NCBI RefSeq assembly: GCF_000422945.1
Contig: NZ_AUHA01000002.1
Coordinates: 992,001-1,056,000 of the forward strand
Length of the DNA stretch: 64,000 bases
Origin: Daejeonella oryzae DSM 19973
GTDB lineage: Bacteria; Bacteroidota; Bacteroidia; Sphingobacteriales; Sphingobacteriaceae
Direction: 5' to 3'
Shown here: piece by piece, positions 1 to 64,000 of the stretch
Position numbering within the stretch: position 1 is the stretch's first letter
How the letters are laid out: every line of letters starts with the position of its first letter
Translations under genes and position numbers: made by a program
The notes under the pieces: model-generated
Database searches by the model: none
What the model was told of the DNA's origin: nothing
What the model saw: only the letters and a program-made list of their open reading frames with translations

Positions 1-35
1 AAAGTAAAGTTTTATTCATGTATATGTATTTAGAT

Positions 36-842
36 CTATTTTTTTGCCAGTACACTTTTTATCCAAAACTCAGTTGAGGCAGACACTTTATAACTGCTTG
101 GTCCTTCCATTCTTCCGCTTCTAATCCTGTCCCTATTGGTCATTAACCCCCGGTTTTGGCTATTAAAATTCCTGCCGGGAGACATAACCATTCTTTGAGG
201 ACCATTAACTTTAATGTTGTAATAAATAGGATCTTTAAAATTTTGGTCAATTCCCAGAGAACTCAGAGGAATCGCTAATTCTATTTGCAGTTCATTCTGC
301 TCATTAAATGTTGCGGCCGCTTTAATTCCATAAGTATTGTAAAGCGAGATGGAGCCGTCCATAATGTCCTTAAAGCCATTAATTTTTATAGATGTTACAC
401 GGGCCAGCATTTCTTCTCGCATTCTTTTCATCTCAATACCTGAAGATGTTGTGTCTGAAATTTTAGATGGATTTGGACGCACGGTCCTTGGTTGTGCAAT
501 TGGAAATGTAATGCCGGTTTCGGCTTTCTTTTTCCCCTCCGTATTTACCGAAAAGCTGATTCCGTATTTAAAAATTTTTGCAAGTTCCTGAGGAGCTGCA
601 TTTTTTAAAGCAACAAATATTAACTTTTCATTACTTGAGATGGTATAGAATAACTTGGTTGTTTCATTGAAATTTAGCTTCTCCGGCCAGTCATTCAGCT
701 TGCCATCTACCTCCAGATTGTTAGAAGCCCATTTGCTAATAAATACTTCATCAGATTTTTTTTGAGAATAGGCATTAAAGGAAATAGTTAAAGCTGCAAA
801 TAATAGTAACTGAGCAGTTAGTTTGGGGCGGAAATAAATCAT
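36..842 (-). CDS. Exported protein with N-terminal CBM9/DOMON-like region
   Basis: Unrecognised exported protein of about 268 residues. I start it at the internal ATG (842) because this gives a clean signal peptide (RPKLTAQ, a hydrophobic run, then AYSQ); the longer reading from 890 adds 16 polar residues. After the signal the phrase LEVDGKLNDWPE resembles the opening of carbohydrate-binding family 9-like or DOMON domains ('DGxLxDW'), and the later IELAIPLSSLG fits the end of such a beta-sandwich. A central segment is rich in Pro, Arg and Met, with a conspicuous Arg/Asn-rich stretch near the C-terminus. It lies alone on the minus strand. The fold assignment is inference from short motifs; the function is unknown. 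Confidence 0.6.
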   Translation of the reverse strand: MIYFRPKLTAQLLLFAALTISFNAYSQKKSDEVFISKWASNNLEVDGKLNDWPEKLNFNETTKLFYTISSNEKLIFVALKNAAPQELAKIFKYGISFSVNTEGKKKAETGITFPIAQPRTVRPNPSKISDTTSSGIEMKRMREEMLARVTSIKINGFKDIMDGSISLYNTYGIKAAATFNEQNELQIELAIPLSSLGIDQNFKDPIYYNIKVNGPQRMVMSPGRNFNSQNRGLMTNRDRIRSGRMEGPSSYKVSASTEFWIKSVLAKK

Positions 843-1059
843 ATTTTTCTTTGACTCACGAAACGGTAAAGAGTTTAATGCTTTGATCAATTGATAAAAA
901 TCAGAAATCAGTAATTGAATTGTTCTAGCTTAAGCCCGACCGGTGATGATGCAAGATAGACAAGCTTCCAGATCTGCTTTGTTAAATAGTGTTAAGAAGC
1001 CATTTACCCTGAAATTGTTACAGGGCAGGCTGATAGAAATCAGAATATTTGATTTCTGC

Positions 1060-1311
1060 TTATTTTAAAAGATCACTGATGGCACTTCGGGCACGGTCAA
1101 AAATTCCGCCCCTCAGATTATTTTCATCCAGAAAATCCCTAATCTCTCTGGCAATACGCCGTAATTCATCTTCGTTTCCGCTGGCTCTTGCAGCTTCCAG
1201 CTTACTCAGTAGATGACTGACTTCTATCGCCCTCTGAGATTCTCCCGCTCCCTGTAAAAGTGATATAATGATCCCTAAAATGATAATAAGTAGAATGATA
1301 ACCAACCACAT
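1060..1311 (-). CDS. Small single-pass membrane protein, hypothetical
   Basis: An 83-residue protein. Residues 1-20 form one very hydrophobic helix (MWLVIILLIIILGIIISLL), followed by a charged, probably helical cytoplasmic part rich in Arg and Glu (about residues 26-83). It has the composition of a genuine small membrane-anchored coiled-coil-like protein rather than a chance reading frame: no rare residues, and a regular heptad-like charge pattern. No family recognised. Short inverted repeats (about 1005-1025 and 1035-1057) follow its stop but lack a clear T tract, so a terminator is uncertain. Confidence 0.55.
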   Translation of the reverse strand: MWLVIILLIIILGIIISLLQGAGESQRAIEVSHLLSKLEAARASGNEDELRRIAREIRDFLDENNLRGGIFDRARSAISDLLK

Positions 1312-1411
1312 TAAGCAATCAATTTACCCTTATAAAGTTAAGGATTCCTGGAAATTTTATAAAAAAATTTGTTAATAAAAATACCTGTAAGCAGTATATT
1401 CTAAAAATATA

Positions 1412-2665
1412 TTAGGATTTTTCTTCCCAGATTACAGCTAAATGAATAAGGGTTTCTACGGCTTTTTGCATATCCTGTAAAGAAACCCATTCCTGCCTGC
1501 TATGAAAAGCATGTTCTCCGGCAAAGATATTCGGACAAGGCAAACCCATAAATGAAAGCCTCGAGCCGTCTGTTCCGCCGCGTATACTTTGCAGTTTTGG
1601 CTTTAAGCCGGCCCTTTGAATTGCAAGCTTTCCAAACTCAATTATATGAGGGAATTCATCAAGTACTTTTTTCATGTTTCGATATTGCTCTTTCACCTCC
1701 ATTTTAAATGAGGAGTGAGGGTAATTTCCAATCACCTCATCTGCAATTATTTTCAGGATCTGTTCATGATTTTTTAAAGCTTCATCTGTAAAATCACGGA
1801 TTATAAACTCAATACTGGCCTGTTCAACATTGCCCTTCATTTGAGTGGGATGAATAAAACCTTCTTTACCCTCCGTGCTTTCAGGCGAAAATTTTTCCCT
1901 GGGAAGAAGGGCCACAATTTCTGATGCAATCTTCAGGGCATTTTCCATCTTTCCTTTTGCAAATCCGGGATGAGCGCTCAATCCTTCAATACTGATTTTT
2001 ACTGCATCTGCCGAAAAAGTTTCGTTCTCTATGGAGCCGCAGGTTTCCCCGTCAACGGTATATGCAAAATCAGCTCCCAGTTTTATTAGATCTACTTTAT
2101 CTACTCCCCGGCCAATTTCTTCATCCGGGGTGAAAAGTAATTTAATTGTTCCATGCTTTACATCGGGATGTGTGCTGAAGAAATAAGCCATATCCATAAT
2201 TTCGGCCAGACCTGCTTTGTTGTCGGCGCCCAGTAAAGTTGTTCCGCTTGCAGTGATCAGGTCATTTCCAATCTGGTCTTTCAAATCATGATGTTCATTC
2301 ATTCTGATCACCTGATGTTCGTCATCGGGTAAAACCAAATCCTGTCCCTGATAATTCCGATGGATTATTGGCTTTACTCCGGCACCGCTGCAATCGGGCG
2401 AGGTATCCATGTGTGAACAAAAACAAATTACCGGAACCTGCTTATCACTGTTGGACGGGATGCTGGCATATACATATCCATGTTCATCCATGTGAGCGTC
2501 AGAAATACCCATTTCAAGAAGTTCTTCGACCAATACTGCGGCCAGATCTTTTTGATTATCACTGGAAGGGCAGGTCTCCGATTCGGGATCAGATTGAGTG
2601 TTTATCTTGACATATTTTAAGAAGCGATTTAAAACAGTATGTGTTATATTTTCTATGCTATTCAT
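1412..2665 (-). CDS. pepT: Peptidase T (tripeptide aminopeptidase)
   Basis: M20-family zinc aminopeptidase, 417 residues, the usual PepT length. It releases N-terminal residues from tripeptides in the cytoplasm. Visible metal and catalytic motifs in order are CSHMDTSPD (first His and Asp ligands, about residues 85-87), LLGADNKAGLAEI (bridging Asp), FTPDEEIGRG (catalytic Glu and ligand), YTVDGE (Asp ligand) and GEHAFHSRQEWV (last His ligand). The GGTDGSRLSFMGLPCPN segment is typical of PepT. The gene is monocistronic with an ATG start. Confidence is high because every family motif is intact. Confidence 0.95.
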   Translation of the reverse strand: MNSIENITHTVLNRFLKYVKINTQSDPESETCPSSDNQKDLAAVLVEELLEMGISDAHMDEHGYVYASIPSNSDKQVPVICFCSHMDTSPDCSGAGVKPIIHRNYQGQDLVLPDDEHQVIRMNEHHDLKDQIGNDLITASGTTLLGADNKAGLAEIMDMAYFFSTHPDVKHGTIKLLFTPDEEIGRGVDKVDLIKLGADFAYTVDGETCGSIENETFSADAVKISIEGLSAHPGFAKGKMENALKIASEIVALLPREKFSPESTEGKEGFIHPTQMKGNVEQASIEFIIRDFTDEALKNHEQILKIIADEVIGNYPHSSFKMEVKEQYRNMKKVLDEFPHIIEFGKLAIQRAGLKPKLQSIRGGTDGSRLSFMGLPCPNIFAGEHAFHSRQEWVSLQDMQKAVETLIHLAVIWEEKS

Positions 2666-2784
2666 AATCTATCATTTACCGGGCGATTTTTTTTGTAAAT
2701 TAATACTTATTGCCAGCAAAGAACAGCATTTAGGTTAATTAGATTTTTTCTTAGTTTTATGGCGGGTAATTAATTTAAAAACTA

Positions 2785-3492
2785 TTGAAAAAGCTTTTAT
2801 TCTTTCTTTTTGGGATTTTTATGTATTCCAGTGCTTTTTCACAATATAATTTCCGGCGTTACAGCATTGGTATTGGGGGCGGAATGAATGAGCCGTATTC
2901 GGATGTAAAATACAACGACAGGTCTCCGGCATTTACCCTGAACGGTGATTTTTATTTAACTCCCTTTATTATTGGTGGACTAGAAGCTCAGTTTGGAAAG
3001 CTGCAGGGAGGTGATATGGCAAATGACAAACATTTAAGAGAATTTAATAACAGCTATATAACTTCTACGCTTAATGCACGCGTTGCTTTAGGGGAATTAC
3101 TTAATTATCATCGCCCCAGTATTTTAAATAGCTTTAAGGGATTATATATCGGCTCAGGAGTTGGCTTTATAAAAAACAAAATGACTTTTGTAACTCGTAT
3201 AAAGCCTGACGGCTCTAACTATGAATTTCCCGGCAAGGACGCCAGTATAAATCTGGTGGTACCTTTAACCGCCGGCATCAATTTTAATTTTTTGGATGGA
3301 TGGGATGAAACACGATACATTATGACTTTAGGTTATCAAATGAATGTGACTTTTGGCGAAGGAATGGATGGGTTTAATGACCCTCCGAGTGAATTTGAAA
3401 ACGATAATAATGATATGTTTGCCTATGCCACTATTGGTGTAAAATACTGCTTCGGGCGTAAAGCTCCTTTTTACCGGCCTTTCAGATATTAA
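2785..3492 (+). CDS. Outer-membrane beta-barrel protein
   Basis: A 235-residue exported protein. The start is TTG at 2785, giving a canonical signal peptide (MKKLLFFLFGIF...AFSQ); no ATG lies in a better position. The mature part has alternating hydrophobic/polar strands, many Gly and aromatic residues, and ends in an aromatic residue (FYRPFRY), as outer-membrane barrels do. It resembles the generic Bacteroidota 'outer membrane beta-barrel' group; no specific substrate can be named. The next gene begins 6 bases after the stop, so it may head the run MmcQ / pterin dehydratase / M14 / rhomboid. Confidence 0.7.
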   Translation: MKKLLFFLFGIFMYSSAFSQYNFRRYSIGIGGGMNEPYSDVKYNDRSPAFTLNGDFYLTPFIIGGLEAQFGKLQGGDMANDKHLREFNNSYITSTLNARVALGELLNYHRPSILNSFKGLYIGSGVGFIKNKMTFVTRIKPDGSNYEFPGKDASINLVVPLTAGINFNFLDGWDETRYIMTLGYQMNVTFGEGMDGFNDPPSEFENDNNDMFAYATIGVKYCFGRKAPFYRPFRY

Positions 3493-3498
3493 TCTAGT

Positions 3499-3840
3499 AT
3501 GGATATTGAAACTATTCGTGAACATTGCCTGTTAAAGGCAGCGGTAACAGAAACATTTCCTTTTGGTGAAGATACTCTGGTGTTTAAAGTTTCCAACAAA
3601 ATGTTTCTGCTCATCGGTCTGGAAAATCCAACCAGTTTTAACGCCAAATGTGATCCGGAAAGAGCACAGCAGCTACGTGAAGAATTTGAGGAAGTTCAGC
3701 CGGGATATCACATGAATAAAACACACTGGAATACGGTATTTATTAACGGCAGACTTTCTGATCAGCAGTTAATCAGTCTGATTGATCATTCGTATGAACT
3801 GGTTGTAAATAGTTTACCAAAAAGTAAGCGACTAATATAA
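3499..3840 (+). CDS. MmcQ/YjbR family protein (DUF419)
   Basis: A 113-residue protein with the MmcQ/YjbR signature: the N-terminal ETIREHCLLKAAVTETFPF, the VFKVSNKMFLLIG strand, the CDPERAQQLRE helix, the GYHMNKTHWNTVFI motif and a final helix with SYELVVNSLPK. Members have a double-wing DNA-binding-like fold, but the biochemical role is not settled. The next gene begins only a few bases after the stop, so the two are probably co-transcribed. Confidence 0.88.
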   Translation: MDIETIREHCLLKAAVTETFPFGEDTLVFKVSNKMFLLIGLENPTSFNAKCDPERAQQLREEFEEVQPGYHMNKTHWNTVFINGRLSDQQLISLIDHSYELVVNSLPKSKRLI

Positions 3841-3847
3841 TATAGTG

Positions 3848-4105
3848 ATGGAGTGGGTAGAAAAATTGCTTGATGAGAAAACGGGTTCAGCACAGCTGGA
3901 AAAGACATTTATTTTCAAAGACTTTATTACCGCCTGGGCATTTATGAGTCAGGTAGCATTGCTGGCTGAAAAAATGGATCATCACCCCGATTGGAGCAAT
4001 AATTATAATAAGGTATCAATACGTTTAAGTACGCATAGTGAGGCGAACAAAATAACCCTTAAAGATCGTGAACTTGCAGTTTTAATAGATAAGATAAAGG
4101 GATGA
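3848..4105 (+). CDS. 4a-hydroxytetrahydrobiopterin dehydratase-like (pterin-4a-carbinolamine dehydratase)
   Basis: An 85-residue member of the PCD/DCoH family, which dehydrates 4a-hydroxytetrahydrobiopterin to quinonoid dihydrobiopterin. The active-site signature is clear: EKMDHHPDWSNNYNKV followed by STH and a TLKD segment; the three catalytic His and the Asp are present. The Gly normally found after the TH motif is replaced here (SEANK). Start choice: GTG at 3845 and ATG at 3848 are adjacent; I use ATG. No aromatic amino-acid hydroxylase lies in the window, so the physiological partner is unknown. Its stop overlaps an upstream start of the M14 frame (ATGA at 4102). Confidence 0.88.
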   Translation: MEWVEKLLDEKTGSAQLEKTFIFKDFITAWAFMSQVALLAEKMDHHPDWSNNYNKVSIRLSTHSEANKITLKDRELAVLIDKIKG

Positions 4106-4140
4106 TTATATATTTGAGAGCTTCCTTTCACAAACAGCTT

Positions 4141-5865
4141 ATGAAAAAAACCTTACTTTTTATCTTTCTGCTAACAGTTTCTATAATGGCTTCGGCCCAG
4201 TTAACTCCGTTTGAACTTAGTAAAAGTAAAAATGTAACAGCCACTTATCCGCAGGTAATTTCTTACTACAAAGATCTTGATCTAAAATATGATCAGATGA
4301 AAATGTTTACATACGGATTAACCGATATAGGAAAGCCTCTGCATCTGGTTGTTCTCTCTAAAAATAAAGTATTCGACCCGGTACAGATTCGCCAGCAAAA
4401 TAAGCGGATTTTATTGATCAATAACGGGATTCATCCCGGGGAACCGGAAGGCATTGATGCCAGTATGATGCTGGTTCGTGATCTTCTTAAAAAGAATACC
4501 ATTCCGGATGATGTGGTTATTTGCATTCTTCCTTTATACAATATTGACGGGAGTTTAAACCGCGGATTTTCCAGAGCCAATCAGAATGGTCCGGAGAGTC
4601 ATGGATTTAGAGGCAATTCAAAAAACCTGGATCTGAACCGCGATTTTATAAAAACGGATTCTAAAAATTCATACTCTTTCCAGGAGATTTTTAATATCTG
4701 GCAGCCGGAAGTGTTTTTAGATAATCATACCAGTAATGGCGCAGATTACCAGTATGTAATGACCTTTATAGAAACGCAGCGTGATAAATTAAATCCCATT
4801 CTTTCAAACTTTATGACAAAAATCATAGAGCCGGCATTGTATGATGCTATGAAAAAAAAGGGGTATGAAATGACTCCCTACGTAGATCATATTGGCGAAA
4901 CTCCTGATTCCGGTCTTACAGCGTTTTTAGAAATACCCCGCTTTGCTACAGGTTACGCAGCCCTTCATAATACTATTGGTTTTATCGGAGAAACTCATAT
5001 GTTAAAATCCTTTGATAAACGCGTATATGCTACGTATCAATTGATGAATAATCTGATAGAGATCACCCAGAAAAATTCGGCTCAACTTGGGTCTGTGAAA
5101 AAACTGGCCGATGAGCAGGTTAAAAATCAGAAAGAATTTGCCCTAAATTGGGAAATGGATGATACTAAGTTTGAAACCATTTTGTTTAAAGGATATGAAG
5201 GAAAACACAAAGCCAGTGAAGTTAGTAGCCTAAGCAGATTATATTACGACCGCAACAAGCCATTTGAGAAAAAAGTGAAGCTTTACAACACATTTAAGCC
5301 AACCGTAACAGTAGAAAAACCTATAGCTTATATTGTTCCGCAGGCCTGGCAAAAAGTAATTGATCTTTTGAAATTAAATCAGGTTGAAATGGAGCGTCTT
5401 TCGGCAGATACTCTGATGGAGGTGGACATGTATTATATTGGGGATTATAAAACCTCTCCAAGGCCTTATGAAGGTCATTATATTCACAGTGCAGTTAAAG
5501 TAAAAAGTCAGAAACAACAGGTAAAATTTTATGAAGGCGACTTCTTGATTTATACTAATCAGAACCAAAACCGCTATATTGTCGAAACACTGGAGCCTCA
5601 GGCTGTAGATTCTTTTTTTGCCTGGAACTTTTTTGATTCGGTTCTCGGTCAAAAAGAATATTTTTCAGCCTATGTTTTTGAGGATGAAGCTGCGGAATTA
5701 TTAAAAAATAAGCCGGAGATGAAGCAAAAGCTGGAAGCAGCAAAGCTCAAAAATCCGGATCTGGCAAAAAGTGCTTCTGCTCAGTTAAACTGGATTTATG
5801 TAAATTCAGATCTGTACGAAAAAACACATCTCAGATATCCTGTTGGACGATTAATTAAAAATTAG
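4141..5865 (+). CDS. Exported M14-family zinc carboxypeptidase
   Basis: A metallopeptidase of about 574 residues. The frame opens at 4102, but the ATG at 4141 begins a standard signal peptide (MKKTLLFIFLLTVSIMASAQ), so I take that as the start. Zinc-site motifs of the M14 fold are visible: NNGIHPGEPEG (His and Glu ligands), DLNRDF (substrate-binding Asn-Arg) and DNHTSNG (third His ligand). The C-terminal third, with a further beta-rich segment, is common in Bacteroidota members. It probably acts in the periplasm or outside on peptides. It sits in a compact plus-strand run with MmcQ, pterin dehydratase and rhomboid. Confidence 0.9.
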   Translation: MKKTLLFIFLLTVSIMASAQLTPFELSKSKNVTATYPQVISYYKDLDLKYDQMKMFTYGLTDIGKPLHLVVLSKNKVFDPVQIRQQNKRILLINNGIHPGEPEGIDASMMLVRDLLKKNTIPDDVVICILPLYNIDGSLNRGFSRANQNGPESHGFRGNSKNLDLNRDFIKTDSKNSYSFQEIFNIWQPEVFLDNHTSNGADYQYVMTFIETQRDKLNPILSNFMTKIIEPALYDAMKKKGYEMTPYVDHIGETPDSGLTAFLEIPRFATGYAALHNTIGFIGETHMLKSFDKRVYATYQLMNNLIEITQKNSAQLGSVKKLADEQVKNQKEFALNWEMDDTKFETILFKGYEGKHKASEVSSLSRLYYDRNKPFEKKVKLYNTFKPTVTVEKPIAYIVPQAWQKVIDLLKLNQVEMERLSADTLMEVDMYYIGDYKTSPRPYEGHYIHSAVKVKSQKQQVKFYEGDFLIYTNQNQNRYIVETLEPQAVDSFFAWNFFDSVLGQKEYFSAYVFEDEAAELLKNKPEMKQKLEAAKLKNPDLAKSASAQLNWIYVNSDLYEKTHLRYPVGRLIKN

Positions 5866-5875
5866 AATACTATTA

Positions 5876-6514
5876 ATGGAAAGTTTTATAACGGAAACCC
5901 CTGTTGCCACATTCATTTTTCTGATTACCATTGTAACCAGTCTTTACGCTTTTTCAAATGCCGAAGTCTATGGCAAATTTATGCTGCATCCCTATAGTAT
6001 AAGTCGTGGAGAACGCTTGTATGCATTAATTACCAGTGGTTTGATTCATAAAGACTGGGGTCATTTATTTGTAAATATGCTATCATATTACTTCTTCGCC
6101 TTCCAGCTCGAAAAGACATTTGTTTCTTTAAGCAGTTGGGGACATGTTCAGTTCGGCGTTTTATATCTGGTGAGTATTATTTTAAGTGATATTACCTCGA
6201 TAATGAAGCATAAGGAACATTTTTGGTACAATAGTCTCGGCGCCTCCGGAGCAGTTTGTGCAGTTGTTTTCAGCTATATTTTATTTTATCCTTTAAATAA
6301 GATGTTTATTTTTCCTCTTCCTATTCCTATACCATCTGTAATTTATGGGTTTTTGTTTTTAGGATATTGCTGGTATGCGGCCCGCAATTCAAGGGATTCA
6401 ATAAATCACGATGCGCATTTTTATGGTGCATTAACCGGGGTTTTGTTAACTGTAATTTTTTACCCTCAGGTGGCTTCGTATTTTATTGGCCAGTTAACCG
6501 GATCAAGGGTTTAA
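5876..6514 (+). CDS. Rhomboid-family intramembrane serine protease
   Basis: A 212-residue polytopic membrane protein. Rhomboid hallmarks: a helix-1/loop HKDWGHLFVNML (His and Asn of the oxyanion site), the nucleophile motif NSLGASGAVCAVVF (GxSG), and the late HDAHFYGALTG helix carrying the catalytic His. Six hydrophobic segments are visible. It cleaves single-pass membrane proteins within the lipid bilayer in known family members; the target here is unknown. It starts 10 bases after the M14 stop, so it is likely in the same operon. Confidence 0.92.
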   Translation: MESFITETPVATFIFLITIVTSLYAFSNAEVYGKFMLHPYSISRGERLYALITSGLIHKDWGHLFVNMLSYYFFAFQLEKTFVSLSSWGHVQFGVLYLVSIILSDITSIMKHKEHFWYNSLGASGAVCAVVFSYILFYPLNKMFIFPLPIPIPSVIYGFLFLGYCWYAARNSRDSINHDAHFYGALTGVLLTVIFYPQVASYFIGQLTGSRV

Positions 6515-6526
6515 TAACAAATAAAT

Positions 6527-8005
6527 TTAGCGGACGATAAGCACAGACCCGGTTAGAACAGGGCTACCTGTTCTTAAATCAATGGTGTAATAATACACGC
6601 CGCTGGGCAATGGTTTGCCATCAAAATTTCCGTCCCATTCCTGACCATAGCCTACGCTTTTAAAAACTGTATTCCCGTATCGGTTAAAAACATGAATTCG
6701 GGATTCCGGATAGGAGTTAAGTGCAACTATTTTCCATCGGTCATTTACCATATCAGCATTCGGTGAAAACGCATTTGGAATGATCAGATTTTTTAAAACA
6801 CGTATATAAACCTCATCACTTACTGTGCTGTTACATCCATCCTCAGAAATTACATTTAATGTATAGGTGATATTTTCAGGAGGGTTGGCGGTAGGATTCA
6901 GGATATTGGGGTTATCAAGATAGGAAGACGGAGTCCAGAAATATCTGGTATTATTACCTTCTGCACTTCCATTAAGTGCTACGATGCCTCCTTCAATTAT
7001 TACCAAGTCCGATCCTGCATCCACAGTAGGTTTTCTATTAACCAATACCGGTAGTTGCGCTGAAAGAATCCGGCAGTTTTGTGAATTGATATTGGCTCCT
7101 TCAGCAGCGGCGAGTCTGAATGAATATCCCAACTGATTAACCGCGGGGATATTTAAACTATATGATCTCTGGTTTGCACTAATAATATCTTTCCAGCCCT
7201 CGCCATCATTAGAATTTATTTGCCATTGAAATGATGGATTAGTATATCCGGCAGAAATCTCTGCATTTAAATTAATAGTTCCGCTTTCTCCTTCACATAG
7301 TGCATTTGTTAGAGAAGAAATTTCGCTTTCTGCTGTGATAGTAGGACCGCAAGCCCTGAACGTTATGTCATCCAGTGCAAGATCATTACCGCATCCGCCA
7401 ACCGACTTATTAGTCATCCGGATTACAACTTCTTCTGTGCCGGCCGGAGTGGTGAAAAAAAATCCAAATTGCTTCCATTGCGGACTCAACGTTTCAGCAA
7501 TATTTCCCGTAGAATAGGTTCTGAGAATAACCCCTGAGCTATTTTCTATGGTAAAAGTTATATTGGGATCAATTCCATTAGATTCGCATGCATTATTTTT
7601 TAAAATATTCAGAATCCAGGATGCAAACTCATAAGTAGTTCCTCCGCATAGTCCGGTTACTTTTTGAGTGTAAAAGTCGCCCGGATCTAAAGATGCATTA
7701 ATCACCATCATGTTCCCGTTCACATCATTAGGTGTATGATCCTGTACAACGGAGTGCCAGGTGCTACCAAAGCAGTTCTGAGTTTGAGAAGCGATATTAT
7801 AAAAACCATCGCCCGGGCATGCATCTGTAGAAAATTTATAAGAAGTTACATTGGGAGGAAGGGGCATAGCGTTGGCGTACCCTTCTCCAAATGTTATGTT
7901 AACCACAGGATCTCCCAGGCTTCCGTTACAAGTTTGTGCAATGCCGGGTTTCAGACTGAGCAGGAAAAATAGGAGGATGAAATAAGTGGTTTTGAAGTAG
8001 TTCAA
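6527..8005 (-). CDS. Secreted adhesin-like protein with gliding-motility/type IX (type B) sorting domain
   Basis: A 492-residue exported protein starting at TTG (8005) with a clear signal peptide ending at GIAQ. The N-terminal half (about residues 25-215) is a jelly-roll-like carbohydrate-binding region with SWILNILKN, VVIRMTNKSVGGCGNDLALDDI and several Cys. The middle has Ig/PKD-like strands (VDAGSDLVIIEGG, NPTANPPENITYTL). The C-terminus (PNAFSPNADMVNDRW, IHVFNRYGNTVF, WDGNFDGKPLPSGVYYY) is the gliding-motility-associated C-terminal domain that directs export by the type IX system. The exact ligand is unknown. Confidence 0.88.
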   Translation of the reverse strand: MNYFKTTYFILLFFLLSLKPGIAQTCNGSLGDPVVNITFGEGYANAMPLPPNVTSYKFSTDACPGDGFYNIASQTQNCFGSTWHSVVQDHTPNDVNGNMMVINASLDPGDFYTQKVTGLCGGTTYEFASWILNILKNNACESNGIDPNITFTIENSSGVILRTYSTGNIAETLSPQWKQFGFFFTTPAGTEEVVIRMTNKSVGGCGNDLALDDITFRACGPTITAESEISSLTNALCEGESGTINLNAEISAGYTNPSFQWQINSNDGEGWKDIISANQRSYSLNIPAVNQLGYSFRLAAAEGANINSQNCRILSAQLPVLVNRKPTVDAGSDLVIIEGGIVALNGSAEGNNTRYFWTPSSYLDNPNILNPTANPPENITYTLNVISEDGCNSTVSDEVYIRVLKNLIIPNAFSPNADMVNDRWKIVALNSYPESRIHVFNRYGNTVFKSVGYGQEWDGNFDGKPLPSGVYYYTIDLRTGSPVLTGSVLIVR

Positions 8006-8275
8006 AATAGGGTTTAAGTATAATTCTTTGATTTAAAACACCTACTAGTCAAAAACTTCAATTCTACTTTATTAATGGTGTTACTCGTAAAGGTAAACGA
8101 TTAAGTTTAATGAAAAGCTATTGCAAATAATTTTCTGTTGAACTGCTAAAAATCATATTTTAAAATAATAAAATTCTGTTTATAATCATATGTTAGTGCT
8201 ATTATTCTGAATTAATATTATTGGCAGGTTAATAATTTTTAATTTATACTTTTAACAAAATTAAATTTTAAAAAT

Positions 8276-9541
8276 ATGATGCGCCCCGAAAGTTTAATGA
8301 TGTCTTATGGTTATAAACCAGAATTATCAGAAGGATCTATTAAGTGTCCGGTTTTTTTAACGTCGACATTTGTATTTAAAACTGCCGAAGAAGGAAAAGC
8401 TCACTTTGAAATAGCTTATGGCTTACGCGATAAACTTGAAAATGAAGAATTGGGTTTAATCTATAGCCGCATCAACAACCCGGATCTGGAAATTCTTGAG
8501 AATCGCTTAACACTTTGGGATAAAGCTGCAGAATGTGCTGTTTTTGAAAGTGGAATGGCAGCTATTTCTACAGTAATGCTTGAATTTCTTCAGCCCGGAG
8601 ACATGATTATGAGCAGCGGCCCCTTATATGGCGGAACGGATCATTTTATTAAACATTTTTTAAATAAACTGGGGATCGAACATTTAGAGTTTGATGCCAC
8701 GTTTACCGAAGAGCAAATTCTTAGTCTGATCGATCAATCCGGTAAAAAAGATAAGCTGAAATTGATCTTTTTGGAAACGCCTGCCAATCCAACCAATTCA
8801 TTAATTGATATTGAAATGTGTTCGAATATTGCCAAAGAACTCTCCTCAGGAGATCAAAAGATAATTGTTGCGGTTGATAATACGTACATGGGTCCGCTTT
8901 GGCAGCATCCGCTGGATCAGGGAGCAGATCTGGTTTTGTATTCGGCGACTAAATATATTGGCGGTCACAGTGATGTAGTGGCCGGGGCGTGTCTGGGTTC
9001 TGCAGAATTAGTGCAGCGTGTAAAAACTCTGAGAACATTTTTAGGAAATATGGCCAGCCCGATGTCATGCTGGTTATTGTTAAGAAGTTTAGAAACGTTA
9101 AAAGTTCGGATGGACCAGCAGGCGATTAACGCGGAAAAAGTTGCGGCCTTTTTATCCTCTCATCCAAAAGTTGAAAAAATCTATTATTTAGGAAGTCTGG
9201 AAAACATGCCCGATCAGAAAGCTATTTATGACAAGCAATGCCTATCAGCCGGAGCTATGGTTTCATTCGATATCCGCGGAGGCGAAAATGAAGCCTTTTT
9301 ATTCCTGAATAATTTAAAGCTTATAAAGCTTGCCGTAAGTTTAGGAGGAACGGAATCTCTTGCAGAACATCCTGCAACAATGACGCATGCCGGAGTTGAC
9401 CCGGAATATAGGTTGAAAGTAGGAATTACTGAGAAATTGGTGCGACTTTCAATTGGCGTTGAAAATTATCAGGATCTGATAAATGATATTGAAAGTGCTT
9501 TAAATGTAAGGATACATGAAACTGCAGATATTGAAAATTAG
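8276..9541 (+). CDS. Cys/Met-metabolism PLP-dependent lyase (methionine gamma-lyase/cystathionine gamma-synthase-like)
   Basis: A 421-residue member of the transsulfuration PLP family. Motifs: SRINNPDLEILENRL (phosphate-binding Arg region), FESGMAAIS, SSGPLYGGTDHF (active-site Tyr), FLETPANPTN, VAVDNTYMGP (Asp that contacts the PLP nitrogen) and YSATKYIGGHSDVVAG (Schiff-base Lys). The C-terminal SLGGTESLAEHPATMTHAG is typical of MGL/CGS enzymes. These sequences do not allow a safe choice between gamma-lyase and gamma-synthase. Two ATG codons stand together at 8276 and 8279. A strong hairpin follows the stop. Confidence 0.85.
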   Translation: MMRPESLMMSYGYKPELSEGSIKCPVFLTSTFVFKTAEEGKAHFEIAYGLRDKLENEELGLIYSRINNPDLEILENRLTLWDKAAECAVFESGMAAISTVMLEFLQPGDMIMSSGPLYGGTDHFIKHFLNKLGIEHLEFDATFTEEQILSLIDQSGKKDKLKLIFLETPANPTNSLIDIEMCSNIAKELSSGDQKIIVAVDNTYMGPLWQHPLDQGADLVLYSATKYIGGHSDVVAGACLGSAELVQRVKTLRTFLGNMASPMSCWLLLRSLETLKVRMDQQAINAEKVAAFLSSHPKVEKIYYLGSLENMPDQKAIYDKQCLSAGAMVSFDIRGGENEAFLFLNNLKLIKLAVSLGGTESLAEHPATMTHAGVDPEYRLKVGITEKLVRLSIGVENYQDLINDIESALNVRIHETADIEN

Positions 9542-9550
9542 ATTTAATTA

Positions 9551-9588
9551 TAAACAGAAAGGCGTTTATATGAACGCCTTTCTGTTTA
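9551..9588. terminator. Bidirectional hairpin between convergent genes
   Basis: A perfect 16-bp stem (TAAACAGAAAGGCGTT at 9551-9566 with its complement at 9573-9588) around a 6-nt loop. It lies between the PLP lyase and the convergent catalase gene. The flanking T tracts are weak, so it may act as a transcription stop for either strand or as a 3'-end-protecting hairpin. Confidence 0.7.
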
Positions 9589-9599
9589 TTAATTCCTGA

Positions 9600-11759
9600 T
9601 CAGGAAGGAACCTTGCTTTCTTTTTCACGATCCCAAAAACGATGCTGAGCAATCGCTTTTATAAAATCAGCCGGACTTCCATCTATAATCACGCCTTCTT
9701 TTGCCAGATTCTTATTATCAGCCGGCATGTTTATGCTGATATACGATGCGTAAACTAATTCTACACCTTCGGCATCTGCTGCAATAGCTTTGCAATGCCT
9801 GTATGCTTCGTTTAAGAAATGAATAGCATTGGCTTCTCCTTTTAATGCATGAACACTTTTTTCTCCTCCGGGTACATAAACCGCATCAAATAAAACGGAA
9901 GCTGCCGAGTAAAATGGCTGATCAACTTTAATTGCCGCTCCGGAAGTATCGGTTATAGTCCCAAGTTTAAGGGAGATTATTTTTACTTGGGCACCTTCGG
10001 ATTCGAGCGCTTTTTTCATATCCACAATAGCCGCATCCACACCATTATTTGCAAGGAAGGCGATTTGGCGGGTCTTAATCGTATCTTTTATGGTTTTTGC
10101 CATACTCAGGGCCTCGGATTTGTCAACATCCTGCTTAATCGCCTTAGGCTCATAGTCTTTTGGATCTGCATCCGCAGGGTAACTTCCATTGACAGGTTCC
10201 ATCGGTTTATCCGGAGCCTGCATTCCTAAATTATCTGCAACTTTGGCAACCAGGTTTTTATCAACCTGCGTCAGAAGTCCTAATACGCGTTTACGGATCT
10301 CTTCTCTTTCTACTTTACTTAATTCAAAACTAAGAGCCTCAACGATATGATTTTTTTCCGCTTCCGACTGGCTATTATAAAAAAGTGTCGCCTGACTGAA
10401 ATGGTCCATAAAACTTTTGCTGCGAACACGGATTTTACGGGCATCTATACGTTCTTCATAAGATGTAAATCCGCCTTCGGCTACTTTCGCCTGGAATGGG
10501 CAACCTCCGCCAATTGAATTTGGTTGGTAACTTACCTGGCCTTTATTGATTTGCTGCCGCATATGTCCGTCACGCTGATTGTTATGCATGGGCGAAATTG
10601 GGCGATTAATAGGGATTTCATGAAAATTAGGTCCTCCCAAACGGGATAACTGTGTATCGGTATAAGAAAACAATCTGCCCTGAAGTAAAGGATCATTTGA
10701 AAAATCAATTCCCGGAACCAAGTGACCAGGGTGGAAAGCAACCTGCTCTGTTTCTGCGAAGAAATTATCGGGGTTGCGGTTCAGGGTTAATTTTCCAATA
10801 CGCTGAACAGGAACTGTTTCTTCCGGAATTATTTTGGTAGGATCCAGCAAATCGAAGGGGAATTTATGTTCGTCCTCTTCCGGGATTACCTGTATTCCAA
10901 ATTCCCATTCAGGAAACGCTCCGTTTTCTATAGCCTCCCAAAGGTCGCGGCGATGGAAGTCAGGGTCTTTTCCTGAAATTTTGGTTGCTTCATCCCAGGC
11001 TACTGAATGTACACCCAGTAGAGGTTTCCAATGGAATTTAACAAAATGAGATTTTCCTTCTTCATTAATCAGGCGGAAAGTATGAATTCCGAAACCTTCC
11101 ATCATACGCAAACTTCTGGGTATTGCACGGTCGCTCATAGCCCACATAATCATATGCATGGATTCGGGCATCAGAGATACAAAATCCCAAAAGGTATCAT
11201 GCGCTGAGGCTGCCTGTGGAATTTCATTATGAGGCTCAGGTTTTACCGCATGAATCAGATCCGGAAACTTAATGGCATCCTGTATAAAAAATACCGGAAT
11301 ATTATTTCCTACCAGATCATAATTTCCTTCTTCGGTATAAAATTTAACTGCAAAACCTCTCACATCACGGGCCAGATCAGTTGAACCCCTTGACCCTGCA
11401 ACGGTTGAGAAACGGGCAAAAACCGGCGTTTTTACCGAAGTATCGTTCAAAAACTTTGCTTTGGTATATTGCGGTAAGGGTTTGTATAATTCAAAAAATC
11501 CGTGAGCTGCTGAACCCCGGGCATGTACGATGCGTTCAGGAATCCGTTCATGGTCAAAATGTGTGATTTTTTCACGAAGAATAAAATCTTCCAGAAGAGT
11601 AGCTCCCCGTTCTCCTGCCTTTAAAGAGTTCTGATTGTCATTAATCTTCAGACCCTGATTTGTTGTTAAAAATTCTCCGGTACCATCTTCGGTATGAGGA
11701 GCCAGGTTTTCAATTTTTTTATTATCATTTTCCTGGTTTGGGTTTTTTTTTGCTGCCAT
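9600..11759 (-). CDS. katE: Large-subunit clade-2 catalase with C-terminal GATase-like domain
   Basis: A 719-residue monofunctional haem catalase of the HPII/KatE type. It degrades hydrogen peroxide in the cytoplasm. The catalytic His lies in RIVHARGSAAHG, the distal Asn in DLVGNNIPVFFIQDAIKFPD, and the proximal haem ligand Tyr in GRLFSYTDTQLSRLGG. Residues from about 550 onward (RQIAFLANNGVDAAIVDMKKAL, YVPGGEKSV) form the flavodoxin/class-I-GATase-like extension found only in large catalases. The length matches the family. ATG start. It is near other peroxide-defence genes but not in an operon with them. Confidence 0.95.
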   Translation of the reverse strand: MAAKKNPNQENDNKKIENLAPHTEDGTGEFLTTNQGLKINDNQNSLKAGERGATLLEDFILREKITHFDHERIPERIVHARGSAAHGFFELYKPLPQYTKAKFLNDTSVKTPVFARFSTVAGSRGSTDLARDVRGFAVKFYTEEGNYDLVGNNIPVFFIQDAIKFPDLIHAVKPEPHNEIPQAASAHDTFWDFVSLMPESMHMIMWAMSDRAIPRSLRMMEGFGIHTFRLINEEGKSHFVKFHWKPLLGVHSVAWDEATKISGKDPDFHRRDLWEAIENGAFPEWEFGIQVIPEEDEHKFPFDLLDPTKIIPEETVPVQRIGKLTLNRNPDNFFAETEQVAFHPGHLVPGIDFSNDPLLQGRLFSYTDTQLSRLGGPNFHEIPINRPISPMHNNQRDGHMRQQINKGQVSYQPNSIGGGCPFQAKVAEGGFTSYEERIDARKIRVRSKSFMDHFSQATLFYNSQSEAEKNHIVEALSFELSKVEREEIRKRVLGLLTQVDKNLVAKVADNLGMQAPDKPMEPVNGSYPADADPKDYEPKAIKQDVDKSEALSMAKTIKDTIKTRQIAFLANNGVDAAIVDMKKALESEGAQVKIISLKLGTITDTSGAAIKVDQPFYSAASVLFDAVYVPGGEKSVHALKGEANAIHFLNEAYRHCKAIAADAEGVELVYASYISINMPADNKNLAKEGVIIDGSPADFIKAIAQHRFWDREKESKVPS

Positions 11760-11951
11760 AAGTTTTCATTTAACTCTTCTATTCTTTAACTGCTCCACAG
11801 GGCAATTGTTTGAGATAAAATGGATAATGCAGATACAGAATGCCGCAAACTGTTAACAGGAAATTAAACGGAATATATATAATCAAATGCGTGATTGAAT
11901 GGCTACCCCAACCAACTGAAATCTTTTGAATTTAAATGAAATGACGTTTTT

Positions 11952-13820
11952 TTAATCTTTGATAGCTCCTTTTCTTAAAGTATCACTATCCCAGCCGCTG
12001 TCTCTTTCCAGGATTTCTTCGTCTTTCATATCACGCAAAATCAATTCTTCCAGCTCGGTGATTTGCTCTTTAGCAACATTGATATATGATTTGCTGTCGT
12101 TTCGATATTTTATTAATTCAGATAATGAATTTTCATCATGCTTTAGAAAGGTTTTGGCTGCCCGCTGAGTTTGATAAGCTCTTTGGCCGAGCATTTTTAA
12201 AGCATCGGCCCCCAATCTGATGGATGAATCAAGAGTTTCCCGGTAAAGGTGATCTACTCCAGCCTCCATCAGATCGTAAGAATCATTCCTGTCATAGGCC
12301 CGCGATAAGATTTTTAAATGCGGAAAATCCTTTTTTACAAGTGATACCATTTCGAGGCATTGTTGCGGAGTATCCATGGCAATGATAATGATTTTTGCTT
12401 TTTCTGCTCCGGCAGCTTTCATCAGATCGTACCGGGAAGCATCTCCATAATATACTTTGTATCCGAATTTTCGAAGCAGGTCTACCCGGTCTGAATCATT
12501 ATCCAGAATGGTAGCAGAAACACCGTTGGCTCTTAAAAAACGCCCAACAATATTGCCATATCTTCCAAAACCGGCTATAATTACTTTTTGCTGTTCGTCA
12601 ATATCATCTTGGGGCCGTATGTCTTTTTCTTTGGTAAAGAACCGGGGTGAGATTTGACGCTCATTTAATACAAACAGCAAAGGCGTTAAAGCCATACTGA
12701 TAGCCACAACAGCTACTAAAAGACTCAGAAGCTCCGGATCAATTAAACCATACTGACCAGCAAATGAAAAAAGAACAAATGCAAATTCGCCCATTTGCGC
12801 CAGTGAAACTGCTAAAAGCATGTTCTGATCTCCTTTTAGCCCAAATAACTTTCCCAAAGCAAATAAAATGGCTCCCTTTAAAAGCATTAAGCCAAATACC
12901 AGGGATATTACTGTAAAAAGGTGGGTTTTGATAATATTAAAATCAATGGTTGCACCAACAGCCATAAAAAAAAGTCCGAGGAGTAAGCCTTTAAACGGAT
13001 CAATATCACTTTCGAGCTCATGGCGGTATTCGCTGTTTGCAAGCACAACTCCTGCCAGGAAAGTACCTAACGCTGGGCTTAAACCAACTATAACCATTAA
13101 TTCTGCTATGGCAAATACCAAGAGCAGAGCGGTAGCCATAAATAATTCCCGCTGCCGTGTTTTAGCCACCCATCTGAACATAGGTCCAATAATATACCGT
13201 CCGGAAATAATGATAGTAGCAATTGCTCCCAATACAATAAACGTTTGCTGCCAGCCATTAAAATTACTGATGAAATTATCTCTTTGGATTGGAGGAAGCT
13301 TGGTGGCTAATAAAGGAAATAGAGCAAGTAATGGGATGACTGCAATATCCTGGGATAATAGAACTGCAAATGCAGATTTGCCCGACGCAGTTTTTAGAAG
13401 ACTTTTTTCACTTAAAGTTTGCATAACGATGGCTGTAGATGATAAAGCCAGAATGCTGCCTATGGCAAAAGATGATTGCCAGGTTTGCCCAAGGGCAAAA
13501 CTAATGCCTCCAATTACTGCAGTAGTCAGCAAAACCTGTAAACCACCTAATCCGATGATTAGTTTTCGCATGCGCCAGAGCAGGTTTGGTTCCAGTTCCA
13601 GGCCTATTACAAAAAGCATCATTACAACACCGAATTCGGCAACATGCATTAAATCTTTTCCCTCTTCGCCAACAAACCCAAGCACGAATGGGCCAATAAC
13701 TATTCCGGCAAGTAAATAGCCGAGGATAGTACCCAGACCTAATCGTTTGGCAATGTTTACTCCTATAATTGCCGAAGCCAGAAAGATAATTGCCTGAAAT
13801 AAAAAAGTTTCCTTAGCCAT
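11952..13820 (-). CDS. CPA2 monovalent cation:proton antiporter, KefB/KefC-like
   Basis: A 622-residue membrane transporter. Residues 1-385 hold about a dozen transmembrane helices of the Na+/H+ exchanger fold, with the family's GLELEP and LSSTAIVMQTLSEKS motifs. Residues from about 405 form a TrkA-N (RCK) nucleotide-binding domain, with IIAGFGRYGNIVGRFLRANG as the Rossmann glycine motif. Family members exchange K+ for H+ and protect against electrophiles. The gene follows a KefF/KefG-like flavodoxin-fold protein by 4 bases, as expected for a Kef pair. Whether it is glutathione-gated, as in E. coli, cannot be told from sequence. Confidence 0.9.
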   Translation of the reverse strand: MAKETFLFQAIIFLASAIIGVNIAKRLGLGTILGYLLAGIVIGPFVLGFVGEEGKDLMHVAEFGVVMMLFVIGLELEPNLLWRMRKLIIGLGGLQVLLTTAVIGGISFALGQTWQSSFAIGSILALSSTAIVMQTLSEKSLLKTASGKSAFAVLLSQDIAVIPLLALFPLLATKLPPIQRDNFISNFNGWQQTFIVLGAIATIIISGRYIIGPMFRWVAKTRQRELFMATALLLVFAIAELMVIVGLSPALGTFLAGVVLANSEYRHELESDIDPFKGLLLGLFFMAVGATIDFNIIKTHLFTVISLVFGLMLLKGAILFALGKLFGLKGDQNMLLAVSLAQMGEFAFVLFSFAGQYGLIDPELLSLLVAVVAISMALTPLLFVLNERQISPRFFTKEKDIRPQDDIDEQQKVIIAGFGRYGNIVGRFLRANGVSATILDNDSDRVDLLRKFGYKVYYGDASRYDLMKAAGAEKAKIIIIAMDTPQQCLEMVSLVKKDFPHLKILSRAYDRNDSYDLMEAGVDHLYRETLDSSIRLGADALKMLGQRAYQTQRAAKTFLKHDENSLSELIKYRNDSKSYINVAKEQITELEELILRDMKDEEILERDSGWDSDTLRKGAIKD

Positions 13821-13824
13821 ATTC

Positions 13825-14427
13825 TTATAATGTATAAGGTCTGCCGATTAAATTGTTCATATAGTTAGCTCTAACCAGATCATCTTCACTAAAAATGCCG
13901 TCTCTTAAACCTGTAACAACTTCCAGATACTGATTTGAAAAATCTTCTATTTCCTCAGAACTTAATAAATGAGAGTTATGCACAACAAAAGGAGGATAGT
14001 AAGTCATTTTACATAAAAATGCTGTTTGATCAAATACTGCAAGAAATTCTGTAATAGTGTACCGGTTGTGACCTTCTTTCTGATAAGCTGAAAAACTGCC
14101 GCCTGTTGATATTGCATTAAATATTTTTTTATTCCTTAGATGCGTTCCTTTAATCCCGTATGCAAACCCATATTCCAGAACCAGGTCCATCCATTGTTTT
14201 AAAAGGGCAGGCATACTATACCAGTAAAACGGATGCTGGAATATTAATATGTCGTGTTTTAAAAGCAGTTCTTTCTCACGTTCTACATTGATATCGAAAT
14301 CAGGATATTCCTCATACAGATCATTAATGGTCACATTTTCCAAACCACTAATCTTCCGAATCAATTCTTTATGAGTTCTTGATTTTTCAAAGGCCGGATG
14401 AGCGAACAGTATTAGAATAGATGGCAT
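13825..14427 (-). CDS. KefF/KefG-like NAD(P)H oxidoreductase (flavodoxin fold)
   Basis: A 200-residue protein of the NAD(P)H dehydrogenase (quinone)/KefF-KefG family. Motifs are ILILFAHPAFEKSRTHKEL (FMN-phosphate loop), LIFQHPFYWYSMPALLKQWMD (conserved in ancillary Kef subunits) and FNAISTGGSFSAY. Known partners bind the Kef antiporter, activate K+ efflux, and have quinone reductase activity. The spacing of 4 bases to the downstream antiporter supports that role here. Just before the ATG there is a TAATTTG element, close to the Bacteroidota -7 box, so the transcript may have almost no leader. Confidence 0.88.
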   Translation of the reverse strand: MPSILILFAHPAFEKSRTHKELIRKISGLENVTINDLYEEYPDFDINVEREKELLLKHDILIFQHPFYWYSMPALLKQWMDLVLEYGFAYGIKGTHLRNKKIFNAISTGGSFSAYQKEGHNRYTITEFLAVFDQTAFLCKMTYYPPFVVHNSHLLSSEEIEDFSNQYLEVVTGLRDGIFSEDDLVRANYMNNLIGRPYTL

Positions 14428-14528
14428 GCCACCAAATTACTCAATCTCCTGAATTTATTACGAGAGAAAGAGTTTAGGGTAAACTTCCGGCGAAGATGCA
14501 TCTTCATCTAAAATTCATATACTGCTTT

Positions 14529-14536
14529 TATGTTTG
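14529..14536 (+). promoter_or_regulatory. Putative -7 box (TATGTTTG)
   Basis: TATGTTTG matches the Bacteroidota primary-sigma -7 consensus TAnnTTTG and stands 34 bases upstream of the DUF4382 lipoprotein ATG. No convincing -33 TTG is seen, so support is moderate. Confidence 0.4.
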
Positions 14537-14570
14537 TATGGTTAAACTTATTAACCCCTAAAACAATAAT

Positions 14571-15329
14571 ATGAAAAAGTTAATTTTTTCTGCTGTAGCA
14601 ATACTAAGTATGGCCTTTACAGCTTGTAACAAAGAAAGCGGTACGGTAACACGATTAAATGTTAAAATGACTGATGGTCCGGGAGCGTATGATGCTATTT
14701 ATTTAAACATTAAAGAAATACAGGTAATATCCGCAGGTGGCGAAAGCACTTTGCAGGTAGGTTCAACTCCATTTGATATTTTAAAATTCCGTTTAGGTAA
14801 AGATACCCTGATTGCTTCCCAGGACGTTCCCTCAGGACGTCTTCAGGAAATTCGTCTTGTACTTAACTCAACCGGAAACACCGTAGTTGTTGATGGTGTT
14901 TCTCACAATCTTACTACTCCAAGCGGACAAACTTCAGGAATAAAGTTAAAAGTACAGGAAGAATTAATATCTGGTATTGCCTATACTCTTTTATTGGATT
15001 TTGATGCTGCAAAATCAATTGTAATGACTGGAAATGGAGGTTATCAGTTAAAGCCGGTTATTCGTGCTATTCCTCAGGCTGTTTCTGGTGTTTTATCCGG
15101 AACTGTTAATCCGGTAACATCAAACCCAAAAGTATATGCAATTACCGGAACAGATACCCTCGGAACAGTTACTGATGCTTCGGGAAAATTTTACTTTCCG
15201 GGATTAGCAGCCGGAACTTATAAAGTTAACTTCTCACCTGTTAGTCCTTTTATATCAAAATCAATTGAGAACGTTGTGATTAAAACTGGTTCAACCACGG
15301 AACTTGGCATAGTTACTTTACTACAATAA
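14571..15329 (+). CDS. DUF4382 lipoprotein with C-terminal CarboxypepD-like domain
   Basis: A 252-residue lipoprotein: the signal peptide ends in the lipobox AFTAC with Cys 19 as the lipidated residue. Residues about 25-165 match DUF4382 (RLNVKMTDGPGAYDAIYLNIKEI, LPSGRLQEIRLVL-type strands). Residues about 170-252 form a CarboxypepD regulatory-like beta-sandwich (GVLSGTVNP, KVYAITGTDTLGTV, FPGLAAGTYKV, LGIVTLLQ) that closely resembles the separate small protein at 30637-30951. It is probably anchored in the outer membrane or periplasm. Monocistronic, with a terminator right after it. The function is unknown. Confidence 0.85.
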   Translation: MKKLIFSAVAILSMAFTACNKESGTVTRLNVKMTDGPGAYDAIYLNIKEIQVISAGGESTLQVGSTPFDILKFRLGKDTLIASQDVPSGRLQEIRLVLNSTGNTVVVDGVSHNLTTPSGQTSGIKLKVQEELISGIAYTLLLDFDAAKSIVMTGNGGYQLKPVIRAIPQAVSGVLSGTVNPVTSNPKVYAITGTDTLGTVTDASGKFYFPGLAAGTYKVNFSPVSPFISKSIENVVIKTGSTTELGIVTLLQ

Positions 15330-15344
15330 GAAATTTCTAATTAC

Positions 15345-15381
15345 AAACCCTTCGGTCTTTTTTCGGATCGAGGGGTTTTTT
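15345..15381 (+). terminator. Rho-independent terminator after DUF4382 gene
   Basis: Stem AAACCCTTCGGTC pairing, with G-U pairs, to GATCGAGGGGTTT, followed by a T tract. It begins 16 bases after the stop codon. Confidence 0.8.
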
Positions 15382-15592
15382 ATGCCCAGTAAAAATTGCG
15401 GGCTTCTAATTAACCATCACTTAGTGAGGATTTTCTATTCTTAATTTTAGTTGTGAACTTAAAGTATTCAAACAATAAAGGATAGCTTCTTGTTTATAAA
15501 TAATTAGTATTCAGATTATTGTAAAACGATGACGTTAAATTTTAACCTGAGTTTTGGGTCTGTTCAAATAATCAGCAAAAGAGGGAAAGTCC

Positions 15593-16675
15593 ATGAAAAT
15601 ATTCACCGTTAATTTTAAGGCCGGTACTTTGGATTTAGGTGTTATTATAACCCCTCTGGATGAAAACAATCAGAAATTTAAAGTAGAAATGATTACGGGC
15701 GAACGAAGTCCGGTTATTTTAACACGTTCCGGACAAGATAACTGGAATGTAGAAAATACCGGTAAGTGGTCCATTTCTGATGAGGAATATCAAAAGCTGG
15801 GGAAAGCAATTGACGCATACTTAAATAATCTTTTCTGCATGAGAAGTATGCTGGTGCTGACCGATTTTTCTGATGCAGCATTGAATGCAGCCTATTATGC
15901 TGCTGCTTTATCTCATCAGTTAGGTACAACTTGTATGTTTTTATATCATTCTTACAGGTCTTCTCCGGTGAATACATATATGCCCATGTCAATTCCTCCC
16001 GAAGCTATTGATACTCAAAAAGAAAGTTTGGAACATCTTAACAAGCTAAAAGATAAACTTCAGGTTTTAGTAAACAAGGAAACAGTTATTCAAATCAGGA
16101 CCGATGAACGACCGCTGGTGTCAGCTGTAAATTTATTAAGTGAACAGCAGCATATCGGACTTATCGTGATGGGAATAACAGGGAAAAGCAATCTGGAGCA
16201 AATATTAATAGGAAGTAATGCTATCAAAATTGCAAAGGAAAGTTCGGTTCCGTTATTGATTATTCCCAAGGATGCAAAATTTGAGAGTATTAAGCGGGTA
16301 CTATTTGCCTGCGATTTGAAAAAAGTCTTAAAAACTACTCCAGTCCAAACTATTAAGTCATTTATACATGCTTTGGGTGCTAAACTATTTATTTTAAATG
16401 TTGCTGATAATCAGCTGGTATTCAATGCTGATAATACTGAAGAGCAATTAAAACTCCATGAATTATGGGATAGTGAGAATGCAGAATATCATTATATTGA
16501 TAGTGAAGATACTGCAGAAGGAATTATGAAATTTGCAGATGAACATGATATTCAACTTGTAATTACAGTTCCTAAAAAGTATGGTTTTTTCGAAAGCCTT
16601 TTTCATCGCACTGTAACCAAGAAATTATCCTATCATAGTCACATTCCCCTACTTCTTCTGGAAGAAGGTATTTAA
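15593..16675 (+). CDS. Universal stress protein pair fused to an N-terminal hypothetical domain
   Basis: A 360-residue protein. From about residue 83 it is a tandem UspA protein: first Usp unit SMLVLTDFSDAALNAAYYAA to SVPLLIIPKDA, with the ATP-site-like MGITGKSNLEQILIGSNA; second, more divergent unit IKRVLFACDLKK to HIPLLLLEEGI. Residues 1-80 (AGTLDLGVIITPLD, SPVILTRSG, WSISDEEYQKLGKAIDAYL) look like a complete small beta-rich domain unrelated to Usp. The join is exactly where a normal Usp protein would begin (MRSMLVLTDFSD), which suggests gene fusion. Usp proteins act in the cytoplasm under stress. The second unit has lost the glycine-rich loop. Confidence 0.85.
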   Translation: MKIFTVNFKAGTLDLGVIITPLDENNQKFKVEMITGERSPVILTRSGQDNWNVENTGKWSISDEEYQKLGKAIDAYLNNLFCMRSMLVLTDFSDAALNAAYYAAALSHQLGTTCMFLYHSYRSSPVNTYMPMSIPPEAIDTQKESLEHLNKLKDKLQVLVNKETVIQIRTDERPLVSAVNLLSEQQHIGLIVMGITGKSNLEQILIGSNAIKIAKESSVPLLIIPKDAKFESIKRVLFACDLKKVLKTTPVQTIKSFIHALGAKLFILNVADNQLVFNADNTEEQLKLHELWDSENAEYHYIDSEDTAEGIMKFADEHDIQLVITVPKKYGFFESLFHRTVTKKLSYHSHIPLLLLEEGI

Positions 16676-16707
16676 TTTATAGAATATGTGGCCGTAAAAT
16701 CTCGTAT

Positions 16708-18210
16708 TTAAATTCTGATTCCGATGATCAGAAACAAGGCACAAACAATAAACAGAATAATCATCAGGGGCCAGATAAACCTGAACCAGGTTTTTAAACT
16801 AATATTTACCAGGGCGAGAGAAGGCAAAACTAATCCTGTGGGAGTAATTAATCCCATAATTCCCATTCCAAATAAATAAGAATTGACTATTTCGCGGCCC
16901 GGAACGCCGGCAACTATAGCCAGAGAACCCAGAATCGGCATAGTGACAACAGCCATGCCCGATGTTGATGAAATAAACAGGGTGAAAATCATGAATATTA
17001 TGAGAAGAGATACAATGAAAATAGAATCCGGCATCTGGCTTACAGCCGATGAAGCATAATATAAAATCGTGTCGGTTACATTTCCTTCATTTAAAACGAT
17101 TGTAACGCCTCGTGCAACTCCTATAATAAATGCTACCCCAAGCATACTCTCGGCACCCTGAATAAATTTTTCTATGAATGTTTTTTCATTCATCCGCTGA
17201 ACAAAAGCCATTAATATGGATGCGGCAAGAAATAATGCAGACATTTCCAGGAACCACCACTTTAAAAATATTACTCCTCCAATAAGTATTAAAAAAGTGA
17301 AAAGGAACATAAGAAGTAATATGACTGATTTTCTGTCGGGACTCTGAGTGGTTTTACCAATGTTTGTACCGGTTGGATATGGCGGTTTTACAAATCCATC
17401 AAAGCGAAGTACCAAAGATAAATCAGGATTATTTTTTATTTTTTGGGCATATCTTACCACGTACCAAATAAATATAGCTGTAGAAATTGCAAACATCAGC
17501 AGCCTGCCATACAATCCATCGGTCCAGTTAACACCTGCTGCATTACTGGCAATTATGGTAGAAAACGGATTGACAAATGAAGAAATATATCCTAACTGGG
17601 TTCCGCCAAAAATAACTGCGACGGGAACCAGCAGATCATATCCGGCCGCAAGGAATAGCGGTACTAATACCGGATAAAAAACCAAAGCTTCTTCGGCCAT
17701 TCCAAATGAAGAGCCTGCAAAGGAAAATAGAAAACCCAGAATAATGATCAGCCAGGCCTCCTTCCCTTTCATTTTGGCAGAAAGATAAATCAGGCCTTGC
17801 TCCATTGCGCCCGATGTATAGAATATATTGATGAATCCGCCAATAAGAAACAGAAAGAGAATAATTTCTATAGAATCTGTAATGCCTTTTAAAGGAGCTT
17901 TAATTACATCCAAAAAACCTTGTTTTTGAGAACGAAGCTGTTGATAAGTACCCGGAACAGAAACAGGCTTGCGGATATCACCCTGAATAAATTTTTCTAA
18001 TCTGATTTGAATGTGCAGGCTGTCTAGTGTTTTTTGAGTTAAGGCTAACTGAGTTTCCTTGCCCGGAGAACTGAGAATGAAATGGTTATTATCCTGATAA
18101 GAAAGCGTAACGTATTTGCCTGCCGGTAAAATCCATGTAGCCAGGGCTGCTAAAAAAATAACCATCATCAGGATGGTTATTGGAGAAGGCATTTTTTTTA
18201 TTGAAGACAT
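16708..18210 (-). CDS. YfcC-family membrane carrier
   Basis: A 500-residue transporter with about 12 hydrophobic segments. The N-terminal SPITILMMVIFLAALATWILPAGKY, with its PAG-Y motif just after helix 1, followed by a periplasmic loop of about 70 residues, is characteristic of YfcC proteins in the ion-transporter superfamily. Inner motifs GSSFGMAEEALVFYP and SSTSGMAVVTMPI are the paired re-entrant loops. Substrates proposed for the family are C4-dicarboxylates or amino acids; nothing here decides between them. It lies 7 bases downstream of the DUF4287 gene. Confidence 0.85.
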   Translation of the reverse strand: MSSIKKMPSPITILMMVIFLAALATWILPAGKYVTLSYQDNNHFILSSPGKETQLALTQKTLDSLHIQIRLEKFIQGDIRKPVSVPGTYQQLRSQKQGFLDVIKAPLKGITDSIEIILFLFLIGGFINIFYTSGAMEQGLIYLSAKMKGKEAWLIIILGFLFSFAGSSFGMAEEALVFYPVLVPLFLAAGYDLLVPVAVIFGGTQLGYISSFVNPFSTIIASNAAGVNWTDGLYGRLLMFAISTAIFIWYVVRYAQKIKNNPDLSLVLRFDGFVKPPYPTGTNIGKTTQSPDRKSVILLLMFLFTFLILIGGVIFLKWWFLEMSALFLAASILMAFVQRMNEKTFIEKFIQGAESMLGVAFIIGVARGVTIVLNEGNVTDTILYYASSAVSQMPDSIFIVSLLIIFMIFTLFISSTSGMAVVTMPILGSLAIVAGVPGREIVNSYLFGMGIMGLITPTGLVLPSLALVNISLKTWFRFIWPLMIILFIVCALFLIIGIRI

Positions 18211-18217
18211 TGAGTGC

Positions 18218-18802
18218 TTAATTTCCCTGTTTTTTATGCGAACGATTATAGGACTGCTGAAGATGAAAAGACACCTGCTCGTTTAGGTCATTGATATGCT
18301 GAATAACAACCATGTGCGAAATTCGGGGCATGGGTCCTGTTAATTTGGTTTTTTGAAGATCTTCAGTAAAAGGTTCGTCTCCAAGATCAATGCCTAATCT
18401 AATTTCCTTAGGTTTAATATTGATGGCTGCGAATTCTTTTTTGGCGGTAAATGAAACGTACGTTTTTTTGGGAATAATTTGAGCATCCGGAAAATTGAAG
18501 AGAATTTTTTTGGAAACCGCATCAAATAAAGGTCTCATATCTTCGCATTTGGCAAATTGATTTTCTAATAAATTGCTTTCATTCTGATAAACTACCTGCC
18601 CATTATTTAAAAAGATGCCGGCAACAAACTGGGCTTGCATATGATTTAACTGATGTTCTTTTTTTAACCAGTTCAGAATTTCCATTTGCTTGCTATAACC
18701 GGTTTTTTTCACCAGTTCAAGCCATTCTTCCAATGATTTTCCGGTTTTTTCTTTTGCGGTTTGAATAAATTCCTGTTCAAATTCGCCTGCTGTTTTTGCC
18801 AT
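18218..18802 (-). CDS. DUF4287/DUF5655 domain protein
   Basis: A 194-residue cytoplasmic protein. I use the ATG at 18802, because the longer frame from 18820 begins at TTG. The N-terminal part (QTAKEKTGKSLEEWLELV, HMQAQFVAGIFLN) fits DUF4287; the C-terminal part (QIIPKKTYVSFTAKKEFAAI, RLGIDLGDEPFTEDL) fits DUF5655. The biochemical role is unknown. It lies just upstream of the YfcC carrier on the same strand, so they may share a transcript. Confidence 0.82.
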   Translation of the reverse strand: MAKTAGEFEQEFIQTAKEKTGKSLEEWLELVKKTGYSKQMEILNWLKKEHQLNHMQAQFVAGIFLNNGQVVYQNESNLLENQFAKCEDMRPLFDAVSKKILFNFPDAQIIPKKTYVSFTAKKEFAAINIKPKEIRLGIDLGDEPFTEDLQKTKLTGPMPRISHMVVIQHINDLNEQVSFHLQQSYNRSHKKQGN

Positions 18803-18935
18803 ACCCTTAATTTTAAACAAAAAATGAAATTAAATCTGTGATTAAAATTACTGATAATTAGTTGTTATCAGCATATCAGGTTTCTTGCAGAGAGAAGTGC
18901 GAAGAGTGCAAATAATTGAGGGAAGTCCGTAAAAC

Positions 18936-18974
18936 AAAAAAACCGGCTTAAGTTTAATTAAGCCGGTTTTTTTT
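18936..18974. terminator. Strong bidirectional terminator
   Basis: Stem AAACCGGCTTAA with its complement TTAAGCCGGTTT, flanked by A and T tracts on both sides. It lies just after the stop of the minus-strand SYLF gene, which is its likely user. Confidence 0.88.
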
Positions 18975-18987
18975 CTGGAAATCGTTT

Positions 18988-19662
18988 TCAATAAATCGCT
19001 TTTATAGCTGACTTTAATGATTTTACATTTGAATCAACATTATCGCTGCTTTCAAAAATGGCCGATGCAGTAGTTTCTTTTTTATAATACTCCATATTAG
19101 CTGCCTTATCAATATCAAGCTGAGCGCCATTTAAGCTGATACCTGCAAAAAGTCCCTTGCTGCGTGAATATGAATAAACTTCTGCCTCTAACTTTGAGTC
19201 GGTATTGGCCGATGAACTTCGGCCTACCGGACCTGCAGCAATGGAAATATCTCCGCCAAGGGTAAAATCTCCCTGCCCGATATTCATAAGGGTACTTTTA
19301 TTCATAAATACCATAACCAGGTCTATGGATTGTACTCCCGCCTGAAACCCGATACTACCACCTGTTAAGGTTACAAAAGCAGGATTGCTCCAGCTTCCGT
19401 CTTCATTTTTTACCATCGCAAGTCCCTTACCTCTTTTGCCGCCAATTCCAAAACCTGCATTTATAAGGCCCGGAATAATTATAATTCCTTCTGCCCTTTG
19501 CATAAGTTCCGCTGGAATGCTTTCTTTCATATCTGTAAAGCCTTTTATTACGGTTGTGGCCTTAACAATTTTTTCATCCTGTTTTTCTTGCGAAAATGCA
19601 GGGCTGATTAATCCTGTAGCTAATACAAGACTAAAGCATATAAATTTTTTCAATTTTTTCAT
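18988..19662 (-). CDS. Exported SYLF-domain lipid-binding protein (DUF500/Ysc84-like)
   Basis: A 224-residue protein with a signal peptide ending near PAFSQ. The SYLF domain is clear: IPAELMQRAEGIIIIPGLINAGFGIGGKRGKGL, WSNPAFVTLTGGSIGFQAGVQSIDLVMVFMN, DFTLGGDISIAAGPVGRSS and EVYSYSRSKGLFAGISLNGAQL. Eukaryotic Ysc84 homologues bind phosphoinositides; bacterial members are exported and of unclear role. Monocistronic, ending at the strong hairpin. Confidence 0.92.
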   Translation of the reverse strand: MKKLKKFICFSLVLATGLISPAFSQEKQDEKIVKATTVIKGFTDMKESIPAELMQRAEGIIIIPGLINAGFGIGGKRGKGLAMVKNEDGSWSNPAFVTLTGGSIGFQAGVQSIDLVMVFMNKSTLMNIGQGDFTLGGDISIAAGPVGRSSSANTDSKLEAEVYSYSRSKGLFAGISLNGAQLDIDKAANMEYYKKETTASAIFESSDNVDSNVKSLKSAIKAIY

Positions 19663-19804
19663 AACGTATAATTTGATTGTTACTCACTGGGTTTAAAATA
19701 AACGTTGATGTTAATTCTTTGTTTTTGGAAGGGATAAATCCTTTTTGCTTAAATAATCAAAACTCTAGTTCGGCAGGCTTTTCTCAAAACATATCCTATT
19801 TAAT

Positions 19805-19812
19805 TAACTTTG
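19805..19812 (+). promoter_or_regulatory. Putative -7 box immediately before rlmF (TAACTTTG)
   Basis: TAACTTTG matches TAnnTTTG and ends only 4 bases before the rlmF ATG. With the usual spacing, transcription would start at or next to the A of the ATG, implying a leaderless message. See the finding on leaderless genes. Confidence 0.5.
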
Positions 19813-19816
19813 CCTC

Positions 19817-20782
19817 ATGTCTCCATCTGCAGAAGCAAAACCACCGGAAAAACTGAGTCTTCACCCCAGAAACAAGCACCGGCTCAGATACGATTTTAAA
19901 TCACTTAGCAAAGCCAACCCCGGATTGAAAACTTTTGTCGGTACAAATAAGTACGGAGATGAATCTATTGATTTTTCAAATCCTGAAGCCGTAAAAAGCC
20001 TGAATAAAGCCTTGCTGATTTTTTTCTATGAAATTAATTACTGGGACATACCAGAAGGATTTTTATGCCCTCCCATTCCCGGAAGAGCAGATTATATTCA
20101 TTATGCGGCCGATTTGCTGGCAACCCTAAATAATGGAATAATCCCGCGTAAACCGGTTCGGGTTTTGGATGTGGGAGTTGGCGCAAATTGTATTTATCCC
20201 CTGATTGGCAATAAGGAATATGACTGGAATTTTGTAGGATCGGACGTCAGTCAGTCGGCAGTTGATTCGGCACAAAAGATTGTATCAGATAACCAATTGG
20301 AAAATGCGATTGAAATACGCAAACAACAATCCCCGGCTAATTTTTTTAAGGGGATAATTAAACCGGGAGAATTATTTGACCTCAGTATTTGTAATCCGCC
20401 TTTCCATTCGTCTCTGGCTGAAGCCACATCAGGTACAAAGCGTAAGCTTAAAAATCTGGGAATTGCCTCAAAAAATAAACCCATTTTAAATTTTGGAGGC
20501 CAGGGTACAGAACTATTTTGCGAGGGCGGAGAAGAACGATTTTTAGGAGAGATGATTTTGGAAAGCCGTCACTATTCAAAAAATGTTTGCTGGTTTACTT
20601 CACTGGTTTCAAAAAGTAAATCACTTGAAAGTTCTTATAATTGGCTTCGAAAAGTGAAAGCAGCCGAATATAAAACGATTGATATGGCGCAGGGTCAGAA
20701 AATAAGCAGGGTGTTGACCTGGACTTTCTTAAGTAAAAAGGAGCAGGAAAGCTGGAGTAAAAATCGCTGGCAGATTTCCTGA
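19817..20782 (+). CDS. rlmF: 23S rRNA (adenine-1618-N6)-methyltransferase
   Basis: A 321-residue SAM-dependent methyltransferase that modifies A1618 of 23S rRNA. Motifs: the N-terminal LHPRNKHRLRYDFKSL, typical of RlmF; IPGRADYIHYAADLL; the SAM-binding VLDVGVGANCIYPLIG; and the N6-adenine catalytic SICNPPFHSS (NPPF). The KKNVCWFTSLVSKSKSL-type segment near the end also matches RlmF. The length is normal. It converges with the next gene without any gap, and the two stop codons together form the palindrome TGATCA. Confidence 0.95.
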   Translation: MSPSAEAKPPEKLSLHPRNKHRLRYDFKSLSKANPGLKTFVGTNKYGDESIDFSNPEAVKSLNKALLIFFYEINYWDIPEGFLCPPIPGRADYIHYAADLLATLNNGIIPRKPVRVLDVGVGANCIYPLIGNKEYDWNFVGSDVSQSAVDSAQKIVSDNQLENAIEIRKQQSPANFFKGIIKPGELFDLSICNPPFHSSLAEATSGTKRKLKNLGIASKNKPILNFGGQGTELFCEGGEERFLGEMILESRHYSKNVCWFTSLVSKSKSLESSYNWLRKVKAAEYKTIDMAQGQKISRVLTWTFLSKKEQESWSKNRWQIS

Positions 20783-21772
20783 TCAGGACGGCGTTGGAAT
20801 AAAAACTTCCCGGCTGAAATTCCCTTCTTCATTCAATAGAAAACTTATCGGGTTTTCAGGATCTTTGATAATCTCAAAAAGAGTTATACCCCAGGGTTTC
20901 CATAAATTTTCTAATACCTGTGCGTAAGGTTTTACCTGCCAGTTGTCAAATAAAGGTCTATTACTCATTCCCCGCAGGGGCATCGCTTCAATGTAAACCT
21001 TATCCGTGGTTGGCATAATACTGTATTCCGGCAAACGGTTAAACAGATAATTTGAATAATAAAAGCGGGCTATTAATTCTTCAAACTGTATTGGTTTTAA
21101 TATTTCCCCATCAATTTTTTCAAGAATGTCTGAATGATAAATGGCATTGGTTCCGTTATCCTGCAAACAGGCAATAATTCCAAAATCATTCATCGCTAAT
21201 GAAAATGTGAGCGTGTTTATTTCATCGCGGTAGTTAAATGTTTCTGCTGAATTCTCCACCTTAAAAACCCGGATATTCCAGGGTGTATTTTCTTCAAATT
21301 CGATGGGTTTGATTAATGATTGCATCATCGAATTGAGATTGCCAAATTTATGGATCAAACCCTGAGCAAGCAGAAAAGGTTCGCCGCCGGATTGTTGCTG
21401 TCTTAGTCCCATCCGGATTTCATTATAAATGATTCCGTAGACTATTTTTGAAATCCACTGAAATAATTTGATGGAGGAAAGTTCTTTAACATGTTCGTAC
21501 CCCGAGTTAAATGCGTTTTGAATTTCTTCGTCAAGCGGATCGAGAGCGTCATTCTTAACCCAGTCTGCACAGGGTAATTTTAAATCCTGGTATGTGCTTC
21601 GGCTTTCATCAAGCAGTTTAAAATGTTTTTGATTTAACTCAAACTGATCAATCAGCCATTGCGGAAACACGGTAATTTCTTCTGTTGATGCACTGATTTT
21701 CTCGCCGCTAAGAAAGCAGGTATTTTTATTGAAATCAAACTTCTGGAAAGGATTAAAAAGAGATATAGCCAT
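20783..21772 (-). CDS. Conserved hypothetical with degenerate treble-clef-like N-terminus
   Basis: A 329-residue cytoplasmic-looking protein with no signal or membrane segment. The start is the ATG at 21772 (MAISLFNPFQKF); the upstream codon at 21781 is TTG. Residues about 15-40 (TCFLSGEKISAS...FPQWLIDQFEL) recall the start of HNH-like proteins with C-x-x-C and 'EHxFPxWL', but the second Cys is Ser and the His is absent, so a working zinc or nuclease site is unlikely. The rest (WISKIVYGIIYNEIRMGL, IEAMPLRGMSNRPLFDNW) I do not recognise. Confidence 0.6.
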   Translation of the reverse strand: MAISLFNPFQKFDFNKNTCFLSGEKISASTEEITVFPQWLIDQFELNQKHFKLLDESRSTYQDLKLPCADWVKNDALDPLDEEIQNAFNSGYEHVKELSSIKLFQWISKIVYGIIYNEIRMGLRQQQSGGEPFLLAQGLIHKFGNLNSMMQSLIKPIEFEENTPWNIRVFKVENSAETFNYRDEINTLTFSLAMNDFGIIACLQDNGTNAIYHSDILEKIDGEILKPIQFEELIARFYYSNYLFNRLPEYSIMPTTDKVYIEAMPLRGMSNRPLFDNWQVKPYAQVLENLWKPWGITLFEIIKDPENPISFLLNEEGNFSREVFIPTPS

Positions 21773-21824
21773 TGGCCGCAAAGTTAGGCCAAAATGTTGC
21801 TCTCATCAATTTTAAATTGATCAG

Positions 21825-22505
21825 CTATTTGTAATAAGAACGAAACTGGTATGATAGTCTTGGCAGCATGTCTCGCCTGGAAAGGTTCAGCAGGAAATCG
21901 ATTTCTACGGGTTCCATTCCCATGCTCCGCATAGAATACAAAGAAGGATCGACTGCTCGTGGATCGCCCTGGATATTATCTACGTAGGTATTAGCGTAAT
22001 TGAAGTTTGAATAAAAGGATTGTTTGTATGTTTTGGGATCTGCGCCTTTAAAAGTCAAGGTAGTAGTAAATCGGGCATTTGACCGTCTTTCAACATTGAT
22101 GATATCTACTGAAGCTACAATAGTTTGATAGATGGGTTTGCCGGCTGAATCGTTTCCAACCTGTATAACCCGTCGTAAAGTTCGTCTGGAAATACGCTCG
22201 CTTTTTGGCCAGAGAACAAAATTGTCAATATTGAGGTCAAGAACAACTTCCGGATTTTCATCAGCCTCCACCAGATCCAGATCTACGTTTAAAAAATTAT
22301 CAAGCTGGTCAAGAACCTGTAAGCGATAATAATCCATATTTACAAAATTCAGGTCGTGGTTATTGCCAGACTGAATATTTATTGCAATAGGTACAACTCG
22401 GGCATCGGGTCTTTTAGATCTTCCTTTTTGGGATGTTCCGCATGCGCTGAATAACAAAATGAAAATTAGCAAAAACGGACTTAAATGCTTGCTTTTTAAT
22501 GTCAT
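21825..22505 (-). CDS. Hypothetical lipoprotein
   Basis: A 226-residue lipoprotein: the signal ends in LLFSACGTS, with Cys as the first mature residue. The mature part has alternating beta strands (LDLVEADENPEVVLDLNIDN, ARFTTTLTFKGAD) and a Tyr-rich C-terminus. It resembles envelope proteins of the lipocalin/OmpA-assembly kind only in general character. It lies 30 bases downstream of the next lipoprotein gene, so the two likely form an operon and may work together in the envelope. Confidence 0.65.
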   Translation of the reverse strand: MTLKSKHLSPFLLIFILLFSACGTSQKGRSKRPDARVVPIAINIQSGNNHDLNFVNMDYYRLQVLDQLDNFLNVDLDLVEADENPEVVLDLNIDNFVLWPKSERISRRTLRRVIQVGNDSAGKPIYQTIVASVDIINVERRSNARFTTTLTFKGADPKTYKQSFYSNFNYANTYVDNIQGDPRAVDPSLYSMRSMGMEPVEIDFLLNLSRRDMLPRLSYQFRSYYK

Positions 22506-22535
22506 ACAAGCATAACTATTTGCAATTAAAATTGT

Positions 22536-23666
22536 TTAAAACCGACTGTAAAACTGCCTGATATTATCGGTTAAACGGGCATAAATGGGTTTCGTAAATT
22601 CAATAAACAAATCTTGTGGTGCAGGCGGTCTCTGCTCTCTTCCAGACATTAAGCGCTTTTGATCTTCATTAAGCGCTCTTTTATCTCCTTTATAGGTTGC
22701 CCATTGGTCCTGCCAAATATATGTTCCGGGAATATTCTCTTCTTTTATAATGTTTTTACTTTTCCAGTCAGAAATTCTGAAACTTAGCAAACCGGCAGAA
22801 GTAACAGTTTTTTCAAATACGCTTACTTCAGCTTTTACAGGTCCGTAAACATCTTTTCCATTCTGAGTTCCAATTTTTACGCTGTCGCGATTGACTACTT
22901 CTACCCGTTCTTTAACATAGGTTTGACCTACCACAAAATCCCGGAAATTTAACGACAAAACCTGGTGCGGAATCAGTTTTTCGCTTCGAGCTTCTTTGGG
23001 AGTATAGAATTTAATAAAACTGCGATCCTCATAATTTTCTAAATATTCGTAAATTTTATTTTGAAAATAATCATTACTGAACTTATAGATTCCGCTGTTT
23101 ACCTGAACCGGCTCTACCACAACTTTTAAAACTGCGGCCCAATAAGCATCCTCCATTTTTATCCTCGAATCTTTAAAATCGGGATACAAATCAGTTGCAC
23201 GTTCGAAATCATAATACGCCTGTTTGGCACTAACGCGATTATTTTCTTCCAGTAATTTTAGCCCGCGGGCATATCTTATCTCAGCAGCTTTATATTTTGC
23301 TTCATTAATTTCAGAAATATATTTTGTACTGTTTATTTCCTGACGGCACACCATACAGCCTTTTATTTTTTCATTCAAATAATTTAGCTGCTCATATTCT
23401 CTGAGAATATTTTCCCATCTTAAAATATCGGAAGAAATTTTAGCATCTTTTATATTATCTAAATGATCTTCCACAGCAAATTGATAGGCCTGCTCTAAGG
23501 TTTTTAAAGCAGTCCGGTTGACTTTATCTTTCTGTAAACGGGCAACAGCCTTAAATACGGCCTGGTCATATTCACCTTTTTTTAATAAACGTTCACCGGT
23601 ACTGCAAGAGCTTATCAATAATATAATTGAACATATAACTGATAAATAAAGGGCCGAAGGTTTCAT
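22536..23666 (-). CDS. Lipoprotein with helical repeat N-terminal half
   Basis: A 376-residue lipoprotein. The ATG at 23666 is used, since the longer frame begins at TTG (23675). The signal ends in LLISSCSTG (lipobox). Residues about 25-165 are helical, with TPR-like periodicity (GEYDQAVFKAVARLQKD, RALKTLEQAYQFA-like, AKQAYYDFERATDLYPDFKD). The C-terminal half is beta-rich (VFEKTVTSAGLLSFRISDW). A single CMVC pair lies at about residue 107. It shares a strand and short spacing with the lipoprotein downstream. Function unknown. Confidence 0.65.
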   Translation of the reverse strand: MKPSALYLSVICSIILLISSCSTGERLLKKGEYDQAVFKAVARLQKDKVNRTALKTLEQAYQFAVEDHLDNIKDAKISSDILRWENILREYEQLNYLNEKIKGCMVCRQEINSTKYISEINEAKYKAAEIRYARGLKLLEENNRVSAKQAYYDFERATDLYPDFKDSRIKMEDAYWAAVLKVVVEPVQVNSGIYKFSNDYFQNKIYEYLENYEDRSFIKFYTPKEARSEKLIPHQVLSLNFRDFVVGQTYVKERVEVVNRDSVKIGTQNGKDVYGPVKAEVSVFEKTVTSAGLLSFRISDWKSKNIIKEENIPGTYIWQDQWATYKGDKRALNEDQKRLMSGREQRPPAPQDLFIEFTKPIYARLTDNIRQFYSRF

Positions 23667-23706
23667 AAGTAGCAATTTAAAAATGTATTTCTGAAATGAT
23701 TGCTGA

Positions 23707-23714
23707 TATTTTTG
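23707..23714 (+). promoter_or_regulatory. Putative -7 box for dipeptide epimerase (TATTTTTG)
   Basis: TATTTTTG matches TAnnTTTG and stands 38 bases before the epimerase ATG. Moderate support only, since the region is AT-rich. Confidence 0.35.
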
Positions 23715-23737
23715 TTATTTAGTACGCCTGCTTATTA

Positions 23738-23768
23738 TGCAGACGATCATTTATGAAGATAGGTTACA
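23738..23768 (-). promoter_or_regulatory. Possible ECF-type promoter toward the lipoprotein pair
   Basis: On the minus strand, TGTAACC, exactly 17 bases, then GTCTGCA. The -35 part and the GTC core at the same spacing match the three promoters near the ECF sigma gene, but the rest of the -10 differs. It reads toward the lipoprotein gene at 23666 and overlaps the first codons of the epimerase gene on the other strand. Confidence 0.3.
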
Positions 23769-24772
23769 GTCCCTTTGAATTAGAGTTAAAACATCCGTTT
23801 ACAATCGCCCGTTTTTCGAGAACTTCTACCCCAATTATGCTCCTTAAAATTGAGCATGAAGGCTTTATTGGCTATGGAGAGGCTTCCATGGTTCCTTATA
23901 TGGGAGAAAATTTGAGTTCAGCTTCAGATTTTTTGGCTAAGGTAGATCTCAGCTGGTTAAGCTATCCCTTTAATTTTGATGAAATTATTTCTTACCTGGA
24001 CGATATAGCTCCCGGAAATCCCAATATAAAAGCAGCTGTGGATATTGCTTTGCATGATCTGAAAGGAAAGCTGGAAGATACCCCCTGCTATAAGTTTTTT
24101 AATGCTGATCCTGAAAAAATGCCTCTGACTTCTTTTACAATTGGCATTGATACTCCCGAAAAAGTCATCGAAAAATTACAGGATGCCGGAGGTTGCCATA
24201 TTATAAAAGTTAAGTTAGGGCGTGATAATGACCGGCAGCTTATACAGACTATCCGCTCGGTAACCGATAAACCTCTTTTTATTGATGCCAACCAGGGCTG
24301 GACAGACCGGAATGAAGGATTGGAAATGGTTCATTTTCTGGCAGAAAATGGCACATTATTAATCGAACAACCCATGCCGCGTGAAGCAATAGATTCTAAC
24401 GCCTGGATTACAGAAAACAGCCCGATTGCCATTATTGGAGATGAGGCCGTTCAGCGGTTTGCTGATGTGGAAAAGGCAAAAAGTGTTTATCATGGAATCA
24501 ATATTAAGCTGATGAAAAGCGCCGGTATGCACGAGGGTTACCGGATGATTAAAAAAGCCCGAGAATTGGATTTAAAAGTAATGATTGGCTCTATGAGTGA
24601 AACCAGTTGTGCTATCTTAGGAGCTGCGGCTCTGGCCCCATTATGCGACTGGTGCGATCTGGATGGTCCGTTCCTGACAATAAACAATCCGTTCAGGCAA
24701 CCAGATTTTGCAGATGGGAAATGGGTGTTAAATGAAAATCCAGGATTGGGCTTGGGATTGAAAGCGGAATAA
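23753..24772 (+). CDS. Dipeptide epimerase (enolase superfamily, L-Ala-D/L-Glu epimerase-like)
   Basis: A 339-residue member of the mandelate racemase/enolase superfamily, muconate-lactonizing subgroup. Catalytic features: the capping-domain GYGEASMVPYMGE, the acid/base Lys in IIKVKLG, metal ligands in LFIDANQGW (Asp), LIEQPMP (Glu) and IIGDEAV (Asp), and the second Lys in INIKLMKSAGM. The Gly-Ser-MSET segment and the late CDWCDLDGP fit dipeptide epimerases. These convert L-Ala-D-Glu and related peptides for murein recycling or peptide use. Adjacent peptidase genes fit that purpose. Confidence 0.9.
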   Translation: MKIGYSPFELELKHPFTIARFSRTSTPIMLLKIEHEGFIGYGEASMVPYMGENLSSASDFLAKVDLSWLSYPFNFDEIISYLDDIAPGNPNIKAAVDIALHDLKGKLEDTPCYKFFNADPEKMPLTSFTIGIDTPEKVIEKLQDAGGCHIIKVKLGRDNDRQLIQTIRSVTDKPLFIDANQGWTDRNEGLEMVHFLAENGTLLIEQPMPREAIDSNAWITENSPIAIIGDEAVQRFADVEKAKSVYHGINIKLMKSAGMHEGYRMIKKARELDLKVMIGSMSETSCAILGAAALAPLCDWCDLDGPFLTINNPFRQPDFADGKWVLNENPGLGLGLKAE

Positions 24773-24850
24773 CTGCTGGGCATTTGATTAGGAATTGCCT
24801 CGCCTTTAAATTTTACAGAAAATATTATCTTGCAGTTCATCTCTTGAAAT

Positions 24851-27427
24851 ATGAATAAATCCTACTTTTCTATTTTCATTTTATTACTTATTGGAAATAT
24901 ATCATTTGCTCAGCAGCCATTATCTTACTACCTGCCGCAGAATGTTACTTATGATCAGAAAGTACCCAGCCCGCAACAATTTTTAGGTTTTCAGATCGGC
25001 GAACAGCACGTAAGCCATGATCAGATCGTAGCTTATATGAAAGAGCTTGACCGAACTTCAGATCGGGTTACTTTACAGGAATATGCCCGAACCTATGAGA
25101 ACAGGCCCTGCCTGTTATTAACCATCAGCTCGACAGAAAATCAGAAAAACATAGATGAAATCCGTAAGCAGCACTTAAAGTTAAGCGAACCTTCTCAATC
25201 GGCTTCGGTCAATTTGGAGAATATGCCTGCTGTGGTTTGGATGGGTTACAGCGTACATGGAAATGAGCCCAGCGGTGCGAATGCAAACATGATGGTATCT
25301 TATTTTCTGGCTGCCGCACAGGGAGCAGAAGTAGACCAAATGCTTAAAAACACAGTAATTCTTATTGACCCGGCAATCAATCCGGATGGCATTCAGCGTT
25401 TCTCGTCATGGGTGAATGCCAATAAAAGCAACACGCTGGTAAGTGATAATAATTCGAGAGAGTTTTCTGAACCCTGGCCAAATGGGCGTACCAACCACTA
25501 TTGGTTTGATCTTAACCGCGACTGGCTACCATTACAACATAATGAATCAAAGGGAAGATTGCAGAAATTTCATGAGTGGAAACCATTGATTCTTACAGAT
25601 CATCATGAGCAGGGAACCAATGCTACTTTCTTCTTTCAGCCCGGAATACCTTCCAGGACAAACCCTTTAACTCCCCAGATAAACCAGGATCTGACCGCAA
25701 AAATGGGAAAATATCATGCGGAAGCTCTGGATAAAATAGGTTCTTTATATTTTACAAAAGAAGCCTATGATGATTTTTATTACGGAAAAGGATCTACGTA
25801 CCCGGATATAAACGGATCTATAGGAATTCTGTTCGAACAAGCCAGCTCACGCGGCCATGCACAGGAAAGTGTAAACGGAGTGTTAACTTTTCCTTTTACC
25901 ATCCGAAATCAGGTTGTCACCTCTTTTTCGACACTTAAAGCTGCCCAGGTAATGCGGCTTGAGCTTTTAAATAACCAGCGCAACTTTTATAAGAATGCAT
26001 TAAATCTGGCGAAAGCTGATCCGGTTAAAGGTTATGTTTTTGGCGATGGTTTTAACAAAGCTACCAGCTGGCATTTGCTGGATATATTACGTCGTCATCA
26101 GATTGAGGTATATAAACTGGCGGCAAATAGTTCACAGGGCGGAAAGAATTTCCAAAAAGACAATTCATTTGTGGTTCCTTTAAACCAATCGCAATACACA
26201 ACAATAAAAGCCATTTTTACTAAGCAGACTAAATTTCGCGATAGCTTATTTTATGACATTTCTGCCTGGACTTTTCCTTTAGCATTTAATCTGCCTTACT
26301 CAGAACTAAGCTCAGTAAGCGGCTTAACCGGTTCAAAAGTAGAGGATTTCAGCTTCCCGAAAGGAAGAATTTATGGAGGTAAAAGTCAGTATGCTTATTT
26401 ATTTGAATGGAATGAATTTTATGCACCAAAAGCTCTAAATGAACTTTTAAAAGCAGGCATTCGTGCAAAAGTTTCTCAACGAAATTTCAGCATGAAACTC
26501 GAAGGAGAAATCAGGAATTTTGATTACGGAACTATTTTAATTCAGGCAAATGAACAAACATTAAATGCAGATGAACTTTACAACAAATTAGCGAAGCTGG
26601 CCGAAGAAAATGCTATTGATGTATATGCTGCCGGTACTGGCGTAACGGAAGGAATAAATCTGGGGAGCAGTAATTTTAAGCTGGTAGAACAACCTAAAAT
26701 TGCGCTTCTAACCGGCCAGGGAGTAAATAATAATGATGCCGGTGAAGTTTGGCATTTACTGGATCAGCGCTTTAACATGCCACCAACCTTACTGGAACAA
26801 AGCCGGTTAAGCCGAATGAACCTCGATAAATATACAGTGATGATCATGGCCGAAGGTTCTTATTCGGGTTTAACTGAATCCGGTAAAGAAGAAATAAAAC
26901 GCTGGTTGCGCAATGGCGGAGTTTTAATAGCTATTGGAAACGCCAATCGCTGGACGAATGCTGCAGGCCTGAGCAACATCAGATATAAAGAGCAAAAAAA
27001 TATCGATTCTGCGGCATTTAGAAATTACGATACGCAGCAGGAAATTATGGGAGCGCAATTCATTCCGGGTGCAATTTTTCAAACCCGTTTAGATCGGACG
27101 CATCCATTAGCATACGGAATTAAAGGAACAAGTATTCCTGTTTTCAGGGAAGGAACCGGGATGTTTGACAAGCCTAAAAATCCGTTTGTAACCCCGCTCG
27201 CATATACGGATAAGCCATTGCTGGCCGGATATATTTCAAAAGAAAATGAAAAGTTACTCAAAGGATCCGCATCAATCATATGCAGCAATTTCGGCAGCGG
27301 TCAGGTGATTTCCTTTTCGGATAATCCAAATTTCAGAGCATTCTGGTTCGGAACAAGCAAATTGTTTATGAATGCCATATTTTTTGGAAATACGTTAAGA
27401 AGCACATCATTTGATGGCGAAGAGTAG
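24851..27427 (+). CDS. Large exported M14-family metallopeptidase with C-terminal GATase-like domain
   Basis: An 858-residue protein with a signal peptide ending at SFAQQ. Zinc motifs of M14: GYSVHGNEPSGANAN (His, Glu), WFDLNRDW (substrate Asn-Arg) and LTDHHEQGTNATFFF (third ligand). Residues about 615-720 (IALLTGQGVNNNDAGEVWHLLD, LRNGGVLIAIGNANRW) form a class-I-GATase-like alpha/beta domain. It likely acts in the periplasm on peptides or murein stems. It follows the dipeptide epimerase by about 80 bases, suggesting a peptide-scavenging group. Confidence 0.9.
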   Translation: MNKSYFSIFILLLIGNISFAQQPLSYYLPQNVTYDQKVPSPQQFLGFQIGEQHVSHDQIVAYMKELDRTSDRVTLQEYARTYENRPCLLLTISSTENQKNIDEIRKQHLKLSEPSQSASVNLENMPAVVWMGYSVHGNEPSGANANMMVSYFLAAAQGAEVDQMLKNTVILIDPAINPDGIQRFSSWVNANKSNTLVSDNNSREFSEPWPNGRTNHYWFDLNRDWLPLQHNESKGRLQKFHEWKPLILTDHHEQGTNATFFFQPGIPSRTNPLTPQINQDLTAKMGKYHAEALDKIGSLYFTKEAYDDFYYGKGSTYPDINGSIGILFEQASSRGHAQESVNGVLTFPFTIRNQVVTSFSTLKAAQVMRLELLNNQRNFYKNALNLAKADPVKGYVFGDGFNKATSWHLLDILRRHQIEVYKLAANSSQGGKNFQKDNSFVVPLNQSQYTTIKAIFTKQTKFRDSLFYDISAWTFPLAFNLPYSELSSVSGLTGSKVEDFSFPKGRIYGGKSQYAYLFEWNEFYAPKALNELLKAGIRAKVSQRNFSMKLEGEIRNFDYGTILIQANEQTLNADELYNKLAKLAEENAIDVYAAGTGVTEGINLGSSNFKLVEQPKIALLTGQGVNNNDAGEVWHLLDQRFNMPPTLLEQSRLSRMNLDKYTVMIMAEGSYSGLTESGKEEIKRWLRNGGVLIAIGNANRWTNAAGLSNIRYKEQKNIDSAAFRNYDTQQEIMGAQFIPGAIFQTRLDRTHPLAYGIKGTSIPVFREGTGMFDKPKNPFVTPLAYTDKPLLAGYISKENEKLLKGSASIICSNFGSGQVISFSDNPNFRAFWFGTSKLFMNAIFFGNTLRSTSFDGEE

Positions 27428-27448
27428 TTTTCGATAAAAAATGTCGGA

Positions 27449-28030
27449 TTATTCCGGCAGTTTTTTAAAATAGACTGATCTTATGCGCCTGATAAAAGCA
27501 GAATCTATATTTTCTTTTTTGTTGCTTGATAGAATTACCAATCCGGGAAAGTGTTCTATTTTTTGTAAAAGATACGCCACTTCCAGGTTGGCGTATTTAT
27601 CATGCGAATCCTTTACGTCCGTTCTTTTACCAAATAAGGCATCTGCTTCGTCGAAGAATAGAATCCAGTTTTTATCCGCTGCTTTTGCAAACAGCGTTTC
27701 CAGGTTTTTTTCTGTTTCGCCAATATATTTGCTGATTATTTGCGATAAATCTACCCGCTGAATTTGTTTCCCCGTCTGGCTTGCGAGTAATGTGGCTGCT
27801 TTGTTTTTAGATGAAGTGTTCTTACCATAAAGCAGCAAGGTGTTGGCAGGTTTAGTATTAATTTTAGTTTTCCCGATGAATTTCCCCGGGTTGACAATAA
27901 ACTTCTCTGCAGATGCAAGGCTTTTTCTGGAACTTATGCTTACAGGCAGATCATTCCATTTCGAATCTGTTGCAGGCTCATTTAATTGATCAGATGATTT
28001 TGCTTTTCTTTTAATACGATCTTTCATCAT
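27449..28030 (-). CDS. Short AAA-type protein with degenerate Walker A
   Basis: A 193-residue protein. The core is AAA-like: a P-loop position reading LLYGKNTSSKNKAATLL instead of GPPGTGKT, then the helix DLSQIISKYIGETEKNLETLF (the pore/ISS region of AAA ATPases), an intact Walker B WILFFDEADALFGKRTD, sensor-1 VILSSNKKENID and an arginine pair FIRRIRS. The P-loop lacks the final Gly and Thr, so nucleotide binding is doubtful. The basic N-terminus (MKDRIKRKAKS) has no signal. It stands alone. It may be a regulatory or partner-binding pseudo-ATPase; this is inference. Confidence 0.75.
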   Translation of the reverse strand: MMKDRIKRKAKSSDQLNEPATDSKWNDLPVSISSRKSLASAEKFIVNPGKFIGKTKINTKPANTLLLYGKNTSSKNKAATLLASQTGKQIQRVDLSQIISKYIGETEKNLETLFAKAADKNWILFFDEADALFGKRTDVKDSHDKYANLEVAYLLQKIEHFPGLVILSSNKKENIDSAFIRRIRSVYFKKLPE

Positions 28031-28199
28031 ACTAGTATTTAATTCATACTATTCTTAGATACGGCTAAATAGATTCTGCTTTATTAAAAATACAAAAGAA
28101 GAATTTGAATTCCTATGTGTTCAGATTAACAGTTTTAATACAAGGATTTTTAAAATATATTACCAAATTTAAATTTTGATAAAACAGCCAGATTCTATA

Positions 28200-30569
28200 A
28201 TGAGAAAAATCTATTTATTATTCCTTTTTACAACTTCGGTTTACCAGTTAAATGCACAGCAGATTGCTCCATTAACTGTTGAAAAAATTATGCGAGATCC
28301 AAAATGGATGGGCGTTTCTCCTAGCAATATTCAGTGGGATGTAAACAGCCGGGATGTTTATTTTAACTGGAATCCTGAATCTGCTGAACGCGATGCTACA
28401 TTCATGATAAACATCGCAAATAAAAATCCTGTTAAGGTTTCTGATCAAACCAGAAACAGATTAAACCGCCGGCAGGTAATTTATAGTTCAGACAGAAGTA
28501 AGATTCTGTTCGAACGGAATGGAGATCTGCTTATCCAAAATTTAAAAGACGGGAAAGAAAAAATTCTGACCCAAACTGTGGAACGTGAAAGTAATCCGGC
28601 TTTCAGTGCAGATGGCAATAAGGTATTTTTTCAGCGTGGTGATAATTTATTTAGCATTGATACCAAAGGTGGTGAATTAGTGCAGCTGACCAACTTCAGC
28701 CGGAGTCGCAAAAGGCCCGAAAGTAAATTAAGTGTTCAGGATGAATGGTTAAAGCAAGATCAGCTTAGAGATTTTGAAATCATAAAGAAAGAAGAAAAAG
28801 AAAAAAAGCTGGATGCCGATGAACGTAAACTATTTGAATCTAAACGCCCCAAAGAGGTATATCTGGATGAGCGTAGTTTCATCAATAATATCCGGATTAG
28901 TCCGGATGAAAATTTTATTACCTGGAGAATTGGCAAGCAACCAGAATTTTCAAAAACAACCATAGTTCCTAATTATGTAACAGGATCTGGATATACTGAG
29001 GATATACAAACCCGTAGTAAAGTTGGCAATCCGCTAACAACTTATCAAAATTATATTTACGACCAGAAAAGAGACTCCGTTTACAGCATTGAAACAGGTT
29101 CTATACCTGGTATAAAAGATCTTCCGGATTACGTAAAAGATTACCCGAAACAACTTGAAGAACGCACTAAAAAGAATGAGAACAGAGAAGTGGCTATAAC
29201 CGGTCCTTTCTGGAATGCAGATGGCCGTCAGGCTGTAGTTGTGGTTGTTTCTTTGGATAATAAAGATCGCTGGATTATGAAGCTGGATCAATTATCGGGC
29301 AAATTAACACTTTTAGACCGTCAACGGGATGAAGCCTGGATTGGCGGCCCCGGAATTGGCGGCGCTTTTGGTGGTGGCAATGTTGGATTTACGGATGCAA
29401 ACACATTCTATTTTCAGAGTGAAGCTTCGGGCTATTCACACATTTATCTGGTAAATGTATTAAGCGGAACCAAGAAACAGCTTACAAGCGGAAAGTATGA
29501 AATCCAGTCACTGAATTTGTCAAGAGATAAGCGGACTTTCTATTTTACGGCGAATATGCAGCATCCGGGAATTACCCATTATTATAAAATGCCGGTTTCA
29601 GGCGGAACCCCTTTGCAGCTTACCGGGATGAAAGGTGGCAATGAAGTTTCCCTATCTCCTGATGAAAAGTGGCTTGCAATACGACACTCAACATCAAATA
29701 AACCCTGGGAATTATACATTCAGGAAAATAAAGCCGGGGCAAAAGCAACAAAAATCACCAGTTCAACAAGCAAAGAATTTGATTCATATTCCTGGCGAGA
29801 GCCGGAAATGATCAATTTCAAAAATAGATTTGGAGATGATGTACACGCCCGTTTATATCGCCCTTCAAATGCCGATGCGAATAAACCGGCTGTTGTTTTT
29901 GTGCATGGAGCAGGTTACCTTCAGAATGTTCATTACTGGTGGAGTCAGTATTTCAGGGAATATATGTTTCATAATTTTCTGGCAGATAATGGTTACACGG
30001 TTTTAGATATTGATTATACAGGGAGCTCCGGCTATGGCCGTGATCATCGCACCGGGATTTACCGCCACATGGGTGGTAAAGATTTGACCGATCAGGTAGA
30101 TGGTGTGAAATTACTGGTTGATAAATACAATGTTAATCCGAAAAATGTTGGGCTTTATGGAGGCTCTTATGGCGGATTTATTACACTAATGGCCATGTTT
30201 ACAACTCCTGATGTTTTTGCGGCCGGAGCAGGATTACGCTCGGTTACAGACTGGGCACATTATAATCATGGATATACTTCAAATATTTTGAATGAACCTT
30301 TTAATGATGAAATAGCCTACAAGAAAAGCTCGCCTATTTATTTTGCCGACGGACTAAAAGGTAATTTGCTGATGGCTCATGGTATGGTAGATGAGAATGT
30401 TCACTTTCAGGATATTGTAAGACTTTCGCAGCGACTAATTGAATTGAAAAAGGATAACTGGGAACTTGCGGTTTATCCTGTAGAAGATCATGGGTTTGTG
30501 GAGCCTTCCAGCTGGACTGATGAATATAAACGGATATTTAAACTTTTTGAAGAAAGTCTTAAAAAATAA
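28200..30569 (+). CDS. Exported S9-family (prolyl oligopeptidase/DPP-like) serine peptidase
   Basis: A peptidase of about 789 residues. I use the ATG at 28200; the upstream codon 28176 is TTG, and the ATG begins the signal peptide MRKIYLLFLFTTSVYQLNAQ. Residues about 35-520 form a beta-propeller (repeated SPDEKWLAI, SADGNKVFF and similar blades). The C-terminal alpha/beta hydrolase domain shows VFVHGAGYL, the nucleophile GLYGGSYGGFITLM, Asp in AHGMVDENVHF and His in PVEDHGF. The family cleaves short peptides, often after Pro or Ala, in the periplasm. A terminator follows. Confidence 0.92.
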   Translation: MRKIYLLFLFTTSVYQLNAQQIAPLTVEKIMRDPKWMGVSPSNIQWDVNSRDVYFNWNPESAERDATFMINIANKNPVKVSDQTRNRLNRRQVIYSSDRSKILFERNGDLLIQNLKDGKEKILTQTVERESNPAFSADGNKVFFQRGDNLFSIDTKGGELVQLTNFSRSRKRPESKLSVQDEWLKQDQLRDFEIIKKEEKEKKLDADERKLFESKRPKEVYLDERSFINNIRISPDENFITWRIGKQPEFSKTTIVPNYVTGSGYTEDIQTRSKVGNPLTTYQNYIYDQKRDSVYSIETGSIPGIKDLPDYVKDYPKQLEERTKKNENREVAITGPFWNADGRQAVVVVVSLDNKDRWIMKLDQLSGKLTLLDRQRDEAWIGGPGIGGAFGGGNVGFTDANTFYFQSEASGYSHIYLVNVLSGTKKQLTSGKYEIQSLNLSRDKRTFYFTANMQHPGITHYYKMPVSGGTPLQLTGMKGGNEVSLSPDEKWLAIRHSTSNKPWELYIQENKAGAKATKITSSTSKEFDSYSWREPEMINFKNRFGDDVHARLYRPSNADANKPAVVFVHGAGYLQNVHYWWSQYFREYMFHNFLADNGYTVLDIDYTGSSGYGRDHRTGIYRHMGGKDLTDQVDGVKLLVDKYNVNPKNVGLYGGSYGGFITLMAMFTTPDVFAAGAGLRSVTDWAHYNHGYTSNILNEPFNDEIAYKKSSPIYFADGLKGNLLMAHGMVDENVHFQDIVRLSQRLIELKKDNWELAVYPVEDHGFVEPSSWTDEYKRIFKLFEESLKK

Positions 30570-30586
30570 AAATTTGATGTTACTAT

Positions 30587-30620
30587 AAAAAAAGCGAAGT
30601 GTTCCCACTTCGCTTTTTTT
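30587..30620. terminator. Strong bidirectional terminator
   Basis: Stem AGCGAAGTG / CACTTCGCT with a TTCC loop and A/T tracts of seven on each side. It lies between the convergent S9 peptidase and the small CarboxypepD-like gene. Confidence 0.92.
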
Positions 30621-30636
30621 ATATAAATCTGAAAAA

Positions 30637-30951
30637 TTACTGATTTAAAGTTATTGTACCCAGATCAGTTGTTTTACCTTCTTCTACCAATACATTTTCT
30701 ACTTTCTGATCCTTAAATGGTTCTTTAGCGTCAATTTGTATAGAATATGTACCAGGCTTTACCTCAAGGGCCACCAAGCTGTCTGCTACTTGTGCTTTGA
30801 TTGTATCTGTTCCCGAAATAGCATAAACTGACTCTACAGAACCTGAAGGTGTTACTGTTCCTTTAATAGTTCCGCCTTCAAAAGCGGTAAAAGAAAATAA
30901 TCCGATAGATACTGCTGTTAATGCTAAAATACTCCTGCTCACGTTTTTCAT
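30637..30951 (-). CDS. Small exported CarboxypepD regulatory-like protein
   Basis: A 104-residue secreted protein with a signal peptide (SILALTAVSIGLFSFTAF). The mature part is a single beta-sandwich of the carboxypeptidase-regulatory type: IKGTVTPSGSVESVYAISG, LEVKPGTYSIQI, VENVLVEEGKTTDLGTITL. Nearly every strand has a counterpart in the C-terminal domain of the DUF4382 lipoprotein at 14571, so the two are paralogous domains. No lipobox, so probably soluble in the periplasm. Function unknown. Confidence 0.75.
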   Translation of the reverse strand: MKNVSRSILALTAVSIGLFSFTAFEGGTIKGTVTPSGSVESVYAISGTDTIKAQVADSLVALEVKPGTYSIQIDAKEPFKDQKVENVLVEEGKTTDLGTITLNQ

Positions 30952-31285
30952 TTGTCTAATTTTAAAGTTACTGTTGAATTTATTTGAGTAAAAATTTACA
31001 TAGACGATTTGTTGATTTCTGCCATGATAACGCCCACTTTGTTAAATGTATTGTAATTGTTACATATATTTTTAAGCTAAGTTAGCGTGTATTTTTAGAA
31101 ATTTTATTTGTAAAACACTTAAATTCAGTAGCATATAAAGTGCACCTGAATTCGATTATGATATATTAAAAATCAATTATTGAATGGCCTACCTGCTAAT
31201 TCTGCCCTGATTTCAAAGTCAATACTTTAAACAAATCACTTTTATTTTATAAATATTCTATACCTTTTCAACACAAACAAGAAGT
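30952..31285. other. Intergenic region between divergent genes
   Basis: AT-rich DNA of 334 bases separating the small CarboxypepD-like gene (minus) and the class-V PLP enzyme (plus). TACCTTTT near 31260 is one base away from the Bacteroidota -7 consensus and could serve the PLP gene. I see no open frame, repeat array or RNA structure that I would defend. Confidence 0.4.
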
Positions 31286-32518
31286 ATGGATTTAGAATTT
31301 GTAAGAAAGCAATTTCCCGCTCTGGATAAGGAATTTGTGTTTATGGATAATGCCGGTGGGTCGCAGGTTTTAAGCAGAGTTGCGAATAAAATAACTGATT
31401 ACCTGATCAATAGTAATGTTCAATTGGGCGCTTCTTATAAAGTTTCTGTAGAAGCAGGCGAAAAACTGATAAATGCCACAGACATGGTGGCAGATTACAT
31501 TAATGCGTCTGATAGCCGTGAAGTTGTAATCGGTCCTTCTTCCACTATGTTATTTCGTATTTTGAGTATAAGCCTTTCCCATCAATGGAAAGAAGGAGAT
31601 GAAGTTATAGTAAGCAATTCTGATCATGAAGCTAATGTTTCATGCTGGACAGATTTAGAAGATAAAGGGATTGTAATTAAAATCTGGAAGATCAATCCGC
31701 AAACCTTTGAGTTTGAAATTGAAGATCTGAAAGCTTTATTTTCAGATAGAACAAACCTTGTTGCTATGGTTCATACTTCCAATGTATTGGGAACGATAAA
31801 TCCGATAGAGGAAATTTGCAGCATTGTACATAAAGCAGGTGCATTGTTTTGTGTAGACGGAGTTGCGTATGCACCTCATCGTTTAGTTGATGTTCAAAAA
31901 TGGAATGTAGATTTTTATGTTTTCAGCTGGTATAAAGTTTATGGTCCGCATTTGGCAGTTATGTTTGGCAAGTTGCATTTGCTGCAAAACATGAAAGGAA
32001 TTAATCATTATTTTATTAAAGATGATGATGTGCCCTATAAATTTCAACCGGGAAATTACAACTTCGAATTAACGTACAGCTTAACAGGTATTACTGATTA
32101 TTTAAATGCTTTTTATGAGCATCACTATCCGGATTACCCGCTTAAAAATAATCGTGAAAAGTATCAGAAATGTTTTGAGTTGATTTCAATTCACGAAGAA
32201 AAATTATCCGCGGTTTTATTGTCTTATTTAAACACAAATTCTAAAATTCGTGTAATTGGTAAAACTGATGCTGACTATAAAAAACGTGTTCCCACCATCT
32301 CATTTGTTCATCAGGACTTGAAAAGTTCTGATATAGTATTGCAAGTGGATAAATTTAATATTGGAATTCGGTTTGGTGATTTTTATGCCAAGAAATTAAT
32401 CGGTGATCTGGACCTAAACGATAAAGATGGAGTTGTGCGTGTAAGTTTGGCTCATTACAATTCGCTTGATGAAGTGAATGATTTGATAAAAGCACTAAAA
32501 TCAATTCTTGTGGATTGA
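31286..32518 (+). CDS. Cysteine-desulfurase-like class-V aminotransferase-fold enzyme without the catalytic Cys
   Basis: A 410-residue PLP enzyme of aminotransferase class V. Seen: MDNAGGSQVL near the N-terminus, SDHEANVSCW (His stacking on PLP), VHTSNVLGTINPIEEI, CVDGVAYAPH (Asp to PLP N1) and SWYKVYGPHLAVMFGK (Schiff-base Lys). In true desulfurases a Cys loop (such as GHHCAQP) follows; here the equivalent reads IRFGDFYAKKL, with Tyr for Cys. It therefore probably performs a different lyase or transferase reaction. It precedes an NTF2-like protein by about 40 bases. Confidence 0.82.
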   Translation: MDLEFVRKQFPALDKEFVFMDNAGGSQVLSRVANKITDYLINSNVQLGASYKVSVEAGEKLINATDMVADYINASDSREVVIGPSSTMLFRILSISLSHQWKEGDEVIVSNSDHEANVSCWTDLEDKGIVIKIWKINPQTFEFEIEDLKALFSDRTNLVAMVHTSNVLGTINPIEEICSIVHKAGALFCVDGVAYAPHRLVDVQKWNVDFYVFSWYKVYGPHLAVMFGKLHLLQNMKGINHYFIKDDDVPYKFQPGNYNFELTYSLTGITDYLNAFYEHHYPDYPLKNNREKYQKCFELISIHEEKLSAVLLSYLNTNSKIRVIGKTDADYKKRVPTISFVHQDLKSSDIVLQVDKFNIGIRFGDFYAKKLIGDLDLNDKDGVVRVSLAHYNSLDEVNDLIKALKSILVD

Positions 32519-32560
32519 TTTTTTTGTTAAGCAAGGTAAGTATAGTTTAAGCAATTATAT

Positions 32561-33034
32561 ATGAACCCAAATGCGCAATTGATCAGATCATTTTATTCGG
32601 CATTTCAAAATGGAGATTATATAAGCATGCAGAATTGCTATTCAAATGATGCTGTTTTTAATGATGAAGTATTTAAAAATTTAAATTCTGCCGAAGTAAA
32701 ATGCATGTGGGAAATGCTTTTAAAGAGGAGCAAAGATTTGCAGCTGGAATTTAAAAATATAAAGGCTGATAACTTTAAAGGAAGTGCAGAGTGGATTGCT
32801 ACATATACTTTTTCTGCTTCTCAAAGGAAAGTTGTAAATCATATTTATGCAGATTTTCAGTTCGAAAACGGGAAAATAATTAATCACAGAGATAAATTTG
32901 ATTTTTATAATTGGGCAAGGCAAGCTTTAGGTTTAAAGGGTTTTTTATTTGGACGGACTTCTTTTCTAAGAAATAAAGTTGAGAAAACTGCCGCTAAAAA
33001 TCTGAAAGATTTCATGAACAGGAAAAGTTCATGA
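32561..33034 (+). CDS. NTF2-like/SnoaL-type protein
   Basis: A 157-residue protein. The N-terminal 120 residues have the NTF2-like cone fold pattern: NAQLIRSFYSAFQNGDYISMQNCYSNDAVFNDEVF, SAEWIATYTFSASQRKVVNHIYADFQFENGKIINHRDKFDFYNWARQ given here only in part by position (about residues 66-115). Such proteins include isomerases, hydratases and folding chaperones, so no reaction is assigned. Adjacent to the class-V PLP enzyme and probably co-transcribed. Confidence 0.78.
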   Translation: MNPNAQLIRSFYSAFQNGDYISMQNCYSNDAVFNDEVFKNLNSAEVKCMWEMLLKRSKDLQLEFKNIKADNFKGSAEWIATYTFSASQRKVVNHIYADFQFENGKIINHRDKFDFYNWARQALGLKGFLFGRTSFLRNKVEKTAAKNLKDFMNRKSS

Positions 33035-33194
33035 ACCTGATTAATATTGTGTTAAAATGTGAGTTTGAATATTAAGCTACTTGTTTTGATTTTTTTTTTG
33101 CCTGATAAGCCATTTAAATATTATTTAACATTATATAGTTTTTTACTATAACATCATCAATAAATAGTATGAGATATTTTAACAAGCTCGTTTT

Positions 33195-33221
33195 TTTGCG
33201 AGTTTTATAAACTTACCTTTG
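33195..33221 (+). promoter_or_regulatory. Putative promoter of ahpC
   Basis: TTTG at 33195-33198 and TACCTTTG at 33214-33221, 15 bases apart, match the -33 and -7 boxes of Bacteroidota housekeeping promoters. Transcription would begin near 33228, about 26 bases before the ATG. Confidence 0.5.
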
Positions 33222-33253
33222 CTGCATATTATAAAAATTAATAAATATCGAAT

Positions 33254-33799
33254 ATGATAACTATAGGACAGAAATTTCCGGCATTTGAAAAAAAAGCAGT
33301 AGTAAGTATTGAAAAAGGAAAAGAATTTGAAACCATTACATCAGAATATTTAACAAATGATGATAACGTTTGGACCGTAATGTTTTGGTGGCCAAAAGAT
33401 TTTACGTTTGTTTGCCCAACAGAAATCTCTGAATTTAATAAAGCATTTTCTGATTTCACGGACCGCGATGCACGTTTGATTGGAGCTTCTACAGATTCAG
33501 AAAATGTTCATTTGGCATGGAGAAATAATCATGATGATCTTCGCAATCTAAAATTCCCGATGCTTGCTGATACTTCAAAATCCTTAGCCGAAGATTTGGG
33601 AATATTAGAACCAACAGAGAAAATTGCTTACCGTGCTACTTTCATTATTGACCCGACAGGTATTGTTCGTTGGGTTTGTGTTAATGATTTAAGCGTTGGA
33701 CGTAACGTTAAAGAAATTATTCGTGTACTGGATGGTTTACAAACAGACGAGTTATGTCCTTGTAACTGGGAAAAAGGTCAGGAAACTTTAACAGTATAA
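33254..33799 (+). CDS. ahpC: Peroxiredoxin, AhpC/TSA family
   Basis: A 181-residue thiol peroxidase that reduces hydrogen peroxide and organic peroxides. The peroxidatic Cys lies in WWPKDFTFVCPTEISEF (about residue 57). The C-terminal CPCNW holds two Cys, one of which can serve as resolving Cys. The dimer-interface phrase FIIDPTGIVRWVCVNDLSVGRNVKEIIRVLD is typical. An AhpD-like gene follows after a terminator, suggesting a working pair. The symbol reflects the family; several AhpC types exist. Confidence 0.88.
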   Translation: MITIGQKFPAFEKKAVVSIEKGKEFETITSEYLTNDDNVWTVMFWWPKDFTFVCPTEISEFNKAFSDFTDRDARLIGASTDSENVHLAWRNNHDDLRNLKFPMLADTSKSLAEDLGILEPTEKIAYRATFIIDPTGIVRWVCVNDLSVGRNVKEIIRVLDGLQTDELCPCNWEKGQETLTV

Positions 33800-33812
33800 A
33801 TTAACCGATTTT

Positions 33813-33858
33813 AAAACTCCTCAATTTTCCGATTAATCGGTTTTTGAGGAGTTTTTTT
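33813..33858 (+). terminator. Terminator between ahpC and the AhpD-like gene
   Basis: Outer stem AAAACTCCTCAA / TTGAGGAGTTTT with an inner palindrome CCGATTAATCGG, followed by seven T. It may cause partial termination, since the next gene starts only 18 bases later. Confidence 0.85.
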
Positions 33859-33876
33859 AATTAAAAAATTATAAAC

Positions 33877-34461
33877 ATGTCCGAAAGCACCGAAGTTATC
33901 AGGGAAATATTAAATACTATTCATGCAGATCCTGAACACCGCACGCCGGCACTTTTGCTTTTAGAGCAGGGTGAATCACGATATTTGCGTGATCTAAAAT
34001 TGAATTTCAGCAGTATTTTAAATTCAGAATACCTTTCTCAAAAGGAAATTGGTCTGCTGGCTTTAAGTATTGCAGTTAATGAAAGAAATGATTTAATGAT
34101 CAGCTTCTTTAAAAAGTTTGCTGCCGAACATGAATCCAGTCAGGAAGAAATTGCAGAGGCTGCAGCATGCGCTTCATTATTGGCTTCCAATAATGTTTTC
34201 TATCGTTTCAGACACTTTACACAGAAGGAAAAGTACAGCCAGATTCCGGCACGAATCCGAATGCAAATTATGATGAAGCCGGTAACAGGTAAAGAGTTTT
34301 TTGAATTGATGAGCCTGGCTATTTCTGCTGTTAATGGTTGCGAAATGTGCGTAAATGCTCATGAAGATTCACTTATAAAAATGGGAGCCACCGAAGAGCG
34401 CATTTTTGATGCCGTAAGGATAGCCTCGTTAATAACCTCAACAGGTAAAATTATTTTTTAA
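33877..34461 (+). CDS. AhpD-like alkylhydroperoxidase (carboxymuconolactone decarboxylase family)
   Basis: A 194-residue helical protein. The reactive CxxC site is in SAVNGCEMCVNAHEDSLIKMGA, with the conserved His and Glu; the upstream helices (LLEQGESRYLRDLKLNFSSIL, RFRHFTQKEKY) match AhpD proteins. In known systems AhpD reduces AhpC using lipoamide-linked electrons. Its place right behind ahpC supports the same role. The terminator between them suggests differential expression. Confidence 0.88.
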   Translation: MSESTEVIREILNTIHADPEHRTPALLLLEQGESRYLRDLKLNFSSILNSEYLSQKEIGLLALSIAVNERNDLMISFFKKFAAEHESSQEEIAEAAACASLLASNNVFYRFRHFTQKEKYSQIPARIRMQIMMKPVTGKEFFELMSLAISAVNGCEMCVNAHEDSLIKMGATEERIFDAVRIASLITSTGKIIF

Positions 34462-34549
34462 GGCGCTGTTAATTAAGTTTTTCTCAAAAATTTCTTGTGT
34501 TGAAAACTATTTTGAGATTCGAGAGTAAAATTTGTATTTTTAAGGCATA

Positions 34550-34714
34550 AAGGTTAATCAACCTTAAAGTAATTATTACTTAAACACAAGTCAGACATGC
34601 AGTGATTGTATTTCGGATTTTGTGGATAGTTCTTTAAGGATTATAAGTAATTATTTATTTATAATTTTTTGGGTAAACGGTCAGATAATTAATTATCTGA
34701 CCGTTTCTTTTTTT
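34550..34714 (+). ncRNA. Candidate structured small RNA or 3' UTR ending in terminator
   Basis: No open frame covers this stretch. Nested complementary segments are CCTTAAAG (34562-34569) with CTTTAAGG (34632-34639), and inside it CACAA (34585-34589) with TTGTG (34620-34624). This gives a rod with internal loops, followed by the strong terminator at 34675. The layout is reminiscent of 6S RNA, but I cannot confirm this. It could also be the 3' UTR of the AhpD-like gene. The boundaries are guesses. Confidence 0.35.
34675..34714 (+). terminator. Strong terminator downstream of AhpD-like gene/ncRNA candidate
   Basis: A perfect 32-base palindrome (AAACGGTCAGATAATT and its complement), then CTTTTTTTC. 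It lies 214 bases after the AhpD-like stop, with no gene in between. Confidence 0.9.
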
Positions 34715-34859
34715 CTCATAATCCATAGATTTCCTTTTTAAAATCTTACAATGCTTTTAATGGATAATCTGAGTAATCATGGTAAACTCCATGATTGAAT
34801 GATAGGATGTCTTTAAAACCGGCAAAAATTATTTATTTTGGAGCGATTCTACCCTGATT

Positions 34860-37301
34860 ATGAAATTATCAATATTAATTTTCTTCTTTTTAGGAATTTT
34901 TAGTGCTTCAATTTTTGCTCAAACTTCGCCCGGGTGGAGCTCTTCTGAGATTAAACAGGGAATGCAAAAGTTGGCTGTTACAGCAAGTGCGCTGTACATA
35001 GCAGCACATCCGGATGATGAAAATACACGACTACTGGCTTATTTGTCAAAAGAAAGAAACGTAAGAACAGGATATCTGGCATTAACACGTGGCGATGGAG
35101 GTCAGAATCTTATCGGGAATGAGCAGGCAGAATTATTAGGGTTAATAAGAACTCAAGAATTGCTTGCAGCCCGAAGTATAGACGGAGCCGAACAATTTTT
35201 TACCAGAGCAAATGATTTTGGATATTCTAAAACTTCTGATGAGACATTTAAGTTTTGGGGCAAAGAGCAGATTCTTGCTGACGCCGTTTGGGTGATTCGG
35301 AAATTCAGACCGGATGTAATTATCACCCGGTTTCCGGAAGATTCCCGTGCCGGACATGGTCATCATGCAGCTTCTGCAATCATAGCACGCGAGGCATTTG
35401 TTGCTGCAGCAGATCCAAAGAGATTTCCCGAGCAGCTTAAGCATGTGCAAACCTGGCAGGCCACACGGATTGTATGGAACACTTTTAATTTTGGAGGAAC
35501 CAATACCACTTCCGAAGATCAGTTGAAGATTGATGTGGGAGGTTTTAATCCTCTGTCAGGAAAAAGTTATGGCGAGGTTGCTGCAGAAAGCAGATCCCGG
35601 CATAGAAGTCAGGGTTTTGGAAGTGCAGCACAAAGAGGGCAAATGTTTGAATATTTCAGTCCTGTTGCCGGTAAACCTGCGTCTAAAGATCTTTTTGATG
35701 ATGTTGATCTCTCCTGGAATAAAATCAAGGGCGGAGCAAATATTCAGAAATTGATTAATCAGATTAATCAGAATTTCCTTAATGAAGATCCTTCAAAATC
35801 TGTTAGCCAACTAGTTAAACTTCTTACTGATGTTGAGGACTTAAATCCTTCATCAATTAAAGATAAAAAGGAAGAGGAAATAAAGGATTTGATAATAAGT
35901 TGTGCCGGACTTTGGTTTGAAAGTTATGCAGCAGAACCGAGTTATTCAGTTAATGATAGTATTAAAATCCGTTCACAGGTAATTGTAAGATCGTCCAAAC
36001 CTGTTTTATGGAAAAGTTTATCAGGCAAGACAATCAATACTACGCTGAAAAATGGAATCATGGTTTCTGCAGAAAATTCAGCACTGGCAAATGAAATCTC
36101 AGAACCTTATTGGCTGGCTGCAAATCACCCAGTCGGTTATTACCTTATAAATGATCAGCAACTCGTTGGAAATCCTGAAAATATTAATCCAATTCAAACT
36201 ACTTTCTCCTTCTCCATAAATGGGAAAGATTTGACCTTCCATCGTCCTGTAGTGTATAAGTATACAGATCAGGTTCGCGGAGAGATTTATCAGCCCATGA
36301 TTATTGCTCCTCCGGTTACAGCAAGCATTGCCGAAAAATCATATGTATTCGCTGCAAAAAACTCAAGAACCATACAGGTACAATTAAAAAGCTTCAGAAA
36401 TAATACCTCCGGGATATTAAAACCCATAATTCCAAAAGGATGGAAAATCAGTCCACAGGAAATTGAGTTTGCCATTGCTAAAAAAGGCGATGAGCAGATT
36501 AAGGAATTTATATTAAGCCCTTCCGGTGAAGTCAAAAGCGGTAATTTATCCATTAATATACATTTGGATAGCCAAAAATATAACCGAGGGTTAAAGGTTG
36601 TAAATTATGATCACATTCCGCTTCAAACGTTATTTCCAGTAACGGAGGTACGTGTTGAGCGGCTGGACTTAAACACAGACGGAAAGAAAATTGGTTATAT
36701 GGCAGGTGCTGGTGATTTAATTCCTGAATCTTTAAAGCAAATTGGCTATGAGGTAATCCTGCTTTCCGAAAATGAAATTTTGATTGGGAGTTTAAATTCA
36801 TATGATGCAATAATTGCGGGTGTGAGGGCATATAATGTTAATGAAAGACTGAAATATTTACAACCTAAACTAATGGAATATGTAAAAAATGGGGGAACGT
36901 ATTTGGTTCAATATAACGTGAATAATCCACTCCTGGTTAATAATATTGGTCCTTATCCTTTTAAAATTTCAAGAGATAGAGTTACCGATGAAGAAGCGGC
37001 AGTTACCTTTATTGATCCTAAATCAAAAATTTTAAATTATCCGAATAAAATAACACCGGATGATTTTAACGGCTGGATTCAGGAAAGAGGAATTTATTTT
37101 GTCTCTGATTTTGATCCTGAATATCGCTCCATTTTGAAAATGAGTGATGCAGGGGAAAGTCCGAATGCAGGTTCATTAATTGTAGCAGATTACGGGAAAG
37201 GGAAATTTGTATATACTTCCTTAGCTTTTTTCAGGCAATTGCCTGCCGGAGTACCCGGTGCTTACAGATTATTTGTAAATTTGCTCGCTAAAAATCAATA
37301 A
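34860..37301 (+). CDS. Large exported PIG-L family deacetylase with C-terminal GATase-like domain
   Basis: An 813-residue protein with signal peptide (ending SIFAQT). The N-terminal LmbE/PIG-L zinc deacetylase shows IAAHPDDENTRLLAYL (metal ligands), LTRGDGGQNLIGNEQAELLGLIRTQEL given by position (about residues 78-104) and DSRAGHGHHAAS (third ligand). Such enzymes remove N-acetyl groups from GlcNAc-type sugars. A beta-rich middle is followed by a GATase/ThuA-like C-terminal domain (GYMAGAGDLIPESLKQIGYE, YVKNGGTYLVQYN). It heads an operon with two tiny membrane proteins and a sodium symporter. Confidence 0.88.
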   Translation: MKLSILIFFFLGIFSASIFAQTSPGWSSSEIKQGMQKLAVTASALYIAAHPDDENTRLLAYLSKERNVRTGYLALTRGDGGQNLIGNEQAELLGLIRTQELLAARSIDGAEQFFTRANDFGYSKTSDETFKFWGKEQILADAVWVIRKFRPDVIITRFPEDSRAGHGHHAASAIIAREAFVAAADPKRFPEQLKHVQTWQATRIVWNTFNFGGTNTTSEDQLKIDVGGFNPLSGKSYGEVAAESRSRHRSQGFGSAAQRGQMFEYFSPVAGKPASKDLFDDVDLSWNKIKGGANIQKLINQINQNFLNEDPSKSVSQLVKLLTDVEDLNPSSIKDKKEEEIKDLIISCAGLWFESYAAEPSYSVNDSIKIRSQVIVRSSKPVLWKSLSGKTINTTLKNGIMVSAENSALANEISEPYWLAANHPVGYYLINDQQLVGNPENINPIQTTFSFSINGKDLTFHRPVVYKYTDQVRGEIYQPMIIAPPVTASIAEKSYVFAAKNSRTIQVQLKSFRNNTSGILKPIIPKGWKISPQEIEFAIAKKGDEQIKEFILSPSGEVKSGNLSINIHLDSQKYNRGLKVVNYDHIPLQTLFPVTEVRVERLDLNTDGKKIGYMAGAGDLIPESLKQIGYEVILLSENEILIGSLNSYDAIIAGVRAYNVNERLKYLQPKLMEYVKNGGTYLVQYNVNNPLLVNNIGPYPFKISRDRVTDEEAAVTFIDPKSKILNYPNKITPDDFNGWIQERGIYFVSDFDPEYRSILKMSDAGESPNAGSLIVADYGKGKFVYTSLAFFRQLPAGVPGAYRLFVNLLAKNQ

Positions 37302-37333
37302 TTTATTAAGTCAATCCCAATACACATTTAAAA

Positions 37334-37519
37334 ATGGAAAATCACGACACAACAGAAAAAGCTAATTATTCAATAATGTACATCCTTGCCGTAATTTGCG
37401 GAGTTTTAACTGCCTGGGTGCTTACAGGAAGTATTTTATATATTTTATTAGGAGCTATATTGGGATTATTAACTGCAGGTTTCTTCAAAAACGTGCTGAT
37501 GAAAAACCGTGAGGTCTGA
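37334..37519 (+). CDS. Small two-helix membrane protein, hypothetical
   Basis: A 61-residue protein with two hydrophobic helices (IMYILAVICGVLTAWVLTG and ILYILLGAILGLLTAGFF) and a short basic tail. It lies between the PIG-L deacetylase and the next tiny gene, whose GTG start overlaps its end by 11 bases, so translation is probably coupled. No family recognised. Confidence 0.65.
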   Translation: MENHDTTEKANYSIMYILAVICGVLTAWVLTGSILYILLGAILGLLTAGFFKNVLMKNREV

Positions 37520-37631
37520 CAAAGAACTTCCTCCATTTGTTAAAAGCTGGAACCAGTTTTATATCCTGCTGGTTATCTGGCTTGGGATTTTAATTTTACT
37601 TTTTTACGTGTTCACAAAAACATTTGAATGA
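37509..37631 (+). CDS. 40-residue single-pass membrane protein upstream of the sodium symporter
   Basis: A short frame not usually called by gene finders: GTG at 37509, 40 codons, TGA at 37629-37631. The product begins with the charged RSDKELPPFVKSWNQFY and continues with one hydrophobic helix (ILLVIWLGILILLFYVF) and a short KTFE tail. It overlaps the previous gene by 11 bases and the next by ATGA (37628-37631), which is the classic sign of translational coupling. It may be a small subunit or assembly partner of the symporter; that is inference. Confidence 0.65.
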   Translation: MRSDKELPPFVKSWNQFYILLVIWLGILILLFYVFTKTFE

Positions 37632-39322
37632 GTAATATTGATTGGATTGTCCTTTTTGTAACCCTGATAGGCATAGTTGTTTATGGCATTTATAAAAGTC
37701 GCGACACCCATGATATAAATGGTTTTCTGCTGGGAAACCGGTCCTTGCCCTGGTATCATGTTACTCTTTCTGTAATGGCTACCCAGGCAAGTGCTATTAC
37801 GTTTCTTTCTGCTCCAGGCCTGGCTTTTTCTTCGGGGATGAGTTTTGTACAGTTTTACTTTGGCCTGCCCCTGGCCATGATAGTATTATGTATAACGTTT
37901 GTCCCTATTTTCCACCGCTTAAAAGTTTATACGGCTTATGAGTTTCTTGAAAAAAGATTTGATCTCAGAACCAGAGCTTTAACCGCATTTCTCTTTTTAA
38001 TACAGCGGGGATTATCAACAGGTATTACTATCTATGCCCCCTCTATCATTCTTTCAACCATTCTCAATATTGATACCACCTATACGACTCTATTTATAGG
38101 TGGATTAGTGATTACCTACACTGTTTATGGTGGTACAAAAGCTGTATCATATACACAGCTGATGCAAATGAGTATAATCTTCTCCGGATTATTTATAGCC
38201 GGAATCATGGTTGTGCATTTACTTCCTGCTAATATTGGTTTCGGGAAAGCCATACAAATAGCGGGTAAAATGGGTCGTACCAATGCCATTGACTTTTCAT
38301 TCGACTGGAACAATCAGTATACCGTTTGGAGCGGATTAATCGGAGGCTTTTTTCTGCAGCTTTCGTATTTTGGAACGGATCAGAGCCAGGTTGGACGGTA
38401 TCTTACCGGATCTTCTGTAAGCCAGAGCCGCCTTGGATTGCTAATGAACGGTCTGGTGAAAATTCCGATGCAATTTCTTATTCTGCTCATTGGGGTGTTG
38501 GTTTTTGCTTTTTATCAGTACAATCAGCCTCCTGTTTTTTTTAACAGCTATGAACTGAATAAACTTGAAAATAGTACCTATAGCCCTGATATACAAAGTA
38601 TAAAAACTGAATATTCAGCAGCATTTAAAGAAAAACAAGAACAGATAAATGTTTTGAATACCGCCCTTGAATCAGGCAATGAAAAAGAAGTTGATAAAAG
38701 CCGCATTATTCTTCAGCAAGCTGATGAAAAAACAAAAGTAATCCGCAAAAAGGCAGTTGATCTGATGTTAAAAAACGATCCAAACGCAGATACGAATGAC
38801 AATAATTATGTTTTCCTAAGTTTTGTAACACGTTATTTGCCTCAGGGATTAATTGGTTTATTAATAGCCATTATATTTCTGGCTTCAATGGGTTCCACGG
38901 CAAGTGCTTTAAACTCTTTGGCTTCTACAACGGTTATAGATATTTACAAACGGTTAATCAATAAAAATGCTTCTGATGCAAATTATCTTTGGGCATCAAG
39001 AGTTGCCACTATTATATGGGGAATAGTATGTATTACCATGGCACTTTATGCCAGTAAACTGGGAAATCTGATAGAAGCTGTAAATATCCTTGGATCTCTT
39101 TTCTATGGAACCATTTTAGGGATATTTATAGTTGCTTTTTACCTGAAGAAAGTTGGGGGAACAGCAGTTTTTATTGCGGCAATAATTACAGAAATTATTG
39201 TATTTACTTGCTGGATAGATGATTTTATGGCTTTTTTATGGTTAAATGTATTGGGATGTTTATTAGTAGTAATTACTTCATTACTAATAAGCCATTTTTA
39301 TAAAAATAAATCGCTGCGATAA
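37628..39322 (+). CDS. Sodium:solute symporter (SSS family)
   Basis: A 564-residue transporter with about 13 membrane helices. SSS hallmarks: DINGFLLGNRSLPWYHVTLSVMATQASAITFLSAPG (by position about residues 29-64), YTAYEFLEKRFDLRTR and YTVYGGTKAVSYTQ. A charged insert of about 85 residues (330-395, helical) interrupts two helices. It takes up a solute with Na+; the substrate is unknown. The PIG-L enzyme in the same operon suggests an amino sugar or related compound. ATGA overlap with the 40-codon gene. Confidence 0.9.
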   Translation: MSNIDWIVLFVTLIGIVVYGIYKSRDTHDINGFLLGNRSLPWYHVTLSVMATQASAITFLSAPGLAFSSGMSFVQFYFGLPLAMIVLCITFVPIFHRLKVYTAYEFLEKRFDLRTRALTAFLFLIQRGLSTGITIYAPSIILSTILNIDTTYTTLFIGGLVITYTVYGGTKAVSYTQLMQMSIIFSGLFIAGIMVVHLLPANIGFGKAIQIAGKMGRTNAIDFSFDWNNQYTVWSGLIGGFFLQLSYFGTDQSQVGRYLTGSSVSQSRLGLLMNGLVKIPMQFLILLIGVLVFAFYQYNQPPVFFNSYELNKLENSTYSPDIQSIKTEYSAAFKEKQEQINVLNTALESGNEKEVDKSRIILQQADEKTKVIRKKAVDLMLKNDPNADTNDNNYVFLSFVTRYLPQGLIGLLIAIIFLASMGSTASALNSLASTTVIDIYKRLINKNASDANYLWASRVATIIWGIVCITMALYASKLGNLIEAVNILGSLFYGTILGIFIVAFYLKKVGGTAVFIAAIITEIIVFTCWIDDFMAFLWLNVLGCLLVVITSLLISHFYKNKSLR

Positions 39323-39386
39323 TTACAGCCTGTTTTAAATAAAAATATGCTTAAATTGAACCAGGCAATACTTTTTAGGCTGGCCT

Positions 39387-39827
39387 ATGAAACGCAATTA
39401 TCTTACTGTAATTTTTATATTCCTTTTACAAGCCCTTCTTTTTTCCTGCAAGAAAGAAATTCCGGCAGCCAGGAGACTGGATGAAAAATGGCAGCTTGAA
39501 AGAATCATATATGATTATTATAACCCTAGCGGAGAATTAACGTATTCCGACTCGGAAATAAGTCGCTCTGAAAGCTATATTTTATTATTTGCTGATTTAA
39601 AGTTCGATCTGTTCTATGATAGAGAGCTAACCCAGGGCACGTACACTCTGGGAAATAATCTTTTAAATTTATCTTTTTTGAAACCTTCCAGTAACGGAAT
39701 TAGAAAGGATACCACAGTTGTCTATACAATCTCTAAAAAGTCTTCCTCTCAATTCATTTTTTTTAACGAAAAGTTAGTTTCAGATGGGAAGGAAAAAGCA
39801 ACTCTGTATTTTAAAAGAGAATATTAA
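39387..39827 (+). CDS. Lipocalin-like hypothetical lipoprotein
   Basis: A 146-residue lipoprotein: signal peptide with the lipobox ALLFSCKKE. The mature part has the order typical of small Bacteroidota lipocalin-like proteins: RLDEKWQLERIIYD, then strands (FADLKFDLFYD, GTYTLGNNLLNLSF, VVYTISKKS) ending in LYFKREY. No ligand can be named. It lies just downstream of the symporter, possibly in the same transcript. Confidence 0.65.
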   Translation: MKRNYLTVIFIFLLQALLFSCKKEIPAARRLDEKWQLERIIYDYYNPSGELTYSDSEISRSESYILLFADLKFDLFYDRELTQGTYTLGNNLLNLSFLKPSSNGIRKDTTVVYTISKKSSSQFIFFNEKLVSDGKEKATLYFKREY

Positions 39828-39831
39828 TTAC

Positions 39832-39862
39832 AAAAAAAGCCCTATGGATTCCATAGAGCTTT
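39832..39862 (-). terminator. Terminator for the DUF2911 gene
   Basis: Stem AAAGC-CTATGG / CCATAG-GCTTT with one mismatch. On the minus strand it is followed by a run of seven T, so it serves the DUF2911 gene ending at 39882; it may also stop the plus-strand lipoprotein transcript. Confidence 0.8.
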
Positions 39863-39881
39863 ACAAATATTTATTTTAAGA

Positions 39882-40736
39882 TTACTTTTTAGCTTCTGCA
39901 ATCAGTTTTTCATTCAGCGCTATATAGTCCGGATTATTCTGAGCTTTGGCTTTTGCCATTGAGCTGGTAGCAGATAATATAGCTGCTTTCTTATCACCCA
40001 TTTTCAATTCGATTTTGGCTTTTAAATGCTCTACCCAGTATTGGGTTGGATTCATTTCCACGGCTTTTTTCACCCATTTGTAAGCAGAATTAATATCCTT
40101 ATCATTTTCAAAGTAATAAGATGCAGCAGCATAATACGGTCTGCGGTCTGTATCAGACATTGCATCAGTAATTTGTTTACTAATCTTACTGTCTATATCT
40201 GCAGTAACCGTAAAATTAACCATTGTATTTTCCCACATCATATGAACATCCATTGATTGTGCTTTCAGGTTTACAAACTGCATGGTGAAGGTTTCCATAT
40301 TCATTGGCGAATTCATCGCTTTAGCTTTAAATCGCACTAAATCTTCAGATTCTTTATATCCCATTGAGCCCCAAAGGGTGGTATTTTTACTTAAAATTAT
40401 AGTCCACTCTTCTTTTCCTGGAATGGTATACAGAGCATATTCTCCCTTTGGAACATTATTGCCTGCAATTTTAACATCTTCGCCAAATTTAATCTTAGTT
40501 GAAGCATTAGCGCCTGTACGCCAAACTTCATTGTAAGGAACCAGTTCGCCCATTATTTTGCGGCCTTTTGCTCCCGGTCGGGAATAAGTCAGCTCAATTT
40601 CTGATAGAGCAAATTGCTGCTTTATCGTTTGAGTAGGACTTGCAGGAGGAGTGTTGATTGTTTGAGCCTTCAGTGTTATGGCTGATGCTGAGGTTAGCAA
40701 TACCATAATGAAGATTTTCAGGGTTGATATTTTCAT
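39882..40736 (-). CDS. Exported DUF2911 protein with C-terminal helical repeats
   Basis: A 284-residue protein. I use the ATG at 40736, which begins a signal peptide ending in LKAQ; the longer frame (40763) adds a basic stretch. DUF2911 is clear at about residues 45-160: LSEIELTYSRPGAKGRKIMG, LVPYNEVWRTGANASTKIKF, GEYALYTIPGKEEWTIILS. The C-terminal part has TPR-like helices (YYAAASYYFENDKDINSAYKW). The function of DUF2911 is unknown. Many Bacteroidota carry several copies. Confidence 0.88.
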   Translation of the reverse strand: MKISTLKIFIMVLLTSASAITLKAQTINTPPASPTQTIKQQFALSEIELTYSRPGAKGRKIMGELVPYNEVWRTGANASTKIKFGEDVKIAGNNVPKGEYALYTIPGKEEWTIILSKNTTLWGSMGYKESEDLVRFKAKAMNSPMNMETFTMQFVNLKAQSMDVHMMWENTMVNFTVTADIDSKISKQITDAMSDTDRRPYYAAASYYFENDKDINSAYKWVKKAVEMNPTQYWVEHLKAKIELKMGDKKAAILSATSSMAKAKAQNNPDYIALNEKLIAEAKK

Positions 40737-40763
40737 GATTTTTTGTCTTTTTCGAATATACAT

Positions 40764-41090
40764 AATTTAGTTAAAATGTATTTTCATTTAAATAATCTCA
40801 GAAATTCTGTTCTATAATTTGTGCTTTGTAAATGTCATCGCAATAGTCTCAATCTATAATTTAGCCGTTTATAAAAAAGCCCCTCGCATTTCTGCGAGGG
40901 ACTTTCAACCTAAACCTTATCACAATTAAACCAATAATGGTTTTCATATAAACCAGAATCAGTAAAAAAAGTTCTTCAAAAATTTATTAATTTTTTAATC
41001 TGAATACACCTTTTATTGAATGACTATAACATTGTTTGGCGATAAATAAAATCAAACTCAATCAATTATTCTTGCGTAATTTTTCTCGGA
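40764..41090. other. Intergenic region with terminator and tiny frame
   Basis: 327 bases between the DUF2911 gene and the anti-sigma gene, both on minus. It contains the terminator at 40873-40905, a small hairpin TGGTTT/AAACCA (40938-40955) and a minus-strand frame of 28 codons (40861-40947) that runs through the terminator. The region could be the 3' UTR of the sigma/anti-sigma message or hold a small RNA. Confidence 0.4.
40873..40905 (-). terminator. Terminator downstream of the sigma/anti-sigma operon
   Basis: Stem AAAGC-CCCTCGCA / TGCGAGGG-ACTTT with TTTC loop; on the minus strand it is followed by a T tract. It lies about 185 bases beyond the anti-sigma stop codon. Confidence 0.85.
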
Positions 41091-41585
41091 TTATTTAGTT
41101 AGTTGTGTGTCTTTTCTTAAAAAGTTATCCAAAAGATAAAGAGCCAGAATGATGTCTGCAAAAAAGAAAGAATTAATTACGGTGCTGTTTAAATAACTTG
41201 AAAAATTAACATCAGGCAATTTGTATTGCTGTAGTGTTCCTGAAACCGGTTGTGACCAATCCATTTGATAAAAAACAACAGCCAGCATTGCAGAAATCGA
41301 TAAAAGAAAGAAAGCAGCTATTCCATAGATAATCCGCTTATCGGTGGTGGATTTAAAAGTTTCGGTTAAAGGTTCTAAATTAACCTTATTCATTACATTG
41401 CGGGTAAAGCCCATGGAAGGTTCATCCAGTTCTATAGATGAAAAAACCTGACTTAAATCTTTCAACTCATTATAAACTGTTTTATAATCCGGATCTGTTT
41501 CAATCAGGTGTTTAATTTCCTGATGTTCTTTCTGTGTACATGAATTATCCAGATAATCCCAAATACGTTGTTCTATTGTATTCAT
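41091..41585 (-). CDS. Membrane-anchored anti-sigma factor (putative)
   Basis: A 164-residue protein. The N-terminal 70 residues are helical and acidic (WDYLDNSCTQKEHQEIKHLIETDPDYKTVYNELKDL by position about 9-44), as in zinc-less anti-sigma domains. A hydrophobic segment follows at about 85-108 and a second at about 135-155. Its ATG overlaps the sigma gene stop by 4 bases, the usual arrangement of an ECF sigma factor and its inhibitor. The HxxxCxxC zinc motif is not present. Assignment rests mainly on context. Confidence 0.75.
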   Translation of the reverse strand: MNTIEQRIWDYLDNSCTQKEHQEIKHLIETDPDYKTVYNELKDLSQVFSSIELDEPSMGFTRNVMNKVNLEPLTETFKSTTDKRIIYGIAAFFLLSISAMLAVVFYQMDWSQPVSGTLQQYKLPDVNFSSYLNSTVINSFFFADIILALYLLDNFLRKDTQLTK

Positions 41586-42163
41586 AGCAGTTCTTTTACT
41601 TCATGATGTAATAATCGTTCTAACTTTTCTTTCAGCCGCTGTCTGGCCCGGTGCAATTTTACTTTAACAGTATTTGATTCCATGCCCAGCACTTTTCCTA
41701 TTTCTTCTAAGGATTGCTCGCCCTGATAAAACAGGGTGATGATAGTAGCATCATCGGGCAACAACTGGCTGATCGCTTTATTGACATAAACCATTTTCGA
41801 TTTATGTTCTGTTTGGTCAGTTTTAAAATCTGATACGTGATTTTCTAACTGAACAAAAATATTTTCATCGTCAATATCAACCGTATCCAGCCTTTTTTTT
41901 CGTAAAAAAGTCATAGATGTGGTGTAAACAATGCTGTATAACCAGGTGCTAAATTTTGAGGTTTGCTGAAAAGCATTTAAAGAACGATAAGCCTTTACAA
42001 AACAATCCTGCGCAATTTCTTCGGCATCTTCACGGCTTTTAGAGAATCTTAATGCTAATGTAAATACGAATCGTTGATGGCGCTTAATCAATTCAGCATA
42101 AGCCGATTGGTTTCCTGCCAGCACCTGCGAGATCAACTCTATATCCGTAGTCTTATTTTGCAT
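41582..42163 (-). CDS. ECF-type RNA polymerase sigma factor
   Basis: A 193-residue sigma-70 factor of group IV. Region 2: AYAELIKRHQRFVFTLALRF, REDAEEIAQDCFVKAYRSLNAF and TSKFSTWLYSIVYTTSMTFLRKK. Region 4: LPDDATIITLFYQGEQSLEEIGKVLGMESNTVKVKLHRARQRLKEKL by position (about residues 135-182), including the helix-turn-helix. Its own upstream DNA holds TGTAACC-N17-GTCATAG, which recurs before two other genes here, so autoregulation is likely. The -10 lies only about 10 bases from the ATG, implying a very short leader. Confidence 0.93.
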   Translation of the reverse strand: MQNKTTDIELISQVLAGNQSAYAELIKRHQRFVFTLALRFSKSREDAEEIAQDCFVKAYRSLNAFQQTSKFSTWLYSIVYTTSMTFLRKKRLDTVDIDDENIFVQLENHVSDFKTDQTEHKSKMVYVNKAISQLLPDDATIITLFYQGEQSLEEIGKVLGMESNTVKVKLHRARQRLKEKLERLLHHEVKELL

Positions 42164-42172
42164 CCGTTATTT

Positions 42173-42203
42173 CTATGACAACAGGTTTTTAGAAAAGGTT
42201 ACA
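42173..42203 (-). promoter_or_regulatory. Candidate autoregulated ECF promoter of the sigma gene
   Basis: Minus strand: TGTAACC (42203-42197), 17 bases, GTCATAG (42179-42173), then 9 bases to the sigma ATG. Identical boxes at identical spacing face the other way before DUF6249. The AAC-containing -35 and GTC-containing -10 fit the general pattern of ECF promoters. Confidence 0.65.
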
Positions 42204-42322
42204 ACAGGCTGCACAGTTTATTGAATGAGAATCAGGCAAATTTATATAATGTCCAAATAAGCATCAATTTACCTATTAAAGATTACTGAGAATGAAAACT
42301 TAGATTATATTTTCAATTTAAC

Positions 42323-42353
42323 TGTAACCTCAGTTAAAACCATGTGGTCATAG
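42323..42353 (+). promoter_or_regulatory. Candidate ECF promoter of the DUF6249 gene
   Basis: TGTAACC (42323-42329), 17 bases, GTCATAG (42347-42353), the same boxes and spacing as the sigma promoter on the other strand. The DUF6249 ATG lies 59 bases further on. Confidence 0.65.
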
Positions 42354-42411
42354 TTAACAGATCAGCTGATCCAAACAAATCAAACTTTTATAAACATTAA
42401 TAAATAATATC

Positions 42412-42771
42412 ATGAACGGTCCAGAAATTTTAATTCCAATCACACTATTCATTTGCTTTTTCGCAATGGTATTTTCCCTTCGTTACTTTTCTAACAGAGA
42501 ACGGATGTCTATGATCCAAAACGGAATGGATCCGGGTTTGCAAAAATCACAACCACAACCTTTTGTTATATTAAAATGGGCGCTTTTGTTAATGGGTGCC
42601 GGAATAGGCTTATTCACGGCTTACATACTTGATAATACTGTGCTAAATCAAGCCAACGGTTTTCAGAATAATGAAAATCCCGCAGTGTATTTTGCCCTGA
42701 TTGGTATATTCGGAGGATTGGGTTTATTTATCTCATACATTATTGAGAAGAAAGAAACAATTAGTAAATAA
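42412..42771 (+). CDS. DUF6249-type membrane protein
   Basis: A 119-residue protein with three hydrophobic helices (ILIPITLFICFFAMVFSL, FVILKWALLLMGAGIGLFTAYIL in part, YFALIGIFGGLGLFISYII) and the short cytoplasmic loop YFSNRERMSMIQNGMDPG between helices 1 and 2, typical of DUF6249 proteins. It is transcribed away from the ECF sigma gene and shares its promoter type, so it is probably a target of that sigma factor. Molecular role unknown. Confidence 0.82.
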   Translation: MNGPEILIPITLFICFFAMVFSLRYFSNRERMSMIQNGMDPGLQKSQPQPFVILKWALLLMGAGIGLFTAYILDNTVLNQANGFQNNENPAVYFALIGIFGGLGLFISYIIEKKETISK

Positions 42772-42877
42772 CCGGATTTTACGAAACTTTCCCGCAGATT
42801 ATATCAGATCAGTTAATCTGAAAATCTGCGGGATTTAAAGTTGATTTTTTTACCAATCTTCTTTTGACCCATATTCC

Positions 42878-43300
42878 TTAAATCCTCGGAATAATAGCCA
42901 CTGTTAGTCTGCTGATGCAATTCATTTTTCCGCGGTCATCATACATCTTTATTTCCCAAACATGGGTTTTGGCCCCGATATGTAAAGACTTGCAAATTCC
43001 TGTCACAAATCCCGATTTGACAGGTCTTAAGTGATTGGCATTAATTTCGAGGCCTACGCCCATATATTTAGAATCATCAACTACCATATTGGAAGCCACG
43101 CTTCCCAAAGTTTCGGCCAGAACTACAGAGGCACCGCCATGTAAAATCCCGGCAGGCTGATGAGTTCTTGCATCAACAGGCATGCGGGCAGAAATAGAAT
43201 CATCGTTTATTTCAATAAACTCAATTCCAATCAAACTCCCCAAATGATCTGCAGGACGTTCATTTAAATCAGCTGGAGTTATCTTTTTAAACCAGATCAT
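42878..43300 (-). CDS. Hotdog-fold thioesterase (PaaI/YdiI-like)
   Basis: A 140-residue acyl-CoA thioesterase-like protein. The hotdog motif is HQPAGILHGGASVVLAETLGSVAS, with the catalytic Glu in AETLGS and the HGG turn; GVGLEINANHLRPVKSGFV is the conserved second strand set. Such enzymes hydrolyse aromatic or aliphatic acyl-CoA. Its ATG overlaps the DinB gene stop by 4 bases, so it is the last gene of a three-gene operon. Confidence 0.9.
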   Translation of the reverse strand: MIWFKKITPADLNERPADHLGSLIGIEFIEINDDSISARMPVDARTHQPAGILHGGASVVLAETLGSVASNMVVDDSKYMGVGLEINANHLRPVKSGFVTGICKSLHIGAKTHVWEIKMYDDRGKMNCISRLTVAIIPRI

Positions 43301-43803
43301 AAATAGCGTTCGGTAATAATATTCTTATGATGATTTAAATGTCCGGCTATAATATAGAGCAAGGCTTTAACGCTAACATTTTTTTCACTTGCCGTTCCCA
43401 TACTGCTTAAATCCTCTTCAGAAAAAGATTTAAAAAGGAACATATTTGATTTTCGTACGGCGGCAAATTCATCTGCAAGACTGTTTAATGAACGGTCATT
43501 AAAACAGGCATTTTTCACATATTCGTTTTCATCAAAACCCGGTAAAAGGGTTTTATCCTTACGGGAAATGGCAAGTGCACGATAAGACATAATTCGCTCG
43601 GTGTCAATCAAATGACCAACTATTTCTTTAATAGTCCACTTTCCATCCGCGTAAGCGTAAAACGCTTTTTCTTCAGAAATTGACTTCAGAAATTCAGGAA
43701 ATGCAGTAGCCTGATGCTCCAGTTCGCCCATTACATTTTCAGAAACTGTATCAACGTAAGTTGAATAATAGGGAGCATACTCGTTAGATTCCGGTGGGTT
43801 CAT
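43297..43803 (-). CDS. DinB-family protein
   Basis: A 168-residue four-helix protein. DinB-superfamily features: FYAYADGKWTIKEIVGHLIDTERIMSYRAL by position (about residues 47-76, with the first His), and the late His pair in YIIAGHLNHHKNIITERYL. These His residues normally bind a metal ion. Family roles include thiol transfer; none is proven here. It overlaps the histidine kinase stop by 20 bases and the thioesterase start by 4. Confidence 0.85.
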   Translation of the reverse strand: MNPPESNEYAPYYSTYVDTVSENVMGELEHQATAFPEFLKSISEEKAFYAYADGKWTIKEIVGHLIDTERIMSYRALAISRKDKTLLPGFDENEYVKNACFNDRSLNSLADEFAAVRKSNMFLFKSFSEEDLSSMGTASEKNVSVKALLYIIAGHLNHHKNIITERYL

Positions 43804-45007
43804 AGGTTAAATTACTTTTTAAAATTATACGAAACGTGGTTCCTTTGCCAATTTCAGAATCTTTAACAAAGATGTGACCCTGGTGGTAATTCTCAATAAT
43901 TCGCTTGGTAAGCGACAGGCCCAAACCCCAGCCTCGTTTCCGGGTTGTATATCCGGGCTGAAAAATAGTATCAAATTTAAGTCTTGAAATTCCCTGGCCG
44001 GTATCACTTACATCGATAAAAACCTGCTCCTTTACCAGATTTTCAGTTATGTTTAATTCAATAGTGCCCGCTCCTTCAATAGCGTTTACTGCATTTTTCA
44101 ATAGGTTTTCTAAAACCCAATCAAACAAAGGCACGTTGATCAATGCCTCCACCTGCTTATCGCCTGAAATTTTAAACTTAATTTTGTCGCTTACCCTTAC
44201 TTCAAAATAGTCAACAAATTCCTGAACTACTTCATACACACCATGGTTTTGCAGGATAGGTTTGGATCCTATTTTTGAAAAACGATCAGCAACCATTTCA
44301 AGTCGTTTTACATCGTTCTCCATTTCCATAATCAGCGGATCTTTTTCAGCATTAAACTTTGATTTTAAAAGTTCGACCCATGCCATTAATGAAGAGATCG
44401 GTGTACCCAGCTGATGGGCGGTTTCTTTTGCCATTCCTACCCACACCTGGTCCTGTTCAGACCTTCGGGCTGAACTGAAAACCAGATAAGCAACTAACAG
44501 GAACAGGGCAATTACCGTTAGCTGAATATACGGGAATACTCTTAACTGGGTTAATAAAAGTGAATCTTTATAATAAACGTACCATTTAGCAGTATTTCCA
44601 GAGGTTAAATCGAGAACAAAGGGCTGATGCTGATTTTTCATCTCCTTTAACTGCTCCTTGAAATAAGCGGGATCGTATTTAACCAGACTATCTGCCTCGA
44701 GAGCAAAATTTGTTTTTAGAGTATCCAAACCACGATAATAAATAATATTATCGGCCGAATCCGCAACAATTGCCGGTACCGCTAAACTATCACGTATGGA
44801 ATAAATAAATGTTATATATTCATCGTTGATATCAGGCATATCAATAATGTTTCGGGTACTTTTGGCCCAAACTTCTGCACGTGCACGTTCTGCTACAGAG
44901 ATATTCTTAACCAGATAATTTGTATACCATAAGGAGGCGCCGGCAATAACAATTGCAAACGCAAGCAGTATAAATTTCCAGCGGCGTTTTTGTTCGTAGG
45001 GATTCAT
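43784..45007 (-). CDS. Membrane sensor histidine kinase
   Basis: A 407-residue kinase. I start it at the ATG at 45007 (MNPYEQKRRWKFILLAF); the frame extends to 45199, but that part has no codon logic and runs into the gltX promoter. Two membrane helices (about 12-32 and 195-215) flank a periplasmic sensor region. The HisKA box is AKETAHQLGTPISSLMAW, followed by N box ENLLKNAVNAIEGAG, G1 DVSDTGQGIS and G2 GWGLGLSLTKRIIENY. No response regulator is adjacent. It heads the operon with DinB and thioesterase genes. Confidence 0.9.
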   Translation of the reverse strand: MNPYEQKRRWKFILLAFAIVIAGASLWYTNYLVKNISVAERARAEVWAKSTRNIIDMPDINDEYITFIYSIRDSLAVPAIVADSADNIIYYRGLDTLKTNFALEADSLVKYDPAYFKEQLKEMKNQHQPFVLDLTSGNTAKWYVYYKDSLLLTQLRVFPYIQLTVIALFLLVAYLVFSSARRSEQDQVWVGMAKETAHQLGTPISSLMAWVELLKSKFNAEKDPLIMEMENDVKRLEMVADRFSKIGSKPILQNHGVYEVVQEFVDYFEVRVSDKIKFKISGDKQVEALINVPLFDWVLENLLKNAVNAIEGAGTIELNITENLVKEQVFIDVSDTGQGISRLKFDTIFQPGYTTRKRGWGLGLSLTKRIIENYHQGHIFVKDSEIGKGTTFRIILKSNLTYEPTGI

Positions 45008-45150
45008 TTTCACAGCCAAAATACAAAAATGAAATACAATGCCTGTAAAAGGAGATATCCAAAAAAATAAAGTAATTAGATTGAATGCCCTTATTAATTG
45101 AATTGCTTGGGAAAGTTTTTTACTAAAAATAGTGAATATTGTGTCCGGGC

Positions 45151-45180
45151 TTGAGTCTTCCCCGCAATAAACTATCTTTG
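45151..45180 (+). promoter_or_regulatory. Putative gltX promoter
   Basis: TTG (45151-45153), 19 bases, TATCTTTG (45173-45180), and the gltX ATG 5 bases later. This is an excellent match to the Bacteroidota promoter, and the closeness to the ATG implies a leaderless or nearly leaderless message. Confidence 0.6.
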
Positions 45181-45185
45181 CAGCT

Positions 45186-46712
45186 ATGTCAGCCAACAAA
45201 AAAGTCCGCGTTCGTTTTGCTCCAAGTCCTACAGGTGGTTTGCACCTGGGCGGAGTGAGAACTGTTTTATTTAATTATTTATTTGCCCGTCATCATCAGG
45301 GAGATTTTGTGTTGCGTATTGAAGATACCGATCAAAACCGTTTTGTAGAAGGTGCCGAACAGTATATCGTAGATTGTTTAAAATGGTGCGGTTTAAATCC
45401 GGATGAAAGTCCGCAGGTTGGTGGCCCGTTTGCACCTTACAGACAAAGTGAGCGAAAAGCAAGTTACCGTCAGTATGCCGAACAGCTGGTGCAGCAGGGA
45501 AATGCATATTATGCTTTTGATACTCCTGAAGAACTGGAAGCGCAACGTCAGAAAACCCCAAATTTCAGATATGGGCTGGATAACCGTCAGGGATTGCAGA
45601 ATTCTTTAAACTTATCTGAAGATGATGTTAATGCGCTTTTAGAAAAAAATACTCCATACGTTATCAGGATAAAAATGCCGGTTGATGAAACTGTCAATTT
45701 TGAAGATATGATTCGTGGACACGTTAGTTTTGATACGAATCTGGTGGATGATAAAGTTTTGTTAAAAGCAGACGGTATGCCGACTTACCATTTAGCAGTA
45801 GTGGTTGACGATTACCTGATGAAAATTACCCATGCTTTTCGGGGAGAAGAATGGTTGCCTTCTGCTCCCGTTCATATTCTGTTATGGGAATACCTGGGCT
45901 GGAAAACTGATATGCCGCAATGGGTTCATCTCCCGTTAATATTAAAGCCTGATGGTAACGGAAAACTTAGCAAACGAGATGGTGACCGCCTGGGATTTCC
46001 GGTTTATGCCATGAACTGGACAGATCCAAAAACAGGAGATGTAACCAAAGGATTTCGTGAATTGGGATATTTGCCCGAAGCTTTTATTAACATGCTTGCT
46101 TTATTAGGCTGGAATGATGGAACTGAGCAGGAAATTTTCAGCATAGAACAACTGATTGAAAAATTCTCTATAGATCGCGTAAGCAAAGCAGGGGCAAAAT
46201 TTGATTTTGAAAAAGCAAAGTGGTTCAATCATGAATATATAAAGAAATCAGAAGCAGCATCTTTAAAGCCTGAAATTCTTAAACTTTTAAAAGAACAAGA
46301 CATAATTATTGCAGATGACGAATATCTCTTAAAAGTGATTGATATGGTAAAAGAGCGCCTTACTTTTTTGCAGGATTTTTGGGAACAGAGTTCATTTTTT
46401 TTCAACACTCCCGAAGCGTACGACCTGAATGCTGTTCAACCTAAATGGAATGATTCTAAAACTGAATTTTTTAAAATATTAAGCAGCGAATTCGCAGCAT
46501 TCAATACCTGGGAAGTACCAGAGATTGAAGCAGATTTTAAAAGACTGATGGGCAGCAACAGCCTTAAACCGGGAGATTTATTGCTTCCTTTACGGGTTAT
46601 GCTTGTAGGAGGTAAATTTGGTCCCGGCGTATTTGATATTGCTGCACTGTTAGGTAAAGAAGAAACAATAAAGCGTATTCAAAAAGCCATTATTGCATTT
46701 ACCGAAAAATAA
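45186..46712 (+). CDS. gltX: Glutamate--tRNA ligase
   Basis: A 508-residue class-I aminoacyl-tRNA synthetase charging tRNA-Glu. Signature 1 is RFAPSPTGGLHLGGVRTVLFNYLFARHH by position (about residues 9-36; HIGH-like HLGG), and signature 2 is NGKLSKRDGDRLGFPV (KMSKS-like). The C-terminal anticodon-binding part is complete and the length is typical. A single copy in this window; ATG start placed right behind a strong promoter. Confidence 0.96.
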   Translation: MSANKKVRVRFAPSPTGGLHLGGVRTVLFNYLFARHHQGDFVLRIEDTDQNRFVEGAEQYIVDCLKWCGLNPDESPQVGGPFAPYRQSERKASYRQYAEQLVQQGNAYYAFDTPEELEAQRQKTPNFRYGLDNRQGLQNSLNLSEDDVNALLEKNTPYVIRIKMPVDETVNFEDMIRGHVSFDTNLVDDKVLLKADGMPTYHLAVVVDDYLMKITHAFRGEEWLPSAPVHILLWEYLGWKTDMPQWVHLPLILKPDGNGKLSKRDGDRLGFPVYAMNWTDPKTGDVTKGFRELGYLPEAFINMLALLGWNDGTEQEIFSIEQLIEKFSIDRVSKAGAKFDFEKAKWFNHEYIKKSEAASLKPEILKLLKEQDIIIADDEYLLKVIDMVKERLTFLQDFWEQSSFFFNTPEAYDLNAVQPKWNDSKTEFFKILSSEFAAFNTWEVPEIEADFKRLMGSNSLKPGDLLLPLRVMLVGGKFGPGVFDIAALLGKEETIKRIQKAIIAFTEK

Positions 46713-46736
46713 TTTTACAAGAAAAATATAATTTGC

Positions 46737-46767
46737 TGTAACCGCAATTTAATAAGGTCAGTCATAT
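46737..46767 (+). promoter_or_regulatory. Candidate ECF promoter of the exported hydrolase
   Basis: TGTAACC (46737-46743), 17 bases, GTCATAT (46761-46767), then 4 bases to the ATG at 46772. Same boxes and spacing as the two promoters next to the ECF sigma gene 4 kb away. Predicted transcription start falls on or next to the ATG. Confidence 0.6.
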
Positions 46768-46771
46768 AAGT

Positions 46772-47698
46772 ATGAAAACAAAACTTATCTGGCTGATCTT
46801 TTTATTTTTAAATATTTCCTCTTTGGTAAGGGGAGAAGATCGAAAAATCACGACAAGCGATTCGGTTAATTTATTCATCAGTATAAAAGGGAAAGGAATT
46901 CCCTGTTTATATATTCATGGTGGTCCCGGTTCCGGATCTTCCTGGCTGGAAGCTTTTAGCGGTAAAATGCTCGAATCAAAATTCCAAATGATTTATCTGG
47001 ATCAGCGTGGAGTTGGTCGTTCATCCAGCCCGGCAAATAGCGATTATTCTCTTCACAGGATGCTGAAAGATTTTGAGGAAATCAGGCAACAACTGGGAAT
47101 TGCAAAATGGATTGTTTTAGGTCATTCATTTGCAGGAGGAATTCAAACTTCATATGCTGCAAATTATCCTCAATCTATATCGGGAATGATTATGCTGAAC
47201 GGTACGGTGAATATTGCCGAATCATTAAAAGGTGTTGTTGAATACACCCGCAAGCGTGTTCCGACAGGCAAGTTGCAGGAATTGGATAATACTAACCTGC
47301 CCCTGATGAATCAGATGATGATTTGTCATCAGGCTTTGGGTGAAGATGTTTATAAAATGTATTATCGTGATAAAGCTTCCGCTGATACCATGAATGCGGT
47401 TATGGCAAAAATCTCTAACTGGAATCATGATTTTTCTTCCAAAGTTATAGCCTATTCCGAGTACTTTCAGGATTTTAGTCAGCTGACTGAAAAAATTACC
47501 GTACCCGTACTGGTTTTCAGTGGTATGACCGATTATGCCATTGGTCCTGAGCATCACCGCCTGATCCGCTTTCCTGAACAAATTCTGGTGAGAGCAAATG
47601 TGGGCCATTTACCATTTATAGAGGGCAAAGATGATCTTGAAAAAGCAATTAGCCGGTATTTAACTACGTATTTTAGGTCCGATAAAACAAAATCATAA
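46772..47698 (+). CDS. Exported alpha/beta hydrolase (proline iminopeptidase-like)
   Basis: A 308-residue hydrolase with signal peptide (LIWLIFLFLNISSLVRG). Motifs: oxyanion loop YIHGGPGSGSSWLEAF, FQMIYLDQRGVGRSS (the DQRG motif seen in prolyl aminopeptidases), nucleophile elbow WIVLGHSFAGGIQTSYA, a cap domain, Asp in VFSGMTDYAIGP and His in RANVGHLPFIEG. It likely acts in the periplasm on a peptide or ester; the substrate is not known. A promoter of the ECF type stands immediately before it. Confidence 0.88.
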   Translation: MKTKLIWLIFLFLNISSLVRGEDRKITTSDSVNLFISIKGKGIPCLYIHGGPGSGSSWLEAFSGKMLESKFQMIYLDQRGVGRSSSPANSDYSLHRMLKDFEEIRQQLGIAKWIVLGHSFAGGIQTSYAANYPQSISGMIMLNGTVNIAESLKGVVEYTRKRVPTGKLQELDNTNLPLMNQMMICHQALGEDVYKMYYRDKASADTMNAVMAKISNWNHDFSSKVIAYSEYFQDFSQLTEKITVPVLVFSGMTDYAIGPEHHRLIRFPEQILVRANVGHLPFIEGKDDLEKAISRYLTTYFRSDKTKS

Positions 47699-47753
47699 AA
47701 GCTTATTCTTTGTATTTGTCCAATGAAAATGATAAACAGAAAGGAGTATTGAA

Positions 47754-48782
47754 TTAATAATAGCTGTTTCCTTTCAAAAGTAATTCCTGATTTTCAGCGT
47801 TGCAAACAGCAAAGCTGAATCCTTTCTGAATCGCATACGAACCATATTCTCCTTTTTTATTAAGGGCAATAAAAGAAACCTGAATATGCTTCGCATTTTC
47901 AGGTTTCTTTTTAATGATCCGCATCACTGCTTCTTTGCAGGCATCAGCCGGAGAATATCCATTCCGCATCAACTCAACAACCAGAAAACTTCCCACATTC
48001 CGAATTACTTCTTCTCCAACTCCGGTTGCTGTGGCACCTCCAATTTCATTGTCAATGTACAAGCCTGCACCAATAATAGGCGAATCACCCACACGGCCAT
48101 GCATTTTGTAAGCCATCCCACTGGTTGTGCAGGCTCCGGATAAATTTCCAAAACTATCTAAAGCCAGCATTCCTATTGTGTCATGATTATATTGGTTTCC
48201 CGGAAGTTTGTCAGGTCGGAAGGATTTATTTTCACTATTGATAATGGGTTTATATTCTGCTTTTTTTAGCCATGCTTTCCAGGCTTTTTCAGATTCTGAA
48301 GTTAATAATTTGACTTTTTTAAAGCCTTGTTCTAAAGCAAATTGCAAAGCGCCATCACCAACCAGCATTACGTGAGGCGTTTTTTCCATTACTTTACGGG
48401 CAACAGAAACAGGATGCAGAATTTGTTCCAATCCGGCCACGCTTCCGCAATTCCCAAATTCATCCATAATGCAGGCATCAAGGGTTACTTTGCCATCACG
48501 GTCAGGTAATCCGCCAAAGCCAACGCTTTGATTTTTAGGGTCAGCTTCCGGAACCCGGACACCTTTTTCTACGGCATCTAAAGCACGGCCATTATTATTA
48601 AGAACCTCCCATGCAGCCATATTCGCAGCGATTCCAAAATCCCAGGTTGAAATTACAACAGGTTTACTTTCAGAAGAGTGGTCTGATTTTACAGAAATAA
48701 CTTCAGCAACCGAATTTGCCGCTATAAATAAAGATGCTCCGGTTAATACAGAAGTGTTGATGAATTTCCTTCGGGTATACAT
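47754..48782 (-). CDS. Exported N4-(beta-N-acetylglucosaminyl)-L-asparaginase/isoaspartyl peptidase
   Basis: A 342-residue Ntn hydrolase of the glycosylasparaginase family, which splits the GlcNAc-Asn bond or isoaspartyl peptides. The N-terminus (YTRRKFINTSVLTGASLF) has the RR pair of a Tat signal. The self-cleavage and nucleophile site is NHDTIGMLALDSFGNLSGACTTSGMAYK by position (about residues 190-217), with Thr as the new N-terminus; GRVGDSPIIGAGLYIDNEIGGATATG follows. Exported family members in Bacteroidota degrade N-glycans. Confidence 0.93.
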   Translation of the reverse strand: MYTRRKFINTSVLTGASLFIAANSVAEVISVKSDHSSESKPVVISTWDFGIAANMAAWEVLNNNGRALDAVEKGVRVPEADPKNQSVGFGGLPDRDGKVTLDACIMDEFGNCGSVAGLEQILHPVSVARKVMEKTPHVMLVGDGALQFALEQGFKKVKLLTSESEKAWKAWLKKAEYKPIINSENKSFRPDKLPGNQYNHDTIGMLALDSFGNLSGACTTSGMAYKMHGRVGDSPIIGAGLYIDNEIGGATATGVGEEVIRNVGSFLVVELMRNGYSPADACKEAVMRIIKKKPENAKHIQVSFIALNKKGEYGSYAIQKGFSFAVCNAENQELLLKGNSYY

Positions 48783-48905
48783 TGGTTTGAGTTTAAAAGT
48801 CTAAAATAGACATTCGCCTGATTTTTTATCATAACATGAAATTACTATATTGACATACCTGATTATGAGCGGTTCTAAAGGGTTTTACAATTTAATAATA
48901 AACAT

Positions 48906-49349
48906 ATGGCACTTAAAAGAAGAGCAACATCAACATGGACAGGCAGTGGATTAGAAGGTTCGGGCTTGCTAACCGGTCCAAGCGGGGTTTTAAATCATAC
49001 ACCATACAGTACAAAAGCACGTTTTCAAAATGAAGATGGGAAAGATGGCACTAATCCGGAAGAGCTGATTGCCGCCGCCCATGCAGGTTGCTTTAACATG
49101 GCCCTGAGTTTTCAGATTGACGGAGCAGGATTTACTGCCAGGGAACTGGAAACAACCTCTACTCTTACCATTGATAAGAATGGTAATGATTATGAAATTA
49201 CAGGGATTGTTCTGAACCTTAAAGGTTCTGCAAATGGAATGGATGAAGCGAAATTTAAGGAACTTGCTGAAATTGCAAAACAAAACTGCCCGGTTTCAAA
49301 GGTGCTTTCATCAGTTCCGATTACGCTGCAGGTCAATTTTATTAAATAA
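48906..49349 (+). CDS. OsmC-family peroxiredoxin
   Basis: A 147-residue OsmC-type protein that reduces organic hydroperoxides. The catalytic Cys pair lies in AAHAGCFNMALSF and AKQNCPVSKVLSS, about 66 residues apart, as expected; the Arg/Glu helper NPEELIAAAHAG is present. The N-terminal KRRATSTWTGSGLEGSG fits the OsmC subgroup. ATG start, monocistronic. Together with catalase, AhpC and AhpD it adds to peroxide defence in this window. Confidence 0.92.
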   Translation: MALKRRATSTWTGSGLEGSGLLTGPSGVLNHTPYSTKARFQNEDGKDGTNPEELIAAAHAGCFNMALSFQIDGAGFTARELETTSTLTIDKNGNDYEITGIVLNLKGSANGMDEAKFKELAEIAKQNCPVSKVLSSVPITLQVNFIK

Positions 49350-49449
49350 ATATTTTGTTTTTAGCTCTTGTCCATCAAAGCAACTATCTGAACTGTTCTC
49401 ATGGATAAATCTCAAATATATGTTAACATAATAGAGGGGCTTTAAGCTT

Positions 49450-50538
49450 ATGGGAATAGTAGCAAGTTTTTTAGAAAGTACTACAAGCGGAGAGGAATTG
49501 TTAAGGTTTGTACCCATTCTTGAAAATATATCAGATTTTGTTTGGATAACAGACATACATGATAGGATTATTTTCATCAATAGGGAAGCTAGGGATGCGT
49601 TAGATTACTCTGAAACAGATTCTGATTTATTAATAGAAAATCTATACTTACCATCAGCTTATAAGATTTTTAAGGAAGAAGGAGTTTTATCTGCTATACG
49701 TACTGGAATCTGGAAAACCCAAACAACCTGGATAGCAAAAAATAAAAGAGAAATTATAGTTTCTCAATCTCTTTTGTGCCATAAATCAAAAGAAGGAGTT
49801 CCTCAATATTTTTCCGCCATAGCCAGAAGTAATCCTGCCGTTAAAAATTCTGAAGAAGAATTATTGAAAATGAATGAGCAGTTGAGAAGTTTATCTGCAC
49901 ACCTTTTAAAAATTCGCGAAGAAGAGAGGTCGCGAATTTCACGAGAAATACATGATGAGCTTGGCCAATTACTTACGGGTATGAAAATGGATGTATCATG
50001 GATCAATAAAAGGCTAAAGAGTGAAGATTCGGCAATCCAAAATAAGATTGTTAGTTTGCTTGATCTCATAGATATGACTATTAGTTCTGTCAGGAGAATT
50101 TCTTCAGATCTGCGACCAGGTATTTTGGATGATTTTGGTTTATCTGAAGCTTTGGAATGGCAAGCAATTGAATTTCAAAAACGAAGCGGCATAAACTGCC
50201 ATTTAGATTTAAGAGTTGATCTTCCATTAATTGATAAAAATCTGAGTATTACTTTATTCAGAATTTTTCAGGAAAGTTTAACGAATATTACAAAGCATTC
50301 CCAGGCTCAGAATGTGTGGTTACAAATAAAAACTATAGATAATTTTATTAATTTCAGAATAGAAGATGATGGAATAGGAATGGATATTTCCACCATAAAA
50401 ACAAAATATACATTGGGGTTAATTGGTATGCAGGAACGTATTAATATGGTTAATGGCGAGTTTTCTGTCACTAGTTCTCCTGGAAACGGAACAGTGATAA
50501 CTGTAAACGTTCCTATTATTTCACATCCGGATAATTGA
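49450..50538 (+). CDS. PAS-domain sensor histidine kinase, HisKA_3 (NarX-like)
   Basis: A 362-residue soluble kinase. A PAS domain occupies about residues 15-135 (VPILENISDFVWITDIHDRIIFI). The HisKA_3 dimerisation box is EERSRISREIHDELGQLLTGMK, with His as phospho-acceptor, and the HATPase part shows ESLTNITKHSQAQNVWL (N box) and FRIEDDGIGMDI (G1), LGLIGMQERINMV (G2). No membrane helix, so it senses an internal signal. It is followed 10 bases later by a NarL-type response regulator, clearly its partner. Confidence 0.92.
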   Translation: MGIVASFLESTTSGEELLRFVPILENISDFVWITDIHDRIIFINREARDALDYSETDSDLLIENLYLPSAYKIFKEEGVLSAIRTGIWKTQTTWIAKNKREIIVSQSLLCHKSKEGVPQYFSAIARSNPAVKNSEEELLKMNEQLRSLSAHLLKIREEERSRISREIHDELGQLLTGMKMDVSWINKRLKSEDSAIQNKIVSLLDLIDMTISSVRRISSDLRPGILDDFGLSEALEWQAIEFQKRSGINCHLDLRVDLPLIDKNLSITLFRIFQESLTNITKHSQAQNVWLQIKTIDNFINFRIEDDGIGMDISTIKTKYTLGLIGMQERINMVNGEFSVTSSPGNGTVITVNVPIISHPDN

Positions 50539-50547
50539 TCAAATGAA

Positions 50548-51174
50548 ATGATACGAATTCTAATAGCCGATGATCATTCAGTTGTCCGAAAAGGGATTAT
50601 TCAAATTATTGAAGAAGATTTTCCATTTTCAATTGTTCAGGAAGTTAACACCGGAGAAGAACTTGTGAAGCATGCATTAACTTCAAGTTGGGACATAATA
50701 ATCAGTGATATTTCTTTGCCGGGACGCAGCGGTATAGATGCGTTGCATCAGATTAAATCAGCAAAACCTCAGTTACCGGTGTTAATTTTAAGCATGTATC
50801 CCGAGGAGCAATATGGTATTCGGGTTTTAAAAGCTGGTGCATCCGGTTATCTTTGCAAAGAATCTGCATCTGAGGTGTTAGTGAAGGCTATACACAGTAT
50901 TCTTTCCGGGAAAAAGTATATAACAGCTACGATAGCCGATGCAATGGTTTCTAAATTAATGAATGATCAGAATTTAATGCCTCATCAATTATTATCTGAT
51001 AGAGAATTTGAGGTAATGAAACTGATTGCAAAAGGTATATCTCTGTCTGAAATTGGAAATTTGCTGTCAATAAGTATAACTACTGTAAGCACTTACAGAA
51101 CCAGAATTTTTCATAAAATGCATTTGCATACCAATACTGCATTAACGTTATATGCGCTCGAGCATAAATTATAA
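50548..51174 (+). CDS. NarL/FixJ-family response regulator
   Basis: A 208-residue DNA-binding regulator. Receiver: RILIADDHSVVRKGI (acidic pair), DIIISDISLPGRSGIDAL (phospho-acceptor Asp), ILSMYPEEQYGIRVLKAGASGYLCKES (switch Ser and Lys, by position about 84-110). LuxR-type helix-turn-helix: SDREFEVMKLIAKGISLSEIGNLLSISITTVSTYRTRIFHKM by position (about 152-193). Pairs with the kinase immediately upstream. Target genes unknown. Confidence 0.94.
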   Translation: MIRILIADDHSVVRKGIIQIIEEDFPFSIVQEVNTGEELVKHALTSSWDIIISDISLPGRSGIDALHQIKSAKPQLPVLILSMYPEEQYGIRVLKAGASGYLCKESASEVLVKAIHSILSGKKYITATIADAMVSKLMNDQNLMPHQLLSDREFEVMKLIAKGISLSEIGNLLSISITTVSTYRTRIFHKMHLHTNTALTLYALEHKL

Positions 51175-51285
51175 TTTATTAAAGTTTCTTGTAGAATAAT
51201 TACTACAAACAACTACTCACGTATTTCTACGTATTATAGCTATAAGTTCTATAATCTCTTCCTTGATTATTAGCTAAATTTAGAA

Positions 51286-51696
51286 ATGGGATTGTTAATG
51301 GAAGTAACAAAAATCCATGTTCTGGTTATTGAGAAAAACCCAATTATATCCAATAGATTAATTAGTCTCATACAAGGAGTGCCGGAAGTGGACAAGGTAA
51401 TTTTTGCCGATACTTTTAAAAAGGCATACAGGATTTTACAGAATTGCAAAATACACATAGTTTCTCTGGGGATTAAGGTATCTGACACAAATATTCTGGA
51501 ATTATTAGCCGTCTGTAAATATGAACAACAATGTACCTTATTTATTTTGGCAGAAGATCTTCAGGATCGGTATAAATTACAATATGAGTATTTGGAGATA
51601 AAATATTGGCTTGATAAAGCCAGAGATTTTGATATGATACCTCAATTAATTTCTCAAATTGCAAATGAATTAAACCCGGCCCAAAAGCTAATTTAA
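51286..51696 (+). CDS. Degenerate receiver-like protein
   Basis: A 136-residue protein with the alternating beta/alpha outline of a response-regulator receiver: IHVLVIEKNPIISNRL, VDKVIFADTFKKAYRIL, IHIVSLGIKV and TLFILAEDLQD, WLDKARDF. The acidic pair is replaced by Glu-Lys and the phospho-acceptor position by Ser, so phosphorylation is unlikely. The final Lys region (LDKA) remains. ATG at 51286 or 51298. It lies between a two-component pair and another PAS kinase, so it may act as a phosphorylation-independent partner. Confidence 0.65.
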   Translation: MGLLMEVTKIHVLVIEKNPIISNRLISLIQGVPEVDKVIFADTFKKAYRILQNCKIHIVSLGIKVSDTNILELLAVCKYEQQCTLFILAEDLQDRYKLQYEYLEIKYWLDKARDFDMIPQLISQIANELNPAQKLI

Positions 51697-51885
51697 GGTA
51701 ATCTGAACTTTCAAAGCGATAAAGAATTACTGGACGTGATTTTTTGCTTTACTTATAGTTCTGCTGAAATTAGAATCAATAATTATCCAAATACGGGAAC
51801 TTACAATATCCTAAAATTGCTCGCATCGAGTTTTAAAAGCAGGCTGGTAGGTGCTTATGAAATAAACAAATTAATCAAATCTCTT

Positions 51886-53448
51886 ATGATGATTGTAGAA
51901 AATAAGACTCATGAAGCAGGGCGTCAAAGTATGATCAAAGAAATGAAATTCCGAAACACTTCTTCAAAGCAAGTATTGCGAAGTTCGGGCGAATTAATTA
52001 ATGCTTCACAGTCGGCAAGAGCTGGTAATTGGGAATGGGACATCGCTCCCGATGCTTTGAAGTGGGACAATGTAATGGAATCTATAAACGGTATCAGTTC
52101 TGAATGTTTTGCAGGAGGATTAGAAGCCTGGGAAAAATGCATGCATCCGGATGATATTAGCCGCATCCGAAATGAAATCTATCTTGCGCTTACAGGAAAG
52201 AAGCATTTTGATACCGTTATCCGGATTGTGTGGCCGGATAATTCCTTTCATTTTATTAAAGCCGTAGCTACCATGCTAAAAAATGAAGAGGGAAATCCTG
52301 AGTATATGTTTGGATCAGTATGGGATATCACCGAAGAAAAATTCCAGGAACAGGAAATTATCAAAAGTGAAAAATTTTACCGCTCATTAATTGAAAACAG
52401 CCGGGATATAAAGTGCTTGTCAGATTTGAAAGGAATTATAACATACATAAGTCCGTCAGTTAAAGAAATCCTGGGTTTTGAACCAGATGAGCTTACCGGG
52501 AGGAATAGATTGGACTTGATTTTTTCTGAAGATCACAAAATGATCAATGAGAAAATACAATTATTATTAAGCTCTCCCCGAGAAACAGTTAAGGTTGAAA
52601 TGAGATGCATCGACATAAACAACAAAATAGTGTGGTGTGAAGGTTACATCAGCAACTTACTTGACGTATCCGGAATACATGCAGTTGTATTAAATTTTTG
52701 CGATATAACTGTAAGAAAAGAATTTGAAGCAAAGATTGAAAATCAAAATACCGAACTTCTTAAAATTAATACCGAGCTGGATAATTTTGTTTATTCAGCA
52801 TCCCATGAAATGCGGGCTCCATTATGTTCCATATTGGGACTTATAGATTTAGTATCCTATGAAGAAAAGGATATGGATAAAATCGAATTCTTTAATATGA
52901 TGAAACAAAGTGTAGAGAATCTGGATAATTTAATCCGTGATATTGTTGATTATTCAAGAAATAATCGTCAGGAAGTTAAAATTGAGGAGGTCGATTTTAA
53001 AGATCAGATAACAGAAAGTATATTAAATTTAAAGTACTTACCTGAAGTACAAAATATCAGGATAGATACAGAAATTAAAAAAGAAACCAATTTTTACACC
53101 GATAAAAAGCGGATTGCAATTATTATTAATAACCTTTTAAGCAATGCTGTAAAATATCAGCAAGCGAAAATTGCTAATCCATTTATCAGAATATCCGCAA
53201 ACATAACTGCCCAAAATGCATTTCTTACCGTTAGCGATAATGGATCCGGTATACCCGAAAATCATCTTGATAAAGTATTTAACATGTTTTACAGAGCCTC
53301 ATCCGCTAAAAGAGGCGCCGGATTGGGTTTGTATATCGTAAAAGAAATTGTAGAAAAATTATCCGGCGAGGTATTTATCTTCTCAGAAGAAGGAGATGGT
53401 ACCACAGTGTATGTATCAATTCCGAACCGTGTAAATCAATTCAATTAA
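51886..53448 (+). CDS. PAS-domain sensor histidine kinase
   Basis: A soluble kinase of about 520 residues. The frame stays open from a GTG at 51736, but the first 50 codons look unlike protein and the paired ATG codons at 51886/51889 make a better start. Two PAS regions: GNWEWDIAPDALKWDNVM to FGSVWDITEE, then FYRSLIENSRDIKCLSDLKGIITYISPSVKEILGF. HisKA box FVYSASHEMRAPLCSILGLIDLV, N box NNLLSNAVKYQ, G1 DNGSGIPENHLDKVFNMF, G2 GAGLGLYIVKEIVEKL. No cognate regulator adjacent except the degenerate receiver upstream. Confidence 0.85.
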   Translation: MMIVENKTHEAGRQSMIKEMKFRNTSSKQVLRSSGELINASQSARAGNWEWDIAPDALKWDNVMESINGISSECFAGGLEAWEKCMHPDDISRIRNEIYLALTGKKHFDTVIRIVWPDNSFHFIKAVATMLKNEEGNPEYMFGSVWDITEEKFQEQEIIKSEKFYRSLIENSRDIKCLSDLKGIITYISPSVKEILGFEPDELTGRNRLDLIFSEDHKMINEKIQLLLSSPRETVKVEMRCIDINNKIVWCEGYISNLLDVSGIHAVVLNFCDITVRKEFEAKIENQNTELLKINTELDNFVYSASHEMRAPLCSILGLIDLVSYEEKDMDKIEFFNMMKQSVENLDNLIRDIVDYSRNNRQEVKIEEVDFKDQITESILNLKYLPEVQNIRIDTEIKKETNFYTDKKRIAIIINNLLSNAVKYQQAKIANPFIRISANITAQNAFLTVSDNGSGIPENHLDKVFNMFYRASSAKRGAGLGLYIVKEIVEKLSGEVFIFSEEGDGTTVYVSIPNRVNQFN

Positions 53449-53738
53449 CGCGTCTCTTAAACTTTTTTCTTTGATAAAGAAAGTTCTGTAATACTTTTAA
53501 AATTCCGCTTTTCGGAACATTAGAAAAAGATCGAAGGGTATTTATAACGGGTACAACTTTGAAAAATTAACAGGTGATTCTTGCATGTCTGATCAAGCAA
53601 CGACTGCAAAAAGAGAATTTTGATCACCTGATTTATGTTCTGAGTGAAGCGGGCGTTACATTGGAAAGTAATTAAGCACTTCATTGAAAAATGGGAGGAA
53701 TGGTTTATGTATTCCCGAAATAGTTCTAAATTCAACAC
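53449..53738. other. Intergenic region with possible gene remnant
   Basis: Contains a plus-strand 33-codon frame (GTG near 53571 to the TAA near 53672) with protein-like composition (LIKQRLQKENFDHLIYVLSE), preceded in the same frame by a stop and further coding-like codons, and an inverted repeat CAGGTGAT / GATCACCTG. It looks like the remnant of a decayed gene. No family recognised. Confidence 0.3.
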
Positions 53739-54200
53739 ATGCAATCAGCCGCCAAAACTCCCGATGAATATATAAATTCTCTTCCTGAAGATCGTAAAAC
53801 TGCAATTTCTGAACTAAGGAAAAATATTTTAAATAACCTCCCGGATGGATTTACAGAGACTATGAGCTATGGAATGCTGGGATATGTGGTTCCGCATTCA
53901 AAGTATCCGGCGGGTTATCATTGCGATCCCAGACTCCCATTACCTTTCATAAGTATTGCTTCGCAGAAGAATTTTATTGCAGTTTATCATATGGGCATTT
54001 ATTCAGACAGCAAATTAATGGATTGGTTTATAGATGAATTGAAGAAACAATCCATATCCAAACCGGATATGGGTAAGAGTTGTATCAGGTTTAAAAAATT
54101 GGATCAGATTCCTTACAGCCTGATTGGTGAACTTGCTTCAAAAATGAGTGCAGATGAATGGATCAGTAAATATGAAAGTACTTATAAAAAGAAATCTTAA
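53739..54200 (+). CDS. DUF1801 (YdhG-like) protein
   Basis: A 153-residue protein of the DUF1801/YdhG group: TPDEYINSLPEDRKTAISELRKNILNNLPDGFTETMSYGM by position (about residues 7-46), then PFISIASQKNFIAVYHMGIYSD and CIRFKKLDQIPYSLIGEL. Homologues have a helix-capped beta fold related to frataxin in some descriptions, without agreed function. Monocistronic. Confidence 0.85.
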   Translation: MQSAAKTPDEYINSLPEDRKTAISELRKNILNNLPDGFTETMSYGMLGYVVPHSKYPAGYHCDPRLPLPFISIASQKNFIAVYHMGIYSDSKLMDWFIDELKKQSISKPDMGKSCIRFKKLDQIPYSLIGELASKMSADEWISKYESTYKKKS

Positions 54201-54215
54201 TTAAGGAACAAATTG

Positions 54216-55460
54216 TTAGGCCTTATTTTTTTCTTCAATCCATTTAGACATGTATTTTGTTCCGGAAATTGTATGGTGCATCAGCATTGCACCCGTAAAA
54301 TTCCGATGCCTGTGTTTGGAAAGATTATTTTTAATTTCTAAAATTCTATGGATTAATTCCAAGCCGGGAACTTCCAATGAGTAACATTTATTTATGATCC
54401 ATATACCACGTTTCTGTGCATTTTCCCATTCCCGTTGATCGGTATATAATTTAACAGCCGCTTCGGCAATTCCATTTGCGTCGTCGGCAATAAATCCGCT
54501 CCATTCCAGCCCCGGATGCATGCCTTCGGCACCAATATACGTAGTTACACTCGGTGTACCGCATTGCATGGCTTCTATTAACTTTCCCTTAATACCAGCG
54601 CCAAAACGTAATGGAGCCAGACACACTCTGGCCGCTGTAACAACCTGAGCAGCATTTTCTGCCCTTCCTTTTATAAAAAAACCTTCTGCCGGCTTATTAA
54701 GTTCATTCACTTTTTGTGACGGATAAGCTCCATAAACATGCATTTCTGCACCGGGTAATTTTTTATGAATTATTGGCCAGATTTCCTCCTTTAGATATAA
54801 AACTGCATTCCAGTTAGGCTCATGCAAAAAATTTCCTATGGTAATAAAATTCTTTCTTGAATCAAAAGTCGGCCATTTGCTACTATCCTCCGGATTTATG
54901 GGCTCCAGTAAAAATGGAATATAATGAAGCAATGAATTATCAACCTTAAAAAAGTTGAGTAGTATGTTCATTTCTACATCAGAAATAATCAAAGATAAAT
55001 CGCACCTCAAAATACTGGCTACTTCCCTTTTAGCAACACTGGATACAAGGTCATCTTCAGTAAATTCTCTTTTCTCTTTGAAGGCTTGTTGACGTGCTCT
55101 TCTAAGACTGTGTAAATCTTCGGTATCTAAAATGCGAATTGCATCCGGACAATTTTCTGCTACCCGCCATCCAAATTGTTCCTCGATCATAAAGCGGTCA
55201 AACAGCACTATATCCGGATTTAGGTTCTTGATAAATAGATCGAAGCCTGAATCATTTAATGAGATAGTGATTCTATCAATTTCCAATTGAGCAAAATCAA
55301 ACATGTAATCACTATCGGAAGCTGCACTGGCAAATGTTACTTTCCAGTTTTGTGATATAAATAAATGAACTAACTGGATCATCCGCATGCCTGCAGCTGA
55401 TGAATTAGGCTCTGGCCAAACGAAACCGATAATTAATACATGTTGTTTTGAATTTGTCAT
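54216..55460 (-). CDS. Glycosyltransferase, GT-B fold (family 4-like)
   Basis: A 414-residue cytoplasmic glycosyltransferase. N-terminal Rossmann part: VLIIGFVWPEPNSSAAGMRMIQLVHLF, FDRFMIEEQFGWRVAE, IRILDTEDLHSLRRAR. C-terminal nucleotide-sugar part: FITIGNFLHEPNWNAVLYL, MHVYGAYPS, CLAPLRFGAGIKGKLIEAMQCGTPSVTTYIGAEGM by position (about residues 283-317), which is the donor-binding E-x7-E-like motif. No neighbouring polysaccharide genes, so acceptor and product are unknown. Confidence 0.88.
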   Translation of the reverse strand: MTNSKQHVLIIGFVWPEPNSSAAGMRMIQLVHLFISQNWKVTFASAASDSDYMFDFAQLEIDRITISLNDSGFDLFIKNLNPDIVLFDRFMIEEQFGWRVAENCPDAIRILDTEDLHSLRRARQQAFKEKREFTEDDLVSSVAKREVASILRCDLSLIISDVEMNILLNFFKVDNSLLHYIPFLLEPINPEDSSKWPTFDSRKNFITIGNFLHEPNWNAVLYLKEEIWPIIHKKLPGAEMHVYGAYPSQKVNELNKPAEGFFIKGRAENAAQVVTAARVCLAPLRFGAGIKGKLIEAMQCGTPSVTTYIGAEGMHPGLEWSGFIADDANGIAEAAVKLYTDQREWENAQKRGIWIINKCYSLEVPGLELIHRILEIKNNLSKHRHRNFTGAMLMHHTISGTKYMSKWIEEKNKA

Positions 55461-55571
55461 TTATTTTGAAAGCTCGGCAAATTTATCATTTTATAAATAG
55501 TAAGGTGATTTTGATGGCTGAATGCTGTGACCTAAAAATCAATTTAATTATATTTAAATCAGTCCAAACGA

Positions 55572-56348
55572 ATGCTCAGCAAGAAAAAGCAAAAGAAGTT
55601 TCTTCTGAATAAATGCGTAAATATTATTTATTATATGAACGCATTTTGCCAAAGAAAGAATGCAGAAGATCTGCATCAAATGCGTGTTGAGATTAAAAAA
55701 TTAAATGCCTTTATTTTCTTTTTAAAAAAGCAATTCGGCAGCAATTTCTATGCAAATATATTATCTCCTGTTAAAAATATTTTTAAAGAGGCCGGTGTAA
55801 TCAGAACTGCACAGGTTAACTTAGAACTTGCAAAAAAAATTGATCTCAAAAATCCTAATGTGATTAATGATCTGATTAAAAGAATTGATACAGGGTCGTT
55901 GGAATTTTGTATGAATAGGTTGGAAGCCAGCAAAATGATGCAGCGATTTGTACTACAAATGTTGCCTAGTCTCAAAGAGATACGAACTTCCAGAATCAAA
56001 AAGTTTTTTAGAAAAGAAATTGAAAAATCAAATCCGCAATTGCTAGGAAAACTCAGTACAAAAGAATGGCATCATTTGAGGAAAAAAATTAAAATTCTCC
56101 TGTATGTTCATCAATTTTTAAATGAAGATATTCAGATGAAAATAAAATTAAATCGCTCTTACTTAAATAATCTGCAGGAATCAATTGGAATGTTGCATGA
56201 TGTTGAAATTGTTTCAGGATTGATAGATAGAAATGAACGGGCCGGAAAAGCACTCGTTAAAAAATTGGGTGGCGAAATGGCTTTGCAAGAGAGATGTTTA
56301 CATGAAGAAATTCAAAATTATAATTCTAAAGTTTTCTCACGCGGGTAA
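55572..56348 (+). CDS. CHAD-domain protein
   Basis: A 258-residue helical protein rich in Lys. CHAD features: ADLHQMRVEIKKLNAFIFFLK-type first helix (here NAEDLHQMRVEIKKL), and WHHLRKKIKILLYVHQFL with the conserved His/Arg/Lys cluster. CHAD domains bind inorganic polyphosphate through these basic residues. No polyphosphate kinase or phosphatase is adjacent. Followed by the tRNA-like gene. Confidence 0.85.
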   Translation: MLSKKKQKKFLLNKCVNIIYYMNAFCQRKNAEDLHQMRVEIKKLNAFIFFLKKQFGSNFYANILSPVKNIFKEAGVIRTAQVNLELAKKIDLKNPNVINDLIKRIDTGSLEFCMNRLEASKMMQRFVLQMLPSLKEIRTSRIKKFFRKEIEKSNPQLLGKLSTKEWHHLRKKIKILLYVHQFLNEDIQMKIKLNRSYLNNLQESIGMLHDVEIVSGLIDRNERAGKALVKKLGGEMALQERCLHEEIQNYNSKVFSRG

Positions 56349-56436
56349 AAAAATAAAAAATAATTTGACAAAAATTTTAAATATTCATTATCTTGTACTT
56401 AAATAATTAAATTAATAAGATTTTATTATTTTTTTG

Positions 56437-56519
56437 GGGGTGATGCCAGAGTGGTCAAATGGGACGAATGGTAAATTCGTTAATTTTTGTTTACGGAGGT
56501 TCGAATCCTTCTCCCCCCA
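56437..56519 (+). tRNA. tRNA-Tyr(GUA)-like gene, probably degenerate
   Basis: Type-II tRNA of 83 bases. Acceptor 56437-56443 pairs with 56512-56518 except for one U-C mismatch; T8; D stem CCA/TGG; anticodon stem ACGAA/TTCGT around the loop TGGTAAA; variable arm of 14 bases with a weak TAA/TTA stem; T arm GGAGG-TTCGAAT-CCTTC; discriminator A. The loop gives anticodon GTA, but position 33 is G instead of the near-universal U. The CCA end is not encoded. It may be a pseudogene or a non-canonical tRNA. Confidence 0.7.
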
Positions 56520-56633
56520 CAATTTCTTGCACTTCCCTGTTTCTAAGGGTGATTTTAGACAATGAAGTTTGAGTATAAATATTCCTGTAAAGATTTTAAA
56601 GATAATTTTATGGAATATTTATACTCTTAAATC

Positions 56634-58379
56634 TTACAAATCTGTTTTAATTTTCAGCTCTTTTAACTGAACTTCAGAAATAGTTGAAGGCGAATCAATC
56701 ATTACATCTCTTCCGGAATTGTTTTTAGGAAAAGCAATTACATCTCTGATTGAATCCAATCCGGCAAAAATGGAAACAAGGCGATCAAAGCCAAATGCTA
56801 TTCCGCCATGCGGAGGTGCTCCATATTCAAAAGCATCCATTAAAAATCCAAACTGTTTTTGAGCCTCTTCATTGCTGAAACCAAGATGTTTAAACATTAA
56901 AGCCTGCAATGTACGGTCATGAATCCGGATAGACCCACCTCCAATTTCAGTACCATTAATTACCATGTCGTAAGCATTGGCTCTAACCTCGCCCGGATTA
57001 GTATCTAAAAGGGCAATATCGTCAGGTTTTGGTGAAGTAAACGGATGATGCATGGCGTGGTACCGCTCATTTTCCTCATCCCATTCTAAAAGCGGAAAAT
57101 CAAGAACCCATAATGGTGAAAACACATTTTTATCGCGTAAGCCCAGACGGTTTCCCATTTCAAGGCGTAATTCACTTAACTGCTTCCGGACTTTTTCAGT
57201 AGGGCCGGCCATTACTAAAATAAGGTCACCGGGTTCAGAATGGTATAATTCTGACCATTTTTTCAGTTCATCTTCATTGTAGAATTTATCCACTGATGAT
57301 TTCAGTGTTCCGTCGGAGTTGTGGCGTAAATAGATTAATCCGGTAGCGCCAATTTGTGGTCGTTTGATAAAATCGGTCAGTTCATCCAATTGCTTACGTG
57401 TATAAACCGCACAATTTTTGGCTTTTATTCCAACTACCAGTTCTGCATTGTCAAAGACAGGAAATCCTTTTTCTTTAACCAGTTCATTCATTTCAACAAA
57501 CTGCATTTCAAAACGTGTATCGGGCTTGTCAGAACCATATAAGCGCATGGCATCTGCATAGGTCATCCGGGGAACATCTGCAAGATCAATGTCTTTGACA
57601 TTTTTAAACATTATACGGATTAAACCTTCAAAAACATTTAGAATATCTTCCTGCTCAATAAATGCCATTTCGCAATCTATCTGTGTAAATTCAGGCTGAC
57701 GATCCGCACGCAAATCTTCATCGCGAAAGCATTTTACAATCTGGAAATATCTGTCGAAACCCGACACCATCAGCAACTGCTTAAACGTTTGCGGCGATTG
57801 CGGAAGGGCATAAAATTCTCCCGGATTCATACGGCTTGGGACTACAAAATCTCGTGCCCCTTCCGGAGTTGATTTGATCAGAACCGGAGTTTCTACTTCT
57901 ATAAAGTCCATTCCGTCCAAATATTTTCGGACTTCCTGGGCCATTTTATGTCGTAATACTAAATTATTTCTAACGGGATTTCTGCGAAGATCAAGATAAC
58001 GGTATTTCATCCGAAGATCTTCTCCGCCATCGGTTTCATCTTCAATTAGAAATGGCGGTAATTTGGCGGCATTTAAAACCTCGAGACTGGAAACTTTAAT
58101 CTCTATTTCGCCGGTTGACATTTTTAAATTTTTGCTGGAACGCTCAATTACTTTACCGCTTACTTTAATCACAAATTCACGGCCTAATTCACGGGCCTGA
58201 GCTCTTAAAGCTGCATTGTCATCCGAATTAAAAGTTAACTGAGTAATACCGTAGCGGTCACGCATATCAACAAAGGTCATCCCACCCAGATCGCGTGATT
58301 TTTGGACCCAACCTGTTAAGGTTACCTCTTTTCCCAGATCGCTGATAGTTAATTCGCCGCAGGTATGTGTTCTAAGCAT
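56634..58379 (-). CDS. aspS: Aspartate--tRNA ligase
   Basis: A 581-residue class-II aminoacyl-tRNA synthetase. I start it at the ATG at 58379 ([13 protein letters not shown]); the longer frame to 58403 would run into a promoter box at 58401-58408. OB-fold: [27 protein letters not shown] by position. Class-II motif 2: [23 protein letters not shown], with [10 protein letters not shown] as motif 3 (GIAFGFDRL). The GAD insertion is present, as in bacterial AspRS. Length typical. Confidence 0.97.
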
Positions 58380-58400
58380 TATTTTAAATTTAAATACCTG

Positions 58401-58408
58401 CAAAAGTA
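58401..58408 (-). promoter_or_regulatory. Putative -7 box of aspS (TACTTTTG)
   Basis: Minus-strand TACTTTTG matches TAnnTTTG and lies 21 bases upstream of the ATG at 58379. It also argues against the longer aspS frame. Confidence 0.45.
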
Positions 58409-58492
58409 TGATTTTTGATGGTATTGTCAGGCGTGGTTCTGTTCAATAATTGCTGTCAAATTTTCTACCCAATCTTATTACATAAAAAATTA

Positions 58493-58500
58493 TACATTTG
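58493..58500 (+). promoter_or_regulatory. Putative -7 box of the thiamine operon (TACATTTG)
   Basis: TACATTTG ends 10 bases before the riboswitch begins, which places the transcription start right at the riboswitch 5' end. Confidence 0.5.
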
Positions 58501-58510
58501 TCAGATCAAT

Positions 58511-58660
58511 AAGGGGTGCCTTGTTTGCGAAATCAAACACAAAAACAGGCTGAGAACATACCCATCAAGGAGAGTAACAAGTTTTTAAAGCAGAAATTAC
58601 TGCACAAAACCGTCACTTTCTAAGAGCACCTGATCCGGATAATGCCGGCGGAGGGAGGTA
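58511..58660 (+). ncRNA. TPP riboswitch (THI element)
   Basis: Conserved THI-box blocks are present in order: GGGGTGCC (58513-58520), CTGAGA (58550-58555), ATACCC (58558-58563), ACCTGATC (58628-58635), then GGATAATGCCGGCG and AGGGA (58652-58656). It senses thiamine diphosphate and normally lowers expression of downstream thiamine genes. A 64-base insert between ATACCC and ACCTGATC extends the P3 arm. Downstream, CTATGC/GCATAG (58674-58696) can pair, and no T-tract terminator is seen, so control is likely at translation start. Confidence 0.93.
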
Positions 58661-58722
58661 AAAAGTTAATAATCTATGCTTAACCCCTATGCATAGCAGT
58701 TTTAACTCATAAAAAACACACA

Positions 58723-61089
58723 TTGAAAAAGATTACATTGATTGCCATCACGGCAATTCTGATTCCGTTCATTTCATGGGCGCAATTTTCATTAAGCGGA
58801 AAAATTTCAGACAAAAAAACAGGGAAATTTCTTGCCGGAGCAAGCATTAAGATATTAAACCCTGAAATTAAAATTCAGAGTAATGCCGATGGACAATATT
58901 TGTTAACAACACTTCCAAAAGGAAGTTACAGCCTGCAGGTTTCTTTTCTCGGTTTTAAAACAGAGATAATCGCAATTGAATTAGACAAAAGCAAGGTGCT
59001 TGATATTGCTTTAGAGCAAAGCAGTCTTTTAACCGAAGAAGTAATTGTAAGTGCAACACGTGCCCGACAGAATTCTTCCTCAACGTATCAGAATATTAGT
59101 AAAGCTGAACTTGAAAAAAATAATCTTGGTCAGGATTTGCCTTTTCTGCTTAACCAAACCGCTTCAGCTGTAGTTACATCTGATGCCGGAGCCGGCATCG
59201 GTTATACGGGAATCCGCATACGGGGAAGTGATCCAACTCGTATAAATGTGACTATAAATGGTATTCCATATAACGATTCTGAAAGCCAGGGAACATTTCT
59301 TGTAAATCTGCCGGATTTTGCATCCTCGGTAGACAATATTCAGATTCAACGCGGTGTTGGTACATCTACAAACGGAGCCGGAGCTTTTGGTGGAAGTATT
59401 AATATTCAAACAACAACCCGTTCTGATTCGGCTTATGCAAGCTTAAACAACACATACGGATCATTCGATACATGGAAAAATACGCTGAATCTAGGTTCGG
59501 GACTGATTAGCAATCATTTTAGTTTTGACGGGAGATTATCTCAGATTAAATCTGATGGTTACATAGACCGGGCTTCAACAGATCTCAAGTCTTATTTTGC
59601 CAGTGCTGCCTATTATGGAAAGCAGAATATTCTTAGGGCAAACATTTTTTCAGGTAAGGAAAAGACGTACCAGGCATGGAACGGCGTGCCTGAAAGTTTG
59701 TTGGTTATAAACCGTACGTATAATGGTTTTACCTACCAGGATCAGACAGATAATTATACTCAAACCAATTATCAGTTACTTTATTCACAAAATGTTTCTC
59801 CACAAATTTCTTTAAACGGAGCTCTGCATTACACTAAAGGGAAAGGATATTTCGAGGAATTTAAAGAAGATCAAAATCTGGAAGCTTACGGTCTTCCGTC
59901 TTTTGAAAGTGATGGAGCCACCATTAATCAAACGGATTTGGTCCGCCGCCGCTGGCTGGACAATGATTTTTATGGGTTAACCTATTCTTTAAACTATAAT
60001 CCGCTAAACTATTTAAAGGTGACATTAGGCGGTGCATATAATGAATATAATGGCAAGCATTTTGGCGAAGTGGTTTCTGCTCCGTATCCGCAGGCTATTA
60101 ATGGAAAAAATTACTACGAAGGACTTGGTTTTAAGACAGACTTTAATGTTTTTGGTAAGACAGAATGGCAACTTGGAAGACTGAATATATTTACGGATTT
60201 GCAGTATCGCAGAATCTCTTATAAAATTAATGGAACAGATAAAAACAGGTTTGCCCTTAACAATAATGAGCAATTAGGTTTTTTTAATCCGAAAATTGGG
60301 TTTTCTTATCAGCTGAATCCAGAGAGTAATATCTATGTATCATTCGCAGTAGCTAATAAAGAGCCTAACCGGGATGATTATATCAATTCAACAGATATGA
60401 ATCAACCCAAATCTGAAAATCTCAAAGATATTGAGGCTGGCTTTAGGTTTGGGAAACAGAATTTTAATACCGCCATAAATGGTTTTGCAATGATTTATAA
60501 AGATCAGTTGGTATTAACCGGAAAAGTGAATGATGTTGGAGAATATATCCGTCAGAACGTACCTCAAAGTTACCGTATTGGTGTAGAAGCCACACAATCA
60601 TGGCAGCTCAGCCCTCGCTTAAACTGGAATTTCAATGCAGCATTAAGCAGTAATAAAGTTCAGCGTTTTACCGAATTTGTAGATGACTATGACAATGGCG
60701 GTCAGCTGGTAAATAACTACAAAAATACGGATCTTGCTTTTTCACCGTCGTTTGTCGCTTCTTCAGAGTTTGCTGTAAAACCTTTTCAAAAAACAGAAAT
60801 TGCATTATTAAGTAAATATGTAAGCAAACAATATCTCGATAATACTGGCAATACAAATCGGAGTATAGATGCATTCTTTGTAAATGACCTTCGCCTAAGT
60901 TACAATACAGCATTTAAGCGATTAAAAAATATTGGCTTAACCTTGCTTGTAAATAATATTTTTTCTGAATTGTATGAAAGTAATGGCTATACATTCAGCT
61001 ATTTATATGATGGTAATTTTACAACAGAAAATTTTTATTACCCACAGGCAAAACATAATTTCCTGCTGTCATTAAATGTAAAATTTTAG
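58723..61089 (+). CDS. TonB-dependent outer-membrane receptor, probably for thiamine or its phosphates
   Basis: A 788-residue outer-membrane transporter. Start TTG at 58723, with signal MKKITLIAITAILIPFISWAQ-like by position. Residues about 22-100 are a CarboxypepD-like domain (SGKISDKKTGKFLAGASIKI). The plug covers about 108-230 (EEVIVSATRARQNSSSTYQNI, GIRIRGSDPTRINVTINGIPYND, VGTSTNGAGAFGGSINIQTT), and the rest is a 22-strand barrel ending in a Phe (SLNVKF). It lies directly behind the TPP riboswitch and before thiamine genes. Known thiamine-regulated receptors of Bacteroidota have the same setting; substrate assignment is by context. Confidence 0.88.
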   Translation: MKKITLIAITAILIPFISWAQFSLSGKISDKKTGKFLAGASIKILNPEIKIQSNADGQYLLTTLPKGSYSLQVSFLGFKTEIIAIELDKSKVLDIALEQSSLLTEEVIVSATRARQNSSSTYQNISKAELEKNNLGQDLPFLLNQTASAVVTSDAGAGIGYTGIRIRGSDPTRINVTINGIPYNDSESQGTFLVNLPDFASSVDNIQIQRGVGTSTNGAGAFGGSINIQTTTRSDSAYASLNNTYGSFDTWKNTLNLGSGLISNHFSFDGRLSQIKSDGYIDRASTDLKSYFASAAYYGKQNILRANIFSGKEKTYQAWNGVPESLLVINRTYNGFTYQDQTDNYTQTNYQLLYSQNVSPQISLNGALHYTKGKGYFEEFKEDQNLEAYGLPSFESDGATINQTDLVRRRWLDNDFYGLTYSLNYNPLNYLKVTLGGAYNEYNGKHFGEVVSAPYPQAINGKNYYEGLGFKTDFNVFGKTEWQLGRLNIFTDLQYRRISYKINGTDKNRFALNNNEQLGFFNPKIGFSYQLNPESNIYVSFAVANKEPNRDDYINSTDMNQPKSENLKDIEAGFRFGKQNFNTAINGFAMIYKDQLVLTGKVNDVGEYIRQNVPQSYRIGVEATQSWQLSPRLNWNFNAALSSNKVQRFTEFVDDYDNGGQLVNNYKNTDLAFSPSFVASSEFAVKPFQKTEIALLSKYVSKQYLDNTGNTNRSIDAFFVNDLRLSYNTAFKRLKNIGLTLLVNNIFSELYESNGYTFSYLYDGNFTTENFYYPQAKHNFLLSLNVKF

Positions 61090-61170
61090 AAATCACCTTT
61101 AGTTAACGTAAATATCACAATGATTTAAAATTTCATTGCTGATATTCGCGTTTTCTTTAAAATCATTCAA

Positions 61171-62823
61171 ATGAAGATCAAATACCTGCTGTTCCTGCTA
61201 TTATTTAGTTTTACACTTCCTTCCTCAGCCCAAAAAACAAAATCAGGTAATCCGCAAAATAAACTGGCCCGGCCGAAATTGGTTGTTGGTATTGTAGTGG
61301 ATCAGATGCGGTATGATTTCCTATATCGTTTTTATAACAGGTATGAGTCCGGTGGATTTAAGCGTTTACTGAACGAAGGATTTAGCTGTGAAAATGCAAG
61401 CATTGATTATATACCCACTTATACTGCTATCGGCCACAGTACGGTTTATACAGGATCAGTTCCTTCTATTCACGGGATTGCCGGGAATGATTTTATTATT
61501 CAAACCACCGGAAAAACATTGTACTGCACAGCAGATTCAATAGTTAAAACTGTAGGAAGTACCTCTGCTGCCGGTGAGATGTCTCCAAGAAATTTATTAT
61601 CCACTACGGTTACTGATGAGCTTAAAATGGCTACTAACTTCCGATCTAAAGTAATCGGAATCGCGATGAAAGACCGTGGCGCAATTTTACCTGCCGGACA
61701 TTCTGCAAATGCGGCCTATTGGTTTGATGATCTGACCGGAAACTGGATCAGCAGTACCTATTATATGAATGCTTTACCCAACTGGGTTCAAACATTTAAT
61801 CAGTCAAAGCGTGTAGAAAAATACATGAAACAGGACTGGAACACTTTGTATCCTATATCAACATATACTCAAAGTTATCCGGATAGCAACAGGTATGAAG
61901 GAAAGTTTTCTAATTCTGCTCAGGGTATTTTTCCGATTAAAACTTCGGCTATGCTGGCCAAAGGATTTGGCGGAATCCGGAGTACTCCGTATGGTAATTC
62001 AATTACCCTTGATCTGGCAAAAGCAGCAATTGAAAATGAAGCTTTGGGACAAAATTCAGATACAGATTTCTTAACAGTCAGTTTTTCATCAACAGATTAT
62101 ATCGGACACCAGCTGGGGCATAATTCAGTAGAAATAGAAGATACTTACCTGCGCCTGGATCATGATTTATCTTCTTTCTTTACTTTTTTAGATTCTAAAA
62201 TGGGAAAAGGAAATTATACGGTTTTTTTAACCTCAGATCATGGTGCAGCTACCAATGCTAACCTGCTGAAAGATAAAAACATCCCGGCAGGCTTATGGCC
62301 CGGAAAAGAAATTTTAGCGGATCTTAATTCTTTGTTATTATCAAAATACAAAGCTCCCGGACTGGTAATTGGACTGGGTAATTATCAGGTTAACCTTAAT
62401 AATTTACTAATTGCAAAAAATAAGCTAAATGAACAGGAAATAGTTACGGATTGCATTGCTTTCTTAAAAAATAAACCGGGAGTTGCTTTTGTAGTAAACA
62501 TGCAAAATATTCAGAATTCTTCAATTCCTGATGAATTGCGCAGCCGGATTGTGAACGGATATAACGCCGAACGGAGCGGTGCTATTCAACTAATTTTAAA
62601 ACCGGGCTGGTATCTGGGTTACAGCAGCACCGGTACAACACACGGAACCTGGAATTCTTACGATGCGCATATTCCTTTGTTATTTATGGGCTGGGGAATA
62701 AATAAAGGCAAAACCAATCAGGCGGTACGCATGACGGATATTGCACCTACTGTTTCTGCACTCTTACATATTCAGGAGCCAAACGGATCAATTGGAAAAC
62801 CCATTGTTGAAGTATTAAAATAG
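61171..62823 (+). CDS. Exported PafA-like alkaline phosphatase
   Basis: A 550-residue secreted phosphatase (signal ending SSAQK). Active-site motifs of the PafA/alkaline-phosphatase superfamily: VVDQMRYDFLYRF (Asp metal ligand), DYIPTYTAIGHSTVYTG (nucleophile Thr), MKDRGAILPAGHSANAA (Lys and Arg binding phosphate), SSTDYIGHQLGHNS (Asp, His ligands), LTSDHGAATN (Asp-His) and GTTHGTWNSYDAHIP (last His). It hydrolyses phosphate monoesters in the periplasm. Its place between the receptor and ThiE-like gene suggests it may act on thiamine phosphates; that is inference. Confidence 0.9.
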   Translation: MKIKYLLFLLLFSFTLPSSAQKTKSGNPQNKLARPKLVVGIVVDQMRYDFLYRFYNRYESGGFKRLLNEGFSCENASIDYIPTYTAIGHSTVYTGSVPSIHGIAGNDFIIQTTGKTLYCTADSIVKTVGSTSAAGEMSPRNLLSTTVTDELKMATNFRSKVIGIAMKDRGAILPAGHSANAAYWFDDLTGNWISSTYYMNALPNWVQTFNQSKRVEKYMKQDWNTLYPISTYTQSYPDSNRYEGKFSNSAQGIFPIKTSAMLAKGFGGIRSTPYGNSITLDLAKAAIENEALGQNSDTDFLTVSFSSTDYIGHQLGHNSVEIEDTYLRLDHDLSSFFTFLDSKMGKGNYTVFLTSDHGAATNANLLKDKNIPAGLWPGKEILADLNSLLLSKYKAPGLVIGLGNYQVNLNNLLIAKNKLNEQEIVTDCIAFLKNKPGVAFVVNMQNIQNSSIPDELRSRIVNGYNAERSGAIQLILKPGWYLGYSSTGTTHGTWNSYDAHIPLLFMGWGINKGKTNQAVRMTDIAPTVSALLHIQEPNGSIGKPIVEVLK

Positions 62824-62824
62824 A

Positions 62825-63463
62825 ATGAGAAAATACATTTCCCGATTTCATTACCTTACTCAGGATCTTCCTCATCGAAGTCATGCAGAACAAACACAAA
62901 TTGCCTGCGAAGCCGGGGCAAACTGGATACAGTATCGCTGTTTCAGTAAAGATGATGAGGAACTGATAAATGAAATACATCAGGTTGCTTCTATTTGTGA
63001 TGACTGGGGAGCTACATTAATATTAACCGATCATTATCATTTGCTTCACCTGGTAGATGCGCAGGGCGTTCATCTGGAAAATATAGAAGCGGATTTTAAA
63101 ATGATTCGTGAAAGAATTACGGATGAAAAAACTTTAGGTGCTTCCGCGAATTCCATAGATGACATTTACCGTATTTCCACGTCAGGCGTGGTTGATTATA
63201 TTGGTTGCGGCCCATACGCCTTTACCAAAACTAAGCCTAATGATTATCCGGTATTGGGTTTTGAAGCATACCGAAGCATCATTTCTAAAATGAATGATCA
63301 GCAAATCGATATTCCTTTGATTGCCGTGGGAGGCATTAAACCGATGGATGTTGATGATTTGCTTACCACAGGAATACAGGGAATTGCTGTTTCTGCAGCA
63401 ATTAATGCCGAGGAAGATCCATACTCAGCATTTAAAGAGTTTTATAAAAAGATTTCTTTGTAG
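62825..63463 (+). CDS. Divergent thiamine-phosphate synthase (ThiE/TenI) family protein
   Basis: A 212-residue TIM-barrel protein. The C-terminal half fits ThiE well: TLGASANSIDDI, VDYIGCGPYAFTKTKPNDYP, PLIAVGGIKPMDVDDLL. In the N-terminal half key residues differ: the QLREK-type loop reads IQYRCFSKDDEEL, the ND pair of the pyrophosphate site is TD, and GVHLGQED is GVHLENIEA. It may therefore be a weak synthase, a TenI-like protein, or have another thiazole-related role. ATG 2 bases after the phosphatase stop. Confidence 0.8.
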   Translation: MRKYISRFHYLTQDLPHRSHAEQTQIACEAGANWIQYRCFSKDDEELINEIHQVASICDDWGATLILTDHYHLLHLVDAQGVHLENIEADFKMIRERITDEKTLGASANSIDDIYRISTSGVVDYIGCGPYAFTKTKPNDYPVLGFEAYRSIISKMNDQQIDIPLIAVGGIKPMDVDDLLTTGIQGIAVSAAINAEEDPYSAFKEFYKKISL

Positions 63464-63484
63464 GAAGTTGTAAAATTGCTTCGC

Positions 63485-63492
63485 TATTTTTG
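63485..63492 (+). promoter_or_regulatory. Putative internal -7 box before the thiamine kinase gene
   Basis: TATTTTTG matches TAnnTTTG and ends 4 bases before the ATG at 63497, again suggesting a leaderless start independent of the riboswitch. No good -33 box at ideal spacing. Confidence 0.35.
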
Positions 63493-63496
63493 TTAC

Positions 63497-64000
63497 ATGT
63501 CGTCGCACCATATCATCCGTGAAAAACAGGAGCCAGCCCTGTTAATTATGTACTTTAAAGATTTTGACGATGAATATCTCGGGCAATTACTGGAATGGAG
63601 TCCAACTGTAATTGTACCAGAGAATATCTATGATCATGCCGAATCGCTTGGAATTAAAATTGATGGGATTGTAACTACTAATGCTGACATCTCAACTCAG
63701 GAAAATACAGCTATAATCTTAACCGTAGATAATCCTTTGGAGGATGCTCTAAAATACTTATCGGGAGAACAATATCCCGCGGTAAATATTATCGCAAAAT
63801 CCTTTTCACTTAAAGATTATGCTTTGTTTGTTGATGATATAAATTTGGTAATTTTTTCTGGAGGAAAAAAAATCTATCCCGTACGTTCAGGATTCAGCAA
63901 ATGGCAGGCTGCCGGTGAACAGCTTGAGCTGATGCATAACGTATCTAACCTGAAAGTTGAGGGATTGTATTATCTGACAGACCATATTTTGGAGACCGAA
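63497..64000 (+). CDS. Thiamine diphosphokinase-like protein, partial at window end
   Basis: An open frame of 168 codons from ATG at 63497, running off the window. The product (MSSHHIIREKQEPALL, LGQLLEWSPTVIV, LGIKIDGIVTTN, VDNPLEDALKYL, LVIFSGGKKIYPVRSGFSKW) resembles the short thiamine pyrophosphokinases of Bacteroidota, in which the phrase before the ALxYL helix is normally D-x-T-D-x-E. The last part matches the C-terminal beta domain of that family. Placement directly behind thiE-like and riboswitch-led genes supports the call. The missing C-terminus prevents certainty. Confidence 0.6.
   Translation, partial: MSSHHIIREKQEPALLIMYFKDFDDEYLGQLLEWSPTVIVPENIYDHAESLGIKIDGIVTTNADISTQENTAIILTVDNPLEDALKYLSGEQYPAVNIIAKSFSLKDYALFVDDINLVIFSGGKKIYPVRSGFSKWQAAGEQLELMHNVSNLKVEGLYYLTDHILETE

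Follow-up and report, generated by a model that had tools for sequence, protein, structure and literature searches.

An extra tRNA-Tyr(GUA) gene without U33 in Daejeonella oryzae, probably a lineage-private duplicate under relaxed selection

We report here the analysis of an extra tRNA-Tyr(GUA) gene in the genome of Daejeonella oryzae DSM 19973, which has a G directly before the anticodon where U33 is expected. On the whole, the gene is probably a duplicate private to this lineage that evolves under relaxed selection, i.e. a pseudo-tRNA in the making. The genome has a paralogue with U33, the relatives searched do not have the extra copy, and the divergence of the extra copy is in excess of that of functional orthologues. 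Three readings of the gene were offered by the first-pass annotation, and that of a decaying extra copy is the best supported among them on account of its privacy, its 13 differences, its low score and an upstream promoter match that does not rise above shuffled DNA, although it is unproved and the stems are mostly intact. The genome (3.45 Mb, 99.5% complete; G000 below) has the window, i.e. the whole stretch of 64,000 nucleotides analysed, in a contig of 1.59 Mb (C1).

The extra gene, its paralogue and its flanks

The features of the extra gene are as follows, in positions of the window.

56437..56519, plus strand: extra tRNA-Tyr(GUA) gene, class II, positions 1-73 (ARAGORN; Rfam RF00005, 43.4 bits)
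56441, plus strand: U5 facing C68 (56514), unpaired, the sole broken pair among the 20 counted (sequence, Rfam, pair count)
56464..56480, plus strand: anticodon arm, stem ACGAA/UUCGU (alignment with the cluster copy)
56469..56475, plus strand: anticodon loop UGGUAAA (sequence; ARAGORN anticodon position 35)
56481..56494, plus strand: variable arm of 14 nt (12 nt in the cluster copy), with a weak AU-rich stem (alignment with the cluster copy)

ARAGORN calls a tRNA-Tyr(gta) at 56437-56520, ending one base later (C74) than the RF00005 match at 56437-56519, which covers the full model length with an E-value of 1.5e-6 and passes the gathering score of 29 for the family. C74 is encoded without a full CCA, the same as in the normal copy of this genome. 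The GUA anticodon (56471-56473) and A73 are both present (sequence, ARAGORN), and the loop reads U32 G33 G34 U35 A36 A37 A38, so that the position of U33 in tRNA-Tyr is taken by the G at 56470. The claim of a tRNA-Tyr(GUA) with G before its anticodon is thus confirmed by ARAGORN, Rfam and direct reading, and the same annotation was right about the gene end at A73 (56519), the U-C mismatch in the acceptor stem and the AT-rich anticodon stem, the last being perfectly paired in spite of its composition. The D stem is intact, and the T stem contains one G-U. A pattern for tRNA-Tyr with a base other than U at position 33 has a single match in the window and none in 100 shuffles, and of 20 genus genomes it matches in this one alone (counts from the pattern being lower bounds), which together show that the match is not due to chance.

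In comparison with bacterial tRNA-Tyr(GUA) of class II in RF00005, the gene shares the full cloverleaf, GUA, A73, G1-C72, the long variable region and a D-arm typical of the family (GAGTGGTCAAATGGG), while it is unlike them in G33 for U33, U32 for C32, U5-C68, G9 and a rewritten, longer variable arm. The bacterial TyrRS identity elements, which we take to be those of the E. coli type (G1-C72, A73, G34 and U35), are all intact.

A second, normal tRNA-Tyr had been predicted from the window alone, and it is indeed found at C1:13569-13650 on the minus strand, with U33 and clustered with other tRNAs in a Thr-Tyr-Gly-Thr arrangement common to nearly all relatives fetched. With this functional paralogue present, the extra copy is dispensable. 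Among 36 distinct tRNA genes read in the genome it is the sole one without U33, and its 43.4 bits are the second-lowest of 37 RF00005 hits, near the 44.6 bits of an ordinary tRNA-Leu; the lowest score (41.4 bits) belongs to an extra tRNA-Cys at C4:87992-88063. The gene is solitary, outside any tRNA operon (ARAGORN, window). A search of the genome for a second TyrRS finds two PF00579 (Tyr/Trp-type) proteins and no more, the number that a TyrRS and a TrpRS would account for.

The extra gene has a CHAD-domain gene, a glycosyltransferase and aspS as neighbours, and its flanks contain the following features.

55572..56348, plus strand: CHAD-domain protein gene, 88 bp upstream of the tRNA on the same strand (PF05235, 50.8 bits)
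56365..56395, plus strand: TTG-N20/21-TATCTTG, resembling a promoter no more closely than shuffled versions of this upstream DNA do
56571..56626, no strand assigned: perfect 15-bp inverted repeat with 26 nt between its arms, in the gap between the tRNA and aspS
56634..58403, minus strand: aspS (aspartyl-tRNA synthetase), convergent downstream neighbour (PF00152, 411 bits)

The upstream promoter score is 7 of 9 (TTG-N18..22-TAnnTTTG), which is the commonest value in shuffled upstream DNA, while tRNA genes with their own promoter mostly score 8-9, with several ordinary exceptions. The TTGACA/TATCTTG upstream was dropped as a real promoter, since shuffles score equally. Transcription by read-through from the CHAD-domain gene is possible, since 88 bp separate the end of that gene from the tRNA, which has the same orientation. 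Downstream, the region 56555-56640 folds well below shuffles (z = -4.3) with no T run after the inverted repeat, which may act as a bidirectional terminator. We also considered a mobile element around the gene and rejected it, as the plasmid matches are confined to the glycosyltransferase stretch.

Elsewhere on the contig, a tRNA-Phe 3' fragment (C1:86183-86246) and a full tRNA-Phe (C1:105908-105980; L029, L001 and L234) flank an island of about 20 kb whose ends, within tRNA-Phe, are att-like. It contains a phage-type integrase, a type I restriction-modification system, a GmrSD-type restriction protein and DUF3871. No anticodon nuclease acting on tRNA-Tyr is found in this island or in ten window proteins, and a PADLOC scan of the same ten gives no convincing defence gene.

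Divergence and distribution

The extra copy differs from the cluster tRNA-Tyr at 13 aligned positions, while the cluster tRNA-Tyr in 15 of 16 same-genus genomes has 0-2 differences from that of G000, showing that the extra copy has diverged faster than functional orthologues. The sixteenth congener (G015; L056), an atypical genome of 68% completeness, has a tRNA-Tyr with 14 differences from the same gene; its placement in the genus may be wrong, or the genome may be mixed.

Eight of the substitutions are outside the variable arm and four of them are in stems: two are compensatory, changing pair 30-40 from G-C to A-U on both sides, another introduces the G-U of the T stem, and the fourth breaks 5-68. 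As a result, 19 of the 20 counted pairs are kept, where the count excludes pair 13-22 and the variable arm. Neutral substitution was simulated 200,000 times: no more than one pair was broken in 13% of the runs, and 3% combined this with a compensated pair. This weakens stem compensation as a strong argument for selection, and the retention of stems is only mild evidence of past or weak constraint. Because 13% of neutral runs leave as few broken pairs, a decaying gene and a recently functional one look the same in the stem data, with which recent or weak function is compatible.

An orthologue of the extra copy is absent from 19 same-genus genomes, and when 251 family genomes are searched at the DNA level with the extra copy, the best match is one of 83%, to a cluster-type gene, and no orthologue is found. 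No tRNA adjoins aspS in 29 relatives, nor is synteny with the window downstream of aspS found in three congeners. Without an orthologue in the relatives searched, the extra copy arose, or was retained, in this lineage alone. All 29 tRNA-Tyr genes of the fetched loci have U33. When position 33 is left open, the tRNA-Tyr pattern matches in 155 of 395 genomes of a class sample, and among the matches listed all others have U33; the pattern reaches about 39% of class genomes, from which its counts are lower bounds. A relaxed non-U33 pattern in 400 family genomes gives the extra copy and three others, whose anticodon arms are unpaired as judged by eye.

In a wider search, the non-U33 tRNA-Tyr pattern gives 14 hits in 84,980 species genomes (again a lower bound), nine of which are no tRNA by ARAGORN. 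The other five are tRNA-Tyr-like, all in MAGs:

L112:1399-1482, Selenomonadaceae MAG: G33, otherwise normal cloverleaf, near other tRNA genes
L106:510-597, Bacilli MAG: G33
L104, Peptostreptococcaceae MAG: A33, inside a large tRNA cluster
L114, Clostridiales MAG: A33, cut off at the contig end
L105, Lachnospiraceae MAG: C33

No other complete tRNA-Tyr is found in these five MAGs by one heterologous query, distant for some of them. The five are like the extra copy in being tRNA-Tyr(GUA) without U33, and L104 and L112 are unlike it in their location near other tRNA genes. In viral contigs no non-U33 tRNA-Tyr is found. A phage origin of the extra copy has also been considered and dropped, since phage records give two weak matches only (75-77%) and no sign of it.

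tRNA-Cys genes without U33 in the family

The extra tRNA-Cys mentioned above (C4:87992-88063; L166:7993-8064) is a second, diverged copy which keeps U33 and has a T-stem mismatch and an AU-rich anticodon stem, and it has relatives of 82-86% in G006, G013 and G015. This gene prompted a wider search of the family. A pattern for tRNA-Cys without U33 matches at 30 places in 400 family genomes, distributed in 16 genomes and 8 genera, with none in the reversed control; ARAGORN calls tRNA-Cys(GCA) for 28 of the 30, mostly with C33 and some with A33.

L191-L220: U33-less extra tRNA-Cys(GCA), in G015, G023, G050, G439, G455, G457, G464, G467, G474, G580, G664, G685 and others

Some form tandem arrays of three and five (G023, G455), and G015 has six dispersed extra copies. 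In an alignment of 17 of these genes, 96.5% of the stem cells are paired, and double-sided changes are seen in 10 of 20 pairs, four of the five anticodon-stem pairs among them. Shuffled and slid controls give far lower values. In genus g32, TAnnTTTG is present at 20-22 bases upstream in all six distinct copies checked. A cluster-type tRNA-Cys with U33 is also read in G013 and G006. Neighbours shared by the C33 tRNA-Cys genes amount to one weak histidine-kinase pair, flanks otherwise being shared only by orthologous loci within a genus. Apart from the chromosomes, a 246-kb viral contig has two tRNA-Cys genes, with A33 and C33, and a second viral contig has one with A33 (L223, L226). Overall, U33-less spare tRNAs are apparently maintained in the family.

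Decay, function and the alternatives

A plausible course of events for the relaxed duplicate is the following. A duplicate of the cluster tRNA-Tyr gene would have been split from its operon and promoter, and would now yield little transcript or none. The U5-C68 mismatch and the changed core would lower the stability of any tRNA produced. The U-turn of the anticodon loop depends on U33, a nearly universal base, and G33 should disturb this turn if the tRNA is charged, giving poor decoding of UAU and UAC; a poor decoder is what we would expect from the role of U33 and from the lowered decoding of a G33 tRNA in Candida. With the cluster copy carrying the load, such changes in the extra copy may be tolerated. 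Counted against this reading are the largely kept stems, the intact TyrRS identity elements, the score near that of tRNA-Leu and the U33-less tRNA-Cys apparently maintained in the family. The last keeps functional rivals alive, and the rare functional exception allowed by the first-pass annotation has the kept stems on its side, although the relaxed duplicate is better supported.

Several known systems are comparable. In Candida albicans, tRNA-Ser(CAG) is an otherwise complete class II tRNA with G33, which lowers leucylation and decoding (PMC1991585); it serves a reassigned codon, whereas the extra tRNA-Tyr is redundant for codons which have a normal tRNA. Bacillus cereus tRNA-Other, a pseudo-tRNA with a non-translational role (PMC3399842), is likewise encoded by an additional tRNA-like gene whose anticodon is that of a normal isoacceptor, but it is expressed, regulated, relevant to phenotype and present in several bacilli, while the extra tRNA-Tyr is private to one genome and known from sequence. 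Phage tRNAs, proposed to escape anticodon nucleases through anticodon-loop changes (PMC10264068), share with our gene an extra tRNA and a changed loop, and the phage tRNA-Tyr which rescues from depletion of tRNA-Tyr by Retron-Eco7 PtuAB (PMC11555353) shares the tyrosine isoacceptor; unlike these, the extra copy is chromosomal, without a strong promoter and without a phage neighbourhood. The literature on tRNA gene decay and on U33 mutants of tRNA-Tyr provided nothing directly usable.

The best alternative to the decaying duplicate, itself rather unlikely, is a functional minor spare which would be charged with tyrosine, decode inefficiently and escape, by its U32 G33 loop, an anticodon nuclease depleting tRNA-Tyr. 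It would account for the retained stems and identity elements, and it agrees with the recurrence of U33-less tRNA-Cys in the family, with their stem covariation and the TAnnTTTG boxes in g32, and with the viral contig of 246 kb having A33 and C33 tRNA-Cys. The loop changes proposed for phage tRNAs (PMC10264068) and the rescue from Retron-Eco7 (PMC11555353) provide precedents, but the extra copy has no good promoter, is present in a single genome and has no convincing defence gene by PADLOC in the ten window proteins. A broader proposal, speculative and a little less probable again, takes the G33 tRNA-Tyr and the C33/A33 tRNA-Cys as one family-wide class of chromosomal spares that keep the fold without U33, retained for resistance to toxin or defence nucleases or for a role outside the ribosome.

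A tRNA-like RNA working outside translation, as a regulatory RNA or amino-acid donor, would lose U33 without harm as it never enters the ribosome. We consider this improbable: G33 should impair decoding, tRNA-Other is a precedent (PMC3399842) and the gene is alone outside tRNA operons, but there is neither conservation nor a promoter signal, nor a partner gene in the neighbourhood beyond the CHAD protein and aspS. Such a non-translational job had been among the suggestions made from the window, and nothing found points specifically to it. It is very improbable that the gene encodes a dual-identity or mistranslating tRNA whose decoding is damped by G33, comparable to Candida tRNA-Ser(CAG) or the A33-bearing bacterial tRNA-ProX. 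Some natural mistranslating tRNAs do have G33 or A33 according to a review (PMC11415595), and G33 lowers both decoding and leucylation in Candida (PMC1991585), but here the anticodon, A73 and the overall sequence are consistently Tyr with no hint of another synthetase, and the count of two Tyr/Trp-type synthetases fits a single TyrRS and a single TrpRS. The least probable explanation is a sequencing or assembly error at position 33. The single genome would fit it, but the 13 differences including a compensated stem pair indicate that this is a separate locus, not the normal gene misread, and the locus is inside a 1.59-Mb contig.

If the extra tRNA-Tyr is no more than a dying duplicate, it shows cleanly which tRNA positions are the first to be lost under relaxed selection; if it is expressed, it would test naturally, on a chromosome, how far a bacterial tRNA-Tyr can do without the U-turn uridine. 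In itself the gene is of modest interest, and the U33-less tRNA-Cys class is the more deserving of follow-up: the C33/A33 tRNA-Cys genes exist in multiple copies, conserve their structure and in one genus have promoter elements upstream, which makes the question of U33 testable at scale.
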